Of a stretch of DNA of 64,000 nt, positions 1-64,000 are shown one piece after another. The DNA is taken from assembly GCF_000317065.1 (NCBI RefSeq), contig NC_019701.1, forward strand, positions 124,001-188,000, in the 5' to 3' direction. Below the pieces are notes generated by a model. It searched no databases. It saw only the letters and a list, made by a program, of their open reading frames with translations, and had not been told where the DNA came from. A program made the translations under genes and the position numbers. The stretch is from Pseudanabaena sp. PCC 7367 (lineage in GTDB: Bacteria; Cyanobacteriota; Cyanobacteriia; Pseudanabaenales; Pseudanabaenaceae). Numbering within the stretch: the stretch's first letter is position 1; each line of letters opens with the position of its first letter.

Positions 1-446
1 TAGATTTGGATGTGACGGGTGGTTGATTTTAAAAGCATAGACGGAATCAAGATCCTGAAAATTTACTAGTGAGCTGGTATTAATTTAATTAATATTTACC
101 CAAGACATGTGGTGGGTAATCATAGTTGCTGCAACGTCGCGGCTTAGATGCCTGAATCGAGCAGAACGATCAGCATAAGTAAGATCATGGCGATCGCCCT
201 GTTAATTAATGCGTAAATAAATGCCAAGAGGTCTATGTAATTCTATTACAGTTCTTTGCTTCTAATCTACTCCGCGGTAGACAAGCCGAAGACAAAATCT
301 CATTGCTATATGTAATTGCTCTATTTAGATAAAGTAATAAGTGGCGATCAAAATTCGACTGTGTTAGCAGGACAAACTGGCTCGCCATCTTGAATTTGGA
401 TGTGCCAGTTCATTTAGGTTTGAGTTTGCCCACCCACATGTTCTAA
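1..446. other. intergenic, no gene seen
   Basis: The stretch before the first gene is AT-rich and has stops in every frame. No tRNA fold, convincing terminator or conserved small ORF was found. It lies 3' of the minus-strand thioredoxin-like gene. Confidence 0.5.
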
Positions 447-977
447 CTAAGCCGACCACTTGACCGAGCAACCGATCGCCGGAGACATATCAGCCGTCAC
501 AGTTTCACCCTTAAGTACCTGATCGATCGCATCGCGTAGATTATGCTGCGTCACCGCCGCCGGATCACGATAGCTATCATCAATCTGGCCGTTATAGCGC
601 AAAATTCCATCTTGATCGAGCACAAACGGTTCTGGTGTACATTTCGCGCCGAATGCTTCAGCTACATCCTGGGTGCGATCGCGCAGGTAAGGAAAATTCA
701 AGCCCCATTCCTGGGCATATGTTTTCATTTTGTCGAAGTCGTCTTCGGGGTATTTTTTCGAGTCATTGGCATTAATCCCCACCAGCAAAACGCCTTGATC
801 TTGATAATCGGCCTGGAGCTGCACCAGCCGTTCCCGATATGCCTTGACATAGGGACAATGGTTACACATGAATACCACCACCACCGCTTTGTAGGCTTCC
901 AGGCACTTAGATAGATGAATCACATCACCTTGAGCGCTTGGCAATTCAAAATCTGGAGCGTATGCACCTATTTCCAT
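447..977 (-). CDS. thioredoxin-like peroxiredoxin-family protein
   Basis: A cytosolic redoxin of the AhpC/TSA-thioredoxin fold, expected to act as a thiol-disulfide oxidoreductase or peroxidase; the natural substrate is unknown. The redox centre is visible as CNHC at residues 38-41, followed by PYV, after a hydrophobic beta strand (VVVVFM). This motif is typical of the PRX_like1 branch rather than of true thioredoxins (CGPC). I chose the ATG at 977, 176 aa, which has an AGGA about 10 nt upstream; an in-frame TTG at 995 would add six residues. It is monocistronic and faces away from the next gene. The family is clear; the reaction is inferred. Confidence 0.85.
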   Translation of the reverse strand: MEIGAYAPDFELPSAQGDVIHLSKCLEAYKAVVVVFMCNHCPYVKAYRERLVQLQADYQDQGVLLVGINANDSKKYPEDDFDKMKTYAQEWGLNFPYLRDRTQDVAEAFGAKCTPEPFVLDQDGILRYNGQIDDSYRDPAAVTQHNLRDAIDQVLKGETVTADMSPAIGCSVKWSA

Positions 978-1076
978 CGATCTTTTCCTAGGCAACTGAT
1001 CAGCTATATTTTACCCCTTGATCAACATCTCCTGGTTGTATAAACAGGATTAATAAATAATCCCCACCATTTTTTA

Positions 1077-1121
1077 GTTGCCATAGATTACGTTGCCATA
1101 GATTACGTTGCCATAGATTAC
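1077..1121. repeat. 3 x 15-bp perfect tandem repeat
   Basis: The unit gttgccatagattac occurs three times head to tail without mismatch. It is followed by ctcagggg and a HIP1 octamer (1128-1135). It lies between the divergently transcribed thioredoxin-like and CIA30 genes. Confidence 0.95.
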
Positions 1122-1244
1122 TCAGGGGCGATCGCGCCTCTGCCTGAAGATTTATAACTTGAGGTGGTCGTTTTTGGAGCAGATTTAGCCAATAATAATT
1201 CTAAATAATTTCCAGCCAGTTGCTTTTGCAATCTTTTCCTAACC

Positions 1245-2723
1245 ATGAGTCCTAACACCTCCTCATCCGACTCCGCCGCTAATGCCAACCAAAATTCTAG
1301 TAAATGGGATCTAGGTAAGTTTTACCAAACCCTGACTTATTTTGAAGTGCTGCCCTGGCTCCAGCAGATTGATGTATTGGGTTGGCTGGGTACTCGCAAC
1401 GATCCTAAGCCCGATCCTTCTGTGCTGGCTCCGTTGCTGGCGATCGTGGTAGGCGATCGGGGCATGGTGGGTAAGCAGTTAACTCAGTTTTTAGGTAACT
1501 CTGGCTATCGAATTCAGTCGGCTAATTTTTTTGCAGCAAATGCTACATCTACTAATGCTGTAACTAATGCCGATGTAGTTTTTCTCTGTCTAGATGCTTT
1601 GCTCAATCTCAATGTAGATGATTCTGAAACGCTGGGCAATCTAGATCCAAATGAGTTGATCGATCGCATTAAGTCCTGGCTCAAGCCCGATCAAGATCGA
1701 ATGTTATTTGATTTTCGGCAGGCTGGAGAGCAAGAGTCTGCAACTAACCCAGACCAGAGCAATACGAAGAATTTAAAAGAAATCTGGGGCATCCTTGATG
1801 ATGTGGTGATGGGCGGTGTGAGCGCTAGTAACATTACCCTGGGCGATCGCTCGGCGTTGTTCTATGGCAATGTGTCTACGGCCAATTCCGGTGGGTTTGC
1901 CTCGGTGCGATCGCGCAACTTTGAGCCAGGCATTGATCTAAGCGCCTATGATGGCATTGCTTTGCGGGTACGTGGCGACGGCAAACGCTATAAGTTTATG
2001 CTGCGTGATTCTGGTCGCTGGGATGGGATCGCCTTTTGTGCCTCCTTTGATACGGTGGCTAATAACTGGATTGATCTTAAAATTCCCTTCGATCGATTTG
2101 CGCCCATTTTCCGCGCCAAGACGGTCAAGGATGCTGAGCCGATCGCCACTGAGCAAATTTGTGCTTTTCAATTGATGTTGAGCAAGTTTGAGTATGATGG
2201 GGCGTTAAATCCCCGGTTTGAGGCTGGTAGTTTTCGCCTGGAGGTAGAGTATATTAAGGCATACAGCAGTTCTAAGCTACCGCAGTTAGTTGTAGTCAGC
2301 CCAGAACTAAATATTAATCCTAAGGCTGAGCATATTGAAAAGATAGAAAACCAGGTGCGGCGCAGTGGCATCCCCTACACGATCGCTAAACCTATAGATC
2401 TAACCGACTCAAGCCAAAGCCAAGCGATTGCATTAGGGCAATTAGAGCAATTAGGGCAACAAAATAGTAATAGCAATCAATCAGCAAAGCCACCGCAACC
2501 AGTTAGCAGCCTTGCGATCGCCCAGCTCTGCATCGAAGCCCTCAAACATAATCAGGCCACCCAAAAGACCTATAGAATTACGGCGTTGCCACCTAAGCCA
2601 TCCGATCGGATCGCGCAAACAGAGCAATCAAAGCAAACAACCAGCCAAACCAATCCCTGCGCTCCTGGTGATTGGGATTGTCAATTTGCACGGCTGACCC
2701 CTGACATTATTGGAATTAATTAA
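1245..2723 (+). CDS. atypical SDR with inserted CIA30 domain
   Basis: A 492-aa protein in which a CIA30 domain (about residues 181-342, beginning WGILDDVVMGG) splits an atypical short-chain dehydrogenase fold. The first half has a modified dinucleotide loop, GDRGMVG (70-76), after a hydrophobic strand. The second half resumes with LPQLVVVSP and SGIPYTIAKP, a pattern seen near the C-terminus of NAD(P)-binding atypical SDRs. This split arrangement is known in plant HCF173, which is needed for psbA translation, and in cyanobacterial relatives. The CIA30 insertion is seen directly; a role in photosystem II assembly is inference. The linkers are Asn/Ser/Gln rich. The start is the only ATG near the 5' end; its ribosome binding site is weak. 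Confidence 0.8.
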   Translation: MSPNTSSSDSAANANQNSSKWDLGKFYQTLTYFEVLPWLQQIDVLGWLGTRNDPKPDPSVLAPLLAIVVGDRGMVGKQLTQFLGNSGYRIQSANFFAANATSTNAVTNADVVFLCLDALLNLNVDDSETLGNLDPNELIDRIKSWLKPDQDRMLFDFRQAGEQESATNPDQSNTKNLKEIWGILDDVVMGGVSASNITLGDRSALFYGNVSTANSGGFASVRSRNFEPGIDLSAYDGIALRVRGDGKRYKFMLRDSGRWDGIAFCASFDTVANNWIDLKIPFDRFAPIFRAKTVKDAEPIATEQICAFQLMLSKFEYDGALNPRFEAGSFRLEVEYIKAYSSSKLPQLVVVSPELNINPKAEHIEKIENQVRRSGIPYTIAKPIDLTDSSQSQAIALGQLEQLGQQNSNSNQSAKPPQPVSSLAIAQLCIEALKHNQATQKTYRITALPPKPSDRIAQTEQSKQTTSQTNPCAPGDWDCQFARLTPDIIGIN

Positions 2724-2876
2724 TATTCATGCTGCGATCGGTCAGCAAATTGGGCATAATAGCTTAATAGGAATGTGCTAGATCGTTACCGAGAAGGCAC
2801 AATTTCTAACCTAATCGTGGGGGACGCTTACACAATCGGAATGGCAATTCACGATTCGAGCAATTAGGCAGGCTTA

Positions 2877-3842
2877 ATGGAACATAAGATCAGGTGGCTA
2901 GCGGCTCTTACCACTGTGGACGGGCCTGAACAAGATAGCCACACTTTTTGGTTTAATCGTGCTGTTTATTTGATGAAACAGGGTAATGCCACTGAGGCGA
3001 TCGCTGCCTTTGAGAAGGTGGTGAAGCTTAATCCTGAGCATTATCAAGCCTGGAATCTGCATGGCAACTTACTGCGCAAGGCCAAACAATATGATCAGGC
3101 GATCGTATCCTATGCCAGGGCGCTGGAAATTAAACCAAACTACTACACTGCCCTCAATCATCAGGGCGTGGCGCTGCATCAACTCAATCGTTTCACGGAG
3201 GCAGTAGCTTCCTTTGACCTGGCGATTAATGCCAAACCTGGTTGCTATCGCGCCTGGAATAATTTAGCGGGATCGCTGGTTGAACTGGAACGCTACGATG
3301 AAGCCCTGGAAGTATATGACGAAGCCTTGAATATCAAGCCGGATTTCTATCAAGCCTGGAATAACAAGGGCAATTTACTGCGACGACTCCAGCGCTATGA
3401 AGCAGCATTGCTGGCATACCAACAGGCGATCGTCCACGAGCCAAATCTGCCGGAAACCTGGCTCAATCGCGGTAGTGTGCTGGCCAGTTTGCAGCGCTAT
3501 GCCGAAGCGATCGAATGCTATGGGCAAGCAATCCGGCTCAAGCAAGATTATTATCTGGCCTGGTTAAACTATGGCCGCATCCTGGTCAAACTAGACGACA
3601 ATGAAAATGCCATTACTTGTTATCAAACCGCGCTCCAATTAAAATCAAAACCATGTGAAGCGGCGTACGAGCTGGCTAGTTTGCATACCCAACTCAATAA
3701 TTATGAAATCGCTGATGACTACTATGCCCAAGTGTTGGCAATCAAGCCAAATTTTCAGGGTGCAGCGGTCGATCGCCAGAAATTACAAAAGTTCTTGGCT
3801 AAGTCATCTTCTACTCAACCTCAACCCCACCCGGTAACTTGA
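2877..3842 (+). CDS. TPR-repeat protein
   Basis: A 321-aa protein made almost entirely of about eight consecutive tetratricopeptide units from residue 25 to 305. Typical unit signatures are W-N-GN-L and A-YD-AL-IKP spaced by 34 residues. There is no signal peptide, transmembrane segment or catalytic domain, so it is most likely a cytosolic protein-protein interaction scaffold. The partner is unknown. It starts about 150 nt after the CIA30 gene on the same strand, with a purine-rich aggcagg before the ATG, so cotranscription is possible but unproven. Confidence 0.85.
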   Translation: MEHKIRWLAALTTVDGPEQDSHTFWFNRAVYLMKQGNATEAIAAFEKVVKLNPEHYQAWNLHGNLLRKAKQYDQAIVSYARALEIKPNYYTALNHQGVALHQLNRFTEAVASFDLAINAKPGCYRAWNNLAGSLVELERYDEALEVYDEALNIKPDFYQAWNNKGNLLRRLQRYEAALLAYQQAIVHEPNLPETWLNRGSVLASLQRYAEAIECYGQAIRLKQDYYLAWLNYGRILVKLDDNENAITCYQTALQLKSKPCEAAYELASLHTQLNNYEIADDYYAQVLAIKPNFQGAAVDRQKLQKFLAKSSSTQPQPHPVT

Positions 3843-4041
3843 GCTTGACAGAGGTTTGCAAATCCCAACTCGATTACTGCTCACGATCGCCTGATACCAA
3901 ATTAGGAAATAGGTGATCCAAATGCCGAGTCATAAGCCTTGCTCAGATGGATCGCCGCTTAAAAATATGTTTCATCTAAAAACTAAAACGGTATGAAAGG
4001 TTGTCATCACTCAATCTAGAAATGGAAGGAATTCAATGCGA

Positions 4042-4410
4042 TTAAAATAATTCCTTCAAACGCCGAAACCGATCGGAATAGCTACGCATCACTTCGATCG
4101 CAAACATGGGGGTTTGCTGAATGGCAAATAGAAAATGTTTTTGATCGAGAAAGCCAATGAGACATTCAGTTTTAGCGATCGCAGTAGAGGTGCGTAAATG
4201 ATCGTCATGTACCAGAGCGCCTGCACCAAACACATCACCCATGCTGATTGTCTCGATCACCTTGCTATTCAATTGCATTTCCACCTCCCCACTGATCACC
4301 CCATACATAAGGCTGCCAGTTTCACCCTGACTAAAAATAATTTCACCAGCGGCATAGGTCTTGGGTGATGGTGGTTTTTGGTATGCTTCGATTGTTTTAA
4401 TTGGTTTCAT
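4042..4410 (-). CDS. cyclic nucleotide-binding (cNMP) domain protein
   Basis: A 122-aa stand-alone cNMP-binding beta-barrel domain. Visible are the GEIIFSQGETGSLMYGVISGEVE segment in pieces (FSQGE, GVISGEVE) and the GDVFGAGALV segment that corresponds to the phosphate-binding cassette. The usual FGE-A-L followed by a phosphate-binding Arg is altered here (FGAGALVHDDHLRTS), so ligand binding is doubtful. There is no helix-turn-helix, so it is not a Crp-type regulator. Function is unknown. A second, better conserved cNMP-domain protein lies near the other end of the window. Confidence 0.8.
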   Translation of the reverse strand: MKPIKTIEAYQKPPSPKTYAAGEIIFSQGETGSLMYGVISGEVEMQLNSKVIETISMGDVFGAGALVHDDHLRTSTAIAKTECLIGFLDQKHFLFAIQQTPMFAIEVMRSYSDRFRRLKELF

Positions 4411-4502
4411 GATTATTGAAAAGTGCTTTGATAAGCGGTCACTGACGCAAGCCGATCGCAGGACTAGGTTACCTTTAACCGGACACTAAATTGAATCAGG
4501 TT

Positions 4503-4551
4503 AAAAATAAAATAAAAATAGAATAAGGACAAACCATCGCAGCTTGTCCTT
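4503..4551 (-). terminator. Rho-independent terminator of the cyclophilin gene
   Basis: Perfect 8-bp arms aaggacaa (4525-4532) and ttgtcctt (4544-4551) with an 11-nt loop. On the minus strand the hairpin is followed by a T-rich tract (complement of 4503-4524). It lies 31 nt after the cyclophilin stop codon. Confidence 0.8.
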
Positions 4552-4582
4552 ACCCAGAAATTTTATTGGTGATTGGAAAAAA

Positions 4583-5002
4583 TTATTCCTCGATCTTAAC
4601 CGAGATAATCTTATCCTTGCCTGCGATCGCATTCACCACATCCATATCCTCGGTCTTACCAAACACAGTATGCACACCGTCCAGGTGGCGTTGGGGGGAA
4701 TGGCAAATAAAGAACTGACTACCACCGGTATCGCGGCCAGCATGAGCCATTGAAAGCGAACCAGCTTCATGCTTGTTTTTATTAATTTCACATTTAATTG
4801 TGTAGCCAGGGCCACCAGTACCAGTGCCGTTGGGGCAACCACCCTGGATCATAAAATCAGGAATGACGCGGTGAAAATTGAGCCCATCATAGAAACCTTC
4901 CTTGGACAGCTTCACAAAATTGGCAACGGTGTTGGGGGCATCTTGATCGAAAAGTTCGAGATTAATCGTGCCTTTCTCGGTTTCCATGATCGCGCGAGTC
5001 AT
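4583..5002 (-). CDS. cyclophilin-type peptidyl-prolyl isomerase
   Basis: A 139-aa single-domain cytosolic cyclophilin that catalyses cis-trans isomerisation of prolyl bonds. Diagnostic segments are [13 protein letters not shown] with the catalytic Arg, then AMAH-type [18 protein letters not shown] and [10 protein letters not shown]. The position equivalent to Trp121 of human CypA is His, common in bacterial forms. No signal peptide is present. The ATG has a good GGAG ribosome binding site and the gene ends in a clear terminator, so it is a single transcription unit. Confidence 0.95.
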
Positions 5003-5217
5003 GCTCTACTCCTTAACTTAATTTTTTGACTTATGGGTACTTAATAGAGATGCAATGGTGATTTGCAACTATTAGGTGCGACTTGTGTTTACAAAAATCA
5101 TCGCATGTTTGCATATTTAAGGTTACATGAGTATGGCGATCGATGGTTGTTAACATAACCTGAAAATATCGCTTTGGCTTGTGGTTGATTAGTTGGTTAG
5201 GTCTTTAACAACGATCG

Positions 5218-5898
5218 CTAGCGGTGGTTGAGGATAAACTCGGCGATCGCCAAGTCCTGCGGGGTGGTTACTTTCAAGTTGGTTTCTTCCCCCGCCACAA
5301 TGTTGACAGCCAAGCCCACCTTTTCAAATAAGGCCGCATCATCGGTGACCACCCAACCCAACTCTTTAGCCTTTGCATGGGCTTGCTTAAGTGGATCGAC
5401 CAGAAAGCCCTGGGGGGTTTGCGCTGCCCACAAATTATCCCTGGTGGGCGTATCGACAATCACCTGATCTTTGACCACTTTGATTGTGTCCTTGACTGGG
5501 ATCGCGGCAATGAACCCTTCAAAGTCCGCAAAGGCGCGATCGCAACGATTGAACAACTCCGGCGTAGCCAAGCACCTCGCCCCATCATGAATTAATACTT
5601 GCTTAGCATCACTGGGCAGAGCTTGCATGCCGTTATAAACCGATTCCTGGCGGGTGGTTCCCCCCTGTACCCATTGAATTGGTTTGGGGCTGGCTAGGCG
5701 CTTAAAAATCTGTTCAAAGTCTGGTAAGTCATAGGGCTGACCGATCACACCGATCCAGCTAATTGCTTCGGCGGCGATCGCGGCTTGTAATGTCCATGCC
5801 AGGATCGGCTTGCCCAGCAGGGGGAGTAGTAGTTTGTTGCGATCGCTCCCCATCCGGGTGCCTTTCCCGGCGGCGGGGATCAAGAGGTGGCAGGACAT
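5218..5898 (-). CDS. ispD: 2-C-methyl-D-erythritol 4-phosphate cytidylyltransferase
   Basis: Catalyses the CTP-dependent third step of the MEP isoprenoid pathway, which in cyanobacteria feeds carotenoid, phytol and quinone synthesis. The 226-aa length is normal. The nucleotide-binding loop AAGKGTRMGSDRNKLLLPL lies at the N-terminus. HDGARCL, IPVKDTIK and ETNLKVTTPQDL are the other family signatures. The ATG at 5898 has no recognisable Shine-Dalgarno: the position is occupied by an 8-bp tandem repeat of A-rich character on this strand. The gene stands alone. Confidence 0.95.
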   Translation of the reverse strand: MSCHLLIPAAGKGTRMGSDRNKLLLPLLGKPILAWTLQAAIAAEAISWIGVIGQPYDLPDFEQIFKRLASPKPIQWVQGGTTRQESVYNGMQALPSDAKQVLIHDGARCLATPELFNRCDRAFADFEGFIAAIPVKDTIKVVKDQVIVDTPTRDNLWAAQTPQGFLVDPLKQAHAKAKELGWVVTDDAALFEKVGLAVNIVAGEETNLKVTTPQDLAIAEFILNHR

Positions 5899-5920
5899 GT
5901 TTTTATGTTTTTATGTTTTA
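5897..5920. repeat. 3 x 8-bp tandem repeat at the ispD start
   Basis: Unit atgttttt, two exact copies and a third with the last base changed to a. The first two bases belong to the ispD start codon, so the repeat fills the ribosome-binding region. Confidence 0.9.
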
Positions 5921-6095
5921 GATCTGATCGTCGGCATATTCGGTATAACAGCTATTTTATGATTTAGATGACAACAATTCCTGAATCATGAGCAAAGTAG
6001 AATAGGGTAGATGTTTGGTCGATTTGATGATTTTTGGGCAGGATGTGGGCAAACCTCACCCCCCTGCTGTCAGTACCACAAATGATATGCTAATA

Positions 6096-6122
6096 GTATA
6101 AAAAAGGTATAATAACTATACC
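6096..6122 (+). promoter_or_regulatory. putative brnTA operator and -10 box
   Basis: A palindrome GGTATA (6106-6111), 5-nt spacer, TATACC (6117-6122) lies 15 nt before the BrnT start. A further GTATA half-site is found 11 nt upstream (6096-6100). A consensus TATAAT sits at 6108-6113 inside the palindrome, so a repressor bound here would block the promoter. BrnA-type antitoxins are known to autoregulate; assignment to this BrnA is inferred. Confidence 0.6.
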
Positions 6123-6137
6123 TAAGTCGCTGGCAAT

Positions 6138-6407
6138 ATGGAATTCGAGTTTGACGATCGCAAAAACCAAACTAACCAAGCAAAACACGGGATCGACTTT
6201 CATGAAGCTCAATTACTCTGGGACGATTGCGATCGGATCGAAATTCCCGCCCGCACCGAGGATGAGCCGCGCTATTTGGTAATCGCTCGATTGAATGCCA
6301 AGCATTACTCCGCCGTGATTACCTATCGAGACGACAAAGTCCGCATTATTTCAGTTCGCCGCGCCCGCGTGGAAGAGATAGAAATTTATGAAAGCAAAAG
6401 ATTTTGA
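6138..6407 (+). CDS. brnT: BrnT family toxin (type II TA)
   Basis: An 89-aa ribonuclease-type toxin of the BrnT family. Diagnostic features are the opening FEFDDRKNQTNQAKHGIDF, then EDEPRYLVIA, and the terminal IISVRRARVEEIEIYE, which carry the family's conserved Lys-His, Arg and Glu residues. In characterised systems BrnT cleaves RNA and is neutralised by a CopG-like BrnA. Here the stop overlaps the next gene's start by 20 nt, so the two are translationally coupled in the usual toxin-first order. The ATG is preceded by a palindromic operator. No disrupting mutation is visible. Confidence 0.88.
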   Translation: MEFEFDDRKNQTNQAKHGIDFHEAQLLWDDCDRIEIPARTEDEPRYLVIARLNAKHYSAVITYRDDKVRIISVRRARVEEIEIYESKRF

Positions 6408-6627
6408 TCAGAAATTCAACAACGGGGAAGACATCACGGCATTCCTCGATCTTTCAAAAGCTCGCCGTCCCAACCATGATCAGCGGCGGGTTAACGTAGA
6501 TTTTCCAATTTGGATGATCGCAGCGCTCGACTATGAAGCAAATCGCCTTGGTGTGACCCGCCAATCGATCATCAAGGTATGGATCGCCGAACGATTGGAG
6601 CAAACTGCCAGGGCTGAATTATCCTGA
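6388..6627 (+). CDS. brnA: BrnA-like ribbon-helix-helix antitoxin
   Basis: A 79-aa partner of BrnT. The C-terminal half (QRRVNVDFPIWMIAALDYEA, then RLGVTRQSIIKVWIAERL) has the CopG/Arc ribbon-helix-helix pattern: a short beta strand followed by two helices. The N-terminal DITAFLDLSKA region matches the toxin-binding part of BrnA proteins. It begins inside the toxin gene and should both neutralise the toxin and repress the promoter upstream. The identification rests on motif pattern and on the pairing with BrnT. Confidence 0.85.
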   Translation: MKAKDFDQKFNNGEDITAFLDLSKARRPNHDQRRVNVDFPIWMIAALDYEANRLGVTRQSIIKVWIAERLEQTARAELS

Positions 6628-6648
6628 GATCACCTTAAATACTCTACT

Positions 6649-7179
6649 TTACTTAATATCCAAAATCCCTTCCGCCTTCCGCTTGGGGTTAAACCGGATC
6701 GCAAACTTAGCGCCCCGTGCCTCGATCTTGGCCATGATCTCCTTTTCCACCCGTCGCGCCACATTTTTAAGGATTCTTTCTATTTCTATATCTAGGATCG
6801 TGTTCGATAACTGCTCTTGCTCCGCCTCGGTCATCAACTTTTTACAATCGAGCGGTTGCTCCCAAAGCTGGCGATCTTCTTCCGCCAATTCCAGGTCACC
6901 CTGCCAACTGGTTTGAATTTCTCTCAATAAGGTGCGGCTGGGTTTGTCCACCGTGGCCACTTTCAGCCAATGACAGCGATCGGGCACTCTGACCAGATGC
7001 AGCCGTAAACTGGTGGCAATATCCCGCGAGATGCCCACATATTGCAAGTTGCGATCGGCATCAAAAATCCCATATACGCCAATTTTGCCAGCCAACTCTG
7101 GCGCAATGTCGCCGCTTTCATCCAGGTAGGGCAAAAAGGACTGGTCGGTAATGGTTGGGCTTGATTCGATCGCACTCAT
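6649..7179 (-). CDS. GIY-YIG domain protein
   Basis: A 176-aa protein with an N-terminal GIY-YIG nuclease-like module: GVYGIF at 34-39, QYVGI at 46-50 and an Arg at 59 in the expected helix. A charged helical C-terminal half contains EIERILKNVARRVEKE. Cyanobacterial members of this size are common and uncharacterised. The catalytic Glu near the module's end cannot be placed with certainty, so nuclease activity is not assured. The ATG at 7179 is preferred over a TTG two codons upstream. It ends 21 nt from the end of the convergent brnA gene. Confidence 0.75.
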   Translation of the reverse strand: MSAIESSPTITDQSFLPYLDESGDIAPELAGKIGVYGIFDADRNLQYVGISRDIATSLRLHLVRVPDRCHWLKVATVDKPSRTLLREIQTSWQGDLELAEEDRQLWEQPLDCKKLMTEAEQEQLSNTILDIEIERILKNVARRVEKEIMAKIEARGAKFAIRFNPKRKAEGILDIK

Positions 7180-7314
7180 GGGCAAAAGGGTTAATAATAT
7201 AATTATTTGCGGGAATATTTGAATATTCGATCGGCTTTGAAATAACCGCTGATCGAGCGTTGATGCATGATTAGGTTTGTAAGCGATCGCGGCGATCGCA
7301 GAAAGTAGAAATTG

Positions 7315-7533
7315 CTAATCCACCAACTGCCACCAACCCAAAGCAGGGCCAATGAAGCGAATTGTAATCCAGGTGGCGATCATCAGGCCGATGCCAATCC
7401 AGGCCGCCTTGGAGCTAATTTCAATAAACTTAGCTGCACTTTGTTTCGTCCAGAATGGCAGCCAGGGCACGATCGGATCGCCCTTGCCGTAGTTCTCGCC
7501 GAGCATTTCTTTCCGCCTTTTTGCTTCTCCCAT
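7315..7533 (-). CDS. DUF2839 small membrane protein
   Basis: A 72-aa protein whose opening MGEAKRRKEM is the hallmark of the cyanobacterial DUF2839 family. One long hydrophobic stretch (about residues 43-65, AAWIGIGLMIATWITIRF) predicts a membrane helix. Function is unknown. The ATG at 7533 with AAGGA about 10 nt upstream is chosen; a TTG two codons earlier is less likely. Confidence 0.82.
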   Translation of the reverse strand: MGEAKRRKEMLGENYGKGDPIVPWLPFWTKQSAAKFIEISSKAAWIGIGLMIATWITIRFIGPALGWWQLVD

Positions 7534-7552
7534 GATCAAATTTCCTTAATAA

Positions 7553-7576
7553 TCCAAGTATCCAAGTATCCAAGTA
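7553..7576. repeat. 3 x 8-bp perfect tandem repeat
   Basis: Unit tccaagta repeated three times exactly, directly upstream of the DUF2839 gene on the minus strand, inside its presumed promoter region. Confidence 0.93.
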
Positions 7577-7704
7577 ATCAAATCGCTGCCATACCATCTT
7601 GGCGCTTGCTGGTATACTTCGACCCAAATTTTAAGATCTATTCGGATTTATTGTTACAAGAGTTAAACTTCGAGCTTTAATTGCCAAATGCGATCGCCGC
7701 AAAC

Positions 7705-8550
7705 CTAGAGAAATCTCTCAACAAAGCCTTCGTTTTGCAGCATATTAATTAAATCGGTACGTCCTTTCCCAGCCGGATGTCGATAGTGCCAGTGATGAAT
7801 TCGATCATTGATGGTAAGCAAATCGTCTAGTTTCCCAATTCCACAATCATTCAGATGTAGGCAGAGCTTAGCAATGACATCTTTATCGTAACTTAGGGCT
7901 TCTATATATTTATGATCGCTAAGATTAAGGTTAGTTGCCCCCACATCAGAGAAGCAGGTCAACACCAGATGGCCATTTTGCAGGATATCTATGCTATGGC
8001 CTTTAATAAAATCTAGAATAAGCTGTGGCGTATTCAGAGATTCATTAGCAAATATTTGTTCTTGCCCGTACTTTTCCCAGTCTTCAACAATTCTGATCCA
8101 AAAAACACGGATGCTGGGCAATAAGCTAATTAAATGTCCATAGATTTCTAAAAGCTCTTTAGCCTCAACAACTGCTGTTAGATCTAATAACCCATCTGCA
8201 TTAACACTCACATTCCAGCCTGGTTCTATATCATCTGGTTCGTTATCACCCTCTATGCAGGAAGGCACTATTCCATAGGGGAATTTATAACTATACCCAG
8301 GCACAAATGAATATGCTTTTTCACTATAAAAAGTAATGCCATAGTCATCGGTTAAAACATCGGCACGCAAATTTTCTGGGTCAAAAGGATCTAAGCGATT
8401 GACTAACGGGTTGTGGATTTTTTGCCGTTTTGCTGCGCCAAGCATTCTATGGATAGCTTCACCACGATGATTTGCCCAAGCCCAGAAAGTATTTAAATAG
8501 CCAATATCCTGAACTACCCAACGAACCACTCCTACATATAACTGACTCAT
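7705..8550 (-). CDS. hypothetical protein, 281 aa
   Basis: I do not recognise this family. The protein is soluble, acidic and rich in aromatic residues (SFVPGYSYKFPYG, RIHHWHYRHPAGKG). It has no signal peptide or membrane helix. The N-terminal ANHRGEAIHRMLGAAKRQKI is the most basic part. The HWHYRHP cluster near residue 254 could bind a metal or nucleic acid, but no catalytic motif is evident. It sits between the DUF2839 and TIGR02652 genes on the same strand with gaps of about 80-170 nt. Codon usage and length support a real gene. Confidence 0.7.
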   Translation of the reverse strand: MSQLYVGVVRWVVQDIGYLNTFWAWANHRGEAIHRMLGAAKRQKIHNPLVNRLDPFDPENLRADVLTDDYGITFYSEKAYSFVPGYSYKFPYGIVPSCIEGDNEPDDIEPGWNVSVNADGLLDLTAVVEAKELLEIYGHLISLLPSIRVFWIRIVEDWEKYGQEQIFANESLNTPQLILDFIKGHSIDILQNGHLVLTCFSDVGATNLNLSDHKYIEALSYDKDVIAKLCLHLNDCGIGKLDDLLTINDRIHHWHYRHPAGKGRTDLINMLQNEGFVERFL

Positions 8551-8629
8551 AATCTATATGAAAATAGTTGATAAAACCTTGAGTTGATCAGTTGGCACGG
8601 ATAGGCTAATTCTCTGGTTGGTAAATTAA

Positions 8630-9127
8630 CTAAAAAGGCCGAAATTGCGGATACTTCGATGGTGCGCCTGGTTCTTTTTCCAATTCAAAATTAATTACCT
8701 GCCAGCGTGGTTCCTGCTCCCCAGTTGGGCTAAATTCCACTGGCAAGCCGTATAAGCGTTGGGTAGTGCGATCGATCGGGTTCGATTCCAAATAGGCGCT
8801 GACCAATTCCTGGTAGCGATCGGCAATGATCACCTTGGTGGCGCGGAACCCCTGAGTATATAAGCGATCTAAACATTCATGGATCTCAAACCGGATTCCA
8901 TCTGGATGACTGTGCTGACGATACCACTCCCCCTCCCACAGCCGCCAATGCCGTTCCGATTGCAAATGCACCAGGTCATGGGTATCGGGCTTGGCCTCAA
9001 ACGCCCCATGTCTTGGACACAGATAGGTATCGGTCAGGATCAAAGCGGGAATCACCTGCCGACAGTGGGGACATTGGATCTCAGCACCAAAAATTGGGTA
9101 TTGCAGCGATGGCATTGCATTCTGCAT
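8630..9127 (-). CDS. TIGR02652 family zinc-ribbon protein
   Basis: A 165-aa cyanobacterial conserved protein. The N-terminal half has CPHCRQVIPALIL (CxxC) and then YLCPRHGAFEAKPDTHDLVHL, giving a probable zinc ribbon with a third Cys. The rest (WRLWEGEWYRQHSHPDGIRFEIHECL, in pieces) is the family signature. Function is unknown; a nucleic-acid or regulatory role is only suggested by the ribbon. The first of two in-frame ATGs (residues 1 and 5) is used. Confidence 0.82.
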   Translation of the reverse strand: MQNAMPSLQYPIFGAEIQCPHCRQVIPALILTDTYLCPRHGAFEAKPDTHDLVHLQSERHWRLWEGEWYRQHSHPDGIRFEIHECLDRLYTQGFRATKVIIADRYQELVSAYLESNPIDRTTQRLYGLPVEFSPTGEQEPRWQVINFELEKEPGAPSKYPQFRPF

Positions 9128-9445
9128 AGAAATATATAAAAGTACAGGACTGGATAAGTCTAGCTGGTTAGCTAATTAAAGTTTATGTCTTTTCTGGGTT
9201 AATTTAAACTTGGCTGATCTTAGTTCAACAGTTAGCGACAAACCAGGCAACCTTGAATCACCTAAATCCTAGCATCGCCACCACGATCGCTCTGCTCTGG
9301 GAGAACTTTTGGCGCGATCGAATGGGGTTGGGCTACTAACTTAATAAACAAAAATAAGTAAAAGGGAGCGTCGTTTAAATGCCCCCTTCCTTAAAATTCA
9401 AATAAAATTTAAAATCTGCAATTTGCTACCTAATTAAAAGTCAAA
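9128..9445. other. intergenic between prk and the TIGR02652 gene
   Basis: Contains the prk terminator near its right end and presumably the promoter of the TIGR02652 gene near its left end. No ORF or RNA gene was seen. Confidence 0.5.
9351..9388 (-). terminator. Rho-independent terminator of prk
   Basis: On the minus strand AAGGGGGC, an 11-nt loop and GCTCCCTT form an 8-bp stem with one mismatch. It is followed by TTTTACTTATTTTTG. It lies about 60 nt after the prk stop codon. Confidence 0.78.
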
Positions 9446-10456
9446 CTAGGAAACAACAGCGGCTAATTCTTCGGTACTTGTCTGAGTCAGTAGCTCATAC
9501 TTCGCCCGCATCTTCAGGCCAACAATCACCTGCAACAGGCCAGTACCATTGTTAGAACCAGGGTAATCAGGATGCTTGCGCAGCAATTCAGTCAATTCAC
9601 CATAATGCTTGGTAGAAAGGTTGCTGAGGTGATTTTCAATATAGATAACTTCATCGAGGCGATCGAATTGGCCATCCACTTCCAGTACCGAAACTGGATG
9701 CTTGTAGTAGGCATCGGGGCCATAGAAGAAGCGCATACCTGGATAAGAGCAGGTGAGTTTTTTGCCGCAAGGAGTCCAGCTAATCGTCGAGCCTTCATCA
9801 AATAAATAGGCATGTTCAAAGTTGTCTACGCCTTCTCGCTGTAGCAAGCGTACTCGCAATACCTTATGCTCTGGGTCTTCTTTGACCAGGTTGGTCGGCA
9901 AGATTTGAATGACCGCATCGGCATGTTCTTTTTGGGGATCGATGTAGGCGGTAAAGTCCGGCTTGCGGGCATTGATCGCCTGCATTACGTCTTCGAGGGT
10001 ATGACCACGCTCTGCCATATCCCGCTTAACTTTCCAGGCCGCCTTCACTGGCTCAGACAGATCAAGATAGACACTAAAGTCTAGCAAGCCTCTGACTCTT
10101 TCATCATAAAGAGGGTGCAAGCCTTCGATCACCACAACATGATTGGGCTCGATCAACTCAGGCGGATCAAGCTCACCAGTTTCATGGTTATAGATCGGCT
10201 TCATAATTGACTCGCCACTCTTGAGCGCGGCAATTTGCTCATACATTAAGTCGAAATTATTAGCACGTGGGTCTAAGGCAGTAATGCCTGTTTGCTTACG
10301 TTGCTTGCGATCGAGGCTATGGTAATCGTCTAGACAAATAACTGTCATAAACTCTTTGCCAAACAGATCATTTAACCTACGCAAAAACGTAGATTTACCA
10401 CAACCAGAATCCCCTGCTACTCCGATTAAAACAACGCGCTCCGGCTTACTGCTCAT
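9446..10456 (-). CDS. prk: phosphoribulokinase
   Basis: ATP-dependent phosphorylation of ribulose 5-phosphate to the RuBisCO substrate RuBP in the Calvin cycle. 336 aa, normal for cyanobacterial/plant-type PRK. The P-loop GDSGCGKST contains Cys19, and VICLDDYHS contains Cys41: the regulatory pair oxidised in the dark. A second pair, Cys230 and Cys236 (PCGKKLTC), is also present, so thioredoxin and CP12/GAPDH control is expected. AAGGAAAAG precedes the ATG and a clear terminator follows. A Ser/Thr kinase gene lies upstream on the same strand, separated by 367 nt. Confidence 0.98.
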   Translation of the reverse strand: MSSKPERVVLIGVAGDSGCGKSTFLRRLNDLFGKEFMTVICLDDYHSLDRKQRKQTGITALDPRANNFDLMYEQIAALKSGESIMKPIYNHETGELDPPELIEPNHVVVIEGLHPLYDERVRGLLDFSVYLDLSEPVKAAWKVKRDMAERGHTLEDVMQAINARKPDFTAYIDPQKEHADAVIQILPTNLVKEDPEHKVLRVRLLQREGVDNFEHAYLFDEGSTISWTPCGKKLTCSYPGMRFFYGPDAYYKHPVSVLEVDGQFDRLDEVIYIENHLSNLSTKHYGELTELLRKHPDYPGSNNGTGLLQVIVGLKMRAKYELLTQTSTEELAAVVS

Positions 10457-10707
10457 AATGCTAAACTTTTCCTTAAACCTTGTATTTATGTATTCAATAC
10501 TACTACTTTATTAGATTAGGGCTCAATCTTGCAAAATGCAAAGACCCGGTGTAAGGGAGTGATAACTTCATCACACCAGCGATGCAATAGCAATGCATTT
10601 TGGGGCACGGAAAAATTGCTTTTCGCTAACTTATTAAAGCAAAACTTGCTCTAATTGTAGATTGTTAGCTTTAGTCACAAACAGAAATAAGTAGTAATAC
10701 TTTGCAA

Positions 10708-10725
10708 TACAAGTGTAACAACTTG
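10708..10725. promoter_or_regulatory. palindrome upstream of prk
   Basis: Perfect inverted repeat ACAAGT-N6-ACTTGT, 18 bp, about 250 nt before the prk start. The size fits a dimeric regulator site. Whether the LysR-type regulators of carbon fixation bind it is not known; it does not obviously match their T-N11-A core. Confidence 0.35.
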
Positions 10726-10745
10726 TCGCGCATTTGCACTAACAA

Positions 10746-10778
10746 CCCTAAAAAACAGTAAAAAATATTTTTTAAGGG
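10746..10778 (-). terminator. possible terminator of the Ser/Thr kinase gene
   Basis: Imperfect inverted repeat CCCT-AAAAAA / TTTTTTAAGGG, 46 nt after the kinase stop. The stem is AT-rich with a bulge, so it would be weak. Confidence 0.3.
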
Positions 10779-10823
10779 CGATCGAGTCAAGTTTCCTCGT
10801 TACCTATTTTATTGATCTCCCAC

Positions 10824-12545
10824 CTAGTTATTGATCTCCACATTAATAGTCCGCTTGCGGCGTTGCGGCTCCTCGCCCAGAGCCACAGTCAGGGTAAACT
10901 GCGCTGCTTCGGTGGCAGAAGTGGTTAACTGGAGCTGATATTCGCCTTCAGTAGGTAGCTTACCCGCCCAATTATCCGTATTGTTGGCCTCAACACTAAG
11001 CACCTGATTGTCGGGGCTGACGATCGTCATATAAACTGCTTCTCCGGCCAGACTCGCATTTAACTCCTGGCCCTCCTTGGCATTCAACGTAAAGCTGAGA
11101 TTTTGGCCAGGGTTCAACAAGCCCGTACTGGTACTTTGTTCACCAGCTTGGATTGGCAAAACCTGAATCACGTTGGCGGCTCCAGGTGCAACGGCCACGG
11201 TTGGTGTAGTTACTGCATCGGTCGCAGGATTACCATTGGCATCGCTAGTGTTGGTTGAGGTGGTTACTGGCGGCGCTACATTGGGATTGCCTGGGCTAGT
11301 CTTTGGTTGATTTGGCAATCCTACTGGGCTAGCAGTTCGTGGTGCTGATTCTGGCTCTTTTTGATCGGCACTCAGCAAGATAGGAATACTCATGGCCGCT
11401 GCACCAATTACCGCGATCAGACTCACGGCAATTAACCAACCGCCTTGATTCGATTGACTATTACTTTTGGCAACGGTGCGACGTGTGGTGGCGCGCTGAC
11501 CGGAACTAGTCGATCGACTATTAATTTTACTGGCCTTGACGATCGCTGCCGGTGGCTGTTTCTCTTGCTCCACCACAAAGGCATTCAGCGCTTGGATCGT
11601 CTCTTTGGCCGATTGATAGCGCTGGGTATATTGATAGCGCACCATTCGAGTTAACACCATTGCCAATCCATTAGTGATCTTGGCCTTATCGCGCCAGAGT
11701 AATTCACCGGATTCGGGGTCAGCTTCGATGTCGGTGGGTTCTAAGCCCGTCAGCGCCTTGATGACGACCATCCCCGCCGCATAGATATCACTGGCGAAAG
11801 CTGGCCTGCCCGCACATTGCTCATTGGGCATATAACCAGGCGTGCCGATCGTGACGGTGAATCTCGACTCGCCACTGCTGCCAACTTCTAGCTCGGTGCC
11901 TTCTTCCTGCATTGCCTTGACCGCACCAAAGTCAATTAGCACCAATTTGCGATCGCTTTTGCGTCGGATCAGGTTCTCCGGCTTAATATCCCGGTGGATC
12001 ACCCCCTCTGCATGGACAAACTCCAGCACCTCCATCATGTCTTTGAGGATGGCGATCGCCTCGGTTTCCGTGACCTTACGCCCTAGCTTTGCATGGGAAG
12101 ACTTGGCTTTCTTGGGTTCTGAATTGCCAGAACTATTTGAATTGCCAGATGGAGCCGAATTTTCTCCTTCACTTGCATCCGCACTTGAGCCGGATACTGC
12201 TGATTCCGATTGCTCCTTAGATACTAGCTTTAGCTCATCATGGAGTGATTTGCCTTCTATATATTCTTGTACCAGGAAAAAATTCTGGTCTTCCTCAAAA
12301 TAGGCCAACAATTGCGGGATCTGGTCATGATTCCCCAACTGCTCCAGGGTATCGGCCTCGGTGCTGAATAATCGTCTGGCTTCACGAATAAAATCAGCAT
12401 CACTGCTGGCGGGCTTGAGGTGCTTTACCACGCAAAGAGGCGTGCCGGGGCGGCGCATATCACGGGCAATGTATGTATGCCCAAATCCACCAGAGCCGAG
12501 CTTTTTGACAAGTTTGTAGCGCCCGTCTAGTACCTTTGCTGCCAT
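10824..12545 (-). CDS. membrane Ser/Thr protein kinase
   Basis: 573 aa. An N-terminal Hanks-type kinase domain has all catalytic elements: LGSGGFGHTY loop (16-25), Lys41, HRDIKPEN (184-191), DFG (205-207) and GTPGYMP. The domain is interrupted by a Ser/Asn-rich insert at about 112-153. One membrane helix at 370-391 separates it from a Thr/Pro-rich linker and an extracytoplasmic beta domain (about 460-573) resembling a pre-peptidase C-terminal domain. This suggests a sensor kinase with a periplasmic module. It lies upstream of prk on the same strand, but an AT-rich inverted repeat intervenes and no functional link is shown. Confidence 0.9.
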   Translation of the reverse strand: MAAKVLDGRYKLVKKLGSGGFGHTYIARDMRRPGTPLCVVKHLKPASSDADFIREARRLFSTEADTLEQLGNHDQIPQLLAYFEEDQNFFLVQEYIEGKSLHDELKLVSKEQSESAVSGSSADASEGENSAPSGNSNSSGNSEPKKAKSSHAKLGRKVTETEAIAILKDMMEVLEFVHAEGVIHRDIKPENLIRRKSDRKLVLIDFGAVKAMQEEGTELEVGSSGESRFTVTIGTPGYMPNEQCAGRPAFASDIYAAGMVVIKALTGLEPTDIEADPESGELLWRDKAKITNGLAMVLTRMVRYQYTQRYQSAKETIQALNAFVVEQEKQPPAAIVKASKINSRSTSSGQRATTRRTVAKSNSQSNQGGWLIAVSLIAVIGAAAMSIPILLSADQKEPESAPRTASPVGLPNQPKTSPGNPNVAPPVTTSTNTSDANGNPATDAVTTPTVAVAPGAANVIQVLPIQAGEQSTSTGLLNPGQNLSFTLNAKEGQELNASLAGEAVYMTIVSPDNQVLSVEANNTDNWAGKLPTEGEYQLQLTTSATEAAQFTLTVALGEEPQRRKRTINVEINN

Positions 12546-12874
12546 GACCTAAATCCTTGCATCCACTTGCATTTAATTGCTTCTGCTAGAGCTATTCTAA
12601 ATCAACAACCTAATTTAACGTGATCTTGGCTAACGCCTGTGGCTCTGATTACTCTGATTAGCCAACCATATCGATCGCCCTTATGACCTAATTATCAATA
12701 TTCACAAGCTTTTTAAATCGATCTGAGATAGTTCAATCAAATAGCAATCTTTTCATTTCGTTACTTTGACCCATTATTCACTAGCCATCAAGCTAGGCTA
12801 TTTATTAGGAGGTGCGATCGCGTTAAACACTCACTTCAAATTTGCCTGATCTTAGCTTACCCAACTAAATAGTC
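12546..12874. other. divergent intergenic region
   Basis: Lies between the minus-strand kinase and the plus-strand CPBP protease genes, so it must hold both promoters. No specific site or ORF could be supported. Confidence 0.4.
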
Positions 12875-13729
12875 ATGAATGCTAAAGCTGGTAATTTAAA
12901 CCCAAAGTCACAAATAGGCAAAAATTTTTCATTGCTCACTTATCTGTTAATTGTCTTTGCAATCTCCTGGCCATTTCAATCTTTTGTATTCTTTTTTCCA
13001 GAGCAGCTCTGGGCTTCCCAGATGCTTTTGGTTTCCATGATTATGGTTACAGTTGGCACCTTGATCGCGGGTAAATATGTCTTCCAGGATACATTCAGAG
13101 ATGCGGGCTGGAGCTGGGGTAAACCTAAACATTACATACTTGCATGCGCGTTACCAGTTTTTATTTGGGTGGTGCCCACCATCATCAGCCTAATGTTAGG
13201 CATTCAAGCATTGCCTGAAAAATTTAGTGCTTTTGGTACGCTCAATTTATTCTTAGGGTCATTCTTGATTACACTAATCCCTGCCTTTGGCGAAGAATTT
13301 GGCTGGAGAGGTTACCTGTTACCGCGTTTACTCCTAAAGCATTCGATTAGAAAAGCGCTATTAATTCAAGCTTTGATCTGGTGGGCGTGGCATTTACCAT
13401 TTTTGATTTTTCTTGGCATCCATAAACCAACCATCAAAGGAAACATCTTACTTTCAATTGCAATTATCCTGGCGGTGAGCATTATACCGGCAATGATGCA
13501 TGCGGTAGTATTTTCCTATTTTTGGTCTGCGTCTTCTAGCTTGGCCGTGGTAACTATATATCATGCCAATTTTGATGAGATTCGAGACACAATTCAAACT
13601 ACAGTAGGCACTGGATCTTTAGTTGAATTTTGGCAAATGTTCTTCTTAACTCTGATCGGTGCAGTATTACTTGCTAAAGGCAAATGGCAAAAATTGGCGA
13701 CCATCAGAAATGCCATTGAGCAAATGTGA
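12875..13729 (+). CDS. CPBP family intramembrane metalloprotease
   Basis: A 284-aa integral membrane protein of the CPBP/Abi family (Rce1-like fold). The family motif is seen as EEFGWRGYLLPRLL (EExxxR), followed by WWAWHLPF with its His and IYHANFDEI with His/Asn, the expected glutamate, histidine and asparagine of the active site. About seven hydrophobic segments cover most of the chain. The substrate is unknown; relatives act in prenyl-protein or peptide processing and in bacteriocin immunity. It precedes the AAA-polyferredoxin gene by about 95 nt on the same strand. Confidence 0.85.
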   Translation: MNAKAGNLNPKSQIGKNFSLLTYLLIVFAISWPFQSFVFFFPEQLWASQMLLVSMIMVTVGTLIAGKYVFQDTFRDAGWSWGKPKHYILACALPVFIWVVPTIISLMLGIQALPEKFSAFGTLNLFLGSFLITLIPAFGEEFGWRGYLLPRLLLKHSIRKALLIQALIWWAWHLPFLIFLGIHKPTIKGNILLSIAIILAVSIIPAMMHAVVFSYFWSASSSLAVVTIYHANFDEIRDTIQTTVGTGSLVEFWQMFFLTLIGAVLLAKGKWQKLATIRNAIEQM

Positions 13730-13823
13730 TCATGCTACATAATCCAGCTTTGGCAATTTAATTACGGCTGCTTTAGATTTATTTTTGAGGATTAGGGAAG
13801 AAGGCCATTACAGGAGATTAATT

Positions 13824-16259
13824 ATGCCCACACCAGGAACCGAGCCAGAAGCAACTAATGCCAGGCGATCGGATAACTCAATCGTTAATAGTGCGGTTAA
13901 TGATACTAATGATACTAACGAGCGTAGTGAGCTTAATAACGGAGCTACTGGATCTACTAGCGAACAAAGCGATCGCCAGCTTGCCCTGCAGCCCTATCTG
14001 GTGACCAAAGCCAAACGGGGTGTAGTTGGCCGCAGTCGTTATGCCAGCCGATTGCGCAGTCAGATCCAGGCCGCCAGCGATACCCGCGATTCGGTGCTGG
14101 TATTTGGGGAGCCAGGCCTAGAAAAAGACAACATTGCCGCCTTGATCCATTTTGGTTCCGCCCAACGGCGCTTGCCGATGATCCAGGTTAATTGCAAGTT
14201 GCTCGATGCCAGTGGTTCTAAGCTATTTGGTCGGATTGGTGGTGAACCTGGTTTAATCCAGTGGCTGGGTGAAGGCACTTTGGTGCTGAATAATATCCAT
14301 GAAACGCCGATCGAACTAGTCCCCAAACTAATCCGATTGCTGGATATGGGCACCTATCAACCGGCTGGAACGCTCGAACCAACTAAACCAAATTCAACCC
14401 AGACAACGCAGCTAGCCCTGGATCTTAATCCAGAGTTGTCATCCCCCAATGAATTTGTTTGCCCCAGCCAGGTGCGGATTATTTTAATTTCCGAGCGATC
14501 GCAAATGGAGCTAGAAAGCCTGGTCGATCGGCAAATCAAAGTGCCACCATTGCGGGTGCGTAAAGCAGATCTGCGTCAGCATGTGGAATATTATATTTCG
14601 ATTATTAGCCGCGATCGAGGCATCAATAAACTCCAGGTCAGCAATGAGGCGATCCGGCGGTTGCAAACCTATGATTTCCCAAGCAACTTGCGTGAGTTAC
14701 GCCTATTGGTAGAACGGGCGATCATTCAGGCTGGAGATTCATCATTACTAACCGAAGAACTATTCTGGGCAGGACAAAAGAAGGGCAAGGAGCTAAGGTT
14801 TAATCTGCTCAATGCCTATCCCAAATTACGCCAATTTCTGCGCAGTGATTGGTGGCCCGATCGCATAAATTACGGCTTTACGCTGGCGTTTTTTGCGATC
14901 GTGGTGGCAGTGTTGTTCATTGGCCCGCAGAACCGCGAAGCTAACTGGGCTTTGAATATGTTCTGGGCCTGGTGGTGGCCACTGGTATTAATTGGTTATT
15001 TATTTGTGGGGCGGCTTTGGTGTGCAGTTTGCCCATTTATGATCTATGGCGAAGTAGCCCAAAAATTATCGCTGTGGCTGGTGCCGCGCCAGTTGAAGCA
15101 ATGGCCACGCAAATCGGCAGAGCGCTGGGGCGGTTGGTTTTTGTTTGGTCTGTTCACGTTGATTTATCTGTGGGAAGAACTGTGGGATCTGCCCAATACT
15201 GCTTATCTATCGGCCTGGTTGCTGCTTTTGATCACTGGTGGCGCGGTGGTTTGTTCGGTAATTTTTGAGCGACGATTCTGGTGTCGTTATCTCTGTCCGA
15301 TCGGCGGCATGAATGGTTTGTTCGCCAAACTCTCGATGACGGAGCTAAGGGCGCAGCAGGGTATTTGCTCAGCCGATTGCACCACCTATCAGTGCTATAA
15401 GGGGGGCCCCGCCAAGGGTGAGGGCATCGAAACCAACGGCTGTCCGCTTTATTCCCATCCGGCGCAGATGCAGGACAATCGGGATTGTGTATTGTGCATG
15501 ACCTGTCTGAAGGCTTGCCCCCATCGATCGGTGCAGGTGAATTTACGCCCGCCAGGAATCGAACTTTGGACTACCCATATCCCCCGTGCCTATGAAGTGG
15601 CGTTGCTGTTGCTGTTGCTAGGAGGGATTTATTTGCATCGATTGCCGGAAGCGATCGCCAAACTCTATCACTTTGTCCAAAACTCTGCCTATTTAGCTAA
15701 CCTCACCAACATCAATCAATGGGATTGGCTGAATCCGGCTAATGCACCCCTGGAGCAGTTTGGCCTGCATTTTGAACTTTCGGCGATCGTTCTACTCTTG
15801 CCACTGATCCCCCTCGCTCTGGCACAAGGCTATATGTGGCTTGATTACCGCATTCGCAAACACCTCAATCAGCAGCTTGCTCCCGAAGAAACTACCCCCG
15901 ATCGATTTGCTTGCCTCAAACCGCGTCCCTTTATTCAATTGGTCTATGGCTATTTGCCGCTGGTGTTGGGCGGTAACCTGGCGCATTATTTAAATATGTG
16001 GCTAGAGGAATCTGGCCGAATTTTGCCAGTCACGTTGGCCACGTTTGGGTTGGGTGATGTTAGTTTAAATTTGCCTGTGCTGGTGGCGCATCCAGCGGTG
16101 ATCGCCTTTTTGCAGGGCGTAACTTTGATTGTGGCGGTGGTGCTGAGTTGGGCACTGACCCAAAAGATCGGGCGACAGGGTTTGCGGTATTTGCTACCAC
16201 AGCATTTGGTTACGTTGCTCCTGGCGATCGGCATGTGGGTTTTGATTGTGCCTGCTTAG
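13824..16259 (+). CDS. degenerate sigma54-type AAA+ domain fused to membrane polyferredoxin
   Basis: 811 aa. Residues 62-318 follow an NtrC-type AAA+ domain but are degenerate: the Walker A region reads GEPGLEKD (95-102), the Walker B region GTLVLNNIHE (151-160), and the GAFTGA loop is missing. The sigma54-contact and ATPase functions are therefore probably lost. Residues 345-811 form a multi-helix membrane part like NapH/NosR, with CAVCP (400-404), CRYLCP (487-492), CSADCTTYQC (515-524) and a canonical 4Fe-4S run CVLCMTCLKACP (555-566). An electron-transfer or redox-sensing role at the membrane is likely. The ATG at 13824 is chosen over one at 13785 because AGGAG lies 7 nt before it. Its 3' end is repeated downstream of the next two genes. 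Confidence 0.82.
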   Translation: MPTPGTEPEATNARRSDNSIVNSAVNDTNDTNERSELNNGATGSTSEQSDRQLALQPYLVTKAKRGVVGRSRYASRLRSQIQAASDTRDSVLVFGEPGLEKDNIAALIHFGSAQRRLPMIQVNCKLLDASGSKLFGRIGGEPGLIQWLGEGTLVLNNIHETPIELVPKLIRLLDMGTYQPAGTLEPTKPNSTQTTQLALDLNPELSSPNEFVCPSQVRIILISERSQMELESLVDRQIKVPPLRVRKADLRQHVEYYISIISRDRGINKLQVSNEAIRRLQTYDFPSNLRELRLLVERAIIQAGDSSLLTEELFWAGQKKGKELRFNLLNAYPKLRQFLRSDWWPDRINYGFTLAFFAIVVAVLFIGPQNREANWALNMFWAWWWPLVLIGYLFVGRLWCAVCPFMIYGEVAQKLSLWLVPRQLKQWPRKSAERWGGWFLFGLFTLIYLWEELWDLPNTAYLSAWLLLLITGGAVVCSVIFERRFWCRYLCPIGGMNGLFAKLSMTELRAQQGICSADCTTYQCYKGGPAKGEGIETNGCPLYSHPAQMQDNRDCVLCMTCLKACPHRSVQVNLRPPGIELWTTHIPRAYEVALLLLLLGGIYLHRLPEAIAKLYHFVQNSAYLANLTNINQWDWLNPANAPLEQFGLHFELSAIVLLLPLIPLALAQGYMWLDYRIRKHLNQQLAPEETTPDRFACLKPRPFIQLVYGYLPLVLGGNLAHYLNMWLEESGRILPVTLATFGLGDVSLNLPVLVAHPAVIAFLQGVTLIVAVVLSWALTQKIGRQGLRYLLPQHLVTLLLAIGMWVLIVPA

Positions 16260-16262
16260 TTT
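16222..16262. repeat. direct repeat copy 1 (3' end of the polyferredoxin gene)
   Basis: 41 bp covering the last 38 bases of the coding sequence with its stop codon, plus 3 more. It is repeated at 17134-17174 with two mismatches (16232 and 16253), exactly 912 bp away. Confidence 0.95.
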
Positions 16263-16624
16263 TTTGAGTCGATTAGTAGGCTTTCCTCTAATCCCTCTTC
16301 TTCCAGCTCAACTAGGTCAGCTAGGTCGGTGAGTATAACGGCAGGGCGATCGGGAAATTCTGCCGTTAGCTGCAGTTTGCCGCCCAGTTCTTCAACACAA
16401 CTATGCAGAGTGGTCAGGAAAAGATCAGTATGCTGTTCCAGTTTTAAAACCTGAGCGCGATCAAGATCCAAAAGTTTTGCCACCTTTTCTAAAGAGAGCT
16501 TTCGTGCTTTCCTTAGCTCTTGGAAGGTCATTTGCTTAGCGATTAGCTCTTTTGCTTCCGCTTTGATCCTATCCTGACGCTCTTGCGGAAGTTTTGCCAT
16601 AATCTCTTCAAGACTTACAGTCAT
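16256..16624 (-). CDS. HigA-like XRE antitoxin
   Basis: A 122-aa protein with a helix-turn-helix of the Cro/XRE type at about residues 32-65 (MTFQELRKARKLSLEKVAKLLDLDRAQV in the frame, ending in KLEQHTD). An acidic C-terminal tail (LVELEEEGLEESLL) suits toxin binding. It starts 4 nt after the toxin gene, in the toxin-first order of HigBA modules. Its stop overlaps the polyferredoxin gene end by 4 bp tail to tail. It should repress the promoter carrying the palindrome upstream of the toxin gene. Confidence 0.82.
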   Translation of the reverse strand: MTVSLEEIMAKLPQERQDRIKAEAKELIAKQMTFQELRKARKLSLEKVAKLLDLDRAQVLKLEQHTDLFLTTLHSCVEELGGKLQLTAEFPDRPAVILTDLADLVELEEEGLEESLLIDSKN

Positions 16625-16628
16625 TTCC

Positions 16629-16991
16629 TTATCCTCCTGCTTCTTCTAACTTGCTTAGATGTGAATTGAAACGTTGATCAGCTTTGGAAATAAGTTGGCT
16701 ATAAAAACGCTTCTCTTTAATGCCAAGCTTATCTCCAGCTACGAGCAAGACTGCTTGTCGGTTTGGGTCAAAAGCAAAAGCTATCCGCCATACTCCATTA
16801 TTCACACTAAAGCGCAACTCTTTCATATTGACATAACGAGATCCCTTAAGCGTATCAACATCAGGTCTACCAAGATTAGGGCCGATCGCTTTGAGTGATT
16901 CTGCACGAGCCAATATCTTCTCTTGAACCCGTTTCGGAAAACCATCAAACTCTAGAGCAAATTCTTCATGGAATAATACATGCCATCTCAT
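16629..16991 (-). CDS. HigB/Gp49-like RelE-superfamily toxin
   Basis: A 120-aa toxin of the RelE/ParE superfamily, Gp49/HigB branch: an N-terminal helix (EFALEFDGFPKRVQEKILARA), LGRPDVDTLKGSRYVNMKEL, RFSVNNGVWRIAFAFDP and AVLLVAGDKLGIKEKRFY. Family members cleave mRNA on the ribosome. The conserved LK-S-Y--MKELR and WRIAF segments are intact, so it may be active. It is cotranscribed with the XRE antitoxin (4-nt gap). The module lies between two copies of the 3' end of the neighbouring gene, a sign of insertion. Confidence 0.83.
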   Translation of the reverse strand: MRWHVLFHEEFALEFDGFPKRVQEKILARAESLKAIGPNLGRPDVDTLKGSRYVNMKELRFSVNNGVWRIAFAFDPNRQAVLLVAGDKLGIKEKRFYSQLISKADQRFNSHLSKLEEAGG

Positions 16992-17018
16992 TATTTGATT
17001 ATGTATTAAGGTTTATAC

Positions 17019-17039
17019 ATATCCAAATATATTGGATAT
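17019..17039 (-). promoter_or_regulatory. palindromic operator upstream of the higBA-like module
   Basis: Perfect inverted repeat ATATCCAA (17019-17026), 5-nt spacer, TTGGATAT (17032-17039). It lies 27 nt before the toxin start. XRE antitoxins usually bind such a site to repress their own operon; binding here is inferred. Confidence 0.6.
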
Positions 17040-17133
17040 TATATTTGATTTAAAGTTTGCTTTAGTATATTAGTTTAACAGATTTAATTTATGGCTAAAT
17101 TGTTTTCAGTATATGCTAAGTCTATAAAGTGAT

Positions 17134-17174
17134 TGGCGATCGGGATGTGGGTTTTGATTGTGCCGGCTTAGTTT
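17134..17174. repeat. direct repeat copy 2
   Basis: Second copy of the 3' end of the polyferredoxin gene, including its in-frame stop codon. It lies directly before the ribosome binding site of the next gene. Confidence 0.95.
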
Positions 17175-17191
17175 CTTGGAGGTCAAAAACT

Positions 17192-17830
17192 ATGCATATT
17201 CTGGATGAGAAAGAGTTACAAGAAAAGGCTTTACCTGCGTGGCGTAGGGTATTTACTGCAGAAAACAATAATATATATTCATCTCCATTCACACCAGAGG
17301 TTGAGTCAAGGGCGATCGTATATCCTGCCCATGATGATCTTGAAGATTTTATTTCTGTTGAAACTCTTGTAAACGCTGCTGCAAAGGTTGGCGATCAAGG
17401 CATATATATTTTTGCACCATGGGATGGAAATTTTGTAGGAGGTAGCAAATGCTATGTGCCTTTAGCAGAATTTATTGATGGATACACATATGGAGGAAAT
17501 AAAGAAAAAAGTATTTATTACCAGTTGGGAGCAAATGTGCATAACAAATGTGTTAGCTTCCTATCATCAAATGGTGCCTGGGGAATCATGATGGATCTCG
17601 ATCATGTTGGCATTATTGGTGGTTCGCTGGAGTTTATGGCGGAGATTCGCAAAGGGACACCAAATTTAGACCAGCAAGTATATCAATTTCTAGCTGAGCT
17701 TGAGTACCTAGTTGCGGATGGTTATAAAAGAGCCATTAACGAATGGTTACCTGAGCTGCTCACCCATGTCTATGGGAAAAAGAAAGCAAAGATAATGACT
17801 GAGATAACTGGTTGTGAATATACAATCTAA
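17192..17830 (+). CDS. hypothetical protein, 212 aa
   Basis: I do not recognise this family. It is a soluble protein without signal peptide, with aromatic and Gly-rich segments (YIFAPWDGNFVGGSKCYV, SSNGAWGIMMDLDHVGIIGG) and a helical C-terminus. The DLDHVGIIGG segment looks like the recognition face of a SMI1/KNR4- or immunity-like fold, but that is speculation. The ATG at 17192 has GGAGG 9 nt upstream; a GTG at 17129 would translate the duplicated 3' end of the other gene and is rejected. It was probably the original downstream neighbour of the polyferredoxin gene. Confidence 0.7.
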   Translation: MHILDEKELQEKALPAWRRVFTAENNNIYSSPFTPEVESRAIVYPAHDDLEDFISVETLVNAAAKVGDQGIYIFAPWDGNFVGGSKCYVPLAEFIDGYTYGGNKEKSIYYQLGANVHNKCVSFLSSNGAWGIMMDLDHVGIIGGSLEFMAEIRKGTPNLDQQVYQFLAELEYLVADGYKRAINEWLPELLTHVYGKKKAKIMTEITGCEYTI

Positions 17831-17872
17831 AATTCTATGAGCCTAAACTCTGTAACCAGATAAAATAGAGCC

Positions 17873-18109
17873 ATGAAAGCGATCCTGATCTGGCTAATTA
17901 AAATCTATCGACTAGTGCTCTCACCGATCCTGGGGCCAAACTGTCGATTTAATCCCACCTGCTCGCAGTATGCGATCACCGCGATCGATCGGTTTGGCGT
18001 GTGGCGCGGCAGTTGGCTAGCGATCAAGCGGATTGCCCGTTGTCATCCCTTTCATCCTGGCGGCTACGATCCGGTGCCAGAGGAGCCCTGTCAGCATCAG
18101 CATAATTAA
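17873..18109 (+). CDS. yidD: membrane protein insertion efficiency factor YidD
   Basis: A 78-aa amphipathic protein that assists YidC/Oxa1-type insertion of inner-membrane proteins. The family signature is complete: [20 protein letters not shown], then [12 protein letters not shown] and a C-terminal [14 protein letters not shown] with conserved Cys and His. It stands alone, not in the rnpA-yidC cluster found in many bacteria. Its last 86 nt overlap, on the other strand, the end of the O-antigen-ligase family gene. Confidence 0.95.
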
Positions 18110-19496
18110 GCGCTGGATCTAGGACTGGTGTTTGTGATAGCGATCGACTCACGCCATAGACCGCCGCCAGTAACATCCAACTCAGCATATTGATTCTGGG
18201 TTCGTTGTAGATCACGTCCAAAAATCCCGACAAAAGATAGAGCAAAAAACCCATCAACGCCATCACGATCGCATCCTTGGTCGATTTATCATGGCGATCG
18301 CTCGCCGCCCGCCAGCCCAACCAGCTTACCCAACCCCACATCCCCAGTAACGCCAGCAAGCCAGGAATACCCAGCCCCACGGTAATGCTCAGGAAGAAAT
18401 TATGTTCATGCTTGAGGCCAAGCAGATCGTAGTTAAATAAGGGCGCAACCAATACAAAATTAAATAAGCCCCAACCACTGATCGGCCTGGTGGCGATTAA
18501 TTTAAGCGCAAATTGCCAGGCGTTCAGCCGTTCGGAAGTGGAACCAAAATCCTGTTGATTTGGGTCGATCGTGCTAACCAGGCGATCGATAATTGCTGAT
18601 GGCAGCAGCGATCGCAACCATTCACCACCAAACCCAAAAATTGGCCCCAACACCGCCCAGCCAATTACTAATGCGGCCAGCATCAGCAAAACTACAATTA
18701 ACCAGTAGCGATAGTAGGCGGCCAGACTGAAAATAGCTACGATCGCCAATCCCCAAGCATTACGGGATTTAGTTAAATAAATGGTTGCCAGTGAAATAAC
18801 CAAGGCAAAAATCGCCCAAAGCCGCTTATTTTCATACCATTTGGGGCGATCGCTTGTTACTTCCAGGTCAGGATCTGGAGCACTGCTAACGGCATCAGCC
18901 GACGTGGGCTTATGCTTTCCCAACACAAAGTAAGCAATAATTGGCAGCAACATTGCCAGGTAAATTCCGGCTTCATTGTAATAGCCAAAAATCGAGTCAA
19001 CCCGGCCATCATTGCTCAGACCAAAGGTGACAAAATAGCCTTTGAACAAGCGGGGCACAATCCAATCGGGGCGATTGATCACTGCTTGCAAAATCCCCAT
19101 GATCCCCACGGGAATAGTGCTGAGGGTGAGTAACCAGAGGAAATGTTTAAGCTGGGCAGCGGTGCGGATAATCGCCGCAGTGATCGCAAATAACAATAAA
19201 AATGGCAAGAACAACACTGAGCCAGATAAGGCCGACCCCTTGTCGTGGGCAAAGGCGATCGTAATTACAATCCAGCCAGCAAATCCTAGCCAACCGCGAT
19301 TGACCACCGTATCCAGCTCGCGCCAGCCCCGCCGCCATAAAAACGTAATCATCAATCCCCCCGCTGCGGCTGGGACAAAAATACTACTCCAGGAAAGGGA
19401 TAACGCAATGCCTTGAAGCCAGTACCAATAGGGATTTAGGTTTGGTTGAGGTGCGGGTTTAAATAAGTGCTTGACTAGCTTGCTGGCGATCGCCAT
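18024..19496 (-). CDS. O-antigen ligase (Wzy_C) family membrane protein
   Basis: A 490-aa membrane protein with about ten to twelve hydrophobic helices and a large hydrophilic loop after the middle (about residues 295-345) that includes [16 protein letters not shown] and HEHNFFLSI, characteristic of the O-antigen ligase/polymerase family. The cyanobacterial IctB group, once called a bicarbonate transporter, belongs to the same family, and this protein could be a member. The last 30 or so residues are charged and lie antisense to yidD. Glycan polymerisation or ligation is the safer inference. Confidence 0.82.
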
Positions 19497-19846
19497 AGTT
19501 CTTGATTCTGGTGAGGTTGGTTTGCCAACTTCCCAGTGTACAGCCGAAAAGCCTCGATCGATTTGAGCTATGACAACCTAATCAGGCTAGCCCAATCATG
19601 ACATCACATAATCTAATAAAGATTTAATAAAGAGAAAAATATCAACCAAATAAGATTCGTGATCTTGGCATCAAGACAGCGGCGAATAGCCAAAATTACT
19701 CTTAAATTGGGTGTGCAGAGACAAATTTTGATTTCAGGCCTAGAAATTATACCTTTCTTAATCGAATTTGACAATCAATGTTTTGACGAATCCAGGAACT
19801 AGTGATATGGTGCAGGCAAAATTTGGCAACCTATCCGAACTAAGCT
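19497..19846. other. divergent intergenic region
   Basis: 350 nt between the O-antigen-ligase family gene and the RTX gene, transcribed away from each other. Promoters are expected but no specific site can be assigned; nothing else was seen. Confidence 0.4.
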
Positions 19847-21679
19847 ATGGCAGACATCACAGGTAACGACACAAACGAGTTCTTGGACGGCACCCAGCAA
19901 AACGATTTTATTCGTGGGCTTGGTGGCAATGATTTTATTCGCAGTCTTGGTGGAGAAGATTTAACTAACGGTAATCAGGGTAATGATACCGTCAATGGCA
20001 ACGCGGGAAATGACGATGTGCGCGGCGGCATGGACAACGACCAAGTGCTGGGCGGCATGGATAATGATCTCGTCAATGGCAATCGGGGCGATGATTTAGT
20101 AAACGGTAATCAGGGCGATGACTTCGTCTATGGCGGTCAGGGCAATGACACGGTGCGCGGCGGTCAAGATGCCGATCGCGTCTTTGGCAATATTGGCAAC
20201 GACGTAATTTATGGCGATTTTGGAGTTGATTCCCTCACTGGCAACGAAGGTAGAGATTTATTTGTAATCCAAAATGGTAAAGGCACTGATGTCATTACCG
20301 ATTTCCGTGATGGAGAAGACCTGATTGGTTTAGGTGATGATCTTAACTTTGCCGATCTCACCATTTCTCAGGTTGGTGCTGATACCATAATTGCCCTGGG
20401 AGCACAAAACCTGGCTGTCATCTCTGGTTTTAATAGCGCTGCTTTGACTAGCGATGACTTTACCACTAATCTTAGCGCGATCGGTAGTGAGTCTGATGGC
20501 TCTGGCCCTGGCACATTTACTTTTAGCACCACTGAATTTAGTGCTAATGAAAGTTCTGGTAGTGGAGCCATAACGATCAATCGGACTGGTGGCAGCGAAG
20601 GTACGGCTAGTGTGGTGTTGACCTTCAGTGATGTTACCGCCACTGGCTCAGGCGTTGACTATGACAGCGATCCAATCACGGTTGAGTTTCTTGATGGTGT
20701 AACTAGCCAGGTAATTAACTTTGATATTACTGATGACGAGCTAGTAGAAGGAAATGAAACAATTACGGTGGGGTTGATTAATCCCGCCGGTGGAGCCACG
20801 ATCGGTGCGCCTAGTAGTGCTACCTTTAATATCCTGGATGATGAAACTGGCGTTGCTGGTAATGATATTACTGGTACCGATGCCGATGAGTTTATTGGCA
20901 CATCTTCTTCGGAAACAGTGACTGGCACCCCTGGTAATGATGCTACCGAACTAAATGACACGATCGATGGTGGCGGTGGTAATGATACAGTCGAGGGCTT
21001 AGCTGGAGATGACTCGATCGATGGTGGCTCCGGTAATGACAGCATTGAAGCGGGTGCTGGCGCTGATACTGTGATCGGTGGTGGTGGCATGGATACGATC
21101 GATGGCGATCCTGGCAATGATGTTATTTCCGGCGGTGACAGCGAAGACACCCTGGAAGGCAATGAGGGGAATGATTCGATCAATGGTGGTAATGGCGGTG
21201 ATGATATTACTGGTGATGCTGGCACTGATACCCTGAATGGAAACGATGGCGATGATTCGATCCAGGGTGGAGCTGGCGTTGATGTCTTAAATGGCGGTAA
21301 TGGCCTTGATAGCCTGGTTGGTGGTGAGGGGAATGATACTCTCACTGGTGGCGCGGATGGTGATGATTTCCGCTACCTCACCCTATCTAGTGGGCCTGAC
21401 ACAATCACCGATTTTACTACTGGCGAGGATGAATTCAAGTTTGTTAATGGTGAATTCGGCAATCTGGGCACCGAAGAACTCTCTGCCAGTGAGTTTGCGG
21501 TCATTGCTAACTATGATGGGGCAACTGGTGCGCCCAATGGCACTGATGCAGCATTTATCTTTGATAGTGGCACTGATCAATTGATCTTTGATTCCAATGG
21601 CACTGACTCCGGTGGTACTACGATCATTGCTAACCTCAGTAGTGGTTCGGTGGCGATCGGTGATATTGACATTATCTAA
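19847..21679 (+). CDS. RTX/Calx-beta calcium-binding secreted protein
   Basis: A 610-aa, very acidic protein with no N-terminal signal peptide. Order of parts: RTX-like nonapeptides (GNxGNDxVNG) at about 15-140, a RTX-associated region (GTDVITDFRDGEDLIGLG), a Calx-beta domain (about 215-335, with EGTASVVLTFSDVTATG and VEGNETITVGL), a second longer RTX block (about 345-505, GGxGNDTxxG), and a final beta domain ending AIGDIDII. Such proteins fold when they bind Ca2+ outside the cell and are usually exported by type I secretion through a C-terminal signal. No ABC exporter is in the window. A surface or S-layer-like role is inferred. Confidence 0.88.
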   Translation: MADITGNDTNEFLDGTQQNDFIRGLGGNDFIRSLGGEDLTNGNQGNDTVNGNAGNDDVRGGMDNDQVLGGMDNDLVNGNRGDDLVNGNQGDDFVYGGQGNDTVRGGQDADRVFGNIGNDVIYGDFGVDSLTGNEGRDLFVIQNGKGTDVITDFRDGEDLIGLGDDLNFADLTISQVGADTIIALGAQNLAVISGFNSAALTSDDFTTNLSAIGSESDGSGPGTFTFSTTEFSANESSGSGAITINRTGGSEGTASVVLTFSDVTATGSGVDYDSDPITVEFLDGVTSQVINFDITDDELVEGNETITVGLINPAGGATIGAPSSATFNILDDETGVAGNDITGTDADEFIGTSSSETVTGTPGNDATELNDTIDGGGGNDTVEGLAGDDSIDGGSGNDSIEAGAGADTVIGGGGMDTIDGDPGNDVISGGDSEDTLEGNEGNDSINGGNGGDDITGDAGTDTLNGNDGDDSIQGGAGVDVLNGGNGLDSLVGGEGNDTLTGGADGDDFRYLTLSSGPDTITDFTTGEDEFKFVNGEFGNLGTEELSASEFAVIANYDGATGAPNGTDAAFIFDSGTDQLIFDSNGTDSGGTTIIANLSSGSVAIGDIDII

Positions 21680-21709
21680 GCAGCCATTGGGCAGCCATTG
21701 GGCAGCCAT
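21680..21709. repeat. 11-bp tandem repeat after the RTX gene
   Basis: Unit gcagccattgg, two exact copies and a partial third (gcagccat) that runs into agattattggggg and a HIP1 octamer. The junction resembles the end of the repeat at 1111-1135. Confidence 0.9.
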
Positions 21710-21800
21710 AGATTATTGGGGGCGATCGCTTGATCGCTTAAATAATTAGGCAATTACTTAGGCAATTACAATTAGTTAATTAATTACATCTAAACGCACG

Positions 21801-21851
21801 TAGTCGACAGACAGCTTAAACCCGATCGAGTGGGTAGGCTCCTGTCGATTA
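21801..21851. other. strong two-part stem-loop
   Basis: Outer stem of 10 pairs (21801-21810 with 21842-21851, one G-T wobble), a small internal loop, then an inner stem of 9 pairs (21813-21823 with 21832-21840, one wobble and a 2-nt bulge) closed by an 8-nt loop. It lies 122 nt after the RTX stop and 290 nt before the sigma factor start. It could be a terminator or a leader/ncRNA structure. Confidence 0.6.
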
Positions 21852-22140
21852 TTTTGATCAAATAAATCTAAGTAGATCACCCAATTAGATGATTAGAACT
21901 TATGGGATCTGGCTGATTAGAAATTACCATCTATACATTTGGTTTAGATTACAATCCCCATATTTAAATCGATTTTAAATCGATCGATGACTAATCAACC
22001 AGACTGGATTTTGATCTGAATTAGCAAAATGATAAAGTAGAGCGTAAGGGAAATCGATCGGGTGGGAGCTAATATTTTCAAGAGCTTAGTAATTGTCAAC
22101 CGGCGCTGCTTTTCTGCGCTTTACCAGAGAGTTGGACAAT

Positions 22141-23673
22141 ATGTCACCAGAGGTGCCTCAAATCAAGGAAAATCAAACCCTAAACCTGATCAAGGCTTAT
22201 CAATCTAATTCGTCTACAGAAATTCAGACTAAGTTGGTCGAGCTCCACGAGCAACTTGTACATGAAGCAGTTGGGGGAATTGCTAGACGAGCAGATAATG
22301 TCTATGGCAGATTGTTTGACGTTGGCTTGGCAGGGCTGTTGCGATCGTTTCAAACCTATCAACCAATCGAAAATAGTGAATTTGTCGATTTTGCTGCTGC
22401 CTGTGTTGACGATAGCCTGAGGGGCTATTTGATGGAGCTGTTGCAACGATCGTCGGAGCATGATTGCGCGATCGCTGCTGCTAACAAGGCCGATCGCCAA
22501 AGCCAGAAAACTACATCTACATCTATACCAGCACCGCGAAATCCTAGCAGCAAAAACAGTCAATCGGCTACCGGCTCAAAATCATCCAAGAGTAATCAAG
22601 CGGCAGCGTCCAATCAGTCCAATCAGATAGATGCTCGCAAAGCAACTCAAGCCCATAAAAGTTTTCAGCTATCTGCCCAGGATCGTGAGCGGTTAGTTAA
22701 GCTGCTCAATCATCCTGACAATTTCAAACTTTCAGGTAGCGATCGGCGGCGATTTCAACAATTGGTAATGATTTGGGACTTTGTAGACGCAACGTTTGCA
22801 CAATCTGAATCTAATCTGGCAGCGCCTGAGCAGGATGATGATAACGCAGAAATTTCCGCTAGCGACTATGTTAAATATGTTGATGCGATCGCCGAGCAGC
22901 GTGAAGATCACTCCGGCCCACTCAAATCAACCAGTATGCAACTGTTGCAGGAATATCGGCGGAGCCCTTCGGCCGAATTACGCAATCGCCTGGTGCAAAT
23001 TAATATTGGCCTAGTGCGTAAAGAAGCTTTTCACTGGACTAATCAATGTACTGAGACCTTTGATGACCTGGTGCAGGTCGGTAGCATTGGCTTGATCAGG
23101 GCGGTAGAACGATTTGATATTGCCAGGGGACGGGCGTTTAGCTCCTTTGCAGTTCCCTATATTCGTGGTGAGATCCAGCATTATTTGCGTGATAAAAGCC
23201 CTACTTTGCGGATGCCCAGGCGTTGGCTGGTGTTGTATAACCAGGCTAGTAAGGTGGTGCGTGAATTACGAGCGCAGCTAGGTCGTGAGCCAACCGATCG
23301 AGAGGTGGCTAAGGTAATTGAAATTGAAGAAGCTGAATGGCAGGAAATTAAACTGGCTTGCCAAAATCGATCGCCGCTTAGCCTCGATGCACCAATGAGC
23401 GATGACGATGACACCACCCTATCATTGGGAGATTTGTTAACTGACCATAAATACCGCAGCTTCCAGCTATCCCAGGAAGATAGCTTGCGATTATATCAGG
23501 CTCTCTCGCACTTGGAAGATCGCACCCGCCAGGTGGTTGAATTTGTGTTTTTAAAAGAGTTAACCCATCGAGAGGTGGCCGATATTTTGGGCATTAGCGC
23601 CGTTACGGTTTCGAGGCAAGTAAAAAAAGGATTGGTAACCCTTAAAAAGGTGATGACTACGCCAATTGAGTAA
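22141..23673 (+). CDS. sigma-70 family factor with duplicated region 2
   Basis: 510 aa from the ATG at 22141; a TTG at 22093 would add 16 residues. The C-terminal half is a complete group 3-like sigma factor: region 2 (about 266-352, with DDLVQVGSIGLIRAVERFD and SSFAVPYIRGEIQ), region 3 (356-420) and a region 4 helix-turn-helix (LTHREVADILGISAVTVSRQ). Residues 14-98 are a degenerate second region 2 that aligns without gaps at an offset of 252 residues. A 160-residue Ser/Gln/Asn-rich linker separates them. RNA polymerase binding by the intact half is expected. The regulon is unknown; it is flanked by two RTX surface-protein genes. Confidence 0.88.
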   Translation: MSPEVPQIKENQTLNLIKAYQSNSSTEIQTKLVELHEQLVHEAVGGIARRADNVYGRLFDVGLAGLLRSFQTYQPIENSEFVDFAAACVDDSLRGYLMELLQRSSEHDCAIAAANKADRQSQKTTSTSIPAPRNPSSKNSQSATGSKSSKSNQAAASNQSNQIDARKATQAHKSFQLSAQDRERLVKLLNHPDNFKLSGSDRRRFQQLVMIWDFVDATFAQSESNLAAPEQDDDNAEISASDYVKYVDAIAEQREDHSGPLKSTSMQLLQEYRRSPSAELRNRLVQINIGLVRKEAFHWTNQCTETFDDLVQVGSIGLIRAVERFDIARGRAFSSFAVPYIRGEIQHYLRDKSPTLRMPRRWLVLYNQASKVVRELRAQLGREPTDREVAKVIEIEEAEWQEIKLACQNRSPLSLDAPMSDDDDTTLSLGDLLTDHKYRSFQLSQEDSLRLYQALSHLEDRTRQVVEFVFLKELTHREVADILGISAVTVSRQVKKGLVTLKKVMTTPIE

Positions 23674-23926
23674 GGTTAGATCGAGTCGGCACATGCGCTT
23701 AAAAGCAGTGGTATCAATGTTTTTAGAAGCATAAGGTAAACCAGTGCCAGAGCACAATCTAATAAAATCAGGCAGCGCCGTGAGCCGTTTTTTCAATAAA
23801 TATGGTTGGTCAACCCAGGGCATGTTATCAGTTAAAGCTAAAAGACTCACAGCGATTGTACGGAGAGCCTTCATTTTGCGCGCTTAAAATTAAGTAACTT
23901 AATTTCATCAGCTAGGAACTAGCGAT

Positions 23927-25921
23927 CTAAACAAACACCAAATCAGTGACTGTGTTAATTGCTTGCTGCTGCACGATCGCCACCAGATCGCCACCGTTGA
24001 AGATGCCCTGACCAGTGAGATTATTTACCGTGGTATTCGGCACAAACATATAGTCCGCCAACATGCCATTCAGCACGATCGTATCCACGCCAGAGTTGAA
24101 ATCGCTGATGTAGGCAAAGTCAGCATCGCCATTACCAAGATAATAAGCACCCAACTCACTACCCAAGATAAAGGTATCTGCGCCAGCGCCACCACCACCA
24201 GTGAGCCGATCGAATTGGCCAACGCCTAAGCTAGTGCCAGCGACATCAAGGGTGTCGTTGCCAGCACCACCATTGAGGAAGTCGTTGCCGCTGCCGCCAT
24301 CGAGGAAGTCATCACCAGAGCCACCGTTGAGCCGATCGATGCCAGGACTACCAAACAGACTGTCATCACCAAAGTTGCCATTAATGGTTTGATTGCCAGG
24401 GCCACCGATAATTACATCATCGCCAGGGGTGCCAAAGTTACCACCCACAGTGGAAAGGGCAACGCTGAAGCTTTCATCGGTATCGGTGTTATTCGCAGGA
24501 TCGGCATCCATATCCCCACCAACGACCGCGATCGAGGCAGTGTTAGTAATTGTGGTATCACTAACCAGGTCAGAATCAACAAAGCCAGTCGCAGTAATCA
24601 CCAAAGTATCACCAGCATCGATCACCACGCCATCTACGTCCAGATCACCCATGCCCGCGAAAGGAGTTCCTTCGCTATCGGTGAATGACCATTCCACACC
24701 CAGCAATTCAGCGGGGAACATGTCCGTAATCGAGACATTACCAGCATTAGCCGCGCCTTCAGCAGAAACTTCAATGTTGTAGGTGATTTGTTCACCGGGC
24801 AGAGGGGTTAAATCAGAACCAGGTGCCGGGAATTTATCTACTGTTAGATCGATTTGGGTTTCAAAGGCACCGATGTCAACAATGCCGTTGATGATGCGAG
24901 CAAAGCCAGTACCACGTTGATCGAAGTCGGGGGGAGAGGTGAACGCCGGATCACCTGCATCGATCGCAGGACTACCATCGAGTAGCTCGTGGGTGAAGGT
25001 GGAGCCGCCATTATCCTGCAAGGGGCCGAGCAAGGGATCGGTATTGAAGAGGTTGCCAGCGCCACCCACATCAAAGGTGCTGCCATCGCTAATCAGGTTA
25101 TAGCCACCACTGCCATCGATCGTAGCAGTGCCTGCGAGGATATAGTTCTCAATTTGTACACCACTGCCACCAGTATTGCCAGAAATAATTGTGTTATTCA
25201 GGTTGGTGGTTGCATTATCAAAAACGGCGGCATTAGAAACACCAGGGGAAACTCCGGCAGCATTCGCACCATTGGAGACATTGTCAGCGATCGTGGAGTT
25301 TGACAGGTTTAGGGTAGCAGCAGGACCAAAACCTAGATTCCCAATACCGCCACCTGCCCCAAAACCATTGGCAGTATTACCACTAATCGTACTATTGATT
25401 ACATTGACAATGCCATTTTCATTATTAATGCCCCCAGATTGGTTAGCACCAATGTTATTGGTAATCAGACTGCTATCAACGGTTAAAGTGCCATTAAGGT
25501 TCTGGATGCCACCACCACCGCCACCGCCCGTCGCAACACTATCCCTGACTATACTATTCACCACAGTGAGATCACCACTGTTGGTAATTGCACCGCCAAA
25601 AAAACCTGTACCATTAGCAATATCAAGGCTATCGAGAACTGCGGTTACACCCCCATTAATATTAAAGATTCGACTGACATTACCGCCACTGACGGTAATA
25701 GCATTGTCTTCACCATCGATCGTCATGTCGCTACTAATCACCAGCTCACCAAGGGCAAGGGTAATGGTTTGATTCGCAATCAAGGGATCGAAGGTGATCG
25801 TATCAGTGGGGTCAATATTGGTATTTGCCTCGACGATCGCTTCGCGCAGGCTATCGCCAACTCCCAAACCCAAGCCACCATCATTTTCGTCTACTGTGGT
25901 GGTTACTAAAATATTTGCCAA
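23927..25921 (-). CDS. beta-helix/DUF11/RTX surface protein
   Basis: A 664-aa Gly/Asn/Asp-rich protein. It opens with the DSLREAI motif of CSLREA-type surface proteins, continues as a right-handed beta-helix (about 50-330, repeated NSTISGN and NSTIADN), then a DUF11-like Ig domain (about 355-490, VDKFPAPGSDLTPLPGEQITYNI in part) and RTX nonapeptides (about 500-565) with a C-terminal type I secretion-like tail. It has no signal peptide. Translation must start at a TTG: no ATG is near, and GAGGAG lies 8 nt upstream (25930-25935). Convergent with the sigma factor gene. An adhesin or sheath function is inferred. Confidence 0.86.
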   Translation of the reverse strand: MANILVTTTVDENDGGLGLGVGDSLREAIVEANTNIDPTDTITFDPLIANQTITLALGELVISSDMTIDGEDNAITVSGGNVSRIFNINGGVTAVLDSLDIANGTGFFGGAITNSGDLTVVNSIVRDSVATGGGGGGGIQNLNGTLTVDSSLITNNIGANQSGGINNENGIVNVINSTISGNTANGFGAGGGIGNLGFGPAATLNLSNSTIADNVSNGANAAGVSPGVSNAAVFDNATTNLNNTIISGNTGGSGVQIENYILAGTATIDGSGGYNLISDGSTFDVGGAGNLFNTDPLLGPLQDNGGSTFTHELLDGSPAIDAGDPAFTSPPDFDQRGTGFARIINGIVDIGAFETQIDLTVDKFPAPGSDLTPLPGEQITYNIEVSAEGAANAGNVSITDMFPAELLGVEWSFTDSEGTPFAGMGDLDVDGVVIDAGDTLVITATGFVDSDLVSDTTITNTASIAVVGGDMDADPANNTDTDESFSVALSTVGGNFGTPGDDVIIGGPGNQTINGNFGDDSLFGSPGIDRLNGGSGDDFLDGGSGNDFLNGGAGNDTLDVAGTSLGVGQFDRLTGGGGAGADTFILGSELGAYYLGNGDADFAYISDFNSGVDTIVLNGMLADYMFVPNTTVNNLTGQGIFNGGDLVAIVQQQAINTVTDLVFV

Positions 25922-25929
25922 GGTAAAAA

Positions 25930-25935
25930 CTCCTC
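25930..25935 (-). promoter_or_regulatory. strong ribosome binding site for a TTG start
   Basis: GAGGAG on the minus strand, 8 nt before the TTG at 25921. It fixes the unusual start codon of the beta-helix/RTX gene. Confidence 0.75.
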
Positions 25936-26069
25936 ACGCTAAAGTGACATGATGCAAGAACAACTATAATTCAGGCTAGCTATATAAACTGATATGAGTT
26001 TAGCGTAGATATCTCTTTTGCTTACGCTTTAAAAGGATTAATAGCAAAAGCAAAACAACTGTCTTTTCA

Positions 26070-27755
26070 TTACTCCGCCAACTTATCCAACTTCTCACGC
26101 AATATTAACTTCGCAAACGATCGCACCAGGAAAATCCCCCCCAGCCCAGCAAACATAAACAAAGCGATCGCCCAACCGGTATAGCCCGCCACCAGCAGCA
26201 CCGTGCCAGAGAGCAATAAAAATCCACTCATGCAAGTATAGGTAAGGGTTTTCAGCACTAGATTAATTCTTTTTAGGGTGCGATCGCTAGCGGTGGAGCG
26301 AACCTTGAATTCCAATTCGCCGCGCTCAATTCGCCCTTCGAGATCGTTGATTAGTAGTTCGGCTCTGGTGGGCTTATTGAATTGATCGGCAATAAAACCT
26401 TTGGCCTGCCGCGCCAACTCACCAACGACACTGCCACCGCCCTGCTTGGATTTGGCCAGGGTGATACTTTTCACAAATGGTTGCGCCGCCGCCGTGATGT
26501 TATATTCCGGATCCAGAATCCGGGCGATCCCATCCAGAGTAGTCAGCGACTTGAGAATATAAGTCATCTTGGCTGGCAATCGAAATGGCTGCTGCTCGAA
26601 GATCGCATATACCTCCCGCTGCATTTGCTCAAACGCCTTGAGGTCAACCGGCTTTTCAGTAAATTTATCCAGCATAAACTTCATTACCCGCCGCACTGGA
26701 GTCATGTCCGCCACTGGCTCAAGCAAACCCATGGTGGTGAGGGTATCGATCACCTGATTGGTGTCTTTTTTGAGTACCGCAAAGAAGGTTTTGACCATTT
26801 GATCCTTGTCGATCGCAGGCACTTCCCACATCATGCCAAAATCATAGAAAATCAGATTGCCCTCCTGACTGACGGCAATGTTCCCAGGATGGGGATCGGC
26901 ATGGAAAAAGCCATCTTCTAATAATTGTTTGAGATAGCAACTGATGCCCACCTTGTTGATCTCTTTGGGGTCAAGGCCGCAAGCTTCCAGGGCTTGGCGA
27001 TCGTCGATTTTTATCCCTGGCAAATACTCCATCGTCATCACTTTGGTGGTGGTGTATTGCCAATAGACCGTAGGGGTCAGAATGTGAGCTTGGCCATTGA
27101 AGTTTTCGGCAAAGCGATCGACATTGCGCCCTTCCTGGCAATAGTCAATTTCTTGATAGAGAATAGTAAAGAATTCGCTATAAATCTCTTCCAGTTGATA
27201 TTTTTTACTGCGAGGGAACCATCGCCGCACGAGTTTTAGTAACTTGGCGATTACATGGGAGTCAAGATCAAACAAGCTTTTTAGCCCTGGTCGCTGCACC
27301 TTCACCACCACTTCTTCGCCAGTATGCAGCTTAGCTTTGTGCACCTGCCCCAAACTAGCCGCCGCGATCGGTTCGTGATCGAAGTCCAAATACACCGAAT
27401 GGAGCGATTGGCCTAGTTCTGTTTCAATGATTGTGACCGCCTGAGCCGCATCGAATTCTGGCACCTGATCCTGCAGGCGAGATAGAGCCACAACATATTC
27501 CTTGGGCAGCAGATCTACCCGCGTTGAGAGCGATTGACCTATTTTAATAAAGGTTGGCCCTAAGTCGAGCAACGTCGTGACTAGCCAGTTGGCGCGGCGG
27601 TTGCGTACCTTGGCTGAATTATTTTGCCAGAGATTATCCCACCACAGAAAAAAGGCAAACGAAAAGGCCGCCCTAAAAATATCCCGTTGGCGAGCGATCG
27701 GTGAATATTTAGTTTTCTGCCAGCGCAAAGGCTTATTAGCAGTGGTTGTTAGCAT
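26070..27755 (-). CDS. ABC1/UbiB (AarF) family atypical kinase
   Basis: 561 aa. The family-specific KxGQ motif is seen in FIKIGQSLSTRVDLLP, the Ala-rich loop in AAASLGQVHKA, the ExD motif in QEIDYCQEGRN, and the catalytic FFHADPHPGNI and FYDFGMMW. Two hydrophobic helices near the C-terminus (about 500-545) anchor it to a membrane. UbiB relatives support quinone synthesis in bacteria, and plastid ABC1K members regulate plastoquinone/tocopherol metabolism; cyanobacteria have several paralogues. The specific substrate is not predictable. Confidence 0.92.
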   Translation of the reverse strand: MLTTTANKPLRWQKTKYSPIARQRDIFRAAFSFAFFLWWDNLWQNNSAKVRNRRANWLVTTLLDLGPTFIKIGQSLSTRVDLLPKEYVVALSRLQDQVPEFDAAQAVTIIETELGQSLHSVYLDFDHEPIAAASLGQVHKAKLHTGEEVVVKVQRPGLKSLFDLDSHVIAKLLKLVRRWFPRSKKYQLEEIYSEFFTILYQEIDYCQEGRNVDRFAENFNGQAHILTPTVYWQYTTTKVMTMEYLPGIKIDDRQALEACGLDPKEINKVGISCYLKQLLEDGFFHADPHPGNIAVSQEGNLIFYDFGMMWEVPAIDKDQMVKTFFAVLKKDTNQVIDTLTTMGLLEPVADMTPVRRVMKFMLDKFTEKPVDLKAFEQMQREVYAIFEQQPFRLPAKMTYILKSLTTLDGIARILDPEYNITAAAQPFVKSITLAKSKQGGGSVVGELARQAKGFIADQFNKPTRAELLINDLEGRIERGELEFKVRSTASDRTLKRINLVLKTLTYTCMSGFLLLSGTVLLVAGYTGWAIALFMFAGLGGIFLVRSFAKLILREKLDKLAE

Positions 27756-27983
27756 TATGGGAACAATCTTTAATGCTGAGTTGCATGGAACATGGGCAAG
27801 GAGGTCAATCAGGTTAGTGTAAGCTGATGCTGATCCAAATGTTTGAACTTAAAAATAGTTTTGCCAGCCCTAAAAAAATAGTCCACCCCGTTTAATTATA
27901 TTAGCTAAAGTTGGTGACATAAGCTGTGATTGGAGCCAGCTTAACCATACCCAAACCAATAAAAACTTATCCCTCCTATCCGA

Positions 27984-29120
27984 ATGAATCATCGACAAGA
28001 CCTAGATTGGATGCAATATTGCCTGGAACTGGCAGCCAAGGCCAAAGGACAAACTGCCCCAAACCCATTGGTAGGTAGTGTGATTGTCAAACAGGGCAAT
28101 CGCCTTGGTGCTGGGTTTCATCCTAAAGCTGGCCAACCCCATGCCGAAGCATTAGCGATCGCCGAGGCCAGGGCAAAATACGGCAAGGCGGCGATCGAGG
28201 GGGCAACTTTATATGTCAATCTAGAGCCTTGCAACCATCATGGTCGCACCCCCCCTTGCACCGAGGCAATCATCAAAGCAGGGATTAAACGGGTAGTGGT
28301 CGGTATGATCGACCCTGACCTACGGGTATCAGGGACTGGCTGCGATCGGCTTCGGCAGGCGGGTATTGAAGTGATTACCGGGATCGCTGAGGCCGCATGT
28401 CAGCGACTAAATGAAGGTTTTGTGCATCGGGTGCGCCACCAGACCCCGTTGGGCATTTTTAAATATGCAATGACGCTGGATGGCAAGATCGCCACCGCTG
28501 CTGGGCATAGCTTCTGGATCACGGGTGAGGCAGCCCGACGGGAAGTGCATTTGCTGCGTGCCAGTTGTGATGCGGTGATTACTGGTGGTAATACGGTGCG
28601 ATTGGATAACCCGCTGCTCACAACCCATAACCTCACTACCCATAATCCCTTGCGGGTGGTGCTGAGCCGCAGTCTTGATTTACCCAGAGATGCAAAATTG
28701 TGGCAGGTTGGCAATTCAGATCGTGGAGATAATAAAGGGCAAAATCACCCAACCCTGGTAATTACTCAGCCCCATGCTAACCCAGAGCTTCAAAGTTATT
28801 TGTGCGATCGCGGTGTGGAAATCCTGACCCTCCCAGAATTAACCATTCAAGCTGTGATCCAAGAACTGGGTAGTCGCGGCATGAATCAGGTGTTGTGGGA
28901 ATGTGGTGGCAATCTGGCGGCTGAGGCGATCGCCGCTGGTGCGGTACAAAAGGTTTATGCATTCATTGCGCCAAAACTGATTGGGGATTTCGCGGCCCCC
29001 AGTCCGATCGCCGATCTTGGTTTGCGGCAAATGAGCCAGGCTCTAGACCTCAGGCAGACAGAATTGCGCCAGATCGATCGGGATTGGTTAATTACTGGCT
29101 ATTTGAATAATCAATCGTGA
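27984..29120 (+). CDS. ribD: bifunctional riboflavin biosynthesis protein RibD
   Basis: 378 aa. The N-terminal deaminase (1-145) has the zinc site HAEALAIAEA and LEPCNHHGRTPPC; the C-terminal part (about 150-375) is the NADPH-dependent 5-amino-6-(5-phosphoribosylamino)uracil reductase, with YAMTLDGKIATAAG and VLWECGGNLAAEAI. Together they catalyse the second and third steps of riboflavin synthesis from GTP. Both halves look intact. It is a single gene, convergent with the GGDEF-EAL gene. Confidence 0.96.
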   Translation: MNHRQDLDWMQYCLELAAKAKGQTAPNPLVGSVIVKQGNRLGAGFHPKAGQPHAEALAIAEARAKYGKAAIEGATLYVNLEPCNHHGRTPPCTEAIIKAGIKRVVVGMIDPDLRVSGTGCDRLRQAGIEVITGIAEAACQRLNEGFVHRVRHQTPLGIFKYAMTLDGKIATAAGHSFWITGEAARREVHLLRASCDAVITGGNTVRLDNPLLTTHNLTTHNPLRVVLSRSLDLPRDAKLWQVGNSDRGDNKGQNHPTLVITQPHANPELQSYLCDRGVEILTLPELTIQAVIQELGSRGMNQVLWECGGNLAAEAIAAGAVQKVYAFIAPKLIGDFAAPSPIADLGLRQMSQALDLRQTELRQIDRDWLITGYLNNQS

Positions 29121-29241
29121 CGATCGCTAGCTCAGATTCCAGATTTGAACGATCACCCTGGTAATAAGAGATCAGGTACAAGCCAGGCGCAATTGCGGCA
29201 TAGTTATATCAATCTTGACTAATATCTTGCTCGAGCAAACC

Positions 29242-31464
29242 TTAAGCACTTTCCCAGAAGCAATTATTATTATTCACCACAATCTCTAGTTCTTCCGGTG
29301 GGATTGGTTTATTGAATAAATACCCCTGCATCTCATCACAACCACTCGATCGCAGCAGTTCCATTTGTTCCATTGTCTCCACCCCTTCCGCAATCACCTT
29401 CAGATTCAAGCTATGGGCCAGGGTGATGATCGACATGGCGATCGCAAAATCATTGGGATTGGTGGTAATGTCGCGCACAAACGATTGATGAATCTTGAGC
29501 ACATTAATTGGCAAGCATTTTAGATAGCTGAGCGACGAATAGCCCGTGCCGAAATCATCGATCGATAGATTTATGCCCATGTCCCGCAATTGGCGCATCT
29601 TATCAATGTTTTCGTCTACGTCTTCCATCACAATACTTTCAGTTAGTTCTAGATCCAAAGAGCTAGGGTCTAATTCAGTCTCGGCCAGGATGTCCCTGAG
29701 ACTATTGATAAATCCCTGCTGCTTAAACTGATGTGCCGAGAGATTGATCCCCAATCGCAATGGTGGCAAACCCATTTTGAACCATTCTTGGTTCTGGCTA
29801 CAGGCTTTGCGCAACAGCCAATAGCCGATCGGCACAATTAGCCCGGTTTCTTCGGCCAGGGGAATAAACTTACTGGGTGGTAATAGCCCTTCTTCTGGGT
29901 GTCGCCAGCGCAATAGGGCTTCTACCCCCACCACCCTACCCAGTTCCAGGCTCACCTGGGGCTGATAATAGATAATTAACTCTTCGTTTTCTGCTGCTTT
30001 GCACAGACGATTTTCGAGGGAAAGCCGATGCAAGGCGCTTTGATTCATGGCGTGGGTATAGAGCTGGTAATTATTTCGGCCACTCTCTTTGGCTCTGAAC
30101 ATAGCCTGATCAGCATTCTTGACCAGGGTTTCCACATCTTTGCCATCATAGGGAAATATGCTGATTCCCATGCTGGTGCTGATGTGTAGCTCGTGCTCAT
30201 TTAAATAAAAGGGCGCTTCAAAGGCACTGAGCAAACGGCTACAAATTTTGAGGGTGCGGTCTGCCGAATCAACATTGCGCAAGAGCATCGTAAATTCATC
30301 CCCACCCCACCGCGAGACAATATCGCCCTGGCGCAAATAGTTTCGCAATCGCTGGCATACTTCCACTAAAAGGCGATCGCCAGAGGCATGACCCAGTGAG
30401 TCGTTGATCAATTTGAAGCGATCGAGATCTAAAAAAACTACCGCCAGCTTTTCGTCTGTTTGCTGGGCTTGTAGAATTACTCTGCTCAAATAATCATCAA
30501 AATAGTTGCGATTGGGCAACCCAGTCAGGGCATCATGGGAGGCCTGATATTGAATGATCTCCTGCGATCGCTTGCGCTCAGTAATATCAGCCACATAGCT
30601 TCTAATTAAGTCACTACTGGGGATATAGTGCAAAAACTGTTCAAATATGCGACTGCCAACTAAAATTTCCCGCACCAGAAAGTCTTCGTGTCCATTTTGG
30701 AGCTGTTCTACTACGTTTGCCAGCCCTTGCAAAGCGGGGTGTTTGGTACCCAGTTCATGAATGTTGGGGAAAACACGCTCGGCGGCTGGATTCAGATAGG
30801 TAATCACGCCAGCGGGATCGGCCTCCACGATCGGATTGGGGTTCAGTTCTGGAATTGACGCTAATCTAGATACTAATTCATCGCCATATTCTGAGAAATC
30901 CTCGGCAATGCCATGACCATTCATGCCATTACCATTGCTAACTAGATGAGACAAGCTCTGATTGGCAGCGATCGATTGATGGATGCGGCGGCCTTTGCTA
31001 TCTTGAATATCCTGATCGGGTTCTCCTGAATGCTGGGTTTGGGTTACCCGCTGCAAATAAACTGCCCTGGTATCACTACTAAAAATCACTTCATCGCCAT
31101 GATTGAGAATATGGGAAAAGCGGCGATCGCCATTAATTAAGATCCCATTAGTGCTGCGTTTGCCCTGCAAATTACCATCAATGATCCGAAATAAATAGGA
31201 AGAAGTTTTTGGGATCGGTACCCTTAGCAAAATGGCATGCTGCCGCGATACCAACTCGGAGTTAAGCACAATCCCATTGGTAGGATAACGACCAATTGAA
31301 TAGGTCTTGGCATCAAGTTCAATTTGACGCTTGCCATTTACATCTTCAACCACTAAAAAGTGAAGAATCTGGTAACCTTCAGCAGCCGTGTTTTCCTCTT
31401 TGTGCTCCACAGAGCAACTCCTCCGTATCTCTAAGTCAGCTATCTCTAAGTCAGCTAATTGCAT
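29242..31464 (-). CDS. FHA-PAS-GGDEF-EAL cyclic-di-GMP protein
   Basis: 740 aa, cytosolic. Order: FHA domain (about 45-115, SIGRYPTNGIVLNSELVSRQH, a phosphothreonine reader), PAS-like sensor (about 210-310), GGDEF (WGGDEF near 387) and EAL (EALLRW near 509). The EAL catalytic set is present: ELTESIV, IDDFGTGYSSLSYL, VIAEGVE. Both synthesis and hydrolysis of c-di-GMP are thus possible. The FHA domain suggests control by a Ser/Thr kinase, of which the window has one intact member. The first residues contain a duplicated ADLEI caused by a 15-bp tandem repeat. Long non-coding DNA lies upstream. Confidence 0.92.
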   Translation of the reverse strand: MQLADLEIADLEIRRSCSVEHKEENTAAEGYQILHFLVVEDVNGKRQIELDAKTYSIGRYPTNGIVLNSELVSRQHAILLRVPIPKTSSYLFRIIDGNLQGKRSTNGILINGDRRFSHILNHGDEVIFSSDTRAVYLQRVTQTQHSGEPDQDIQDSKGRRIHQSIAANQSLSHLVSNGNGMNGHGIAEDFSEYGDELVSRLASIPELNPNPIVEADPAGVITYLNPAAERVFPNIHELGTKHPALQGLANVVEQLQNGHEDFLVREILVGSRIFEQFLHYIPSSDLIRSYVADITERKRSQEIIQYQASHDALTGLPNRNYFDDYLSRVILQAQQTDEKLAVVFLDLDRFKLINDSLGHASGDRLLVEVCQRLRNYLRQGDIVSRWGGDEFTMLLRNVDSADRTLKICSRLLSAFEAPFYLNEHELHISTSMGISIFPYDGKDVETLVKNADQAMFRAKESGRNNYQLYTHAMNQSALHRLSLENRLCKAAENEELIIYYQPQVSLELGRVVGVEALLRWRHPEEGLLPPSKFIPLAEETGLIVPIGYWLLRKACSQNQEWFKMGLPPLRLGINLSAHQFKQQGFINSLRDILAETELDPSSLDLELTESIVMEDVDENIDKMRQLRDMGINLSIDDFGTGYSSLSYLKCLPINVLKIHQSFVRDITTNPNDFAIAMSIITLAHSLNLKVIAEGVETMEQMELLRSSGCDEMQGYLFNKPIPPEELEIVVNNNNCFWESA

Positions 31465-32539
31465 GGCCTAGTCATCGCCTTGGTTTAGGTTTTCTTGAAG
31501 CCATAATTAGGCTATAGATGCGAAAAAATGGCTTTTAGTTATGATGACCATCCAAACTTAGTTATTCATCGGTTGATTGAGATGTTTTGCTTACATTATC
31601 TGCTTCACATGATCCTATGGGATAGATTGGGAGCAATCGGCTTGTAGTTACGTAGTTACGATCGATGCAGTTGAATGGCTATTACCCACCACAAATTGTC
31701 AATTCACTTAACATATAATAGGCTTATTCCCAAGTAGCAAATTAAATGGGAGCAATAGCTTGCACGCCACCAAAATTAGCGATCGTGATGTTCTCAAATG
31801 ATCTTAGATAATCAATCAGCTTTAGATTAAGCCCACTCAACCACCAGGGTTAGCATATTCTGACCAGCTAACCAGCACTAACATATTAAATAGTTTAAAT
31901 AGTTAGGTGCTGCCAGGTTTTCGTAATCTACATCATCACTGGTGTTGAATGATTGCTCGCCCAACTCAATATTTTAATTTTGGGTTTTGGCCTACTACCA
32001 ATCATCCTCAATCTTACTCAAATAGCCTGAGTAGATCGAATCTGACTTATGTCATTGTAATACATGCCTTTATGGGATATGGCGCTTATGATTGGCTCGG
32101 TAGGATTCTTAAAACATATATTCTTAAATTGTCCATAGGCAAAAGCATGATCGCATGAGCTGAATCGGGCATATACCCACAACTAGATCTAAATATTGGC
32201 AGATAGATCCTAATATTGGCAGATAGATCCTAGGATATAATTCCGCGTTTGCAAACGCATGACAGTCACTCTAGTTTGCCAGGTTACACAAGCAGCAACC
32301 ACCTGCTGTTTAGCTTGGTTAGACCAATGCACAATGGATAGTTACCAGCGATCGGCTCTGTCACTACTCTTCATAAAGGTTCACAAAATTAATAAATTTA
32401 ATCTTAGGGTAACCAAGCCAATCAAGCAAGCTAATTTGCTTAACATAGATGGCGGAAAGGACACAATATCTCGCTCGTCGGTAACCACAAACTAAGAATA
32501 CAAGAATACAAAGACCAACAAATGCAGAACTCAGACTGC
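31465..32539. other. long intergenic region with a 20-bp repeat
   Basis: 1,075 nt between the GGDEF-EAL and histidine kinase genes, both on the minus strand. Short ORFs occur but lack good ribosome binding sites and recognisable sequence. Only the tandem repeat at 32192-32231 stands out. Confidence 0.45.
32192..32231. repeat. 2 x 20-bp perfect tandem repeat
   Basis: Unit aatattggcagatagatcct, two exact copies head to tail. Confidence 0.95.
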
Positions 32540-33907
32540 TTAAACCTCATGGTTACTTTTTAAGGGCAAGGTAAATATAAACGTACTACCCTGCCCCAAT
32601 TCACTTTCCACCCAAATTCGCCCACCGTGATATTCAATGATTTGTTTGCAGATCGACAGCCCCAGCCCCGTGCCCTTTGGCTTGTCGGTGAGGGTGTCTC
32701 CCACCTGCTTAAACTTATCAAAAACTTGATCTAAATCAGAAGCGGCAATGCCAGCACCAGTATCGATTATTCGCACCACAATGAAATCATCTTCCTGGCT
32801 AGCTTGGCAAGTAACTGAGCCCTTCTCGGTAAATTTAACCGCATTGGAAATTAAATTGATCACCACCTGAATTAGCCGATCCCGATCGCCAACCACTGAT
32901 GGCAAGTTACCAGATACTTCACTAATTGGCCGTAATGCTGGCTTTTGGGCAAATAGGGCGGAGGTAGCAGCCATGCCAGCGTTAATAATTTCCGGGATCT
33001 CCAGCCTGGTCATATGCCAATCAACTTTACCTGCTTCCATTTTGGCAACATCCAGCACATCATTAATCAGGGCTGTCAACCGAATCCCTTCGGAAACAAT
33101 GATCTTCAGATTTTCATCCACCTGTCTTAGCGATCGCTGTAATTTGCGATCCTGGCTACTTTCTAGGAATGGAAAGATATTTTCACCCAGCCTTTTTTGA
33201 ATGATTTTGGCAAATCCCAGCACTGAAGTTAATGGCGTTCTGAGTTCATGGGAGACCGTAGAGATAAAATCGGTTTTCATCCGATCGACCTCCTTATCAG
33301 CAGTAATATCTCGAATCAGCACCACTGAACCAATACTGGTTGAGCCCAAGGCTCCCTCCGGCTCGGTTATAGCCGCATTTACGTTTCCCTCTGTCTCGAA
33401 ACAATCATCTTCAATTTCATGATCATCGGTTACCTGACTGGCGCGATCGCTCAGAATTGCTGTCGCCACCGCTTTACCAATTCTCTGACCGGGCAAGCTG
33501 ATCTCCGCAATAAAAGTGCCGTGGCAAGAAGAGGCCGTTTCGGCAATTAAATCAACGATCGCATCGCCAAACAAAGCATGATAATCCTGGCCGACAAAAT
33601 CTTGATCTTCAGGCAGGGCAAACATAGTCATCAGCGCCGGATTAATGTGGCTGATCCGGCCGTCGGGCATGGTCACCAATAAACCATCGGCCAAATTGTC
33701 CATAATTGCAGTCAAAAAAGCCAGCGTATGCTGGAGCTCACCAGCGATCGCATCAGAATGTTCAGTAGTGGTCTCAAGCAAAATCTCTAGATCAGCTTTT
33801 TCGGCCTTCAGTGCCTCTAGTTCATTTTGAAGCTGGGTCATGGCTTCTAGCAGTTGCGCTCGAGATAGTTTTTCTGACTGCATGTGCTCTTGTTTATGAT
33901 TAATCAA
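32540..33907 (-). CDS. PAS sensor histidine kinase
   Basis: 455 aa, cytosolic. A predicted coiled coil (about 15-60) precedes a PAS domain (about 65-210, LADGLLVTMPDGRISHINPA), a HisKA dimerisation helix with the phospho-accepting His near 220 (VSHELRTPLTSVLG) and a complete HATPase (NLISNAVKFTEKG, DTGAGIA, GTGLGLSICK). No response regulator lies nearby, so it is an orphan kinase by position. It is downstream of the STAS/ATPase/pseudokinase genes on the same strand, 377 nt away. Confidence 0.92.
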   Translation of the reverse strand: MINHKQEHMQSEKLSRAQLLEAMTQLQNELEALKAEKADLEILLETTTEHSDAIAGELQHTLAFLTAIMDNLADGLLVTMPDGRISHINPALMTMFALPEDQDFVGQDYHALFGDAIVDLIAETASSCHGTFIAEISLPGQRIGKAVATAILSDRASQVTDDHEIEDDCFETEGNVNAAITEPEGALGSTSIGSVVLIRDITADKEVDRMKTDFISTVSHELRTPLTSVLGFAKIIQKRLGENIFPFLESSQDRKLQRSLRQVDENLKIIVSEGIRLTALINDVLDVAKMEAGKVDWHMTRLEIPEIINAGMAATSALFAQKPALRPISEVSGNLPSVVGDRDRLIQVVINLISNAVKFTEKGSVTCQASQEDDFIVVRIIDTGAGIAASDLDQVFDKFKQVGDTLTDKPKGTGLGLSICKQIIEYHGGRIWVESELGQGSTFIFTLPLKSNHEV

Positions 33908-34284
33908 CCCTAGGTCAAAGCCCGATTTTCATGAAGATGCTAAAAAACTATTCTAGATCCATCCCACTAATTACTTAACCCCCCATCGCTGTTACGGCCG
34001 AAAAATGTAACCTTGGATACAGGCGATCGCTATACCTAGTAAGAGGCAATCGCATCTGTTGGCAAACATCAAAAATATTCAATATCAATTCTTACCTCAA
34101 CCTTAATCCAGGCTAAAACAATATAGCGCTTGAGGATGCTCTTAGGATAAATGTATCTGCTGAATTAGCTGACATTAATAGCATTAGGCATGTCTAGTCA
34201 AATTCAACTGAGCCACAATTGCTAAATCAAGCCAGATTTAAAGCTAAGCGCAACTACCAGATGATTAAGTGACCAAATAATTAA
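33908..34284. other. intergenic, nothing specific seen
   Basis: 377 nt between the STAS protein gene and the histidine kinase gene; AT-rich with one HIP1 site. No gene or structured element can be supported. Confidence 0.4.
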
Positions 34285-34632
34285 TTAACTAATTTGTAAT
34301 TCCAGGCTTGGCATCAGGCGCTGCAAATTTTTTAAGGACTTACCCTGCCAGGGAATCCGCTTTGAGCCCTTCACCACCATAGCGATCGTTTTTTGTTGGC
34401 GAATATTAATTACAAACCTGGATAACACATTAATACCGGAACTATTGAGAAATTCTAGCTCCGTCATATCTAATACAATCTGGGATGGCGCATCAGCCGC
34501 GATTGCATTGAGAAAATCAATAATGGGGCGATATTCTTCCATCCCATTTAGGCGCAGAGTGCCCATCCAGGCGATCGTATTGTCATCTAGTTCATAGACA
34601 ACCCTATAATCGTCAGTTTTGATTTCCTTCAT
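34285..34632 (-). CDS. slr1659-family STAS-like regulator
   Basis: A 115-aa protein with the pattern of STAS anti-anti-sigma proteins: IVLDMTELEFLNSSGINVLS, where Ser64/Ser65 match the phosphorylated serine of SpoIIAA/RsbV. It belongs to the cyanobacterial slr1659 group, usually encoded with an slr1658-type ATPase as here. The likely role is partner switching: binding released or held according to Ser phosphorylation. AGGAG precedes the ATG. The partner sigma factor or effector is not known. Confidence 0.82.
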   Translation of the reverse strand: MKEIKTDDYRVVYELDDNTIAWMGTLRLNGMEEYRPIIDFLNAIAADAPSQIVLDMTELEFLNSSGINVLSRFVINIRQQKTIAMVVKGSKRIPWQGKSLKNLQRLMPSLELQIS

Positions 34633-34964
34633 TCCAAGTCTCCTAGCAATATTCTGGCACTAAGCAACTTATTACAACCCGGAGCCAATTCAGTCTCAAT
34701 CTAGTCAATCTAGTCAATTTAGTATAGCTGAGCGGTTCTAGATAATTCATTGTAGATCTTGCTAAAACGCGAAAACCCCTAAATATTCCCATAATATTCT
34801 CATCTAAATCAACCTGGATATTCTGGATATTCTGGATATTAGAACTGTCAGCAACTTAAACTAGCTAAAATCAATACTCTAAAAATAGTAATATATCGAT
34901 TTACCTAAGCCCAGATAGGCAGTTAGATATCCAGTGAGCTACTTAGCCCTGATTCATCCTAGAA
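34633..34964. other. intergenic with a 9-bp triple repeat
   Basis: 332 nt between the ATPase and STAS genes. It contains aatctagtc-like short repeats (about 34695-34720) and the 9-bp triplet at 34814-34840. No gene seen. Confidence 0.45.
34814..34840. repeat. 3 x 9-bp perfect tandem repeat
   Basis: Unit ctggatatt repeated exactly three times between the ATPase and STAS genes. Confidence 0.95.
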
Positions 34965-35558
34965 CTAAACCGTTAATTGCACCATAGTGGTAAGGGTATA
35001 GTAATCACCCCGATCGCCCTTTGGTTCAACCTTCCAGCCCACCTTCGCGCCATAGTCATTGATCATGGTCAAAATCCCCAACCCAGAGGCATTAGCCTGC
35101 TCGGAAGCTATACTATCTTCTAACTGGCTAATATATAAATCCTGGGGATCGTTGGTTGTCAGCTTAGATGCAAACTGATAAAACCGCTCCAAAACCGCCA
35201 ACTTCACACTATTAGTAGCCATAAAAATTAGTCTACTAGGATGTAACTGCAACTCAATGCTAGTTGGGTATTTTGATTTTTCGTCCCCGTATTTCATGGA
35301 ATTTTCAAGCAATTCATTAGCAATGTAGCTAACCGAGCTTTTAATCTCTGCACTAGTATCAACCTGGCCATCGCTACCATCATCATTGGGGAAAAACGCC
35401 GCAAAATAGTCGGCCATGAAATCAGCCGAAAGCCCATTATTATTCCAGCGCTGTTGTACTGAGGTTGAATCCGGAGCAAAGGTAATTGCTAGAAAGTGTT
35501 GAACAGCAGGCAGGTTATCATCATAATTGCCAAATATTTTAGCCTTCTGCGCTGTCAT
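34965..35558 (-). CDS. slr1658-family RsbW-like ATPase
   Basis: A 197-aa protein with a GHKL/HATPase fold. An N-box is seen as ANELLENSMKYG (80-91) and a glycine-rich lid as SGLGILTMINDYG near 158-170. This fits anti-sigma kinase-like switch proteins more than sensor kinases, because there is no HisKA. It starts 20 nt after the WD40 pseudokinase gene with a strong GAGG site, so the two form an operon; the STAS partner is the next gene. Kinase activity toward the STAS serine is inferred. Confidence 0.8.
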   Translation of the reverse strand: MTAQKAKIFGNYDDNLPAVQHFLAITFAPDSTSVQQRWNNNGLSADFMADYFAAFFPNDDGSDGQVDTSAEIKSSVSYIANELLENSMKYGDEKSKYPTSIELQLHPSRLIFMATNSVKLAVLERFYQFASKLTTNDPQDLYISQLEDSIASEQANASGLGILTMINDYGAKVGWKVEPKGDRGDYYTLTTMVQLTV

Positions 35559-35578
35559 ACTAACTCCTCCTGAGCTAG

Positions 35579-38023
35579 CTACTGCCAGACCATAATTGTT
35601 TTGTCGGCACTACTGCTTACTAGTGTATGATCAACCGGGTTGAAATCAAGGGAAAGCACTGCCGCTTGATGGGCACTTAGGGTTTGCAACTGGTTGCCAG
35701 TGGCTGGTTGCCATAATTTAATTGTGCGATCGTGACTACCGCTGGCCAGGACTTGACCATTGCGATCAAAGGCGATCGTGGCCACCGCATCGGTATGTCC
35801 AGTCAGGGTCATAATTTCTTGACCGCTTTGGCGATCCCATAGCTTAATTGTGCCATCCTGTGCGCCACTGGCGATAGTCTGGCCATCGGGGCTAATGGCG
35901 ATCGCTCTGACTGGGGCACTGTGTTGCCAGCTCCTGATCTCTTGCCCCGTATTGAGATCCCAGAGCTTGATGGTGCGATTACGATCGCCACTGATAACAG
36001 TTTGGCCATCGGGGCTGATGGCGATCGCGGTGACTTCGGCATCATGCCCAGCAAAGGTAAATGTATTTTCGTGGTTTTCCAAGCTCCACAGCTTAACGGT
36101 GCGATCGGCGCTGGCACTGGCCAAAATCAAACCAGTGGGATCAAAGTCCAGATCTAGTACCTGTCCTGCGTGGCCATTGAGGACAAAAGTAGGCTCACTG
36201 CTGCGGGCATCCCAGAATCGAATTGATTTATCCAGATTACCGCTGGCGATCGTATAACCATCAGGGCTGGTGGCGATCGTATTCACGCCAGAACTAAACC
36301 CCAGATGCTTTGACATCACTTCATAGGCTTCCACCTCATTGAGGCTCCACAACCGCAACGTGCGATCGTAACTGCCACTTACCAGCACATTACCATTGGC
36401 CAAAAATGCCACTGCTCGCACCCATCCGGCATGACCAATTAAAGTAGTTTGCAGTTGTAACTCAGTGAATGCTGGCTGAGTTTGATTATTTTGATTATTA
36501 GGATCGGTGGGTGGATTAGGTAGATCAGTTGGTTGGGGGGTGCTGGGGAAAGGCGATCGTGGCAGCGTAATATTAATCTGCCTGAGTCTGGACAACAACG
36601 GCTCGAATACATATATGCCACCACTGATCAATGCTAGTCCTAAAAGCAAAAGTGCCAGCGGTCGCCACAACAAACCCGATAACTGCGGTAAAGCCGGTTT
36701 AGTTATTTCCGTGGGTGAGATCGGCTTGAGCAACGGCGCAAGGTCGGCCAGCACCGATTCAGCGTTGCCATAGCGCAAGTTGGGATCAGCAGAAACCATC
36801 CGCTCTAGAATCTCTTCTAGTTCATAGCTGGCATTGGAGCGATCCTGCCAGAGAATTTCTTTATTTTTATTGTCATAGCGAAAGCGACTGGGGTGCATGC
36901 CGGTGAGTAATTGAATTGCGGTAATCCCCAACGCGTATAAATCAAAACTGGGTTGAAGTTTCTCTTGTGCCTGCTCAACGGGCATGTAGCTGGGGGTGCC
37001 GATCGCGGTGAGGTTTTCGAGTTGGCGATCGCTTGTGATCCTAGGATTGGTAGCGGAATGATTTGTATTGCCAATTTCATTAGCGATCAACGCAATCCCC
37101 AGGCTGTTCCGTTTAGCAGCATTGGGATCGCCATTATCTAAATCAGAATCTAAAGCAGGATCTAAATCAATCCCATTATTATTTGCAGCCTCTCGATCGT
37201 TTTGCTCAGCTTGACTTTGAGCGTTTACCCGAACCTCTGATTTATCTGCGCTAGATTGTGCTGAATCTAGGTCGGTTAGTTCAAAATCGCTAAAACTAAA
37301 GCCTGAATCATCTAGGTCGATCGCCTTGTTATCTTTACTTCGATTACTAGTCTGAACATTCTCAGCCCTTGCAGGATTATTATCACCAGGTTGATTTTGC
37401 TGGCTACCTGGATCGAGATTTAGAGAACTTGTGCCCAAACTTTGAGCCAGATTAGGTTTACTGGATGGCATGGGGCGATCGCGTTCTTGCCAGATTGAAT
37501 TAGTGATTTTTTGCAACAACGAGAAATTAGCCAGATGAAACTTGCTCTCATCTCCAGGCTGCCAGATATTCTGAGGATTGATGTCACCATGCACCACCTG
37601 GTGATTGTGAACAAACTTTAAAGTAGTTAAAACATCGCCCAGCATTAACAGCACATCCTGTTCACTCCAGGGATCACCGGGACGAAGATGGGCAGCGATC
37701 GACTCACCGGGGATAATTTCCTCGACCAGATAAAACTCACCGCCCTGCTCAAAATAATCAATTAAACGGGGCAATTTATCATTTTGATCGCCCAATTCCT
37801 GGAGCGTTTGGGCTTCAGCGGCAAACAGCTTCCTGGCATTTTCCAGGCTAATTAAATCCCGATCGAGGGTTTTAAAAACTTTAATCCGGCAGAGTGGCTC
37901 CCCCGCTTGTGCTGCATCTTTGGCAATACAAGTTTGACCATAGCGATTGGTCTCTAATACCTCCGTTACCTCATAGCGCTCATGGAGGCGCTCTCCTAGC
38001 ATTAGTAGCGGTACTGTCGGCAT
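35579..38023 (-). CDS. WD40-repeat pseudokinase, membrane-anchored
   Basis: 814 aa. Residues 12-435 follow a Ser/Thr kinase fold, but the Gly-rich loop is lost (LETNRYGQT), HRD is HGD (145-147, HGDINPQN) and DFG is ANF (165-167), so Mg-ATP catalysis is unlikely. An acidic, Asn/Ser-rich insert of about 160 residues (175-335) sits before GTPSYMP. One helix at 451-474 crosses the membrane, and seven WD40 repeats (about 515-814, KLWD/GHxxxV patterns) lie outside. The start is ATG 38023, not the TTG at 38032. It heads an operon with the RsbW-like ATPase. Confidence 0.88.
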   Translation of the reverse strand: MPTVPLLMLGERLHERYEVTEVLETNRYGQTCIAKDAAQAGEPLCRIKVFKTLDRDLISLENARKLFAAEAQTLQELGDQNDKLPRLIDYFEQGGEFYLVEEIIPGESIAAHLRPGDPWSEQDVLLMLGDVLTTLKFVHNHQVVHGDINPQNIWQPGDESKFHLANFSLLQKITNSIWQERDRPMPSSKPNLAQSLGTSSLNLDPGSQQNQPGDNNPARAENVQTSNRSKDNKAIDLDDSGFSFSDFELTDLDSAQSSADKSEVRVNAQSQAEQNDREAANNNGIDLDPALDSDLDNGDPNAAKRNSLGIALIANEIGNTNHSATNPRITSDRQLENLTAIGTPSYMPVEQAQEKLQPSFDLYALGITAIQLLTGMHPSRFRYDNKNKEILWQDRSNASYELEEILERMVSADPNLRYGNAESVLADLAPLLKPISPTEITKPALPQLSGLLWRPLALLLLGLALISGGIYVFEPLLSRLRQINITLPRSPFPSTPQPTDLPNPPTDPNNQNNQTQPAFTELQLQTTLIGHAGWVRAVAFLANGNVLVSGSYDRTLRLWSLNEVEAYEVMSKHLGFSSGVNTIATSPDGYTIASGNLDKSIRFWDARSSEPTFVLNGHAGQVLDLDFDPTGLILASASADRTVKLWSLENHENTFTFAGHDAEVTAIAISPDGQTVISGDRNRTIKLWDLNTGQEIRSWQHSAPVRAIAISPDGQTIASGAQDGTIKLWDRQSGQEIMTLTGHTDAVATIAFDRNGQVLASGSHDRTIKLWQPATGNQLQTLSAHQAAVLSLDFNPVDHTLVSSSADKTIMVWQ

Positions 38024-38115
38024 CGATCGCAAAGATCCTTATTAACTAAACCTGTTGAGGCCGAGTTTTTGTGTCACAATGCACGACAGGATAACGCATA
38101 GACCCATAGATCGCA

Positions 38116-38802
38116 ATGTCTAGAAAAATCACCTTTGGATTGCTTTGGTTACTACTGGTTGGCTATGCCTTTTTTCTGGCTCCGCCCAATCAACCGGACA
38201 CCTTTGAACTAATTAAAAATCTCAGCACTGGTCAGTGGCAGGATATCAACCCGGTTACGATCGCCCTGTTTAATTTAATGGGCATCTGGCCAATGATCTA
38301 TGCCTGTTTGATGTTGATCGATGGGGTGGGTCAAAAAGTCCCCGCCTGGGTGTTTTTGGTGCTTTCGTTTGGGGTGGGCGCGTTTGCGATCTTGCCCTAT
38401 TTGGCACTGCGCGAAGATAACTATACTTTTACTGGTTCCAAGAATGCCCTGCTCAAGGTGGTCGATTCACGCTGGACCGGCATGGCGATCGCAGTGGTGG
38501 CGACGCTGTTTTTTTTATATGCCATAGCTAATGGTGATTGGAAGGCGTTTAATCAGCAATGGGTCAGCGATCGGTTTATTCATGTGATGAGCCTGGATTT
38601 TTGTTTGTTGACTCTATTATTTCCCTGGCTGTTGGGGGATGATATGGAGCGACGCGGGATCGAAGATGAGCGCCGATTCTTGATTTTTGCGTTGATTCCG
38701 CTGTTTGGGGCGTTGATTTATCTGGTGACAAGGCCACCCTTGCCCGATGAAGGGGAAGATCGGTCTGATGATCTTGATTCTGGGGCAGCAGCGGCTAGTT
38801 AA
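38116..38802 (+). CDS. conserved six-helix membrane protein
   Basis: A 228-aa protein with about six hydrophobic helices (near 4-23, 48-70, 77-100, 118-138, 153-172, 190-212) and an acidic C-terminal tail. Conserved-looking segments are LFNLMGIWPMIYACL and GAFAILPYLALR. It resembles uncharacterised cyanobacterial/chloroplast membrane proteins; I cannot name the family with confidence. It is divergent from the pseudokinase gene with about 90 nt between starts. Function is unknown. Confidence 0.75.
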   Translation: MSRKITFGLLWLLLVGYAFFLAPPNQPDTFELIKNLSTGQWQDINPVTIALFNLMGIWPMIYACLMLIDGVGQKVPAWVFLVLSFGVGAFAILPYLALREDNYTFTGSKNALLKVVDSRWTGMAIAVVATLFFLYAIANGDWKAFNQQWVSDRFIHVMSLDFCLLTLLFPWLLGDDMERRGIEDERRFLIFALIPLFGALIYLVTRPPLPDEGEDRSDDLDSGAAAAS

Positions 38803-39770
38803 TCTGAGCTAATTGCTCTAATTATTGTTAATATCGCTGGCCAAATTGTTGAAGTATAATAATTACAGGAATCGGCGATCGATCGCTGCAACTTTTTCCC
38901 ATCACTGATCCCCTCCAGATACTCAGATGAACCTGGGCTAAGCAACCGATAAAGCCTGGTATGGTACATAGCTGGATACATCAAAATACTCATCCTATCC
39001 CTGAAAGCCCTGAGCTTTATACCTGAGTTTTATAAAAGTCAAACAGTCAACTTCCGGTCAGAGTCAGCGATCAATTTAAAATCAAATCGATCGGAAATTA
39101 GCATCTAGTTGCAGCCTGGTAACTCCACTTTGTGGTATGAACGCCTAAATCCTAATACCCCAAATATTTGATTTGGAGATGCCATCCAGGGGAGTATGTT
39201 GCTGATTACTATACCTAATCAAGATTTGCCTAACTAGCTTTATTCTCTTTAATTCTTGGGGGTTCCCCATTGAGATCCGATCGCTACGATCGCTAACTTA
39301 GCCTGGTTGTGTGATTCATATCTTGGTTTAAGTGTGATATAAATCCTTGAGTACAGTTGCCCAGAGTGCAATATTTACTTTATATAAGCTTTATATAAGT
39401 AAGTTTGAATTATCGATTGCTGAGGTTAAGCAGTTGAGTAACTATTTATTTCCTTATTTCCTGCTCCTAAATAATTACAATCTGGCGATCGGCTGGGTTT
39501 AAAGCAGGTCCTAGCTGACTGAGGTCTAGTCGATGCTATCTAGATCCAAGAATCTAAATATGTGGCTAATTCTGTTTAAGACAGTTTTTGGGTATTAAAG
39601 CTCGAAGATTTATTAAGTAAATGCCCTGATTTGGTTATTTAAGCTAGATTGCATAATTTAAAAGGCATGGTGTTGCAATCGCGTGGTGAGCAGTGCGTTA
39701 ACCAGCAACTAAATTGAACATAACCATAATAATTAGAGTCATAAAACTAAGAACTAACTAGCCATTTAAT
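38803..39770. other. long 5' region of the CHAT gene
   Basis: 968 nt without a supported gene. It holds the 11-bp duplicated palindromic unit at 39378-39399 and several AT-rich promoter-like segments. A minus-strand ORF at 38799-38993 lacks family features and is not called. Confidence 0.45.
39378..39399. repeat. 2 x 11-bp near-palindromic tandem repeat
   Basis: Unit ctttatataag twice; each unit is nearly its own inverted repeat. It lies about 370 nt before the CHAT gene. Confidence 0.9.
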
Positions 39771-42700
39771 ATGCGCGATCGCCCAGGGTTAATTTTATTG
39801 CTGAGTTTGAGTATGGTTGCTGCATCCCATGCTCCAGTTCATGCGCAGATAAACCCGGACGGCAGCACCAACACAGGCGTAATTAATGGCAATACGATCG
39901 TGCCCACCAATGGTGGCACTGTGTCGGGGGGTAATCTATTCCACAGCTTTGACCAGTTTAATGTACCCAATTCTGGCGTCACTTTTGATGCGGCAAACCT
40001 GAATGGCGCAAATATCAACAATATTATTAATCGAGTGACCGGGGCAGATCCATCGGCGATCTTGGGCGCAATCCGCAGCAGCGCCAACTTTCCCCGTGCT
40101 AACGTCTATTTGCTTAATCCCAATGGGATCGCCTTTGGAAATGGTGCAAGTTTGGATATTAGTGGCTCTTTTTATGCCGCGACAGGCAGTGCGATCGAGT
40201 TTGGCAATGGCGATCTGCTCAGTACCAGCGCCCAGGATCTCGGTTTCTCGGCCAGCAACCCAATCGGCATTCAATTTGCGATCGAGCAACCCGCTGGGAT
40301 CATCAATCGTGGCAATCTCTCGGTCAGGCCAGGTAAGAATATTAGCTTAGTAGGCGGCACTGTGGTTAGCACTGGCGCATTACTGGTGCCCAATGGTTCA
40401 GTGGATGTGGCCGCTGTGCCTGGGAATAGCTCGGTGGTGTTACGATCGCCCAATTTTATTGTGGGCTTGGAAGTCAGCGCTGGGGCAATTGGGGAGCAAT
40501 GGCAAGGTACGATCGCGGAATTGCCAGAACTAGCCAGACTCTTAACCGGTGATACCAGCGATATTAATGCAGCGGAGCAGTTAGCGATCGCTCCTGATGG
40601 CTCATTGCAACTCTTGCCTGCCAGTGCGGAAACTGGCCTGAATACTTTTTTGTTGCCTACGGGGGAATTGGAAACCAGGGGCAGCTTTAAGGTGGAACCC
40701 GGTGATGCCACGATCAAAACCCTGATTGCTGGCGAAGCACAGGTGAATGCAACCGGAAATCTGGCTCTGTTGGCGGCCAGTGTGCAAACGACCCGCAGCC
40801 TGCTGGCGGTGGCCACTGGTAATTTAATTGTCCGCGATACGATCGCCACACCCACATCGATTCAGGCGGGTGGAAACCTGACCCTGTGGGGTGAACAGGG
40901 CATTGACCTGTTGGCTCTTAATCACCCCCAGAACCCAATCCAGAGCGATCAGGCGTTAGTGCTGCGTAGCAGTGGCAGGATTCTGGCTGATGCTTTTTTA
41001 GAAGCAAATGTTGGTGTATTTCCGTTTAGCCGTGATGGTGTTGAGAATCTATTCAGTGCGCTGGAATTCACCATTACACCCGGCGGTCGGCTTGTTTTTG
41101 TGGCTCCAGAAAATCGCACCACTACAATTCAAGAAAATATTCAGAATCACCGCGATCTAACCGTAGTTAGCGATCGCACCGTTGATTTAATTAATAATCC
41201 GGAACAGACTCCCGGTGATGCCACCAATAAAGATCCGATCGTTAATGATCCGGTGGAAGAAACAATTGATCCAATTACTAGCGATCCTGGCGTGATCGAG
41301 ACCGATGATAGCCCTTCGGGAGCGCCAAAGATTAATAGTGATGATCCTGGGGCTAATCCTGATAACGCCAATAGTGACTCGCCCAATAATCAAGCTGATC
41401 GCCCTTCGCCCAGAGCAGGACAAACCACCCTGCCCGTCGCCAGCCTTGCTGCGCAAACTAGTTTAAATAGTCTTGGTCGCATATCTGGACTGAACTATGG
41501 CAGTCATGCCAATAATCCGCTTAGTAATGTAGCAGATTTATTGCTCCAGGAAGGCCGCATCCTGGAAGCGCAGCAGACCCTGGATTTATCCTTGATTGCT
41601 GAACTTGAAGACTATTTAGATACTGACATTGAGGCTAAACAAATTCCCGCACAGGTATTGGCCAAGCTCACACCATCTCAACGATCGCTATATGCCAAGT
41701 ACCAGCAAATGCAAATGGGATTGGTCGAGGTTGCCAAGCAAGTTGAAACCCTGCAAAAGATTCCAGAACCAAACCTGACGGGCGTTCAAAAGCAGCGTTT
41801 AGCAACCCTGAGCCAGGAGCAGCAACAGCGAGCCGCTGACCTGGAAGCATTCATCGATCGCCCGGAAGTTAGTAATCTGGCGCAGGAAATTAGTACCGCT
41901 TCCTATCAGAATCTGCAAGCGAATCTAGGTAGCCTCCAGCAAAACGCAGTCCTGCTCTATCCCTTGATCCGTGACGATCGGGTTGAGTTAATTTTAATTA
42001 CACCAGAAGGTGACCCGATCAGGCGGACTACCTTCGTCGATCGAGAAACCTTCCTGGCTGAAGTACAGGCCTTTCGGATTGCCCTGGAAACTGTCTATGA
42101 TCCAGCGGTGGATGCCAAGGTGCATGGCCAGAAACTATACGAATGGTTGATCGCGCCGCTAGAAGCCGACCTGACTGCTGCCAATGCGGAAAGTTTGCTC
42201 TATGCGCCCTATGCCCAGCTCAGGTATATTCCCCTGTCTGCTTTGCACGATGGCGATCGCTGGTTGATTGAGCGGTTCCGGGTGAATAATATTACCGCTG
42301 CCAACTTGCAGGATTTTTCGCGTCAGCCCCAGGCTAAGCAGAAGGTTTTAGCTGGAGCCGTAACCAAGGCAGCCAGCTTTAAGATGGGCGATCGCTACTT
42401 CAATTTTGCTGGGCTGCCCTTCGCCAAACGCGAAATCGAAACCCTGGCTAGCATCATTCCCAATAACACCCAGCTCCTCGATCGGGACTTTAACCCCACC
42501 ACGATCGGTAAGCATATGCAAGACCATTCGCTAATTCATCTGGCTACCCATGCGGTGTTTACGTCTGGCAAGCCAGAGGATTCGTTTATTTTGTTCGGTG
42601 ATGGTAAGTATTCCACCCTGGCTGATATTCGCAAATGGAAGATGCCGAATGTCGATCTAATTGTCCTGAGTGCCTGTGAGACAGCGGTGGGAATGATTTT

Positions 42701-43031
42701 GGGGAATGGTGAAGAGATTCTTGGTTTTGGTTATCTAATGCAGCAGGCTGGAGCCAGGGCAACGATGGCTTCGCTGTGGTCGGTGGATGATGGCGGCACT
42801 CAAACCCTGATGGATATTTTCTATACTATGCTCAAGCGTCCTGGGATTACCAAGGCGGAAGCGATGCGGCAGGCACAAATCACCTTGATTACGGGGGACT
42901 TCGCCGCTTTGGGGGCGGAAGGAGCGGCGATCGAAAAGGAAATGCGCGATCGGCTACCCGTCACTGTAATCGAAGACCTGAAGCGCCCCTACTATTGGGC
43001 TCCGTTCATTATGATTGGCAATGGTTTGTAG
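39771..43031 (+). CDS. secreted TPS-domain/CHAT protease fusion
   Basis: 1,086 aa. A signal peptide (1-25, ending VHA-Q) precedes a two-partner-secretion domain of the filamentous haemagglutinin type (about 26-250, NPNGIAFGNGASLDISGSF). A beta-helix/low-complexity stretch rich in Asp/Asn/Pro follows (to about 560), then a helical region (about 575-720) and a C-terminal CHAT caspase-like domain (about 745-1085). The catalytic dyad is visible: His927 in HLATHA and Cys969 in SACETAVG. It should be exported across the outer membrane, so the protease would act at the surface or outside. No TpsB transporter gene is in the window. The target is unknown. Confidence 0.9.
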   Translation: MRDRPGLILLLSLSMVAASHAPVHAQINPDGSTNTGVINGNTIVPTNGGTVSGGNLFHSFDQFNVPNSGVTFDAANLNGANINNIINRVTGADPSAILGAIRSSANFPRANVYLLNPNGIAFGNGASLDISGSFYAATGSAIEFGNGDLLSTSAQDLGFSASNPIGIQFAIEQPAGIINRGNLSVRPGKNISLVGGTVVSTGALLVPNGSVDVAAVPGNSSVVLRSPNFIVGLEVSAGAIGEQWQGTIAELPELARLLTGDTSDINAAEQLAIAPDGSLQLLPASAETGLNTFLLPTGELETRGSFKVEPGDATIKTLIAGEAQVNATGNLALLAASVQTTRSLLAVATGNLIVRDTIATPTSIQAGGNLTLWGEQGIDLLALNHPQNPIQSDQALVLRSSGRILADAFLEANVGVFPFSRDGVENLFSALEFTITPGGRLVFVAPENRTTTIQENIQNHRDLTVVSDRTVDLINNPEQTPGDATNKDPIVNDPVEETIDPITSDPGVIETDDSPSGAPKINSDDPGANPDNANSDSPNNQADRPSPRAGQTTLPVASLAAQTSLNSLGRISGLNYGSHANNPLSNVADLLLQEGRILEAQQTLDLSLIAELEDYLDTDIEAKQIPAQVLAKLTPSQRSLYAKYQQMQMGLVEVAKQVETLQKIPEPNLTGVQKQRLATLSQEQQQRAADLEAFIDRPEVSNLAQEISTASYQNLQANLGSLQQNAVLLYPLIRDDRVELILITPEGDPIRRTTFVDRETFLAEVQAFRIALETVYDPAVDAKVHGQKLYEWLIAPLEADLTAANAESLLYAPYAQLRYIPLSALHDGDRWLIERFRVNNITAANLQDFSRQPQAKQKVLAGAVTKAASFKMGDRYFNFAGLPFAKREIETLASIIPNNTQLLDRDFNPTTIGKHMQDHSLIHLATHAVFTSGKPEDSFILFGDGKYSTLADIRKWKMPNVDLIVLSACETAVGMILGNGEEILGFGYLMQQAGARATMASLWSVDDGGTQTLMDIFYTMLKRPGITKAEAMRQAQITLITGDFAALGAEGAAIEKEMRDRLPVTVIEDLKRPYYWAPFIMIGNGL

Positions 43032-43042
43032 GCTTAATTTAG

Positions 43043-43879
43043 CTAAAGTTTCTGCATTACATGCAACGCAGATAGGAATGAGGTGGGGAAGGTATTTCCT
43101 ACTCCTTTTTCTAAAACCTGACGTAATGCTGTGAAGAGACGATCGCATTGTTCCTGTTCCAAACCAATATAAGGAGAAAGGGTGCTGAGCAAGGCTAGAT
43201 AATCATCGATCGAATAGTCCAACTCTAGCATCATTTGCGCGGTTTGGAGATTACCAAAATAGCCAGAATCGATCGCACTTTGAGCTATCTCATCCAAGTT
43301 CTCTTGATGGCTGTCCCCGTCGGCATAGTTGGCCAAATGGGGGGCGATCGCCTGATAAACTGGCTCCATTTTTTGATAAATCTGATAACTGGGAACGGGT
43401 GGTGTATTCCATAGCAAAATCAGGGAACCATGCTGGGGCAGGAGGCTGGCGATCTTTTCACACCTGGTATCCGGCGAAAGCCAATGAAACGAAGTTGTCG
43501 CCAGGACAGCATCAAATCTTTCTTCCTTTTCGATCGCCTCTGCCTGCCAGGATTCAAAGGTATTATTAATTACTTCAACCTGATCATAGGGTTCGCATTT
43601 TTGCCTGGCGATCGCCCATTGCCCTTTACTCGGCTCGATCGCGGTAATCTTTAAACCCATCTCGGCAAAGGTAGGTGTAGCGATCGCGGGGCCACAACCA
43701 ATTTCCACGATCCGATCGCCTTTGGATAGGTTGGCTAATTGCACAGCGCGATCGCAAATTGAGCGGGGATACCTGGGACGAGCGCGATCGTAAGCCGCCG
43801 CCGCTTCGCTATACCAGTTTCGCCGCTGGGTTTCGGCCATTTCGCCGTAGGTCATGTATTCTGGCTTCACAGTAATCAT
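43043..43879 (-). CDS. class I SAM-dependent methyltransferase
   Basis: A 278-aa enzyme with a Rossmann methyltransferase core: motif I GDRIVEIGCGPAIATPTFA (about 54-72), motif II ITAIEPSKGQ, and FDAVLATTSFHWLSPDTR. It is of the UbiE/Tam small-molecule type; the substrate cannot be predicted. It lies 61 nt downstream of the double-nuclease gene on the same strand and 11 nt from the convergent CHAT gene. Confidence 0.85.
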   Translation of the reverse strand: MITVKPEYMTYGEMAETQRRNWYSEAAAAYDRARPRYPRSICDRAVQLANLSKGDRIVEIGCGPAIATPTFAEMGLKITAIEPSKGQWAIARQKCEPYDQVEVINNTFESWQAEAIEKEERFDAVLATTSFHWLSPDTRCEKIASLLPQHGSLILLWNTPPVPSYQIYQKMEPVYQAIAPHLANYADGDSHQENLDEIAQSAIDSGYFGNLQTAQMMLELDYSIDDYLALLSTLSPYIGLEQEQCDRLFTALRQVLEKGVGNTFPTSFLSALHVMQKL

Positions 43880-43940
43880 CGCTTAGCATAAAGTTGTAGG
43901 GTTTAATTATTGAGTTCTAGATAAACAAAACGAGGAGTCA

Positions 43941-45344
43941 CTACAAAACTCCAGAATTAAAGTTGCGCGAAGAAAATAGAAGTTTAAAAGTAGCTTGATT
44001 GTTTAAATCAGTTAAAAAACCTACTACAAAACCTAGTTTCATATTATCCCAGCCTAGACTATCAACTAAATCCTCTAACTCGCTTTCTAAAGCTAATAAA
44101 CTTGGAGTTTTACTGTTAGCAAAAACTATAACCAAAAATCCTCTATCAATGTCTTGATTTTGTAAATAACTGCATATTTGAGAAAATCCATTAATTAATT
44201 TCTTCCGTATAGACGGTGGATACTGCAATTGATATTCATGCACGAACTTTACTTCATAACCATCAATTACGTCTTCCTTATGATTTACATGAATTAAATC
44301 AACTCTTCCACTACTAGTGGTTGATTTCCCAATGTAATCGTTTTCTAGAAAGTTTTGAAAAGCTTCTACAGCATCCCGCTCATTAAAATTCTGGAAATTG
44401 CCTACACCAGGAATTATTTCCCTTACGATATTTATTGTATTTATATTTTCCTTGATTTCTTCAATTGACTCATCCGGTACATGCGCATCAAGATATTTAT
44501 TTGCCCACTTCAAAAAACTTTCCGAGCTATACATATAGAAAAGCTTAGCTCCTGCCTCTTTAATCTCCCGAACTAACTCTGGATGGGGGCCGAGTGTCCA
44601 GTTACCTTTCGTCTTCCACCACCAATCCTCCTTACGATCGTCGGTAATAAAAATTATGCTTTCAATATTCTCAGAACTTACCTTCTCAAGGATTTGCTTC
44701 CAAATAATGAGATCGCCAAATTCTCTTTTGAATTCTAATCCATTGTAGAAGCGTGAGCTATCCTTCTTATTTTCCCAATCACAAAAGCCTGGGGGATACT
44801 CTGCCTTATACCTCATTTCACCTTCGCGGTATATTTGGTCTAGCTCATCTTGTGATTCAGGAGATTGACCAACGCAGTTACTAAAAAGATAGTCGATCTT
44901 TTCTCTGATGAAATCATACTGGTCAGATTTCACCTGATCCTGTTCTAGACTTTCAAATTCAGCCCGAAATGAAGCAATTAGAGTGTCTATTTTGTTGATA
45001 AATTCTGTTAACTTAGCTTCGGCAAATCGATAGTTAGTATCAGATTGTAGAGTTTTAAGGCCGCTTTTTGCTTTATTTACATATGTTTCAATAGTCTTAA
45101 ATTTACCTTCGCAATCCTGTACTGCTTTGATGCGATTAAATTGATACTCAAGTGCAACTTGATAAGGCATCCAGAGTCGATCTTTAACTTTTTGCAAAAC
45201 ACCTAAAAAATCATCACGAGCTTTTGCATCAAGCCTGTAGAGATTAAGCAAAACATTTGCATCCAGCACAAAAATACACTTTTCCCAAAGCTCCTTAAAC
45301 TCATCCTCAGTTGGTCGATAATAGCCAGGGAAAAGATCGCGCAT
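43941..45344 (-). CDS. PIN-like nuclease fused to PD-(D/E)XK-like domain
   Basis: 467 aa. The N-terminal part (about 20-285) fits the long PIN-like family: FVLDANVLLN (Asp28), YQVALEYQFNR (Glu66), FGDLIIWKQIL (Asp211) and FITDDRKEDWW (235-242). The C-terminal part (about 325-467) has VDL (Asp349) and, 14 residues later, GYEVK (Glu364, Lys366), the core of a PD-(D/E)XK nuclease. The two nuclease signatures in one chain suggest an RNA/DNA-degrading defence or stress protein; that is inference. The ATG at 45344 is preferred over a GTG two codons upstream. Base composition is AT-richer than its neighbours, consistent with transfer. Confidence 0.78.
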   Translation of the reverse strand: MRDLFPGYYRPTEDEFKELWEKCIFVLDANVLLNLYRLDAKARDDFLGVLQKVKDRLWMPYQVALEYQFNRIKAVQDCEGKFKTIETYVNKAKSGLKTLQSDTNYRFAEAKLTEFINKIDTLIASFRAEFESLEQDQVKSDQYDFIREKIDYLFSNCVGQSPESQDELDQIYREGEMRYKAEYPPGFCDWENKKDSSRFYNGLEFKREFGDLIIWKQILEKVSSENIESIIFITDDRKEDWWWKTKGNWTLGPHPELVREIKEAGAKLFYMYSSESFLKWANKYLDAHVPDESIEEIKENINTINIVREIIPGVGNFQNFNERDAVEAFQNFLENDYIGKSTTSSGRVDLIHVNHKEDVIDGYEVKFVHEYQLQYPPSIRKKLINGFSQICSYLQNQDIDRGFLVIVFANSKTPSLLALESELEDLVDSLGWDNMKLGFVVGFLTDLNNQATFKLLFSSRNFNSGVL

Positions 45345-45537
45345 TGCCACCAGAAAAAATCAACACCTAAACCTAGAATTTTTCAGCAACAAAGTCAAGC
45401 GCCATAAACACCCATACCCCACCTAAAAACGTCCAAACCATAAAAGTAGGGAAATCCCCACCCACAAAAAAACAACAGAACCCATCAACAGTTGTAAAAT
45501 AGGCACAGTAGGTAAGTAAAAGCACTGACAAACCATT

Positions 45538-45861
45538 ATGGGATTTTTTGACTCTGAGATCGTTCAACAAGAAGCACAGAGCCTATTTAGAGACTATCAA
45601 TCGCTGATGGAGCTTGGCGGCAACTATGGCAAGTTCGATCGAGAAGGCAAAAAGCTATTCATTGCCAGAATGGAAGAAATCATGGATCGCTACAAAATAT
45701 TCATGAAACGGTTCGAGCTATCCGACGACTTCATGGCGCAAATGACCATGAAACAACTCCAAACCCATTTAGGCGGGTTTGGCATCACGCCCCAGCAAAT
45801 GTTCGAGCAAATGAACACCACCCTGGAGCGGATGCGATCGGAAGTGGAAAACAATACCTAA
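45538..45861 (+). CDS. DUF1825 family protein
   Basis: A 107-aa helical cytosolic protein of the cyanobacterial DUF1825 family. It opens MGFFDSEIVQQEAQSLFRDY and continues with ARMEEIMDRYKIFMKRFELS and MTMKQLQTHLGGFG. Function is unknown. It is divergent from the double-nuclease gene and ends 18 nt from the convergent MerA-like gene. Confidence 0.9.
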   Translation: MGFFDSEIVQQEAQSLFRDYQSLMELGGNYGKFDREGKKLFIARMEEIMDRYKIFMKRFELSDDFMAQMTMKQLQTHLGGFGITPQQMFEQMNTTLERMRSEVENNT

Positions 45862-45879
45862 CCGATTTTTGGCTGCTGC

Positions 45880-47430
45880 CTAGCCACTCAACTTATTAAT
45901 AAACTTCAATAGCTTCTTCGCCATCGGCGTAACCAGGGTTTTACGGTAAGCCGCCGCCGCCTTTTTGATTCCATCTGCTTGCACCGGATAGGGATGAATC
46001 ACGCTGGCGATCTTCTTCAGGCCAATCTTGTTATACATCGCCATCGTCACTTCACTGATCATTTCACCAGCATGGGGAGCCACAATCGTAGCGCCCAGGA
46101 TCTTATCGCTACCAGTTTTGTGATGCACCTTCACAAAGCCTTCCGTTTCACTGTCAGCGATCGCGCGATCGACTGTATCCATTGGCACTTTGATCGTGCT
46201 AACTGAGATTCCTTTTTCCTGAGCCTCATGTTCATACATACCCACATGGGCGATCTCCGGATCGGTGAAGGTAACCCAGGGCATAGTTAGATCGCTAACC
46301 TTATACTTTGTCAGGCCAAAGGGTGAGAGCAAAGCATTTTTAATTACAATTACCGCTGCTGATTCCGCCGCATGGGTGAATTTCCAATAACCTTTGCAAA
46401 TATCGCCCGCTGCCAGAATTTGGGGATTGCTGGTTTGTAAATAATCATCCACATGCACGCCGTATTTATCGTATTTGACTCCCATCTGCTCCAGGTTCAA
46501 ACCCTCTACATTGGCAGCCCGTCCTGCCCCCACCAGGATTTCATCCACTTCGATCGATCGGAGTTGGCCATTCTGCTCGAAGTGCAACACCTTGCCAGTT
46601 TCCGATTGGGTAGCGCGAGTTAGTTTTATGCCCAGCTCTACCTGCAAACCTTCTCGATCGAATACGTTCTGGACAATATCGGCGGCATCGGCATCTTCTT
46701 TATTGAGAATATGCGAACCACGATGTAATAGCACGACTTCACAACCTAACCGCCGGAATGATTGTGCCAATTCACAACCGATCGGTCCGCCACCGATTAC
46801 TGCCAATCGATTTGGCCTGGTAGTGAGGTTAAATACAGTTTCATTGGTTAGATAGCCAACCCCTTCAATGCCATCAATTTTGGGGCGAACGGCTCTTGCA
46901 CCAGTAGCGATCACTGCTTTCTTGAATTGCAAGGTGCGATCGCCCACCGCGATCGTGTTTTCGCCAGTGAAAGTGCCACTGCCCAGAAAAACATCGATTC
47001 CCAGGCTGGCAAAGCGTTGGGCAGAGTCATGGTGACTGATGCCAGCTCGCAACTTGCGCATTCTTTGCATCACTGCCGGAAAGTCGATTTTGATGTTTTC
47101 AGGCACACCAATGCCGAAGGTGGCCGCATTCCTCATTTCACCCACCACCCGCGAAGAACGAATTACACATTTAGATGGCACACAGCCCACATTCAAGCAA
47201 TCGCCGCCCATCAGGTGCTTTTCGATGATCGCTATCTTTAAGCCAATATCCAGCCCCGCCGAACCAGCCGCTACCACCAGTCCGGCTGTGCCTGCACCAA
47301 TTACCACCAGGTCATATACACCAGTGGGCTTCGGGTTCACCCAATCATTGGGATGGAGATGATTAACCAATTTCTGGTTATATTCATCCATTGGGGGCAC
47401 GGTCACGCGATCGAAAGCTGGGCTGGTCAT
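45880..47430 (-). CDS. MerA-like pyridine nucleotide-disulfide oxidoreductase
   Basis: A 516-aa FAD flavoprotein: GAGTAG dinucleotide motif (46-51), redox pair Cys78/Cys83 (GGDCLNVGCVPSKC), second GGGPIGCELAQSF NAD(P) motif, GAGRAANVEGL and a C-terminal HPYPVQADGIKKAA dimerisation segment. It lacks both the N-terminal heavy-metal domain and the C-terminal CC pair of real mercuric reductases, so mercury reduction is unlikely. The natural disulfide or quinone substrate is unknown. It lies 123 nt downstream of a TVP38 family gene on the same strand, a pairing I recall from other cyanobacteria. Confidence 0.88.
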   Translation of the reverse strand: MTSPAFDRVTVPPMDEYNQKLVNHLHPNDWVNPKPTGVYDLVVIGAGTAGLVVAAGSAGLDIGLKIAIIEKHLMGGDCLNVGCVPSKCVIRSSRVVGEMRNAATFGIGVPENIKIDFPAVMQRMRKLRAGISHHDSAQRFASLGIDVFLGSGTFTGENTIAVGDRTLQFKKAVIATGARAVRPKIDGIEGVGYLTNETVFNLTTRPNRLAVIGGGPIGCELAQSFRRLGCEVVLLHRGSHILNKEDADAADIVQNVFDREGLQVELGIKLTRATQSETGKVLHFEQNGQLRSIEVDEILVGAGRAANVEGLNLEQMGVKYDKYGVHVDDYLQTSNPQILAAGDICKGYWKFTHAAESAAVIVIKNALLSPFGLTKYKVSDLTMPWVTFTDPEIAHVGMYEHEAQEKGISVSTIKVPMDTVDRAIADSETEGFVKVHHKTGSDKILGATIVAPHAGEMISEVTMAMYNKIGLKKIASVIHPYPVQADGIKKAAAAYRKTLVTPMAKKLLKFINKLSG

Positions 47431-47553
47431 AATCTCTCTCCTCTAGGTTTCATGCCAAGTTTACTAACGGCAGTTCTTAAATCTAAATCAATCAATTTCG
47501 ATGAAATATTATTACGCTCAGGTTATGCAAAAGAGCTACGGCTAAGTTTAGGG

Positions 47554-48441
47554 CTAGCCAATCTCTTCGATCGAATCCACTGAATTCTTCTCATCTTCTG
47601 CATTGGGTGCATCCAGATCGCCGTCGACAGATTCAGATAGAGCTTTACGGGCCACACGAGTAACCACCACGGTTACCGCAACTGTAGCAATAAAACCAAT
47701 AATCCTAATCGCCCAGGTAACGCGTGGATCACTTGCTTGCGATTCCGTGCCGATCGCTGCCAAATTTCTCACCAACGAACCCAGATAAACGTACATGATC
47801 GTACCGGGAATCATTCCCACGGAACCAATTACATAGTCTTTCAGCGATACTCCGGTCAGCCCATAGGCATAGTTAAGCAGGTTGAATGGAAATACAGGCG
47901 AAAGGCGGGTTAGTAAAACAATTTTCAGTCCCTCTCGGCCTACTGCTTCATCGATCGCTTTAAATTTCTTATTCCCCTCAATCTTTTTCGCAACCCAACC
48001 CCTTGCCACATATCGCCCCACCAGAAAGGCTGCCGTCGCACCGATCGTGGCACCAATAAATACATAGACCGAGCCTAGCACCACGCCAAAGACCACACCT
48101 GCACCCAGGGTCAGGATCGAGCCAGGTAAAAATGCTACGGTTGCCACAATATAAAGCAGCATAAACACTATGCCGCCGGTAGCCCCCTGGTCTTTGATCC
48201 ATTGCAATGCATCAATAAATGAACCCCTGACATTAAAGCCGCTACTCTCGGCTGCTTCCTGCGCCATTGCTGGAGCTGCATCGAACATCAAGGCAATTCC
48301 CAGCCCTAGCACCAATAAAGCCACTAAAATACTCGGATCGCTGAATTTGAGCGCTTTGAACCGAAATGGCGATCGCTTCCTGGACAAGCCAAACCGATCA
48401 GCATAATTAGTTTTTTTGATGACTTGATTGCTTCTTAGCAT
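47554..48441 (-). CDS. TVP38/TMEM64 family (DedA-like) membrane protein
   Basis: A 295-aa membrane protein with about five or six helices and the family's conserved core: LPGSILTLGAGVVFG, then VGRYVARGWVAKKIEGNKKF, RLSPVFPFNLLNYAYGLTGV and GMIPGTIMYVYLGSL. Such proteins resemble DedA/VTT scramblases. An N-terminal hydrophobic segment may be a signal anchor. It precedes the MerA-like flavoprotein gene, so a shared redox or membrane process is possible. Substrate unknown. Confidence 0.88.
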   Translation of the reverse strand: MLRSNQVIKKTNYADRFGLSRKRSPFRFKALKFSDPSILVALLVLGLGIALMFDAAPAMAQEAAESSGFNVRGSFIDALQWIKDQGATGGIVFMLLYIVATVAFLPGSILTLGAGVVFGVVLGSVYVFIGATIGATAAFLVGRYVARGWVAKKIEGNKKFKAIDEAVGREGLKIVLLTRLSPVFPFNLLNYAYGLTGVSLKDYVIGSVGMIPGTIMYVYLGSLVRNLAAIGTESQASDPRVTWAIRIIGFIATVAVTVVVTRVARKALSESVDGDLDAPNAEDEKNSVDSIEEIG

Positions 48442-48955
48442 GGTGTTTTCCCCAGATTAGAGTTAGAAAAATAGTAGAGGTCAGGAAGGTTCAAAATATC
48501 ACAGGTATCCCTAAACTATGATGCGTATGAGAAGGCAGAGTGGATTTAAATATTTTGCTGATTGCGTAAGTTAGCTATAAACAATGACAAATAATGGCGA
48601 TCGCCACCATTTTGCATAACATGAGCAATTAATTTAATCTATTAAGGTTTATTGCGTTGGCATGAATGTTGATATGGGTCTAGATTAATTCGCCCAATCA
48701 ATAATATGATCCATTGGTATCGCAATTAAATAATTAGATTTACCTGAGTAAACCTTAAAGAGAACCCTTACTTTCGCTTAGCAATGGCTGAACTACTTGT
48801 CTAGTCGCCCTCTTACCAAGGTAGAAAGGATATTAACCATGCTAAATAGAACCGAGTTCAACGGTTTTTTGCAATAGCTAGCCTGCTGACTATGGGGAAA
48901 CGCCTAACCATAATCTTTCTTACGTTCGTTGCTGATTAATCTGATTGTGAAGTAA
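48442..48955. other. intergenic, nothing specific seen
   Basis: 514 nt between the sdhA stop and the TVP38 start. It must include the TVP38 promoter. No ORF, RNA gene or clear hairpin can be supported. Confidence 0.4.
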
Positions 48956-50698
48956 TTAATACTTGCGCTCCTGTGGCGTAAATCTCTGCTCATCTTTCGC
49001 AATCAAACTGAGGTCAACTGGGCGATCGCTGGTTCCCACCTGGCCATCCGCCAGATACCCCAGAGTATGATGCAGATACTTTTCGTCATGGCGATCGGTG
49101 AAGTCAGTGCGATAGTGAGCACCACGACTTTCCTGACGTTGCAATGCACTAGCCATAATGATTTCACCCACATGGATTAGGCTCCGCAGTTCCAAGGCAG
49201 CGGTTAGCTCCATATTAAAGACCATACCCCGATCGCTAACATTTAACTTGGTGGCATAGTCATGCTTTATTTCCTGAAGCTTAGCCAGACCAGCAGCAAG
49301 GCGATCGCCATCCCGATAAATGCCACAATGATCGGTCATAGTATCTTGCAGACGAGTGCGAAGTTCATAACTGCTCTGTTCACCGGATTGATTGAGTACC
49401 TGCTTTAGTTCCGCTTCGGCCTCAGCATAGTAGCGCCGTGCATCCAGATTTGGCTGAGGGCGATCGCTAACATAATCACCTAGTTTCTCTCCCGCTCGCT
49501 TACCAAACACGATACATTCGAGCAAGGAATTAGAACCAAGTCGATTCGCACCATGCACCGACACACAGGCACATTCCCCAGCAGCAAAGAACCCAGAGAT
49601 CGGTTGACTATGGCGATCGATTGCCTGACAATCTATATTTACAGGAATCCCACCCATCGAATAGTGAGCAGTAGGACGTACGGGCAAAGGCTGATCGACA
49701 CAATCGATCCCCAGCAGGCGCATTCCTTCTTCACGGGCAAAGGGAATCCTAGATTCAATGCGTTCTTTGCCCAGATGGCGGACATCTAGATGCACATATT
49801 GACCACCATTGATGCCTCGACCTGCGGCGATCTCGGCCATAATATTGCGCGAGGTAATATCCCTGGGAGAGAGTTCCATTTTGTTCTTACTGATTGGATA
49901 GTTGGCCATGAAGCGATCGCCATGATCATTGATTAAATATGCACCCTCGCCGCGCACTGCCTCGGAAATCAGCACACCCACTGGATATAACCCGGTGGGA
50001 TGGAACTGCACGAACTCCATATCCTGAAGCGGTAATCCCGCCAAGGCAGTTAAGCACAGCCCATCACCCGTGGAAGCGAAGTCATTGGAGGTAGTATTAA
50101 ACACCCGGCCATAGCCACCAGTGGCGAACATCACCGCTTTGGCGCGCATTATCTCGATCTCGCCTGTTTCAATGCAGAAAGCAACTAATCCTTTCACTTC
50201 GCCTTCTTCATAGATCAAACGCATCACATACCATTCGTCATAGATCTTGGTGCCGAACCGGAATAGATTACTAACCAGTTCATGCAAGATCGCATGGCCG
50301 GTTTTGTCAGCAGCATAGCAGGTGCGGCGATTGGTATGGCCACCAAAGGCACGCTGGGCAATGCGTCCATCCTCGAAGCGGGAGAACAATACGCCCAAAT
50401 GTTCTAGGTCAATAATTACTTCGGGAGCATCCCTGGTGAGAATCTCAACTGCGTTCTGATCGGCGAGGTAGTCGGAACCTTTGATCGTGTCGAAGGCATG
50501 GGTGAGCCAATCGTCTTGCTCGTCGAGGTTACGCAGGGATGCGGCGATCCCACCCTGGGCTGCAACCGAGTGCGATCGGATCGGATGCACCTTAGACACC
50601 AACCCCACATCTAAATGGGGAAAGTTCTGGGCTAGTGCCACCGCCGCCCGTGATCCCGCTAAACCACCGCCTACTATGATTACGTCGTGTTCTATCAT
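48956..50698 (-). CDS. sdhA: succinate dehydrogenase/fumarate reductase flavoprotein subunit
   Basis: 580 aa. FAD-binding GGGLAGSRAAVALA is near residue 10; the covalent-flavin His is in RSHSVAAQGGIAASL (about 42-56); the active-site segments FHPTGLYP, TAHYSMGGIPVN and GANRLGSNSLLECIVFGKRAGE follow. It oxidises succinate to fumarate and passes electrons to quinone with an iron-sulfur subunit that is encoded elsewhere. In cyanobacteria this feeds plastoquinone in thylakoids. It lies a few kb from genes that could make succinate from 2-oxoglutarate, though not in one operon. Confidence 0.93.
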   Translation of the reverse strand: MIEHDVIIVGGGLAGSRAAVALAQNFPHLDVGLVSKVHPIRSHSVAAQGGIAASLRNLDEQDDWLTHAFDTIKGSDYLADQNAVEILTRDAPEVIIDLEHLGVLFSRFEDGRIAQRAFGGHTNRRTCYAADKTGHAILHELVSNLFRFGTKIYDEWYVMRLIYEEGEVKGLVAFCIETGEIEIMRAKAVMFATGGYGRVFNTTSNDFASTGDGLCLTALAGLPLQDMEFVQFHPTGLYPVGVLISEAVRGEGAYLINDHGDRFMANYPISKNKMELSPRDITSRNIMAEIAAGRGINGGQYVHLDVRHLGKERIESRIPFAREEGMRLLGIDCVDQPLPVRPTAHYSMGGIPVNIDCQAIDRHSQPISGFFAAGECACVSVHGANRLGSNSLLECIVFGKRAGEKLGDYVSDRPQPNLDARRYYAEAEAELKQVLNQSGEQSSYELRTRLQDTMTDHCGIYRDGDRLAAGLAKLQEIKHDYATKLNVSDRGMVFNMELTAALELRSLIHVGEIIMASALQRQESRGAHYRTDFTDRHDEKYLHHTLGYLADGQVGTSDRPVDLSLIAKDEQRFTPQERKY

Positions 50699-50766
50699 GG
50701 GGCTATTATAGGGGTGCTATGTTACGATCGCTGCGATTCTTTAGATATTTTTAGGTATATCGAAAA

Positions 50767-51795
50767 ATGGCTTATAACTTATCGCCTTCTCAAAAAAGCT
50801 TTCTTGAGTGGATTGTTAAAGAAATAAATGAGGGTAACCAGGAGCGTGATTTTTTTGTGATTTTTTCATCCAATAGCTACGGGGATTCAGTATTACAGAC
50901 GCTTGATTATCCTGATGAAATTAAAGAGATAGATTTTAACTTTCTTTGTGATCAAGGTTTTTTATATTGCTCTGACAGCCGCAATGCTCAAGTTACTCAA
51001 CAGGCTTTTGATGTAATTAATTCAAATTTTAAAAACGAGGCTAACTCAGAAAAGATTTGCAACTTAACTGAAGGTCAGAAAGTTCTTGCTAGATGGATCA
51101 TAGAGAAAATTAGAGGAGAAGGCTTAGATGAAACTTTTTATGCTGAGTTTGGGGCAAATGTATTAAAAAATAAACTTCAATCACTATTTTCTTCCAGAGG
51201 AGAGATAAAACTGACTAGAGTGTATTACAAACATGATTTTGATGCCCTAGAAAATAATGGATTAATGTTCAAGATTAATACAGTCATTCCATCCATGAAT
51301 AATGAATTACTTCAGTACGCTATAAAAGAGCGGTTATATAGTGCTGTAGATTCTGGCTTTAAGGATCTAAGTTTATCCGCTAAAAAGTATCTTAAGCGTG
51401 ATTTAGAAGGTATTGAACATTTTGATCAGGAGATTCAAGATCGATGTATTCCTCCTCTGTTAGCTGATGGCTCTAATCCAAAAAACTGGGATAATGCAAT
51501 TCGTGCTGCAGGAGTTATACTTGAAGAAAGACTTAGAGATATAGGTGGTTTTACGAATACCAATGAAACTGGTAAGCCTCTGGTTATGAAAATCTTTAGG
51601 CAAAAAGATGGCACTCTTGCAAATAAATTTGCGGATGACAAAGAAAGAGAATCATATATGCATCTATATGCCGGAGTGGTCGGTGTTTTTAGGAATCCAT
51701 CTGCTCATAGATTCATTGATCCTACTCCTGAAGAGGGCGGTGCATATATTGCCTTTGTTGATCTCTTACTCAAAAAACTAGAAGCTTTACGATAG
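50767..51795 (+). CDS. TIGR02391-type HEPN protein with duplicated N-terminal domain
   Basis: 342 aa. The C-terminal part (about 200-342) matches the TIGR02391 (Ymh) family with a FRNPSAH motif: Arg309 and His314 form the Rx4H signature of HEPN ribonucleases. The first 200 residues hold two related segments, 5-90 and 100-200, each beginning LSPSQKSFLEWIVKEI or LTEGQKVLARWIIEKI and continuing to a C-terminal DFxxLxxxGL, perhaps winged helices. HEPN proteins often take part in abortive infection. AT-rich relative to neighbours. No obvious antitoxin or methyltransferase partner is adjacent. Confidence 0.8.
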   Translation: MAYNLSPSQKSFLEWIVKEINEGNQERDFFVIFSSNSYGDSVLQTLDYPDEIKEIDFNFLCDQGFLYCSDSRNAQVTQQAFDVINSNFKNEANSEKICNLTEGQKVLARWIIEKIRGEGLDETFYAEFGANVLKNKLQSLFSSRGEIKLTRVYYKHDFDALENNGLMFKINTVIPSMNNELLQYAIKERLYSAVDSGFKDLSLSAKKYLKRDLEGIEHFDQEIQDRCIPPLLADGSNPKNWDNAIRAAGVILEERLRDIGGFTNTNETGKPLVMKIFRQKDGTLANKFADDKERESYMHLYAGVVGVFRNPSAHRFIDPTPEEGGAYIAFVDLLLKKLEALR

Positions 51796-51803
51796 AAGAG
51801 ACA

Positions 51804-52757
51804 TTACTTAGATTTAGAATTTAACCGATCCAAAAAATACAACTGTTGATACAGCATCTCCGTCTTCGGCATCGCTACCCCGCGTTCCTTTGCCAATCGC
51901 AATGGGTTCGCATAGATCGCTTCGATCTCCAGCGATCGCTTATGATCATAATCCAGCTTCATACTAGTTAAATAGGGTTGCATCTTGGTAGTGAAATCGA
52001 TCATTTGGGGAACGAACTCAGTCGGAATCTGACAATCGCAAGCCGCCGCTGCTGCTAACACTTCATTCATCAAATCCGCTGAAAGTTGCCTGGTGGCATC
52101 ATTCGCCATCATTGCATCAGTCTTCGCATCCAACACCACCGACAAGCCATTAAAGGGAATATTCCAAACCAGCTTGCGCCACCGGGCTAGTTGCAAGTTT
52201 TCGGTTAACTTAGCAGGAACGCCAGCAATATTAAAGTCAGAGGCGATCGCTTCCATCTCTTTGGTAATCCCCGCAGGCGCGTAGCGATCGGCATAAGCTC
52301 CGATCGTAATATCCCCATAGTCAAGGTGATGCACATGCCCCATCCCCACCTTATTGGAGCAAATAAAACATAGGCCACTAAGGATATAATGATCCGGCAG
52401 GAGTTTCGCTAATTGTGGTTCCACACCGATCCCATTTTGGAGCAGTAGAATAGTCCCATTGGGCTTGACGATTCTGGGCAGAATATCTTCTAAAATATGA
52501 TTCTGGGTGGCCTTAATCGCCGCGATCGCCACATCGCATCTAGGTATCGCAGACGCATCACAATAGGCATTCACTTCTGGTAAGGTGAAATCCCCATAAA
52601 CGGAATTAACCACAAGACCATGCTGTTGAACATATTCATAGTCGCTCCTTAGCAAAAAATGAACTTCACAACCTGCCCGTTGGAGCAGCGCACCATAGAA
52701 GCCGCCGATCGCTCCAGTGCCAATCACAGCATAGCTTAAACCACTTTGTTGCCCCAC
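51804..52757 (-). CDS. panE: 2-dehydropantoate 2-reductase
   Basis: A 317-aa ketopantoate reductase of the NADPH-dependent PanE/ApbA family, used for pantothenate and CoA synthesis. The opening YAVIGTGAIGGFYGALLQ is the dinucleotide loop, followed by DVAIAAIKATQ, LLLQNGIG and RKLVWNIPFNGLSVV with its conserved Lys and Asn. Start is a GTG. The stop lies 8 nt from the convergent HEPN gene. It is the last of four minus-strand genes with gaps of 47-115 nt, possibly one operon (SSADH, ThDP enzyme, Nudix, PanE). Confidence 0.88.
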   Translation of the reverse strand: MGQQSGLSYAVIGTGAIGGFYGALLQRAGCEVHFLLRSDYEYVQQHGLVVNSVYGDFTLPEVNAYCDASAIPRCDVAIAAIKATQNHILEDILPRIVKPNGTILLLQNGIGVEPQLAKLLPDHYILSGLCFICSNKVGMGHVHHLDYGDITIGAYADRYAPAGITKEMEAIASDFNIAGVPAKLTENLQLARWRKLVWNIPFNGLSVVLDAKTDAMMANDATRQLSADLMNEVLAAAAACDCQIPTEFVPQMIDFTTKMQPYLTSMKLDYDHKRSLEIEAIYANPLRLAKERGVAMPKTEMLYQQLYFLDRLNSKSK

Positions 52758-52813
52758 TCTTTTTTAGCCTTCCTGAATCATGTATCTATTAACTTTGCGT
52801 AAATATTGGAGAA

Positions 52814-53305
52814 TTAGCTTGACAAGCTTAGATATTTATCAATCAAAGGGCGAAAGCGATCGATAATCTGTTCATACATACCTCGCTTGAAAGCCACAAT
52901 GTACGTGGCTGTTTCTTCTAATGGCATATATTTGACGCGATCGAACTCGCGCTGATGTAATTCCAGGTTGCATTCGGAAGCAGGCTTATTCCAATAGAAC
53001 AAATACCATTTTTGCTTCTGGCCAAGATACTTGCGCCACTTACCCTTCAGCTCTAGATCTTCCGGAAAATCATAGCCCAACCAATCTTCTGTTTCATGGA
53101 TCAGCTTCGCGTCATTGATTCCTACTTCTTCATAGAGTTCTCTGATTGCCGTTGCCTGGGGATCTTCGCCATCATCGATTCCACCTTGAGGGAACTGCCA
53201 GCCATTGGCAACACCGCTGCGCTCGCCGACGAGAACTTTACCTGCTTGATTAAATATCACCATCCCTACACCCTTGCGATAGATAGTTCGTTCCGATCGT
53301 GCCAT
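52814..53305 (-). CDS. rppH: RppH-like Nudix hydrolase (RNA pyrophosphohydrolase)
   Basis: 163 aa. The Nudix box is intact: GGIDDGEDPQATAIRELYEE begins at residue 41, with catalytic REL--EE-G (55-62). The N-terminal YRKGVGMVIFN and WQFPQGG segments and the C-terminal DRVKYMPLEE match RppH/Ap4A hydrolase types. It would remove pyrophosphate from mRNA 5' ends or hydrolyse dinucleoside polyphosphates; the two cannot be told apart by eye. Follows the ThDP enzyme gene by 47 nt. Confidence 0.88.
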   Translation of the reverse strand: MARSERTIYRKGVGMVIFNQAGKVLVGERSGVANGWQFPQGGIDDGEDPQATAIRELYEEVGINDAKLIHETEDWLGYDFPEDLELKGKWRKYLGQKQKWYLFYWNKPASECNLELHQREFDRVKYMPLEETATYIVAFKRGMYEQIIDRFRPLIDKYLSLSS

Positions 53306-53352
53306 ATCTATTTATTTTGATAACAACGCCTTAAACAGTTGATTCTGATTTA

Positions 53353-54990
53353 CTAAATCTCACAGCTCTGGGCATCTGCTTTGCGGCTAAAGCGAAGATT
53401 CTCGGAATAATCCACTGGACAATCAATAATTGTGGGTACATCCTGTTCTAGTGCTTCTTTGAGGGTTGGTAGTAAATCAATCGCTGATTCGACGCGATAG
53501 CCTTTCAAACCCATGCTCTCAGCTAACTTGACGAAATCAGGATTATTGAATTCAATAAACGAACTATGGTCATAGTGGATATGTTGCTTCCATTCGATCA
53601 AGCCATAACCACCATCATTGAATACCAAAGTTACAAAGGGGGTTCCTACTCTTACGGCCGTTTCCAACTCTTGCATATTCATCATGAAGCCACCATCGCC
53701 CGTAGCCGCTACCACCTTACGATCGGGATAGACCAATTTAGCTGCTAATGCCCCTGGGATCGCAATTCCCATCGCTGCAAACCCATTGGAAATCAAGCAA
53801 GTATTCGGGCGTTCGCAATGATAATGCCGCGCGATCCACATTTTATGGGCTCCCACATCAGAGATCACAATATCCTCGGGAGCCATTACCTGGCGCAGAT
53901 CATAGACAATTTTTTGTGGTTTAACAGGGAATCCTTCATCATGGGCATATTGTTCATAGTCTGCCCGAATCTGTGCTTTTAGCTGGGTCGCTTCACCCGA
54001 TTCCGCATAGTTGCGTTCTGCCCGTCGGGCGATCTCATGGAGGGCATCGGAAATATCACCGACCACTTCAACTTTGGGAATATAACTACTATCTACTTCC
54101 GCCCTACCTTCACCAATATGAATGATCGGAATGTTACCAATTTGGTTCCACTTTTTAGGGGAATATTCAATCAAATCATAGCCAACACATATCACCAAGT
54201 CAGTTTGGTCAAAGGCACAACTAATGATATCTCGCTGCTGCAAACCGATCGTCCATAGTGATAGGGGATGTGTATAGGGAATGATACCTTTCCCCATGAA
54301 AGTATTAACCACCGGGATATTTAAGCGGGTGGCAAACTCAGTTAAGGCTTGACTGGCTCTGGCTCGGATCGCGCCATTCCCTGCTAGAATCAATGGGCTC
54401 TTGGCATTGGCGATCAACATAGCTGCTTCCCCAAAACTGTGAGAAGAAGCATACATCTTGGCATTACTATCCGAAGTGAGCGGCTGCCCCTTTGCTTCCA
54501 TGGCGGCAATATTTTCTGGCAAATCAATGTGAACTGCACCGGGCTTTTCAGCCTGAGCTAGTTTAAAGGCTTTGCGCACAATTTCCGGTGTATTGCTCGA
54601 TCGCACGATCTGAGTATTCCATTTTGTTACCGGCGTGAACATCGAAACCAGATCGAGATATTGATGGGATTCAATGTGCATCCGATCGGTTCCTACCTGT
54701 CCAGTAATGGCGATCAATGGTGCACAATCAAGGTTCGCATCGGCCACCCCAGTCATTAGATTTGTCGCCCCTGGCCCCAGGGTAGAAAGGCAAACCCCAG
54801 GCTTACCAGTCAATCGTCCATAGACATCGGCCATGAAGGCTGCGCCCTGCTCATGACGGGTAGTAATGAACTTAATTGAGGAATGTTCCAGGGCTCGTAG
54901 CACTTCCATATTTTCTTCGCCAGGCAGCCCAAAGATATACTCTACGCCCTCATTCTCCAAACACCTGACTAGTAATTCCGCCGTATTCAT
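53353..54990 (-). CDS. ThDP enzyme, probable 2-oxoglutarate decarboxylase
   Basis: A 545-aa thiamine diphosphate enzyme of the acetolactate-synthase superfamily: Glu47 (TRHEQGAAFMADVYGR), GPGATNLMTGVADA, and the ThDP-binding GDGGFMMNMQELETAV with NDGGYGLIEW. It would usually be annotated acetolactate synthase. However, in Synechococcus sp. PCC 7002 the neighbour pair of such an enzyme and an aldehyde dehydrogenase was shown to be 2-oxoglutarate decarboxylase and succinic semialdehyde dehydrogenase. The same pair is here, 115 nt apart, and no small ALS subunit is present, so 2-OG decarboxylation is the better inference. Confidence 0.85.
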   Translation of the reverse strand: MNTAELLVRCLENEGVEYIFGLPGEENMEVLRALEHSSIKFITTRHEQGAAFMADVYGRLTGKPGVCLSTLGPGATNLMTGVADANLDCAPLIAITGQVGTDRMHIESHQYLDLVSMFTPVTKWNTQIVRSSNTPEIVRKAFKLAQAEKPGAVHIDLPENIAAMEAKGQPLTSDSNAKMYASSHSFGEAAMLIANAKSPLILAGNGAIRARASQALTEFATRLNIPVVNTFMGKGIIPYTHPLSLWTIGLQQRDIISCAFDQTDLVICVGYDLIEYSPKKWNQIGNIPIIHIGEGRAEVDSSYIPKVEVVGDISDALHEIARRAERNYAESGEATQLKAQIRADYEQYAHDEGFPVKPQKIVYDLRQVMAPEDIVISDVGAHKMWIARHYHCERPNTCLISNGFAAMGIAIPGALAAKLVYPDRKVVAATGDGGFMMNMQELETAVRVGTPFVTLVFNDGGYGLIEWKQHIHYDHSSFIEFNNPDFVKLAESMGLKGYRVESAIDLLPTLKEALEQDVPTIIDCPVDYSENLRFSRKADAQSCEI

Positions 54991-55105
54991 ATTTAATACT
55001 AAAAAGCTCTTAATCTAATTAATTATCTTGATTATGCACATTCTTTTTTTGCTTGATTTATTTTGCCGATCGCCACATGACCTTACTGCGATCGCCAACA
55101 ATTCT

Positions 55106-56473
55106 TTACTTCAGCCACACCGTCTTAATATTCACAAACTCATGAATACCATGCTTACCTAGTTCGCGGCCATATCCAGATTTTTTGATGCCACCAAAGG
55201 GCAACCTGGGATCGGACTTGACCATGCCGTTGATGAATACTGTGCCTGCTTGTAGATCCTGAATAAAATGCTTTTGCTCGATCGGATCATTCGTCCAGGC
55301 ACTTGCCCCCAGGCCAAACTCAGAACTATTCGCCAGGGCGATCGCCTCATGCATATTCTCCACCACAAACACAGTGGCAACGGGGCCAAACAATTCTTCG
55401 CCATAGGCAGGGCTACCAAAGGGAATATCGGTCAGGATCGTGGGTGGATAAAAATTGCCAGGTCGATCGCCCATCTTTTCACCGCCAATCAGCGCCTTTG
55501 CACCTTTGTTGATCGAGATGCTCACCTGTTTATCGAGATCATCAAGAATTTGCGGCGTGGCCAGAGGGCCAATGTTGGTATTTTCATTCATGGGATCGCC
55601 AATTTTGAGATCCTTAAACTTGGCCAGTAGTTTATTGGTAAAGTTTTTGGCAATTTCTTGATCCAGAATAAACCGCTTGGCGGCAATGCAGGATTGACCA
55701 TTATTTAATAACCTGGCGGTCACAGCCACATCCACCGCATCATCCAGCTTGGCGGAGGGCATCACAATATAAGGATCGCTACCGCCCAACTCCAGCAGGG
55801 TTTTTTTGATTAATTTGCCAGCATTGGCGGCCAGACTTGCGCCAGCATGTTCACTGCCGGTCAGGGTGGCGGCCATGACCCGATCGTCCTCGATCACTTC
55901 TGCTACCTGGCTTGCACCAATCAACAGGGTTTGAAATACCGCTTCTGGGAAGCCTGCTTCGTTAAACACTTCAGCGATCGCCAGGGCGCATTGGGGCACA
56001 TTCGAGGCATGTTTGAGCAACCCGACATTACCCGCCATCAGGGTAGGGGCAGCAAATCGGAACACTTGCCAGAAGGGGAAGTTCCAGGGCATGACGGCCA
56101 ACACGATCCCCAACGGTTGATAGCTGACATAGCTTTTGCTGGCATCGGTTTCGATCACTTCGTCGGCCAAAAATTGCTCGGCATGTTCGGCGTAATACCG
56201 ACAGACCCAGGCGCATTTCTCGACTTCGGCGATCGCGGATTTGATTGGTTTGCCCATTTCCAGGGTCATGAGTTGGGCGTATTGCTTTTTGTTGGTATCT
56301 AAGATGTCGGCGGCGCGGTTCATCAGTTGCGATCGCCAGGAAAATTCACTGTGCCGATAGTGACCATAGGCTTCGGCGGCGCGATCGATCGCCTGCTCGA
56401 TTTCGGCGGCGGTGGCGGGGGTGAAGGTTTTCAGGGTTTCCCCGGTGGTGGGGTTGGTGGTTGCGATCGCCAT
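55106..56473 (-). CDS. gabD: succinate-semialdehyde dehydrogenase
   Basis: A 455-aa NAD(P)-dependent aldehyde dehydrogenase. The catalytic Glu228 (LLELGGSDPYI) and Cys262 (NNGQSCIAAKRF) are visible, as are MPWNFPFWQVFR and PLGIVLAV of the cofactor fold. It should oxidise succinate semialdehyde, made by the neighbouring ThDP enzyme, to succinate, replacing 2-oxoglutarate dehydrogenase in the tricarboxylic acid cycle. Specificity for NADP or NAD is not predicted. It is the first gene of a possible four-gene minus-strand operon. Confidence 0.88.
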   Translation of the reverse strand: MAIATTNPTTGETLKTFTPATAAEIEQAIDRAAEAYGHYRHSEFSWRSQLMNRAADILDTNKKQYAQLMTLEMGKPIKSAIAEVEKCAWVCRYYAEHAEQFLADEVIETDASKSYVSYQPLGIVLAVMPWNFPFWQVFRFAAPTLMAGNVGLLKHASNVPQCALAIAEVFNEAGFPEAVFQTLLIGASQVAEVIEDDRVMAATLTGSEHAGASLAANAGKLIKKTLLELGGSDPYIVMPSAKLDDAVDVAVTARLLNNGQSCIAAKRFILDQEIAKNFTNKLLAKFKDLKIGDPMNENTNIGPLATPQILDDLDKQVSISINKGAKALIGGEKMGDRPGNFYPPTILTDIPFGSPAYGEELFGPVATVFVVENMHEAIALANSSEFGLGASAWTNDPIEQKHFIQDLQAGTVFINGMVKSDPRLPFGGIKKSGYGRELGKHGIHEFVNIKTVWLK

Positions 56474-56694
56474 GATGCGCTCCTTTTGCTAGACAGTCAG
56501 GGTATAACTATTTGTAGCCAGCATTGTGGTCTGGGATACTTTTTTACCCTTACTTACTATTGCACTGCGAGTTTTGGCTGGTGGACGGGTTTGGTTGTAT
56601 TTCTTTGCAATTTTTAATGTGGTTTACATTTGGGGTGGTTATTTAGTTTTTTTGATATTATTTTGCTGAAGGTTGTTTGGGGTTGGTTGGTGTT

Positions 56695-57969
56695 ATGGCG
56701 AATGAGGAGCAGTTGAAGATTTTGCGGCAGGGGGTTAATGCCTGGAACCAATGGCGAGAGAAGAATTCAAATATAAAAGTAGATCTTAGTAGAACTAATC
56801 TGGTCAGTATTGGTAATAGCTTTATCCCAGAGTATTTGCCCTACAGTAAGATAGCGAATTTAAAGGGAATAAACCTGAGTAAAGCCAACCTATCCTTTTC
56901 TATTTTTACTGAAGTAGATTTATCAGGTGCAAATCTTTCACAAGCTATCTTGACCAACGCTCAATTTGATTTTGTAGATCTCAGTGGAAGTAATCTTGCC
57001 GGTGCTCATCTGGTCGAAACCGATTTTGTAGGTGCTTTACTTATAGGTGCAGATCTGAGTAGAGCTGAGCTAGAATCAACCTCACTTTATGGAGCTTGTC
57101 TTAATGGAGCAAATCTCTATGAGGCAAGTTTTAGGCATGGAGCAAACCTTATAAGTGCAAGTTTTATTAAAGCAAATCTTCGTAAAGCAGATCTTAGTCA
57201 GACTCTAGCACTGAATGCTGATTTCACCCGCGCGAACTTAACTGGTAGTTGCCTTCAAGACTGGAGTATAAATAGTGACACTAAACTTGATCGTGTAGTC
57301 TGCGATTATATATATTTAGGTGGAGGAGGCGTAGGTAGATACGGTAAAAGACTCTTTACTAATCGGCTTCCTATAGGGAGAAACTTTAGACCCAGCGAAT
57401 TTACTAAACGATTTCAAATTTCTAGCGATATCGTTGAGTTAGTTTTCAACGATCGTATTGAATGGGAAGCCTTTGCATACTCACTAAACAAAATAAAAGC
57501 AGAGCATCCAGATTCACAAATCGAAGTCAGCGGACTTAATAATAAAAATGGTTTGCTTTATGTAAATATCACTGTTTCACCTAATCTTGATAAACAAGCC
57601 CTGGAAGCAGAATTTTTTAAAGGTTATGAATTTGCTGAAAAGAAGATAGCTAGGTATTACCAAGACAGGCTTGATGATAAAGAGGCAGAAATTAGTTACC
57701 AAAAAGCTTGGATTGATCGTCTCCTAGAAAAAGCTTCAGACCCTAAAGTCCAAAACATAATTACAGGTCGTGATTTTAACCTTGATGCTGATGGCTCTAA
57801 CGTTGCGCTTGGTAATATGAGCGGCAGTATCAGTAATACTAACGAAAATAACGATCGCTCAGAAACCAACTACGATCTCCGCGAATCCCAGATAGGAAAT
57901 CTCGCCGACACCGTCAAAGACAACGCCCAGCAACAAGCCAACCAAAACCCACCAGAACCAGAAAACTAA
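56695..57969 (+). CDS. pentapeptide-repeat protein with extra C-terminal domain
   Basis: 424 aa from the ATG at 56695. Pentapeptide repeats A(D/N)LSxA run from about residue 65 to 190 (ANLSQAILTNAQFDF, ADLSRAELESTSLYGA), forming a right-handed quadrilateral helix. Residues about 230-345 form a separate globular segment (FTKRFQISSDIVELVFND, LYVNITVSP), then a coiled-coil-like part (KEAEISYQKAWIDRLLEKA) and a low-complexity Asn/Gly/Ser tail (GSNVALGNMSGSISNTNENN). No signal peptide. The function of the C-terminal segment is unknown. AT-richer than neighbours. Confidence 0.78.
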   Translation: MANEEQLKILRQGVNAWNQWREKNSNIKVDLSRTNLVSIGNSFIPEYLPYSKIANLKGINLSKANLSFSIFTEVDLSGANLSQAILTNAQFDFVDLSGSNLAGAHLVETDFVGALLIGADLSRAELESTSLYGACLNGANLYEASFRHGANLISASFIKANLRKADLSQTLALNADFTRANLTGSCLQDWSINSDTKLDRVVCDYIYLGGGGVGRYGKRLFTNRLPIGRNFRPSEFTKRFQISSDIVELVFNDRIEWEAFAYSLNKIKAEHPDSQIEVSGLNNKNGLLYVNITVSPNLDKQALEAEFFKGYEFAEKKIARYYQDRLDDKEAEISYQKAWIDRLLEKASDPKVQNIITGRDFNLDADGSNVALGNMSGSISNTNENNDRSETNYDLRESQIGNLADTVKDNAQQQANQNPPEPEN

Positions 57970-58051
57970 ACCTTAAAATCAAACCGCCTAAATCAACAAA
58001 TCGCGGCGAAAGGTGATAGGTTAAAAAGCCAGAACCTTCATCGCCAAACCC

Positions 58052-59158
58052 ATGACCGACAACGCACCCACCGACAACGCACCCAACGGCATCGAAATCG
58101 ACACCGAAACCCTGATCACCCAACTGCGCCAGAAGCAAGGAACCTGGGTGGATTGGGCGATTGCTTGCCAGCAACTCCAGAAACACGGCCAGAGCGCCCA
58201 GCAAATTTTTGAGCAAACCGGCTTCGAGCCGATCCAGCAGAATCAGATTATCGTCGCCGTCCAGGTCTATGCTGGCCTGGTTGAGGACAACGCCTCCGAG
58301 CCAACCCTGAATCATTTCAAGCAAAGGGGTAGCGACAGCCTCCATGAGTTAAGGATTTTGAGTAAGCCCGATCGCCTCGCCGTGGCCGAATTGCTGGTCA
58401 GTCGTGGCATGGACTCGATCGCCGCCAAGGAAGCCGCCAAAGCGGTCAAAGAAATTCAAATTCTCTCCGAAGCACCCAGCGGATTTACTAGACATCCTGG
58501 TGATGCGATCGCCTACCAAGCCTGGAAATCCGCCCAGAATCAACGCGATCCCCAGCAACGGGCTAAGTTTATTTCCAAGGCGCTGCAATTTGCCCACAGT
58601 GATACTGCCCGCACCGAGGTGGAAAAACTATTAACCGGCCTGGTCGATCCCACCGTCGCCAAAGCGCCCCGATTGCCGATCTTCCGGCTCGAAGAAAGCG
58701 ACGAGATGCCCCGCGTCTTGCCCCTGGCGGGTAAGCTGCCCCTAACTGTTGCTGACTTGCAGGCGATCCCCACCGTAGAGACGATCGAACCGTTCAGGAT
58801 GGTACGCACCTCCGGTGATTTTACCTGGGTGGCACTGCCCGGTTGGCAGGTAGTGCGCCGGGCGATCGATGCGGTGGTAATCCTGGCGGATACGGATACG
58901 TTTAAGGAAGCTTCCGGCCAGGAAATTAGAAGCAGTTTCCCTAACCAAGCAGAAGAAATTTTGCTGCTGGTGGATCGAGCCCAAGTTGAGTGGCAGAGCG
59001 ATCGCTACTATGCGGTGGAAAAAGATGGCAAAATTGCCCTGACCTGGTTTGGCCAAGCACCAACCCAAGAACTATTGGGGCAAGTGTTGTTGATTCTGCG
59101 CCAGCCTAGAATTTTAGATGAGGAGCTAGCGGTAGATGTGTGGCAGGTTGATGAGTAG
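58052..59158 (+). CDS. raf1: RuBisCO accumulation factor 1
   Basis: A 368-aa assembly chaperone for the RuBisCO large subunit. Two parts are seen: an N-terminal helical domain (about 17-190: QLRQKQGTWVDWAIACQQLQ, LHELRILSKPDRLAVAELL) and a C-terminal beta domain (about 205-366: LPIFRLEESDEMPRVLPLAG, RTSGDFTWVALPGW). These match Raf1, which binds RbcL dimers and hands them to the small subunit. It is not linked to rbcLS or prk. The first 13 residues repeat TDNAP. It converges with hisD with 10 nt between stops. Confidence 0.93.
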   Translation: MTDNAPTDNAPNGIEIDTETLITQLRQKQGTWVDWAIACQQLQKHGQSAQQIFEQTGFEPIQQNQIIVAVQVYAGLVEDNASEPTLNHFKQRGSDSLHELRILSKPDRLAVAELLVSRGMDSIAAKEAAKAVKEIQILSEAPSGFTRHPGDAIAYQAWKSAQNQRDPQQRAKFISKALQFAHSDTARTEVEKLLTGLVDPTVAKAPRLPIFRLEESDEMPRVLPLAGKLPLTVADLQAIPTVETIEPFRMVRTSGDFTWVALPGWQVVRRAIDAVVILADTDTFKEASGQEIRSSFPNQAEEILLLVDRAQVEWQSDRYYAVEKDGKIALTWFGQAPTQELLGQVLLILRQPRILDEELAVDVWQVDE

Positions 59159-59168
59159 TTTTAAATAA

Positions 59169-60467
59169 CTATTGCTCTTCGACCCGAAACCGGACAGAAT
59201 CACCGTGGGATGGTAAGCCCTCTGCTTCTGTCAGGGCATCGATCGCCCAGGCTGCATCCTTGAGCGCTGCTGGACTGTAGTGGATAATGCTGGAGCTTTT
59301 AATAAAGGTTTCCGCCGTAAGTGCCGAGGCATACCGCGCCGCGCCAGAGGTGGGCAGCGTGTGGTTTGGCCCCGCCAGATAATCACCTACCGCTTCCGGG
59401 GTGGAATGCCCCAGAAAGATTGCTCCGGCATGGCGGATTTGCTCCAGCATGTCCCAGGGTTCCGCTACTTCCAGTTCTAAATGTTCCGGTGCAAACTGAT
59501 TCGATAATTCTGCCGCTTCTTTCAGGCTATCCGCCACGACCACCAGGCCATAGTGGGCGATCGATTTTTCGGTTTGAATCCGGCGTGGATGATTTTCCAG
59601 TTGATGGTTAACTTCTTCGACCACCAGACTAGCAAGGCGATTGTCAGTGGTGATTAAGATCGCTGCTGCCAATGAGTCATGCTCCGCCTGAGCTAGCAGA
59701 TCAGCGGCCACATGGCGTGGGTTAGCCGTATGATCGGCAATCACCAGCACTTCCGATGGCCCCGCCAGTGAATCGATCCCCACATGGCCATAAACCTGTT
59801 TTTTCGCCAGGGTGACGTAAATATTGCCAGGGCCGGAAATCACATCTACTTTGGGAATTGTTTCAGTGCCATAGGCCAACGCGGCGATCGCCTGCGCCCC
59901 GCCCACCCGATAAATTTCTTCGACCCCGGCCACCTGAGCCGCCACCAGGATCGCGGGATTAACGGATTTTTCTTTGCCCGGTGGGGTCACCATTGCAATC
60001 CGCTTCACGCCCGCGACCACCGCTGGCACGGCATTCATAATCACTGTGCTAGGATAGGCCGCTTGCCCCCCTGGCACATAGATCCCAGCCGCATCAACTG
60101 GATTGTAGCGTTTGCCCAGCACCACTTCTTTGTCGCCAAATTGCACCCAGCTTTTGGGTACGCGCTGACGGTGGAAATCGAGCACTTGTCGGTGGGCCAA
60201 TTCGATCGCTTTGAGTAATTCACCGGAAACCTGTTGATAGGCGGCATCCAGCTCTGAGCCACTGACCCTCAGCTCGCTCGCATCAAATTCTTGGCGATCG
60301 AACTCCGCTGTGTAATGTAATAGGGCTTTATCCCCCTGGCGGCGAACTGTCTGGACAATTTCACTGACAGTGGCTTCCTTGTGGGTGATTTGGTCGTCAT
60401 AGATGCGATCGCAGATCCGTTTGAGTTCGGCTTCTGCCTCCGATCGCTGGGTAATAATTCGCAGCAT
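59169..60467 (-). CDS. hisD: histidinol dehydrogenase
   Basis: A 432-aa NAD-dependent, zinc-containing enzyme that oxidises L-histidinol to L-histidine in two steps. Family segments: GGQAAYPSTVIMNAVPAVVAG, GPGNIYVTLAKKQVYG, AGPSEVLVIAD, LLAQAEHDSLA (Zn/His), NHTLPTSGAARYAS and the C-terminal SHGDSVRFR. All appear intact. A minus-strand SGNH-hydrolase gene lies 134 nt upstream. Confidence 0.97.
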   Translation of the reverse strand: MLRIITQRSEAEAELKRICDRIYDDQITHKEATVSEIVQTVRRQGDKALLHYTAEFDRQEFDASELRVSGSELDAAYQQVSGELLKAIELAHRQVLDFHRQRVPKSWVQFGDKEVVLGKRYNPVDAAGIYVPGGQAAYPSTVIMNAVPAVVAGVKRIAMVTPPGKEKSVNPAILVAAQVAGVEEIYRVGGAQAIAALAYGTETIPKVDVISGPGNIYVTLAKKQVYGHVGIDSLAGPSEVLVIADHTANPRHVAADLLAQAEHDSLAAAILITTDNRLASLVVEEVNHQLENHPRRIQTEKSIAHYGLVVVADSLKEAAELSNQFAPEHLELEVAEPWDMLEQIRHAGAIFLGHSTPEAVGDYLAGPNHTLPTSGAARYASALTAETFIKSSSIIHYSPAALKDAAWAIDALTEAEGLPSHGDSVRFRVEEQ

Positions 60468-60601
60468 AGTTCAGCGCAGCAATAGCTACTCCTAGCTTAA
60501 CCTGAATTTATGTGAATGGTGGATAAGAAATAATGCATGAATCAAACTGGTGTAATTGAAATCAAGTTAAATTGTCCTTAACCAGTTCTTAGGCATATAT
60601 T

Positions 60602-61945
60602 CTAACGCCTAGTAGCTCTTGGTGTGGGTGCGATCGCAAAAATATCGGCCAGAATGTCATAAATCCGCCGCGCAATCACTTCCTGAGCCGCGGGGGTGAG
60701 GTGAATTGGGTCATAGAAAGCCTGTTCATTAAAATCGCTGTAGAGGTCATAAAAGCTGGTCATCCTGGTATTGGGCAGCTCTTTGCTAAATTCACCAGCG
60801 TAGATCCAATCAAAGGAGGTCTTAGCCCGATCGCGGTATTCTGAGCCGAGCGCTTCCAAAACTTGCGATTCTGGCGGTGTGAGGGCATTTTCTTTGCCTG
60901 TAATTTCCGGCTGCACAATTACTACGGTGGAAATATCACGGGTGATCCTGGCGATCTGCTTGAGGTTATAGCGATAGCGATCGAGTCGGGCATTTAGTTC
61001 ATCGGCATCGGCCGCCAACTGACTGGCCTGAAACGGCTTGGCTGCGGAAGTCTTCTGGCCAAACCAATGGCGATAGACCTTAACTAAGTAATAGGAATTG
61101 AGAAAGTTATCAAAGCGGCGGGAAAGATGCAAATTATTATGGGCGCTGGGGTCTTGCAGCAATTCTTCCACATTCCCCAACTCGCGGGCAACCCGATCGC
61201 TAGGCAGCCGCAGATCTTCATACCCATCCACCACCACCACACAATCCGGTGCATAGGCCATAACCTGATGCACTAGCAGTGACAATTCATTGCCAGAGGT
61301 ATAACCAGGTACCGCTGCCGTAATCACCCGATATGTCCCTTCTTTGATCCGGGGTGGCAACGCTTCCATTTTGGCCACTTCATCGGCAAAATAGGGCATT
61401 TCCAGCGGTTTAAATTTTTCCGGTGCATTGGCCTGTTCCTGCAAGCGCCGCGCCATTAGTTCTTCAATCCGGTTAGCCCACAACTCGTTGTTACTTTCAG
61501 CCATTTGGCCAAAGGCGGTAGAATTACCCAGCACAAAAATGCGAGTTTCATTGGCAGGCTTTTCAATGGAAATAGGCTGGCGATCGCGGAATCCCTGGGG
61601 ATTGATTTGCCAATAGTCATTGCTCTGGTCTGGCACCAATTGATAACCCATGATTGGGCTAAACCGCACCCGCAGTTGTCCCGATCGATAGGACTCCTCT
61701 AGGCCGGGGTAGGGATTGCCATCCTCATCTTCCAGCTTTAGTTCATAGGCTTGGGCAATATTAATATCTTGCACCGCCCCCAACTGCTCAGCCATGCCAG
61801 TCATATTCACAATGCCGCGCGTAGCAAACTCAGCGACCACCAGTAATAGGGGGATGCCGATCAAAATGAACAATAAAATATTTCGTAGCCAGGCCCGTGG
61901 CTTAGATCGATAGGAGCCAAAAGAGTACGAGTTGCGACGACGCAT
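60602..61945 (-). CDS. SGNH/GDSL hydrolase-like membrane-anchored protein
   Basis: 447 aa from the ATG at 61945. A positively charged N-terminus (RRRNSYSF) and a helix near 22-42 (LLFILIGIPLLLVVAEFA) give a membrane anchor with the rest outside the cytoplasm. The SGNH blocks are FVLGNSTAFGQMA (Ser), VVDGYEDLRLP and FYDPIHLTPAAQEVIA (Asp-x-x-His). The role could be acetylation or deacetylation of an exopolysaccharide or other esterase activity; no glycan cluster is nearby to decide. An upstream TTG would add eight residues. Confidence 0.82.
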   Translation of the reverse strand: MRRRNSYSFGSYRSKPRAWLRNILLFILIGIPLLLVVAEFATRGIVNMTGMAEQLGAVQDINIAQAYELKLEDEDGNPYPGLEESYRSGQLRVRFSPIMGYQLVPDQSNDYWQINPQGFRDRQPISIEKPANETRIFVLGNSTAFGQMAESNNELWANRIEELMARRLQEQANAPEKFKPLEMPYFADEVAKMEALPPRIKEGTYRVITAAVPGYTSGNELSLLVHQVMAYAPDCVVVVDGYEDLRLPSDRVARELGNVEELLQDPSAHNNLHLSRRFDNFLNSYYLVKVYRHWFGQKTSAAKPFQASQLAADADELNARLDRYRYNLKQIARITRDISTVVIVQPEITGKENALTPPESQVLEALGSEYRDRAKTSFDWIYAGEFSKELPNTRMTSFYDLYSDFNEQAFYDPIHLTPAAQEVIARRIYDILADIFAIAPTPRATRR

Positions 61946-62082
61946 GAGCAACAAACCCAAAAAATTCAATGCTTAACCTAGCACATTCAAGCCCCCGAAA
62001 GGGTGATTGAGTAAATTTGCTTGTGCTTTCTAATCTAAATTCACTTAATCTGCGGTCTTTTGTCTGTTATTGCTGTAGCACT

Positions 62083-62106
62083 ACTGATATAGCAACTGAT
62101 ATAGCA
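62083..62106. repeat. 2 x 12-bp perfect tandem repeat
   Basis: Unit actgatatagca twice exactly. Confidence 0.93.
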
Positions 62107-62234
62107 ATAGTAACCTGCGACGAAAATTTAGATCCAAAGTTCCGATCGCTTAGGTGCTTTAGGTGCTTTGGCTGAATATTAGTTTGAGAAAACAAATCAC
62201 CAAGGTCGCAATCGGGGTTTTGGATGATTCTTGA

Positions 62235-62274
62235 TGATAATAAGCAGGAGATTATGATAACAAGCAGGAGATTA
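62235..62274. repeat. 2 x 20-bp tandem repeat
   Basis: Unit tgataataagcaggagatta; the second copy has one change (t to c at the seventh base). Confidence 0.93.
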
Positions 62275-62522
62275 CAAATATCGGCCGAACTCAAGTTAAG
62301 GATTCTGGTAGTTCCGCACCTGATCGTTATTGTAATTAATATTTAGCCACAGGATCGAGGCTGGTTCAAGATTACTTTGATCAAATCCTTGCTTTTGGCC
62401 TACCAAGCAATCAATACCTGTCGCATAGGGTTCAAAAACGCCAAGAACCAAAAACTCCAAAATCAAAAAAAATCTCAACGGCTGATCAAAGACTGTCAAA
62501 GACCTACCACCTACCTAGTAAC

Positions 62523-62969
62523 TTAAGACTGTCGGGCGGCTTGTAGCTCATTCAATTGCAAGTTCTGGCTGCGAATCCGGCGTGACAACAGGCGAATAAT
62601 ATTGATCGCAATGCCAGGGGTTTCATCGATCGCCTCATAGAGCTGTTGCTGGGTTAGCACCAAGCATTCACAATTAATTACTGCTGTGATCGAGGCCGAT
62701 CTTGGCTCCGCATCAAATAAAGACATTTCCCCAAAGCAACTGCCTTTGTCCAAAAGGGCTAAATCTTTTTCGCCAATGTGTACCCGCACCTTGCCAGCCA
62801 CAATAATATAGAGCGATCGCCCCTCCTGCCCCTCCGCAAAGATGGTTCTGTTGGCAGGATAATAGACTTCGGTCATGATCGAAGCCAGACGCACCAGAAA
62901 GTCGTCGCGCAATTCTTTAAAAATAGGCACGCCTCGCACTAACAGGAGGCGATCGAGGCTAGTTAACAT
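62523..62969 (-). CDS. cyclic nucleotide-binding domain protein
   Basis: A 148-aa single cNMP domain (about 15-130): YYPANRTIFAEGQEGRSLYI, then GKVRVHIGEKDLALLDKGSCFGEMSL and the phosphate-binding cassette segment AEPRSASITA, with the Arg in place, so ligand binding is plausible. The C-terminus is a helix (RLLSRRIRSQNLQLNEL) without a DNA-binding domain. It lies downstream of a HEAT-like gene. In other cyanobacteria I recall such pairs with nucleotide transporter-HEAT proteins; this is unverified here. ATG 62969 used; GTG at 62972 is the alternative. Confidence 0.82.
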   Translation of the reverse strand: MLTSLDRLLLVRGVPIFKELRDDFLVRLASIMTEVYYPANRTIFAEGQEGRSLYIIVAGKVRVHIGEKDLALLDKGSCFGEMSLFDAEPRSASITAVINCECLVLTQQQLYEAIDETPGIAINIIRLLSRRIRSQNLQLNELQAARQS

Positions 62970-63492
62970 CACTCCCCCTCAGCGGAACAGCTTTAACGCT
63001 GTTTTCCTTCTGATATCTTACCTTGTCACTAGCTCTGCCATCGGCGATCGTCAAGCCGTCCCCATTGGGGCAGTTGGATCGCAAGCAGGCGGTAGGGGAG
63101 GGGTTGGACATTGATTGTCTAAGCTGGGTTAAATTTTATCTAGACATTGCTTTATCTGGGTTGTGTGTCTGGGGGTTTGTCTGGGTTGTGTGTCTGGGGT
63201 TGCAAATAAATTACTGGAGATTACCAAAAATCTGGTTTATGGTTGAAGTAATAGAACTTGAACAATCCATGCTAGCTATTGGTGTTTGAGGTGGGCTGTG
63301 TCATGACGCTCACAGATATACCTCACAGATATACACAACTAATTTTGCTATTTCGATCACCGATCGGCAACTTGAAAGAGAAAATTTTTAGCTACTGATT
63401 CGCTAGAGACATTAGCACATTGTTTTGGCGATCGCCTGCTAAAAAAAATATTTTTGGCTGTCTTTACTGTTATTAAAGCTTAGAACTGACTT
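62970..63492. other. intergenic with a 20-bp repeat
   Basis: 523 nt between two minus-strand genes. It contains a G/T-rich duplication at 63155-63199. The plus-strand ORF across it (63023-63289) shows no family features. No RNA gene was seen. Confidence 0.4.
63155..63199. repeat. 20-bp direct repeat, 25-bp period
   Basis: tctgggttgtgtgtctgggg occurs at 63155-63174 and 63180-63199. Confidence 0.93.
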
Positions 63493-64000
63493 TTAGACAT
63501 CATAGAAACCACCATTTTCACGGAAATAAGTAGCGATCGCCCTGGCCTGAGCGCCAACCAGCTTGTCTCGATCGTTTTCCAGCCTGGGTAGCAACTTGTG
63601 CAAAGCCCTCGGTGAAGCCACCTGCAAATATGCCATCACTGCTTCGCGCACAAATCCGGCGGAATGCTCCAAACAGGCCAATACATCGGCGCTATGCAAA
63701 CTCCACCATTGGGTACGAGCCACATGGAAACAACAGGCCAAAGTCCAATCCGAGAGGCAATAACGCAGCCCCACCAGATAGCGCAGACGTTTGATCCCCG
63801 ACATTGGTTGATAGGTATAAATTTCTGCCAGGGCACGCAATCGTTCCGCCAGCGGGCGATTATCTACGATCGATAAAATGCACTGCTTGCAACTGAGATC
63901 GAAGGTATTATCTAAAATCTCAATTCCCCTGGCCACATTGACCTTAGCCTTGGAACTAAGATTAAACTCTGCGGCCTGGATCGCGGAGGGGGCATAGAGC
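63493..64000 (-). CDS. HEAT-like protein, C-terminal part (5' end outside the window)
   Basis: The minus-strand frame stays open to the window edge: residues before the first start candidate (63936) include APSAIQAAEFNLSSKAKVNV, so this is the C-terminal part of a larger protein, 168 residues visible. Helical repeats such as LACLEHSAGFVREAVMAYLQ and ALHKLLPRLENDRDKLVGAQ look like HEAT units. It may be the tail of a transporter-HEAT or signalling protein. It lies upstream of the cNMP-domain gene on the same strand, with 523 nt between. Confidence 0.65.
   Translation of the reverse strand, partial: LYAPSAIQAAEFNLSSKAKVNVARGIEILDNTFDLSCKQCILSIVDNRPLAERLRALAEIYTYQPMSGIKRLRYLVGLRYCLSDWTLACCFHVARTQWWSLHSADVLACLEHSAGFVREAVMAYLQVASPRALHKLLPRLENDRDKLVGAQARAIATYFRENGGFYDV

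What the first reader, a model, noticed from the sequence alone, without database searches (positions are those of the whole stretch)
39771..43031. Caspase-like CHAT protease on a two-partner-secretion passenger
A signal peptide and haemagglutinin-type TPS domain precede a CHAT domain with intact His927/Cys969. CHAT proteases are usually cytosolic; here the protein should be exported, suggesting a surface or extracellular protease that may act on neighbours, on other filaments or in self-processing. A TpsB transporter is absent nearby, and almost 1 kb of non-coding DNA precedes it.
Basis: partly seen in the sequence, partly recalled or inferred. Interest (0 to 1): 0.65.

Follow-up and report, generated by a model that had tools for sequence, protein, structure and literature searches.

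The report
Exported cyanobacterial protein with caspase-like protease
This cyanobacterial gene encodes a protein built to leave the cell by the two-partner route and carrying a caspase-like protease at its far end; it belongs to a widespread and apparently undescribed cyanobacterial kind in which the protease end has been exchanged during evolution while the export end was kept.

Summary
ORF 39771-43031 (1086 aa) has a signal peptide, a TPS secretion domain (129 bits) and a C-terminal CHAT protease domain (217 bits) with H927 and C969; C969 is the only cysteine. No TpsB lies nearby, and 968 bp of non-coding DNA precede the gene. The genome has two TpsB genes elsewhere and a second TPS-CHAT gene.

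The framing needs correction. Exported CHAT proteins are the rule in cyanobacteria: 34 of 45 unfused CHAT proteins show a signal-peptide-like start (29% in controls). The architecture is common: at least 34 fused TPS-CHAT genes in 16 of 25 genomes sampled across the class. The dyad is intact in 48 of 48 fused proteins, whose mature parts are nearly cysteine-free (0.12%).

New results: (i) the fusions' TPS modules form one clade but their CHAT domains fall in three (AU p 1.5e-58), so protease modules were exchanged, including in this lineage; (ii) fused genes lie near TpsB, DUF928 and CHASE2 genes 10 to 25 times more often than chance; (iii) many have a proline-rich or hydrophobe-poor linker before the protease.

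Best model: a TpsA exoprotein with a built-in cysteine protease acting outside the cytoplasm, probably on its own or a partner passenger. No activity has been shown.

The parts
38803..39770 (.). 968 bp non-coding DNA before the gene
   Evidence: No ORF over 64 aa; G+C 37.9% against 46.5% in the window; no Rfam hit; no protein remnant in a translated search against neighbouring-gene families. It is the longest upstream gap among the fused genes measured (median 312 bp).
39771..39845 (+). Sec signal peptide, residues 1-25 (predicted cleavage VHA/Q)
   Evidence: Sequence MRDRPGLILLLSLSMVAASHAPVHA; heuristic scans.
39843..40445 (+). TPS secretion domain, residues 25-225, with NRVTG and NPNG motifs
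   Evidence: PF05860 129.5 bits; NCBIfam adhes_NPXG; profile of the family matches HMW1, EtpA and HxuA secretion domains, E 5e-17 to 6e-10; structural match to EtpA, Z 12.8.
40446..41177 (+). Short beta-rich passenger, residues 226-469
   Evidence: Strand-rich but low-confidence part of the AlphaFold2 model; 44-55% identical to the same region of same-family homologues.
41178..41510 (+). Disordered Asp/Pro/Asn/Ser-rich linker, residues 470-580
   Evidence: No secondary structure, pLDDT under 35; 60-residue stretch with 10% hydrophobic residues; residues 460-560 match no other protein in the set.
41517..41933 (+). Alpha-helical segment, residues 583-721, homologous to the segment before CHAT in unfused CHAT proteins
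   Evidence: Helices in the model; 35-39% identity to unfused CHAT proteins; weak TPR-like profile match.
41946..43022 (+). Caspase-like CHAT protease domain, structural span residues 726-1084 (Pfam span 786-1084)
   Evidence: PF12770 216.7 bits; confident model; Z 27.6 to Csx29 TPR-CHAT, 25.9 to separase, 19.6 to gingipain RgpB.
42549..42551 (+). Catalytic His927 codon (HLATHA motif)
   Evidence: His in 48/48 fused and 58/58 unfused homologues.
42675..42677 (+). Catalytic Cys969 codon (SACETA motif), the only cysteine in the protein
   Evidence: Cys in 48/48 fused and 58/58 unfused homologues.

Best explanation
The protein is a TpsA-type exoprotein that carries its own cysteine protease. It is made with a Sec signal peptide, crosses the inner membrane unfolded, and its TPS domain docks on one of the two TpsB pores encoded elsewhere in the genome. 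The short beta-helical part is threaded to the outside. The C-terminal helical and CHAT module, joined by a disordered linker of about 110 residues, works outside the cytoplasm, either held in the periplasm behind the pore or at the surface. Its most likely job is to cut the exoprotein itself or a partner TPS passenger and so mature or release it: a built-in counterpart of separate maturation proteases such as SphB1 for FHA or LapG for CdrA. Shown here: domain architecture, intact and conserved dyad, near cysteine-free composition, TpsB genes in the genome, wide distribution, linkage of the family to TpsB, DUF928 and CHASE2 genes, and exchange of protease modules on a kept TPS module. Inferred: actual export, protease activity, the substrate, and the site of action.
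For: TPS and CHAT domains in one intact ORF. Two TpsB proteins with ShlB and POTRA_2 domains in the genome. 34 fused TPS-CHAT genes in 16 of 25 class-wide genomes, 34 of 135 TPS proteins, a lower bound because the CHAT list was cut. Fused genes within 3 kb of TpsB 4 of 34 against 0.16 expected, of DUF928 5 of 34 against 0.46, of CHASE2 7 of 34 against 0.48. Unfused CHAT genes within 6 kb of unfused TPS genes 12 of 121 against 1.75 expected. A CHAT-TPS-TpsB operon with 4-nt gene overlaps in a Pseudomonadales MAG (L054). Dyad in 48/48 fused and 58/58 unfused homologues. Mature fused proteins 0.12% Cys against 0.96% in neighbours; 28 of 48 hold exactly one Cys. CHAT fold matches known proteases: Csx29, separase, gingipain. 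Linker poor in hydrophobic residues in 23 of 48 fused proteins, against 5 of 35 unfused TPS and 7 of 50 unfused CHAT proteins. TPS modules form one clade while CHAT modules fall in three places. Precedents for proteolytic maturation of TpsA proteins and LapG cutting of CdrA's periplasmic tail: PMC5422565.
Against: No secretion, cleavage or activity data exist. The window's own locus has neither TpsB nor DUF928 nor CHASE2 next to it, so the linkage evidence comes from relatives. The fraction of linked genes is small (4 to 7 of 34). The gene is interrupted by a transposase in one same-family genome, so it is dispensable there. No cleavage site could be proposed; the linker is not conserved. Signal-peptide calls are heuristic, with 29% positives among control ORFs.
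Confidence: 0.45

Rival explanations
1. The CHAT domain is carried fully to the surface on a beta-helical stalk and cuts foreign or environmental substrates: neighbouring cells, phage, predators or matrix.
For: C-terminal enzymatic domains on TPS stalks are known in CDI exoproteins (PMC5422565). Clan CD peptidases acting outside cells exist, and the CHAT fold is near gingipains. The paralogous TPS-CHAT genes and the exchange of the C-terminal module would suit a changing target.
Against: CHAT and TPS also occur as separate neighbouring genes in which CHAT has its own signal-peptide-like start but no TPS domain. Such a CHAT could not use TpsB and would stay in the periplasm, which points to a periplasmic or partner-processing role.
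Confidence: 0.22
2. The protein is a polymorphic-toxin-like conflict effector, with CHAT as the delivered C-terminal toxin.
For: Caspase-like domains are reported as C-terminal toxin domains in polymorphic toxins (PMC3482391). Here the protease module was exchanged while the export module was kept.
Against: No co-directional immunity-like gene follows it: the next gene is on the other strand and encodes a methyltransferase. CHAT is nearly constant (always CHAT, always an intact dyad), unlike toxin tips. The cited survey lists T2SS, T6SS, T7SS and PVC export for Tox-Caspase, not TPS.
Confidence: 0.1
3. The protein never crosses the outer membrane: it is a periplasmic signalling protease whose TPS domain docks on TpsB or other beta-helices, in a pathway with CHASE2 sensors and DUF928.
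For: Relatives lie next to CHASE2-cyclase, CHASE2-GGDEF-EAL and CHAT-CHASE2 genes and next to DUF928. The solved structure of the transmembrane anti-sigma factor DdvA contains a domain that matches CHAT, Z 21.9.
Against: The full, well-conserved TPS domain with NPNG motif is the minimal unit that drives TpsB export (PMC5422565), and relatives adjoin TpsB genes. The window locus lacks CHASE2 and DUF928.
Confidence: 0.18
4. CHAT here is only a structural or regulatory domain without peptidase activity.
For: Activity has not been shown for any TPS-CHAT protein that I could find.
Against: His and Cys conserved in 106 of 106 homologues, with the catalytic Cys the only cysteine kept in most fused proteins.
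Confidence: 0.05

Closest known systems
TpsA exoproteins of two-partner secretion (FHA, HMW1, HxuA, EtpA, CdrA)
   Same: Signal peptide, N-terminal TPS domain with NPNG motif, beta-rich passenger; profile and structural match to HMW1, HxuA and EtpA secretion domains.
   Different: Ends in a conserved caspase-like protease. Known maturation proteases of TpsA proteins are separate and are described as not part of TPS operons (PMC5422565).
Csx29 / TPR-CHAT (Craspase) and cytosolic CHAT proteases such as SAVED-CHAT
   Same: CHAT fold and dyad, preceded by helices; Z 27.6 over 315 residues at 3.0 A.
   Different: Those work in the cytoplasm with CRISPR or cyclic-nucleotide partners; this one has export signals. 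Sequence identity is only about 13%.
Cyanobacterial signal-peptide-bearing CHAT proteins, some with TPR repeats
   Same: Closest relatives of the window's helical and CHAT part (up to 58% identity over CHAT).
   Different: No TPS domain, so no obvious way across the outer membrane.
LapG and its TPS substrate CdrA
   Same: Cysteine protease controlling release of a TPS adhesin; c-di-GMP-type proteins (CHASE2-GGDEF-EAL) adjoin some TPS-CHAT genes.
   Different: LapG is a separate protein and not of the CHAT family; here the protease is in cis. Any c-di-GMP control is inference.
Caspase-like domains of polymorphic toxins
   Same: Exported protein with a C-terminal caspase-like domain (PMC3482391).
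   Different: That survey lists T2SS, T6SS, T7SS and PVC export for Tox-Caspase, and does not mention CHAT.

Membership tests
TpsA exoprotein (two-partner secretion) | N-terminal TPS secretion domain | tested here: met
   PF05860 129.5 bits, cut-off 33.5; adhes_NPXG 67 bits, cut-off 29; family profile against HMW1 E 5e-17
TpsA exoprotein (two-partner secretion) | Sec signal peptide directly before the TPS domain | tested here: met
   Clear n/h/c regions with VHA cleavage site in the sequence; heuristic only
TpsA exoprotein (two-partner secretion) | Cognate TpsB transporter in the genome | tested here: inconclusive
   Two TpsB genes present, both unlinked, so the cognate one is not identified
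TpsA exoprotein (two-partner secretion) | Extended beta-helical passenger | tested here: inconclusive
   Strand-rich to about residue 470 but low confidence and short
TpsA exoprotein (two-partner secretion) | Secretion depends on TpsB | not testable with these tools
   Needs experiment
CHAT peptidase family | CHAT domain over the whole profile | tested here: met
   216.7 bits, profile 4-289 of 289
CHAT peptidase family | His-Cys catalytic dyad | tested here: met
   H927 and C969; conserved in 106 of 106 homologues
CHAT peptidase family | Caspase/separase-like fold | tested here: met
   Confident model; Csx29 Z 27.6, separase 25.9, gingipain 19.6
CHAT peptidase family | Proteolytic activity | not testable with these tools
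   Needs experiment
Type III-E TPR-CHAT (Csx29) | TPR repeats before CHAT | tested here: inconclusive
   No Pfam TPR hit in the protein; weak profile match of the helical part to a designed TPR protein, E 1.7e-4
Type III-E TPR-CHAT (Csx29) | gRAMP/Cas7-11 partner gene | not tested
   Neighbours at 34968-47430 carry no CRISPR-type domain; the rest of the genome was not searched
Polymorphic/CDI toxin | Immunity gene directly downstream on the same strand | tested here: not met
   The next gene, 43043-43879, is on the opposite strand and is a methyltransferase

The most novel reading that the evidence does not exclude
Cyanobacteria have a dedicated system in which a TPS exoprotein carries, or is encoded beside, its own caspase-like release protease. 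Exported DUF928 and CHASE2 sensor proteins would belong to the same system and report envelope or external signals to the protease. The protease module has been exchanged at least twice on a kept TPS module.
Probability: 0.25. Interest if true: 0.72.

Novelty: new variant of a known kind. Interest (0 to 1): 0.5.

Why it matters
Caspase-like proteins in cyanobacteria are mostly discussed as intracellular cell-death enzymes. The data suggest that many are built for the periplasm or the outside, and that one subfamily is tied to a secretion route. If the CHAT domain cuts its own exoprotein, it would be a built-in maturation or release protease for TpsA proteins, whose known proteases are separate and unlinked. 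It would also give a first functional setting for DUF928.

Tried and rejected
Window-specific oddity: rejected, since fused TPS-CHAT occurs in 16 of 25 class-wide genomes. Chance joining of two frames: rejected, one open frame with full-length domains, and homologues with the same order. Pseudogene: no stops or frameshifts in the window copy. Of the same-family relatives, G001 and G008 are intact, G007 and G013 read in two frames in fragmented assemblies, and G004 is interrupted by a transposase gene. Local TpsB overlooked: not found in the vicinity; two exist elsewhere. Hidden gene, RNA or coding remnant in the 968-bp upstream DNA: none found. One origin for all TPS-CHAT fusions in the CHAT tree: rejected by AU test (groups were chosen after seeing the tree, quick-search trees). 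A conserved cleavage site in the linker: not found; the linker is unique to this protein. Solved CHAT structures were not reached by sequence profile, only by fold. Literature searches for CHAT together with TPS or haemagglutinin terms found no paper describing the fusion; only an open-licence library was searched, so prior description elsewhere is not excluded. TPS-CHAT may well be listed as an architecture in Pfam/InterPro; that was not checked.

Full report
Observation. The ORF at 39771-43031 (+) encodes 1086 residues. Pfam gives a TPS secretion domain at 25-225 (129.5 bits) and a CHAT domain at 786-1084 (216.7 bits). H927 lies in HLATHA and C969 in SACETA; C969 is the only cysteine. A signal peptide ends at VHA/Q26. 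The 968 bp before the gene are A+T-rich and hold no gene, RNA family or coding remnant that could be found. Every statement in the finding about the sequence is correct.

Genome context. The window is part of a 4.89-Mb cyanobacterial genome in two contigs. It holds five CHAT proteins, four TPS proteins over cut-off, and two TpsB proteins with ShlB and POTRA_2 domains, none next to the window gene. One other gene, C2:1578433-1583688 (L090), also joins TPS and CHAT.

How common. In 25 genomes spread over the class, TPS and CHAT share one open frame in at least 34 genes in 16 genomes, that is 16 of the 19 genomes with any TPS domain and a quarter of all TPS proteins. The count is a lower bound because the CHAT hit list was cut. 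In the sample collected for alignment, 48 of 48 fused and 58 of 58 unfused CHAT proteins keep His and Cys. This is a regular cyanobacterial protein kind.

Export. Fused proteins start with signal-peptide-like sequences in 36 of 44 cases, unfused CHAT proteins in 34 of 45, control ORFs in 29% (heuristic). So the idea that CHAT proteins are cytosolic by default does not fit cyanobacteria. The mature parts of fused proteins hold 0.12% cysteine against 0.96% in neighbouring ORFs, and 28 of 48 hold exactly one, as expected for an extracytoplasmic thiol enzyme. Fused genes lie within 3 kb of a TpsB gene in 4 of 34 cases against 0.16 expected.

Functional coupling of TPS and CHAT. Unfused CHAT genes lie within 6 kb of unfused TPS genes 12 times in 121 against 1.75 expected. 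A Pseudomonadales MAG has an overlapping CHAT-TPS-TpsB operon (L054). Fused genes are also near DUF928 (5 of 34, expected 0.46) and CHASE2 (7 of 34, expected 0.48), and DUF928 genes are near CHASE2 genes in 57 of 117 cases, expected 1.1. The CHASE2 neighbours carry adenylate/guanylate cyclase, GGDEF-EAL or CHAT domains. The window's own locus lacks these neighbours.

Evolution. In the CHAT tree, the window protein and its same-family relatives (four rows, 100% SH-aLRT) nest inside a clade of unfused CHAT proteins (23 unfused, 4 fused, 99%). The main group of TPS-CHAT proteins lies elsewhere, and two more fusions fall in a third group. Forcing all fused proteins together is rejected (p 1.5e-58), as is joining the window clade with L090 (p 1.3e-4). 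In the TPS tree, by contrast, all TPS modules of fused proteins form one supported clade apart from the ordinary TpsA proteins sampled, and the window's TPS module is grouped with L090's (seven rows, 100%). The simplest reading is that one kind of TPS module was kept while its protease was exchanged. The trees are quick searches and the groups were chosen after seeing them; which lineage was the recipient is not shown.

Structure. The AlphaFold2 model (13 sequences, mean pLDDT 57) is confident for the CHAT region, fair for the TPS core, and without structure at 470-580. Fold comparison gives Csx29 TPR-CHAT (Z 27.6), separase (25.9), anti-sigma factor DdvA (21.9) and gingipain (19.6) for CHAT, and EtpA (12.8) and hemolysin A (12) for the TPS part. 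Many fused proteins have a proline-rich or otherwise hydrophobe-poor linker before the protease module (23 of 48, against 5 of 35 unfused TPS and 7 of 50 unfused CHAT proteins).

Mechanism. The protein most likely passes the inner membrane by Sec, presents its TPS domain to a TpsB pore, and keeps a folded C-terminal protease on a flexible tether outside the cytoplasm. The recurrent pairing with TPS modules, in cis or as neighbouring genes, makes processing or release of the TPS passenger the leading hypothesis, like SphB1 with FHA or LapG with CdrA (PMC5422565) but built in. A protease facing outward is the main rival. Export, activity and substrate are all inferred.

Novelty. CHAT peptidases and TpsA proteins are known families, and each domain here is an ordinary member by sequence and fold. 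The combination is widespread but no paper describing it was found in the open-licence library. The survey of polymorphic toxins does not list TPS export for caspase-like toxins (PMC3482391). I rate it a new variant of a known kind.

Noticed in passing
window 35579-38032 (-): Serine/threonine protein kinase domain joined to a C-terminal WD40 propeller (817 aa); related genes also adjoin the TPS-CHAT loci L122 and L129.
   Followed up: partly
window 43941-45350 (-): PIN_8 domain protein of 469 aa with a further C-terminal part of unknown kind, close downstream of the TPS-CHAT gene on the other strand.
   Followed up: no
L090 3528-12698 (own genome C2, about 1574500-1583700): The second TPS-CHAT gene (1778 aa) follows what read as ECF sigma factor and anti-sigma genes (by sequence only) and an HtrA-type protease gene (Trypsin_2 plus PDZ by Pfam), which suggests an envelope-stress setting.
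   Followed up: partly
L101 7383-12061 (-): Same-family TPS-CHAT gene interrupted between its TPS and CHAT parts by what reads as a transposase gene.
   Followed up: yes
25 cyanobacterial genomes, e.g. G058:C1:1124015-1134300: DUF928 genes sit within 3 kb of CHASE2 genes in 57 of 117 cases (1.1 expected): a conserved and apparently undescribed pairing; only one open-licence paper mentions DUF928.
   Followed up: partly
L133 1727-4075 (+): A CHAT domain (weak, 62 bits) joined to a CHASE2 domain in one protein, two genes upstream of a TPS-CHAT gene.
   Followed up: no
L054 5791-13060 (+): CHAT, TPS and TpsB genes in one overlapping operon in a Pseudomonadales MAG, with a TPS domain outside the cyanobacterial CHAT-type clade: an independent pairing of CHAT with TPS.
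   Followed up: partly
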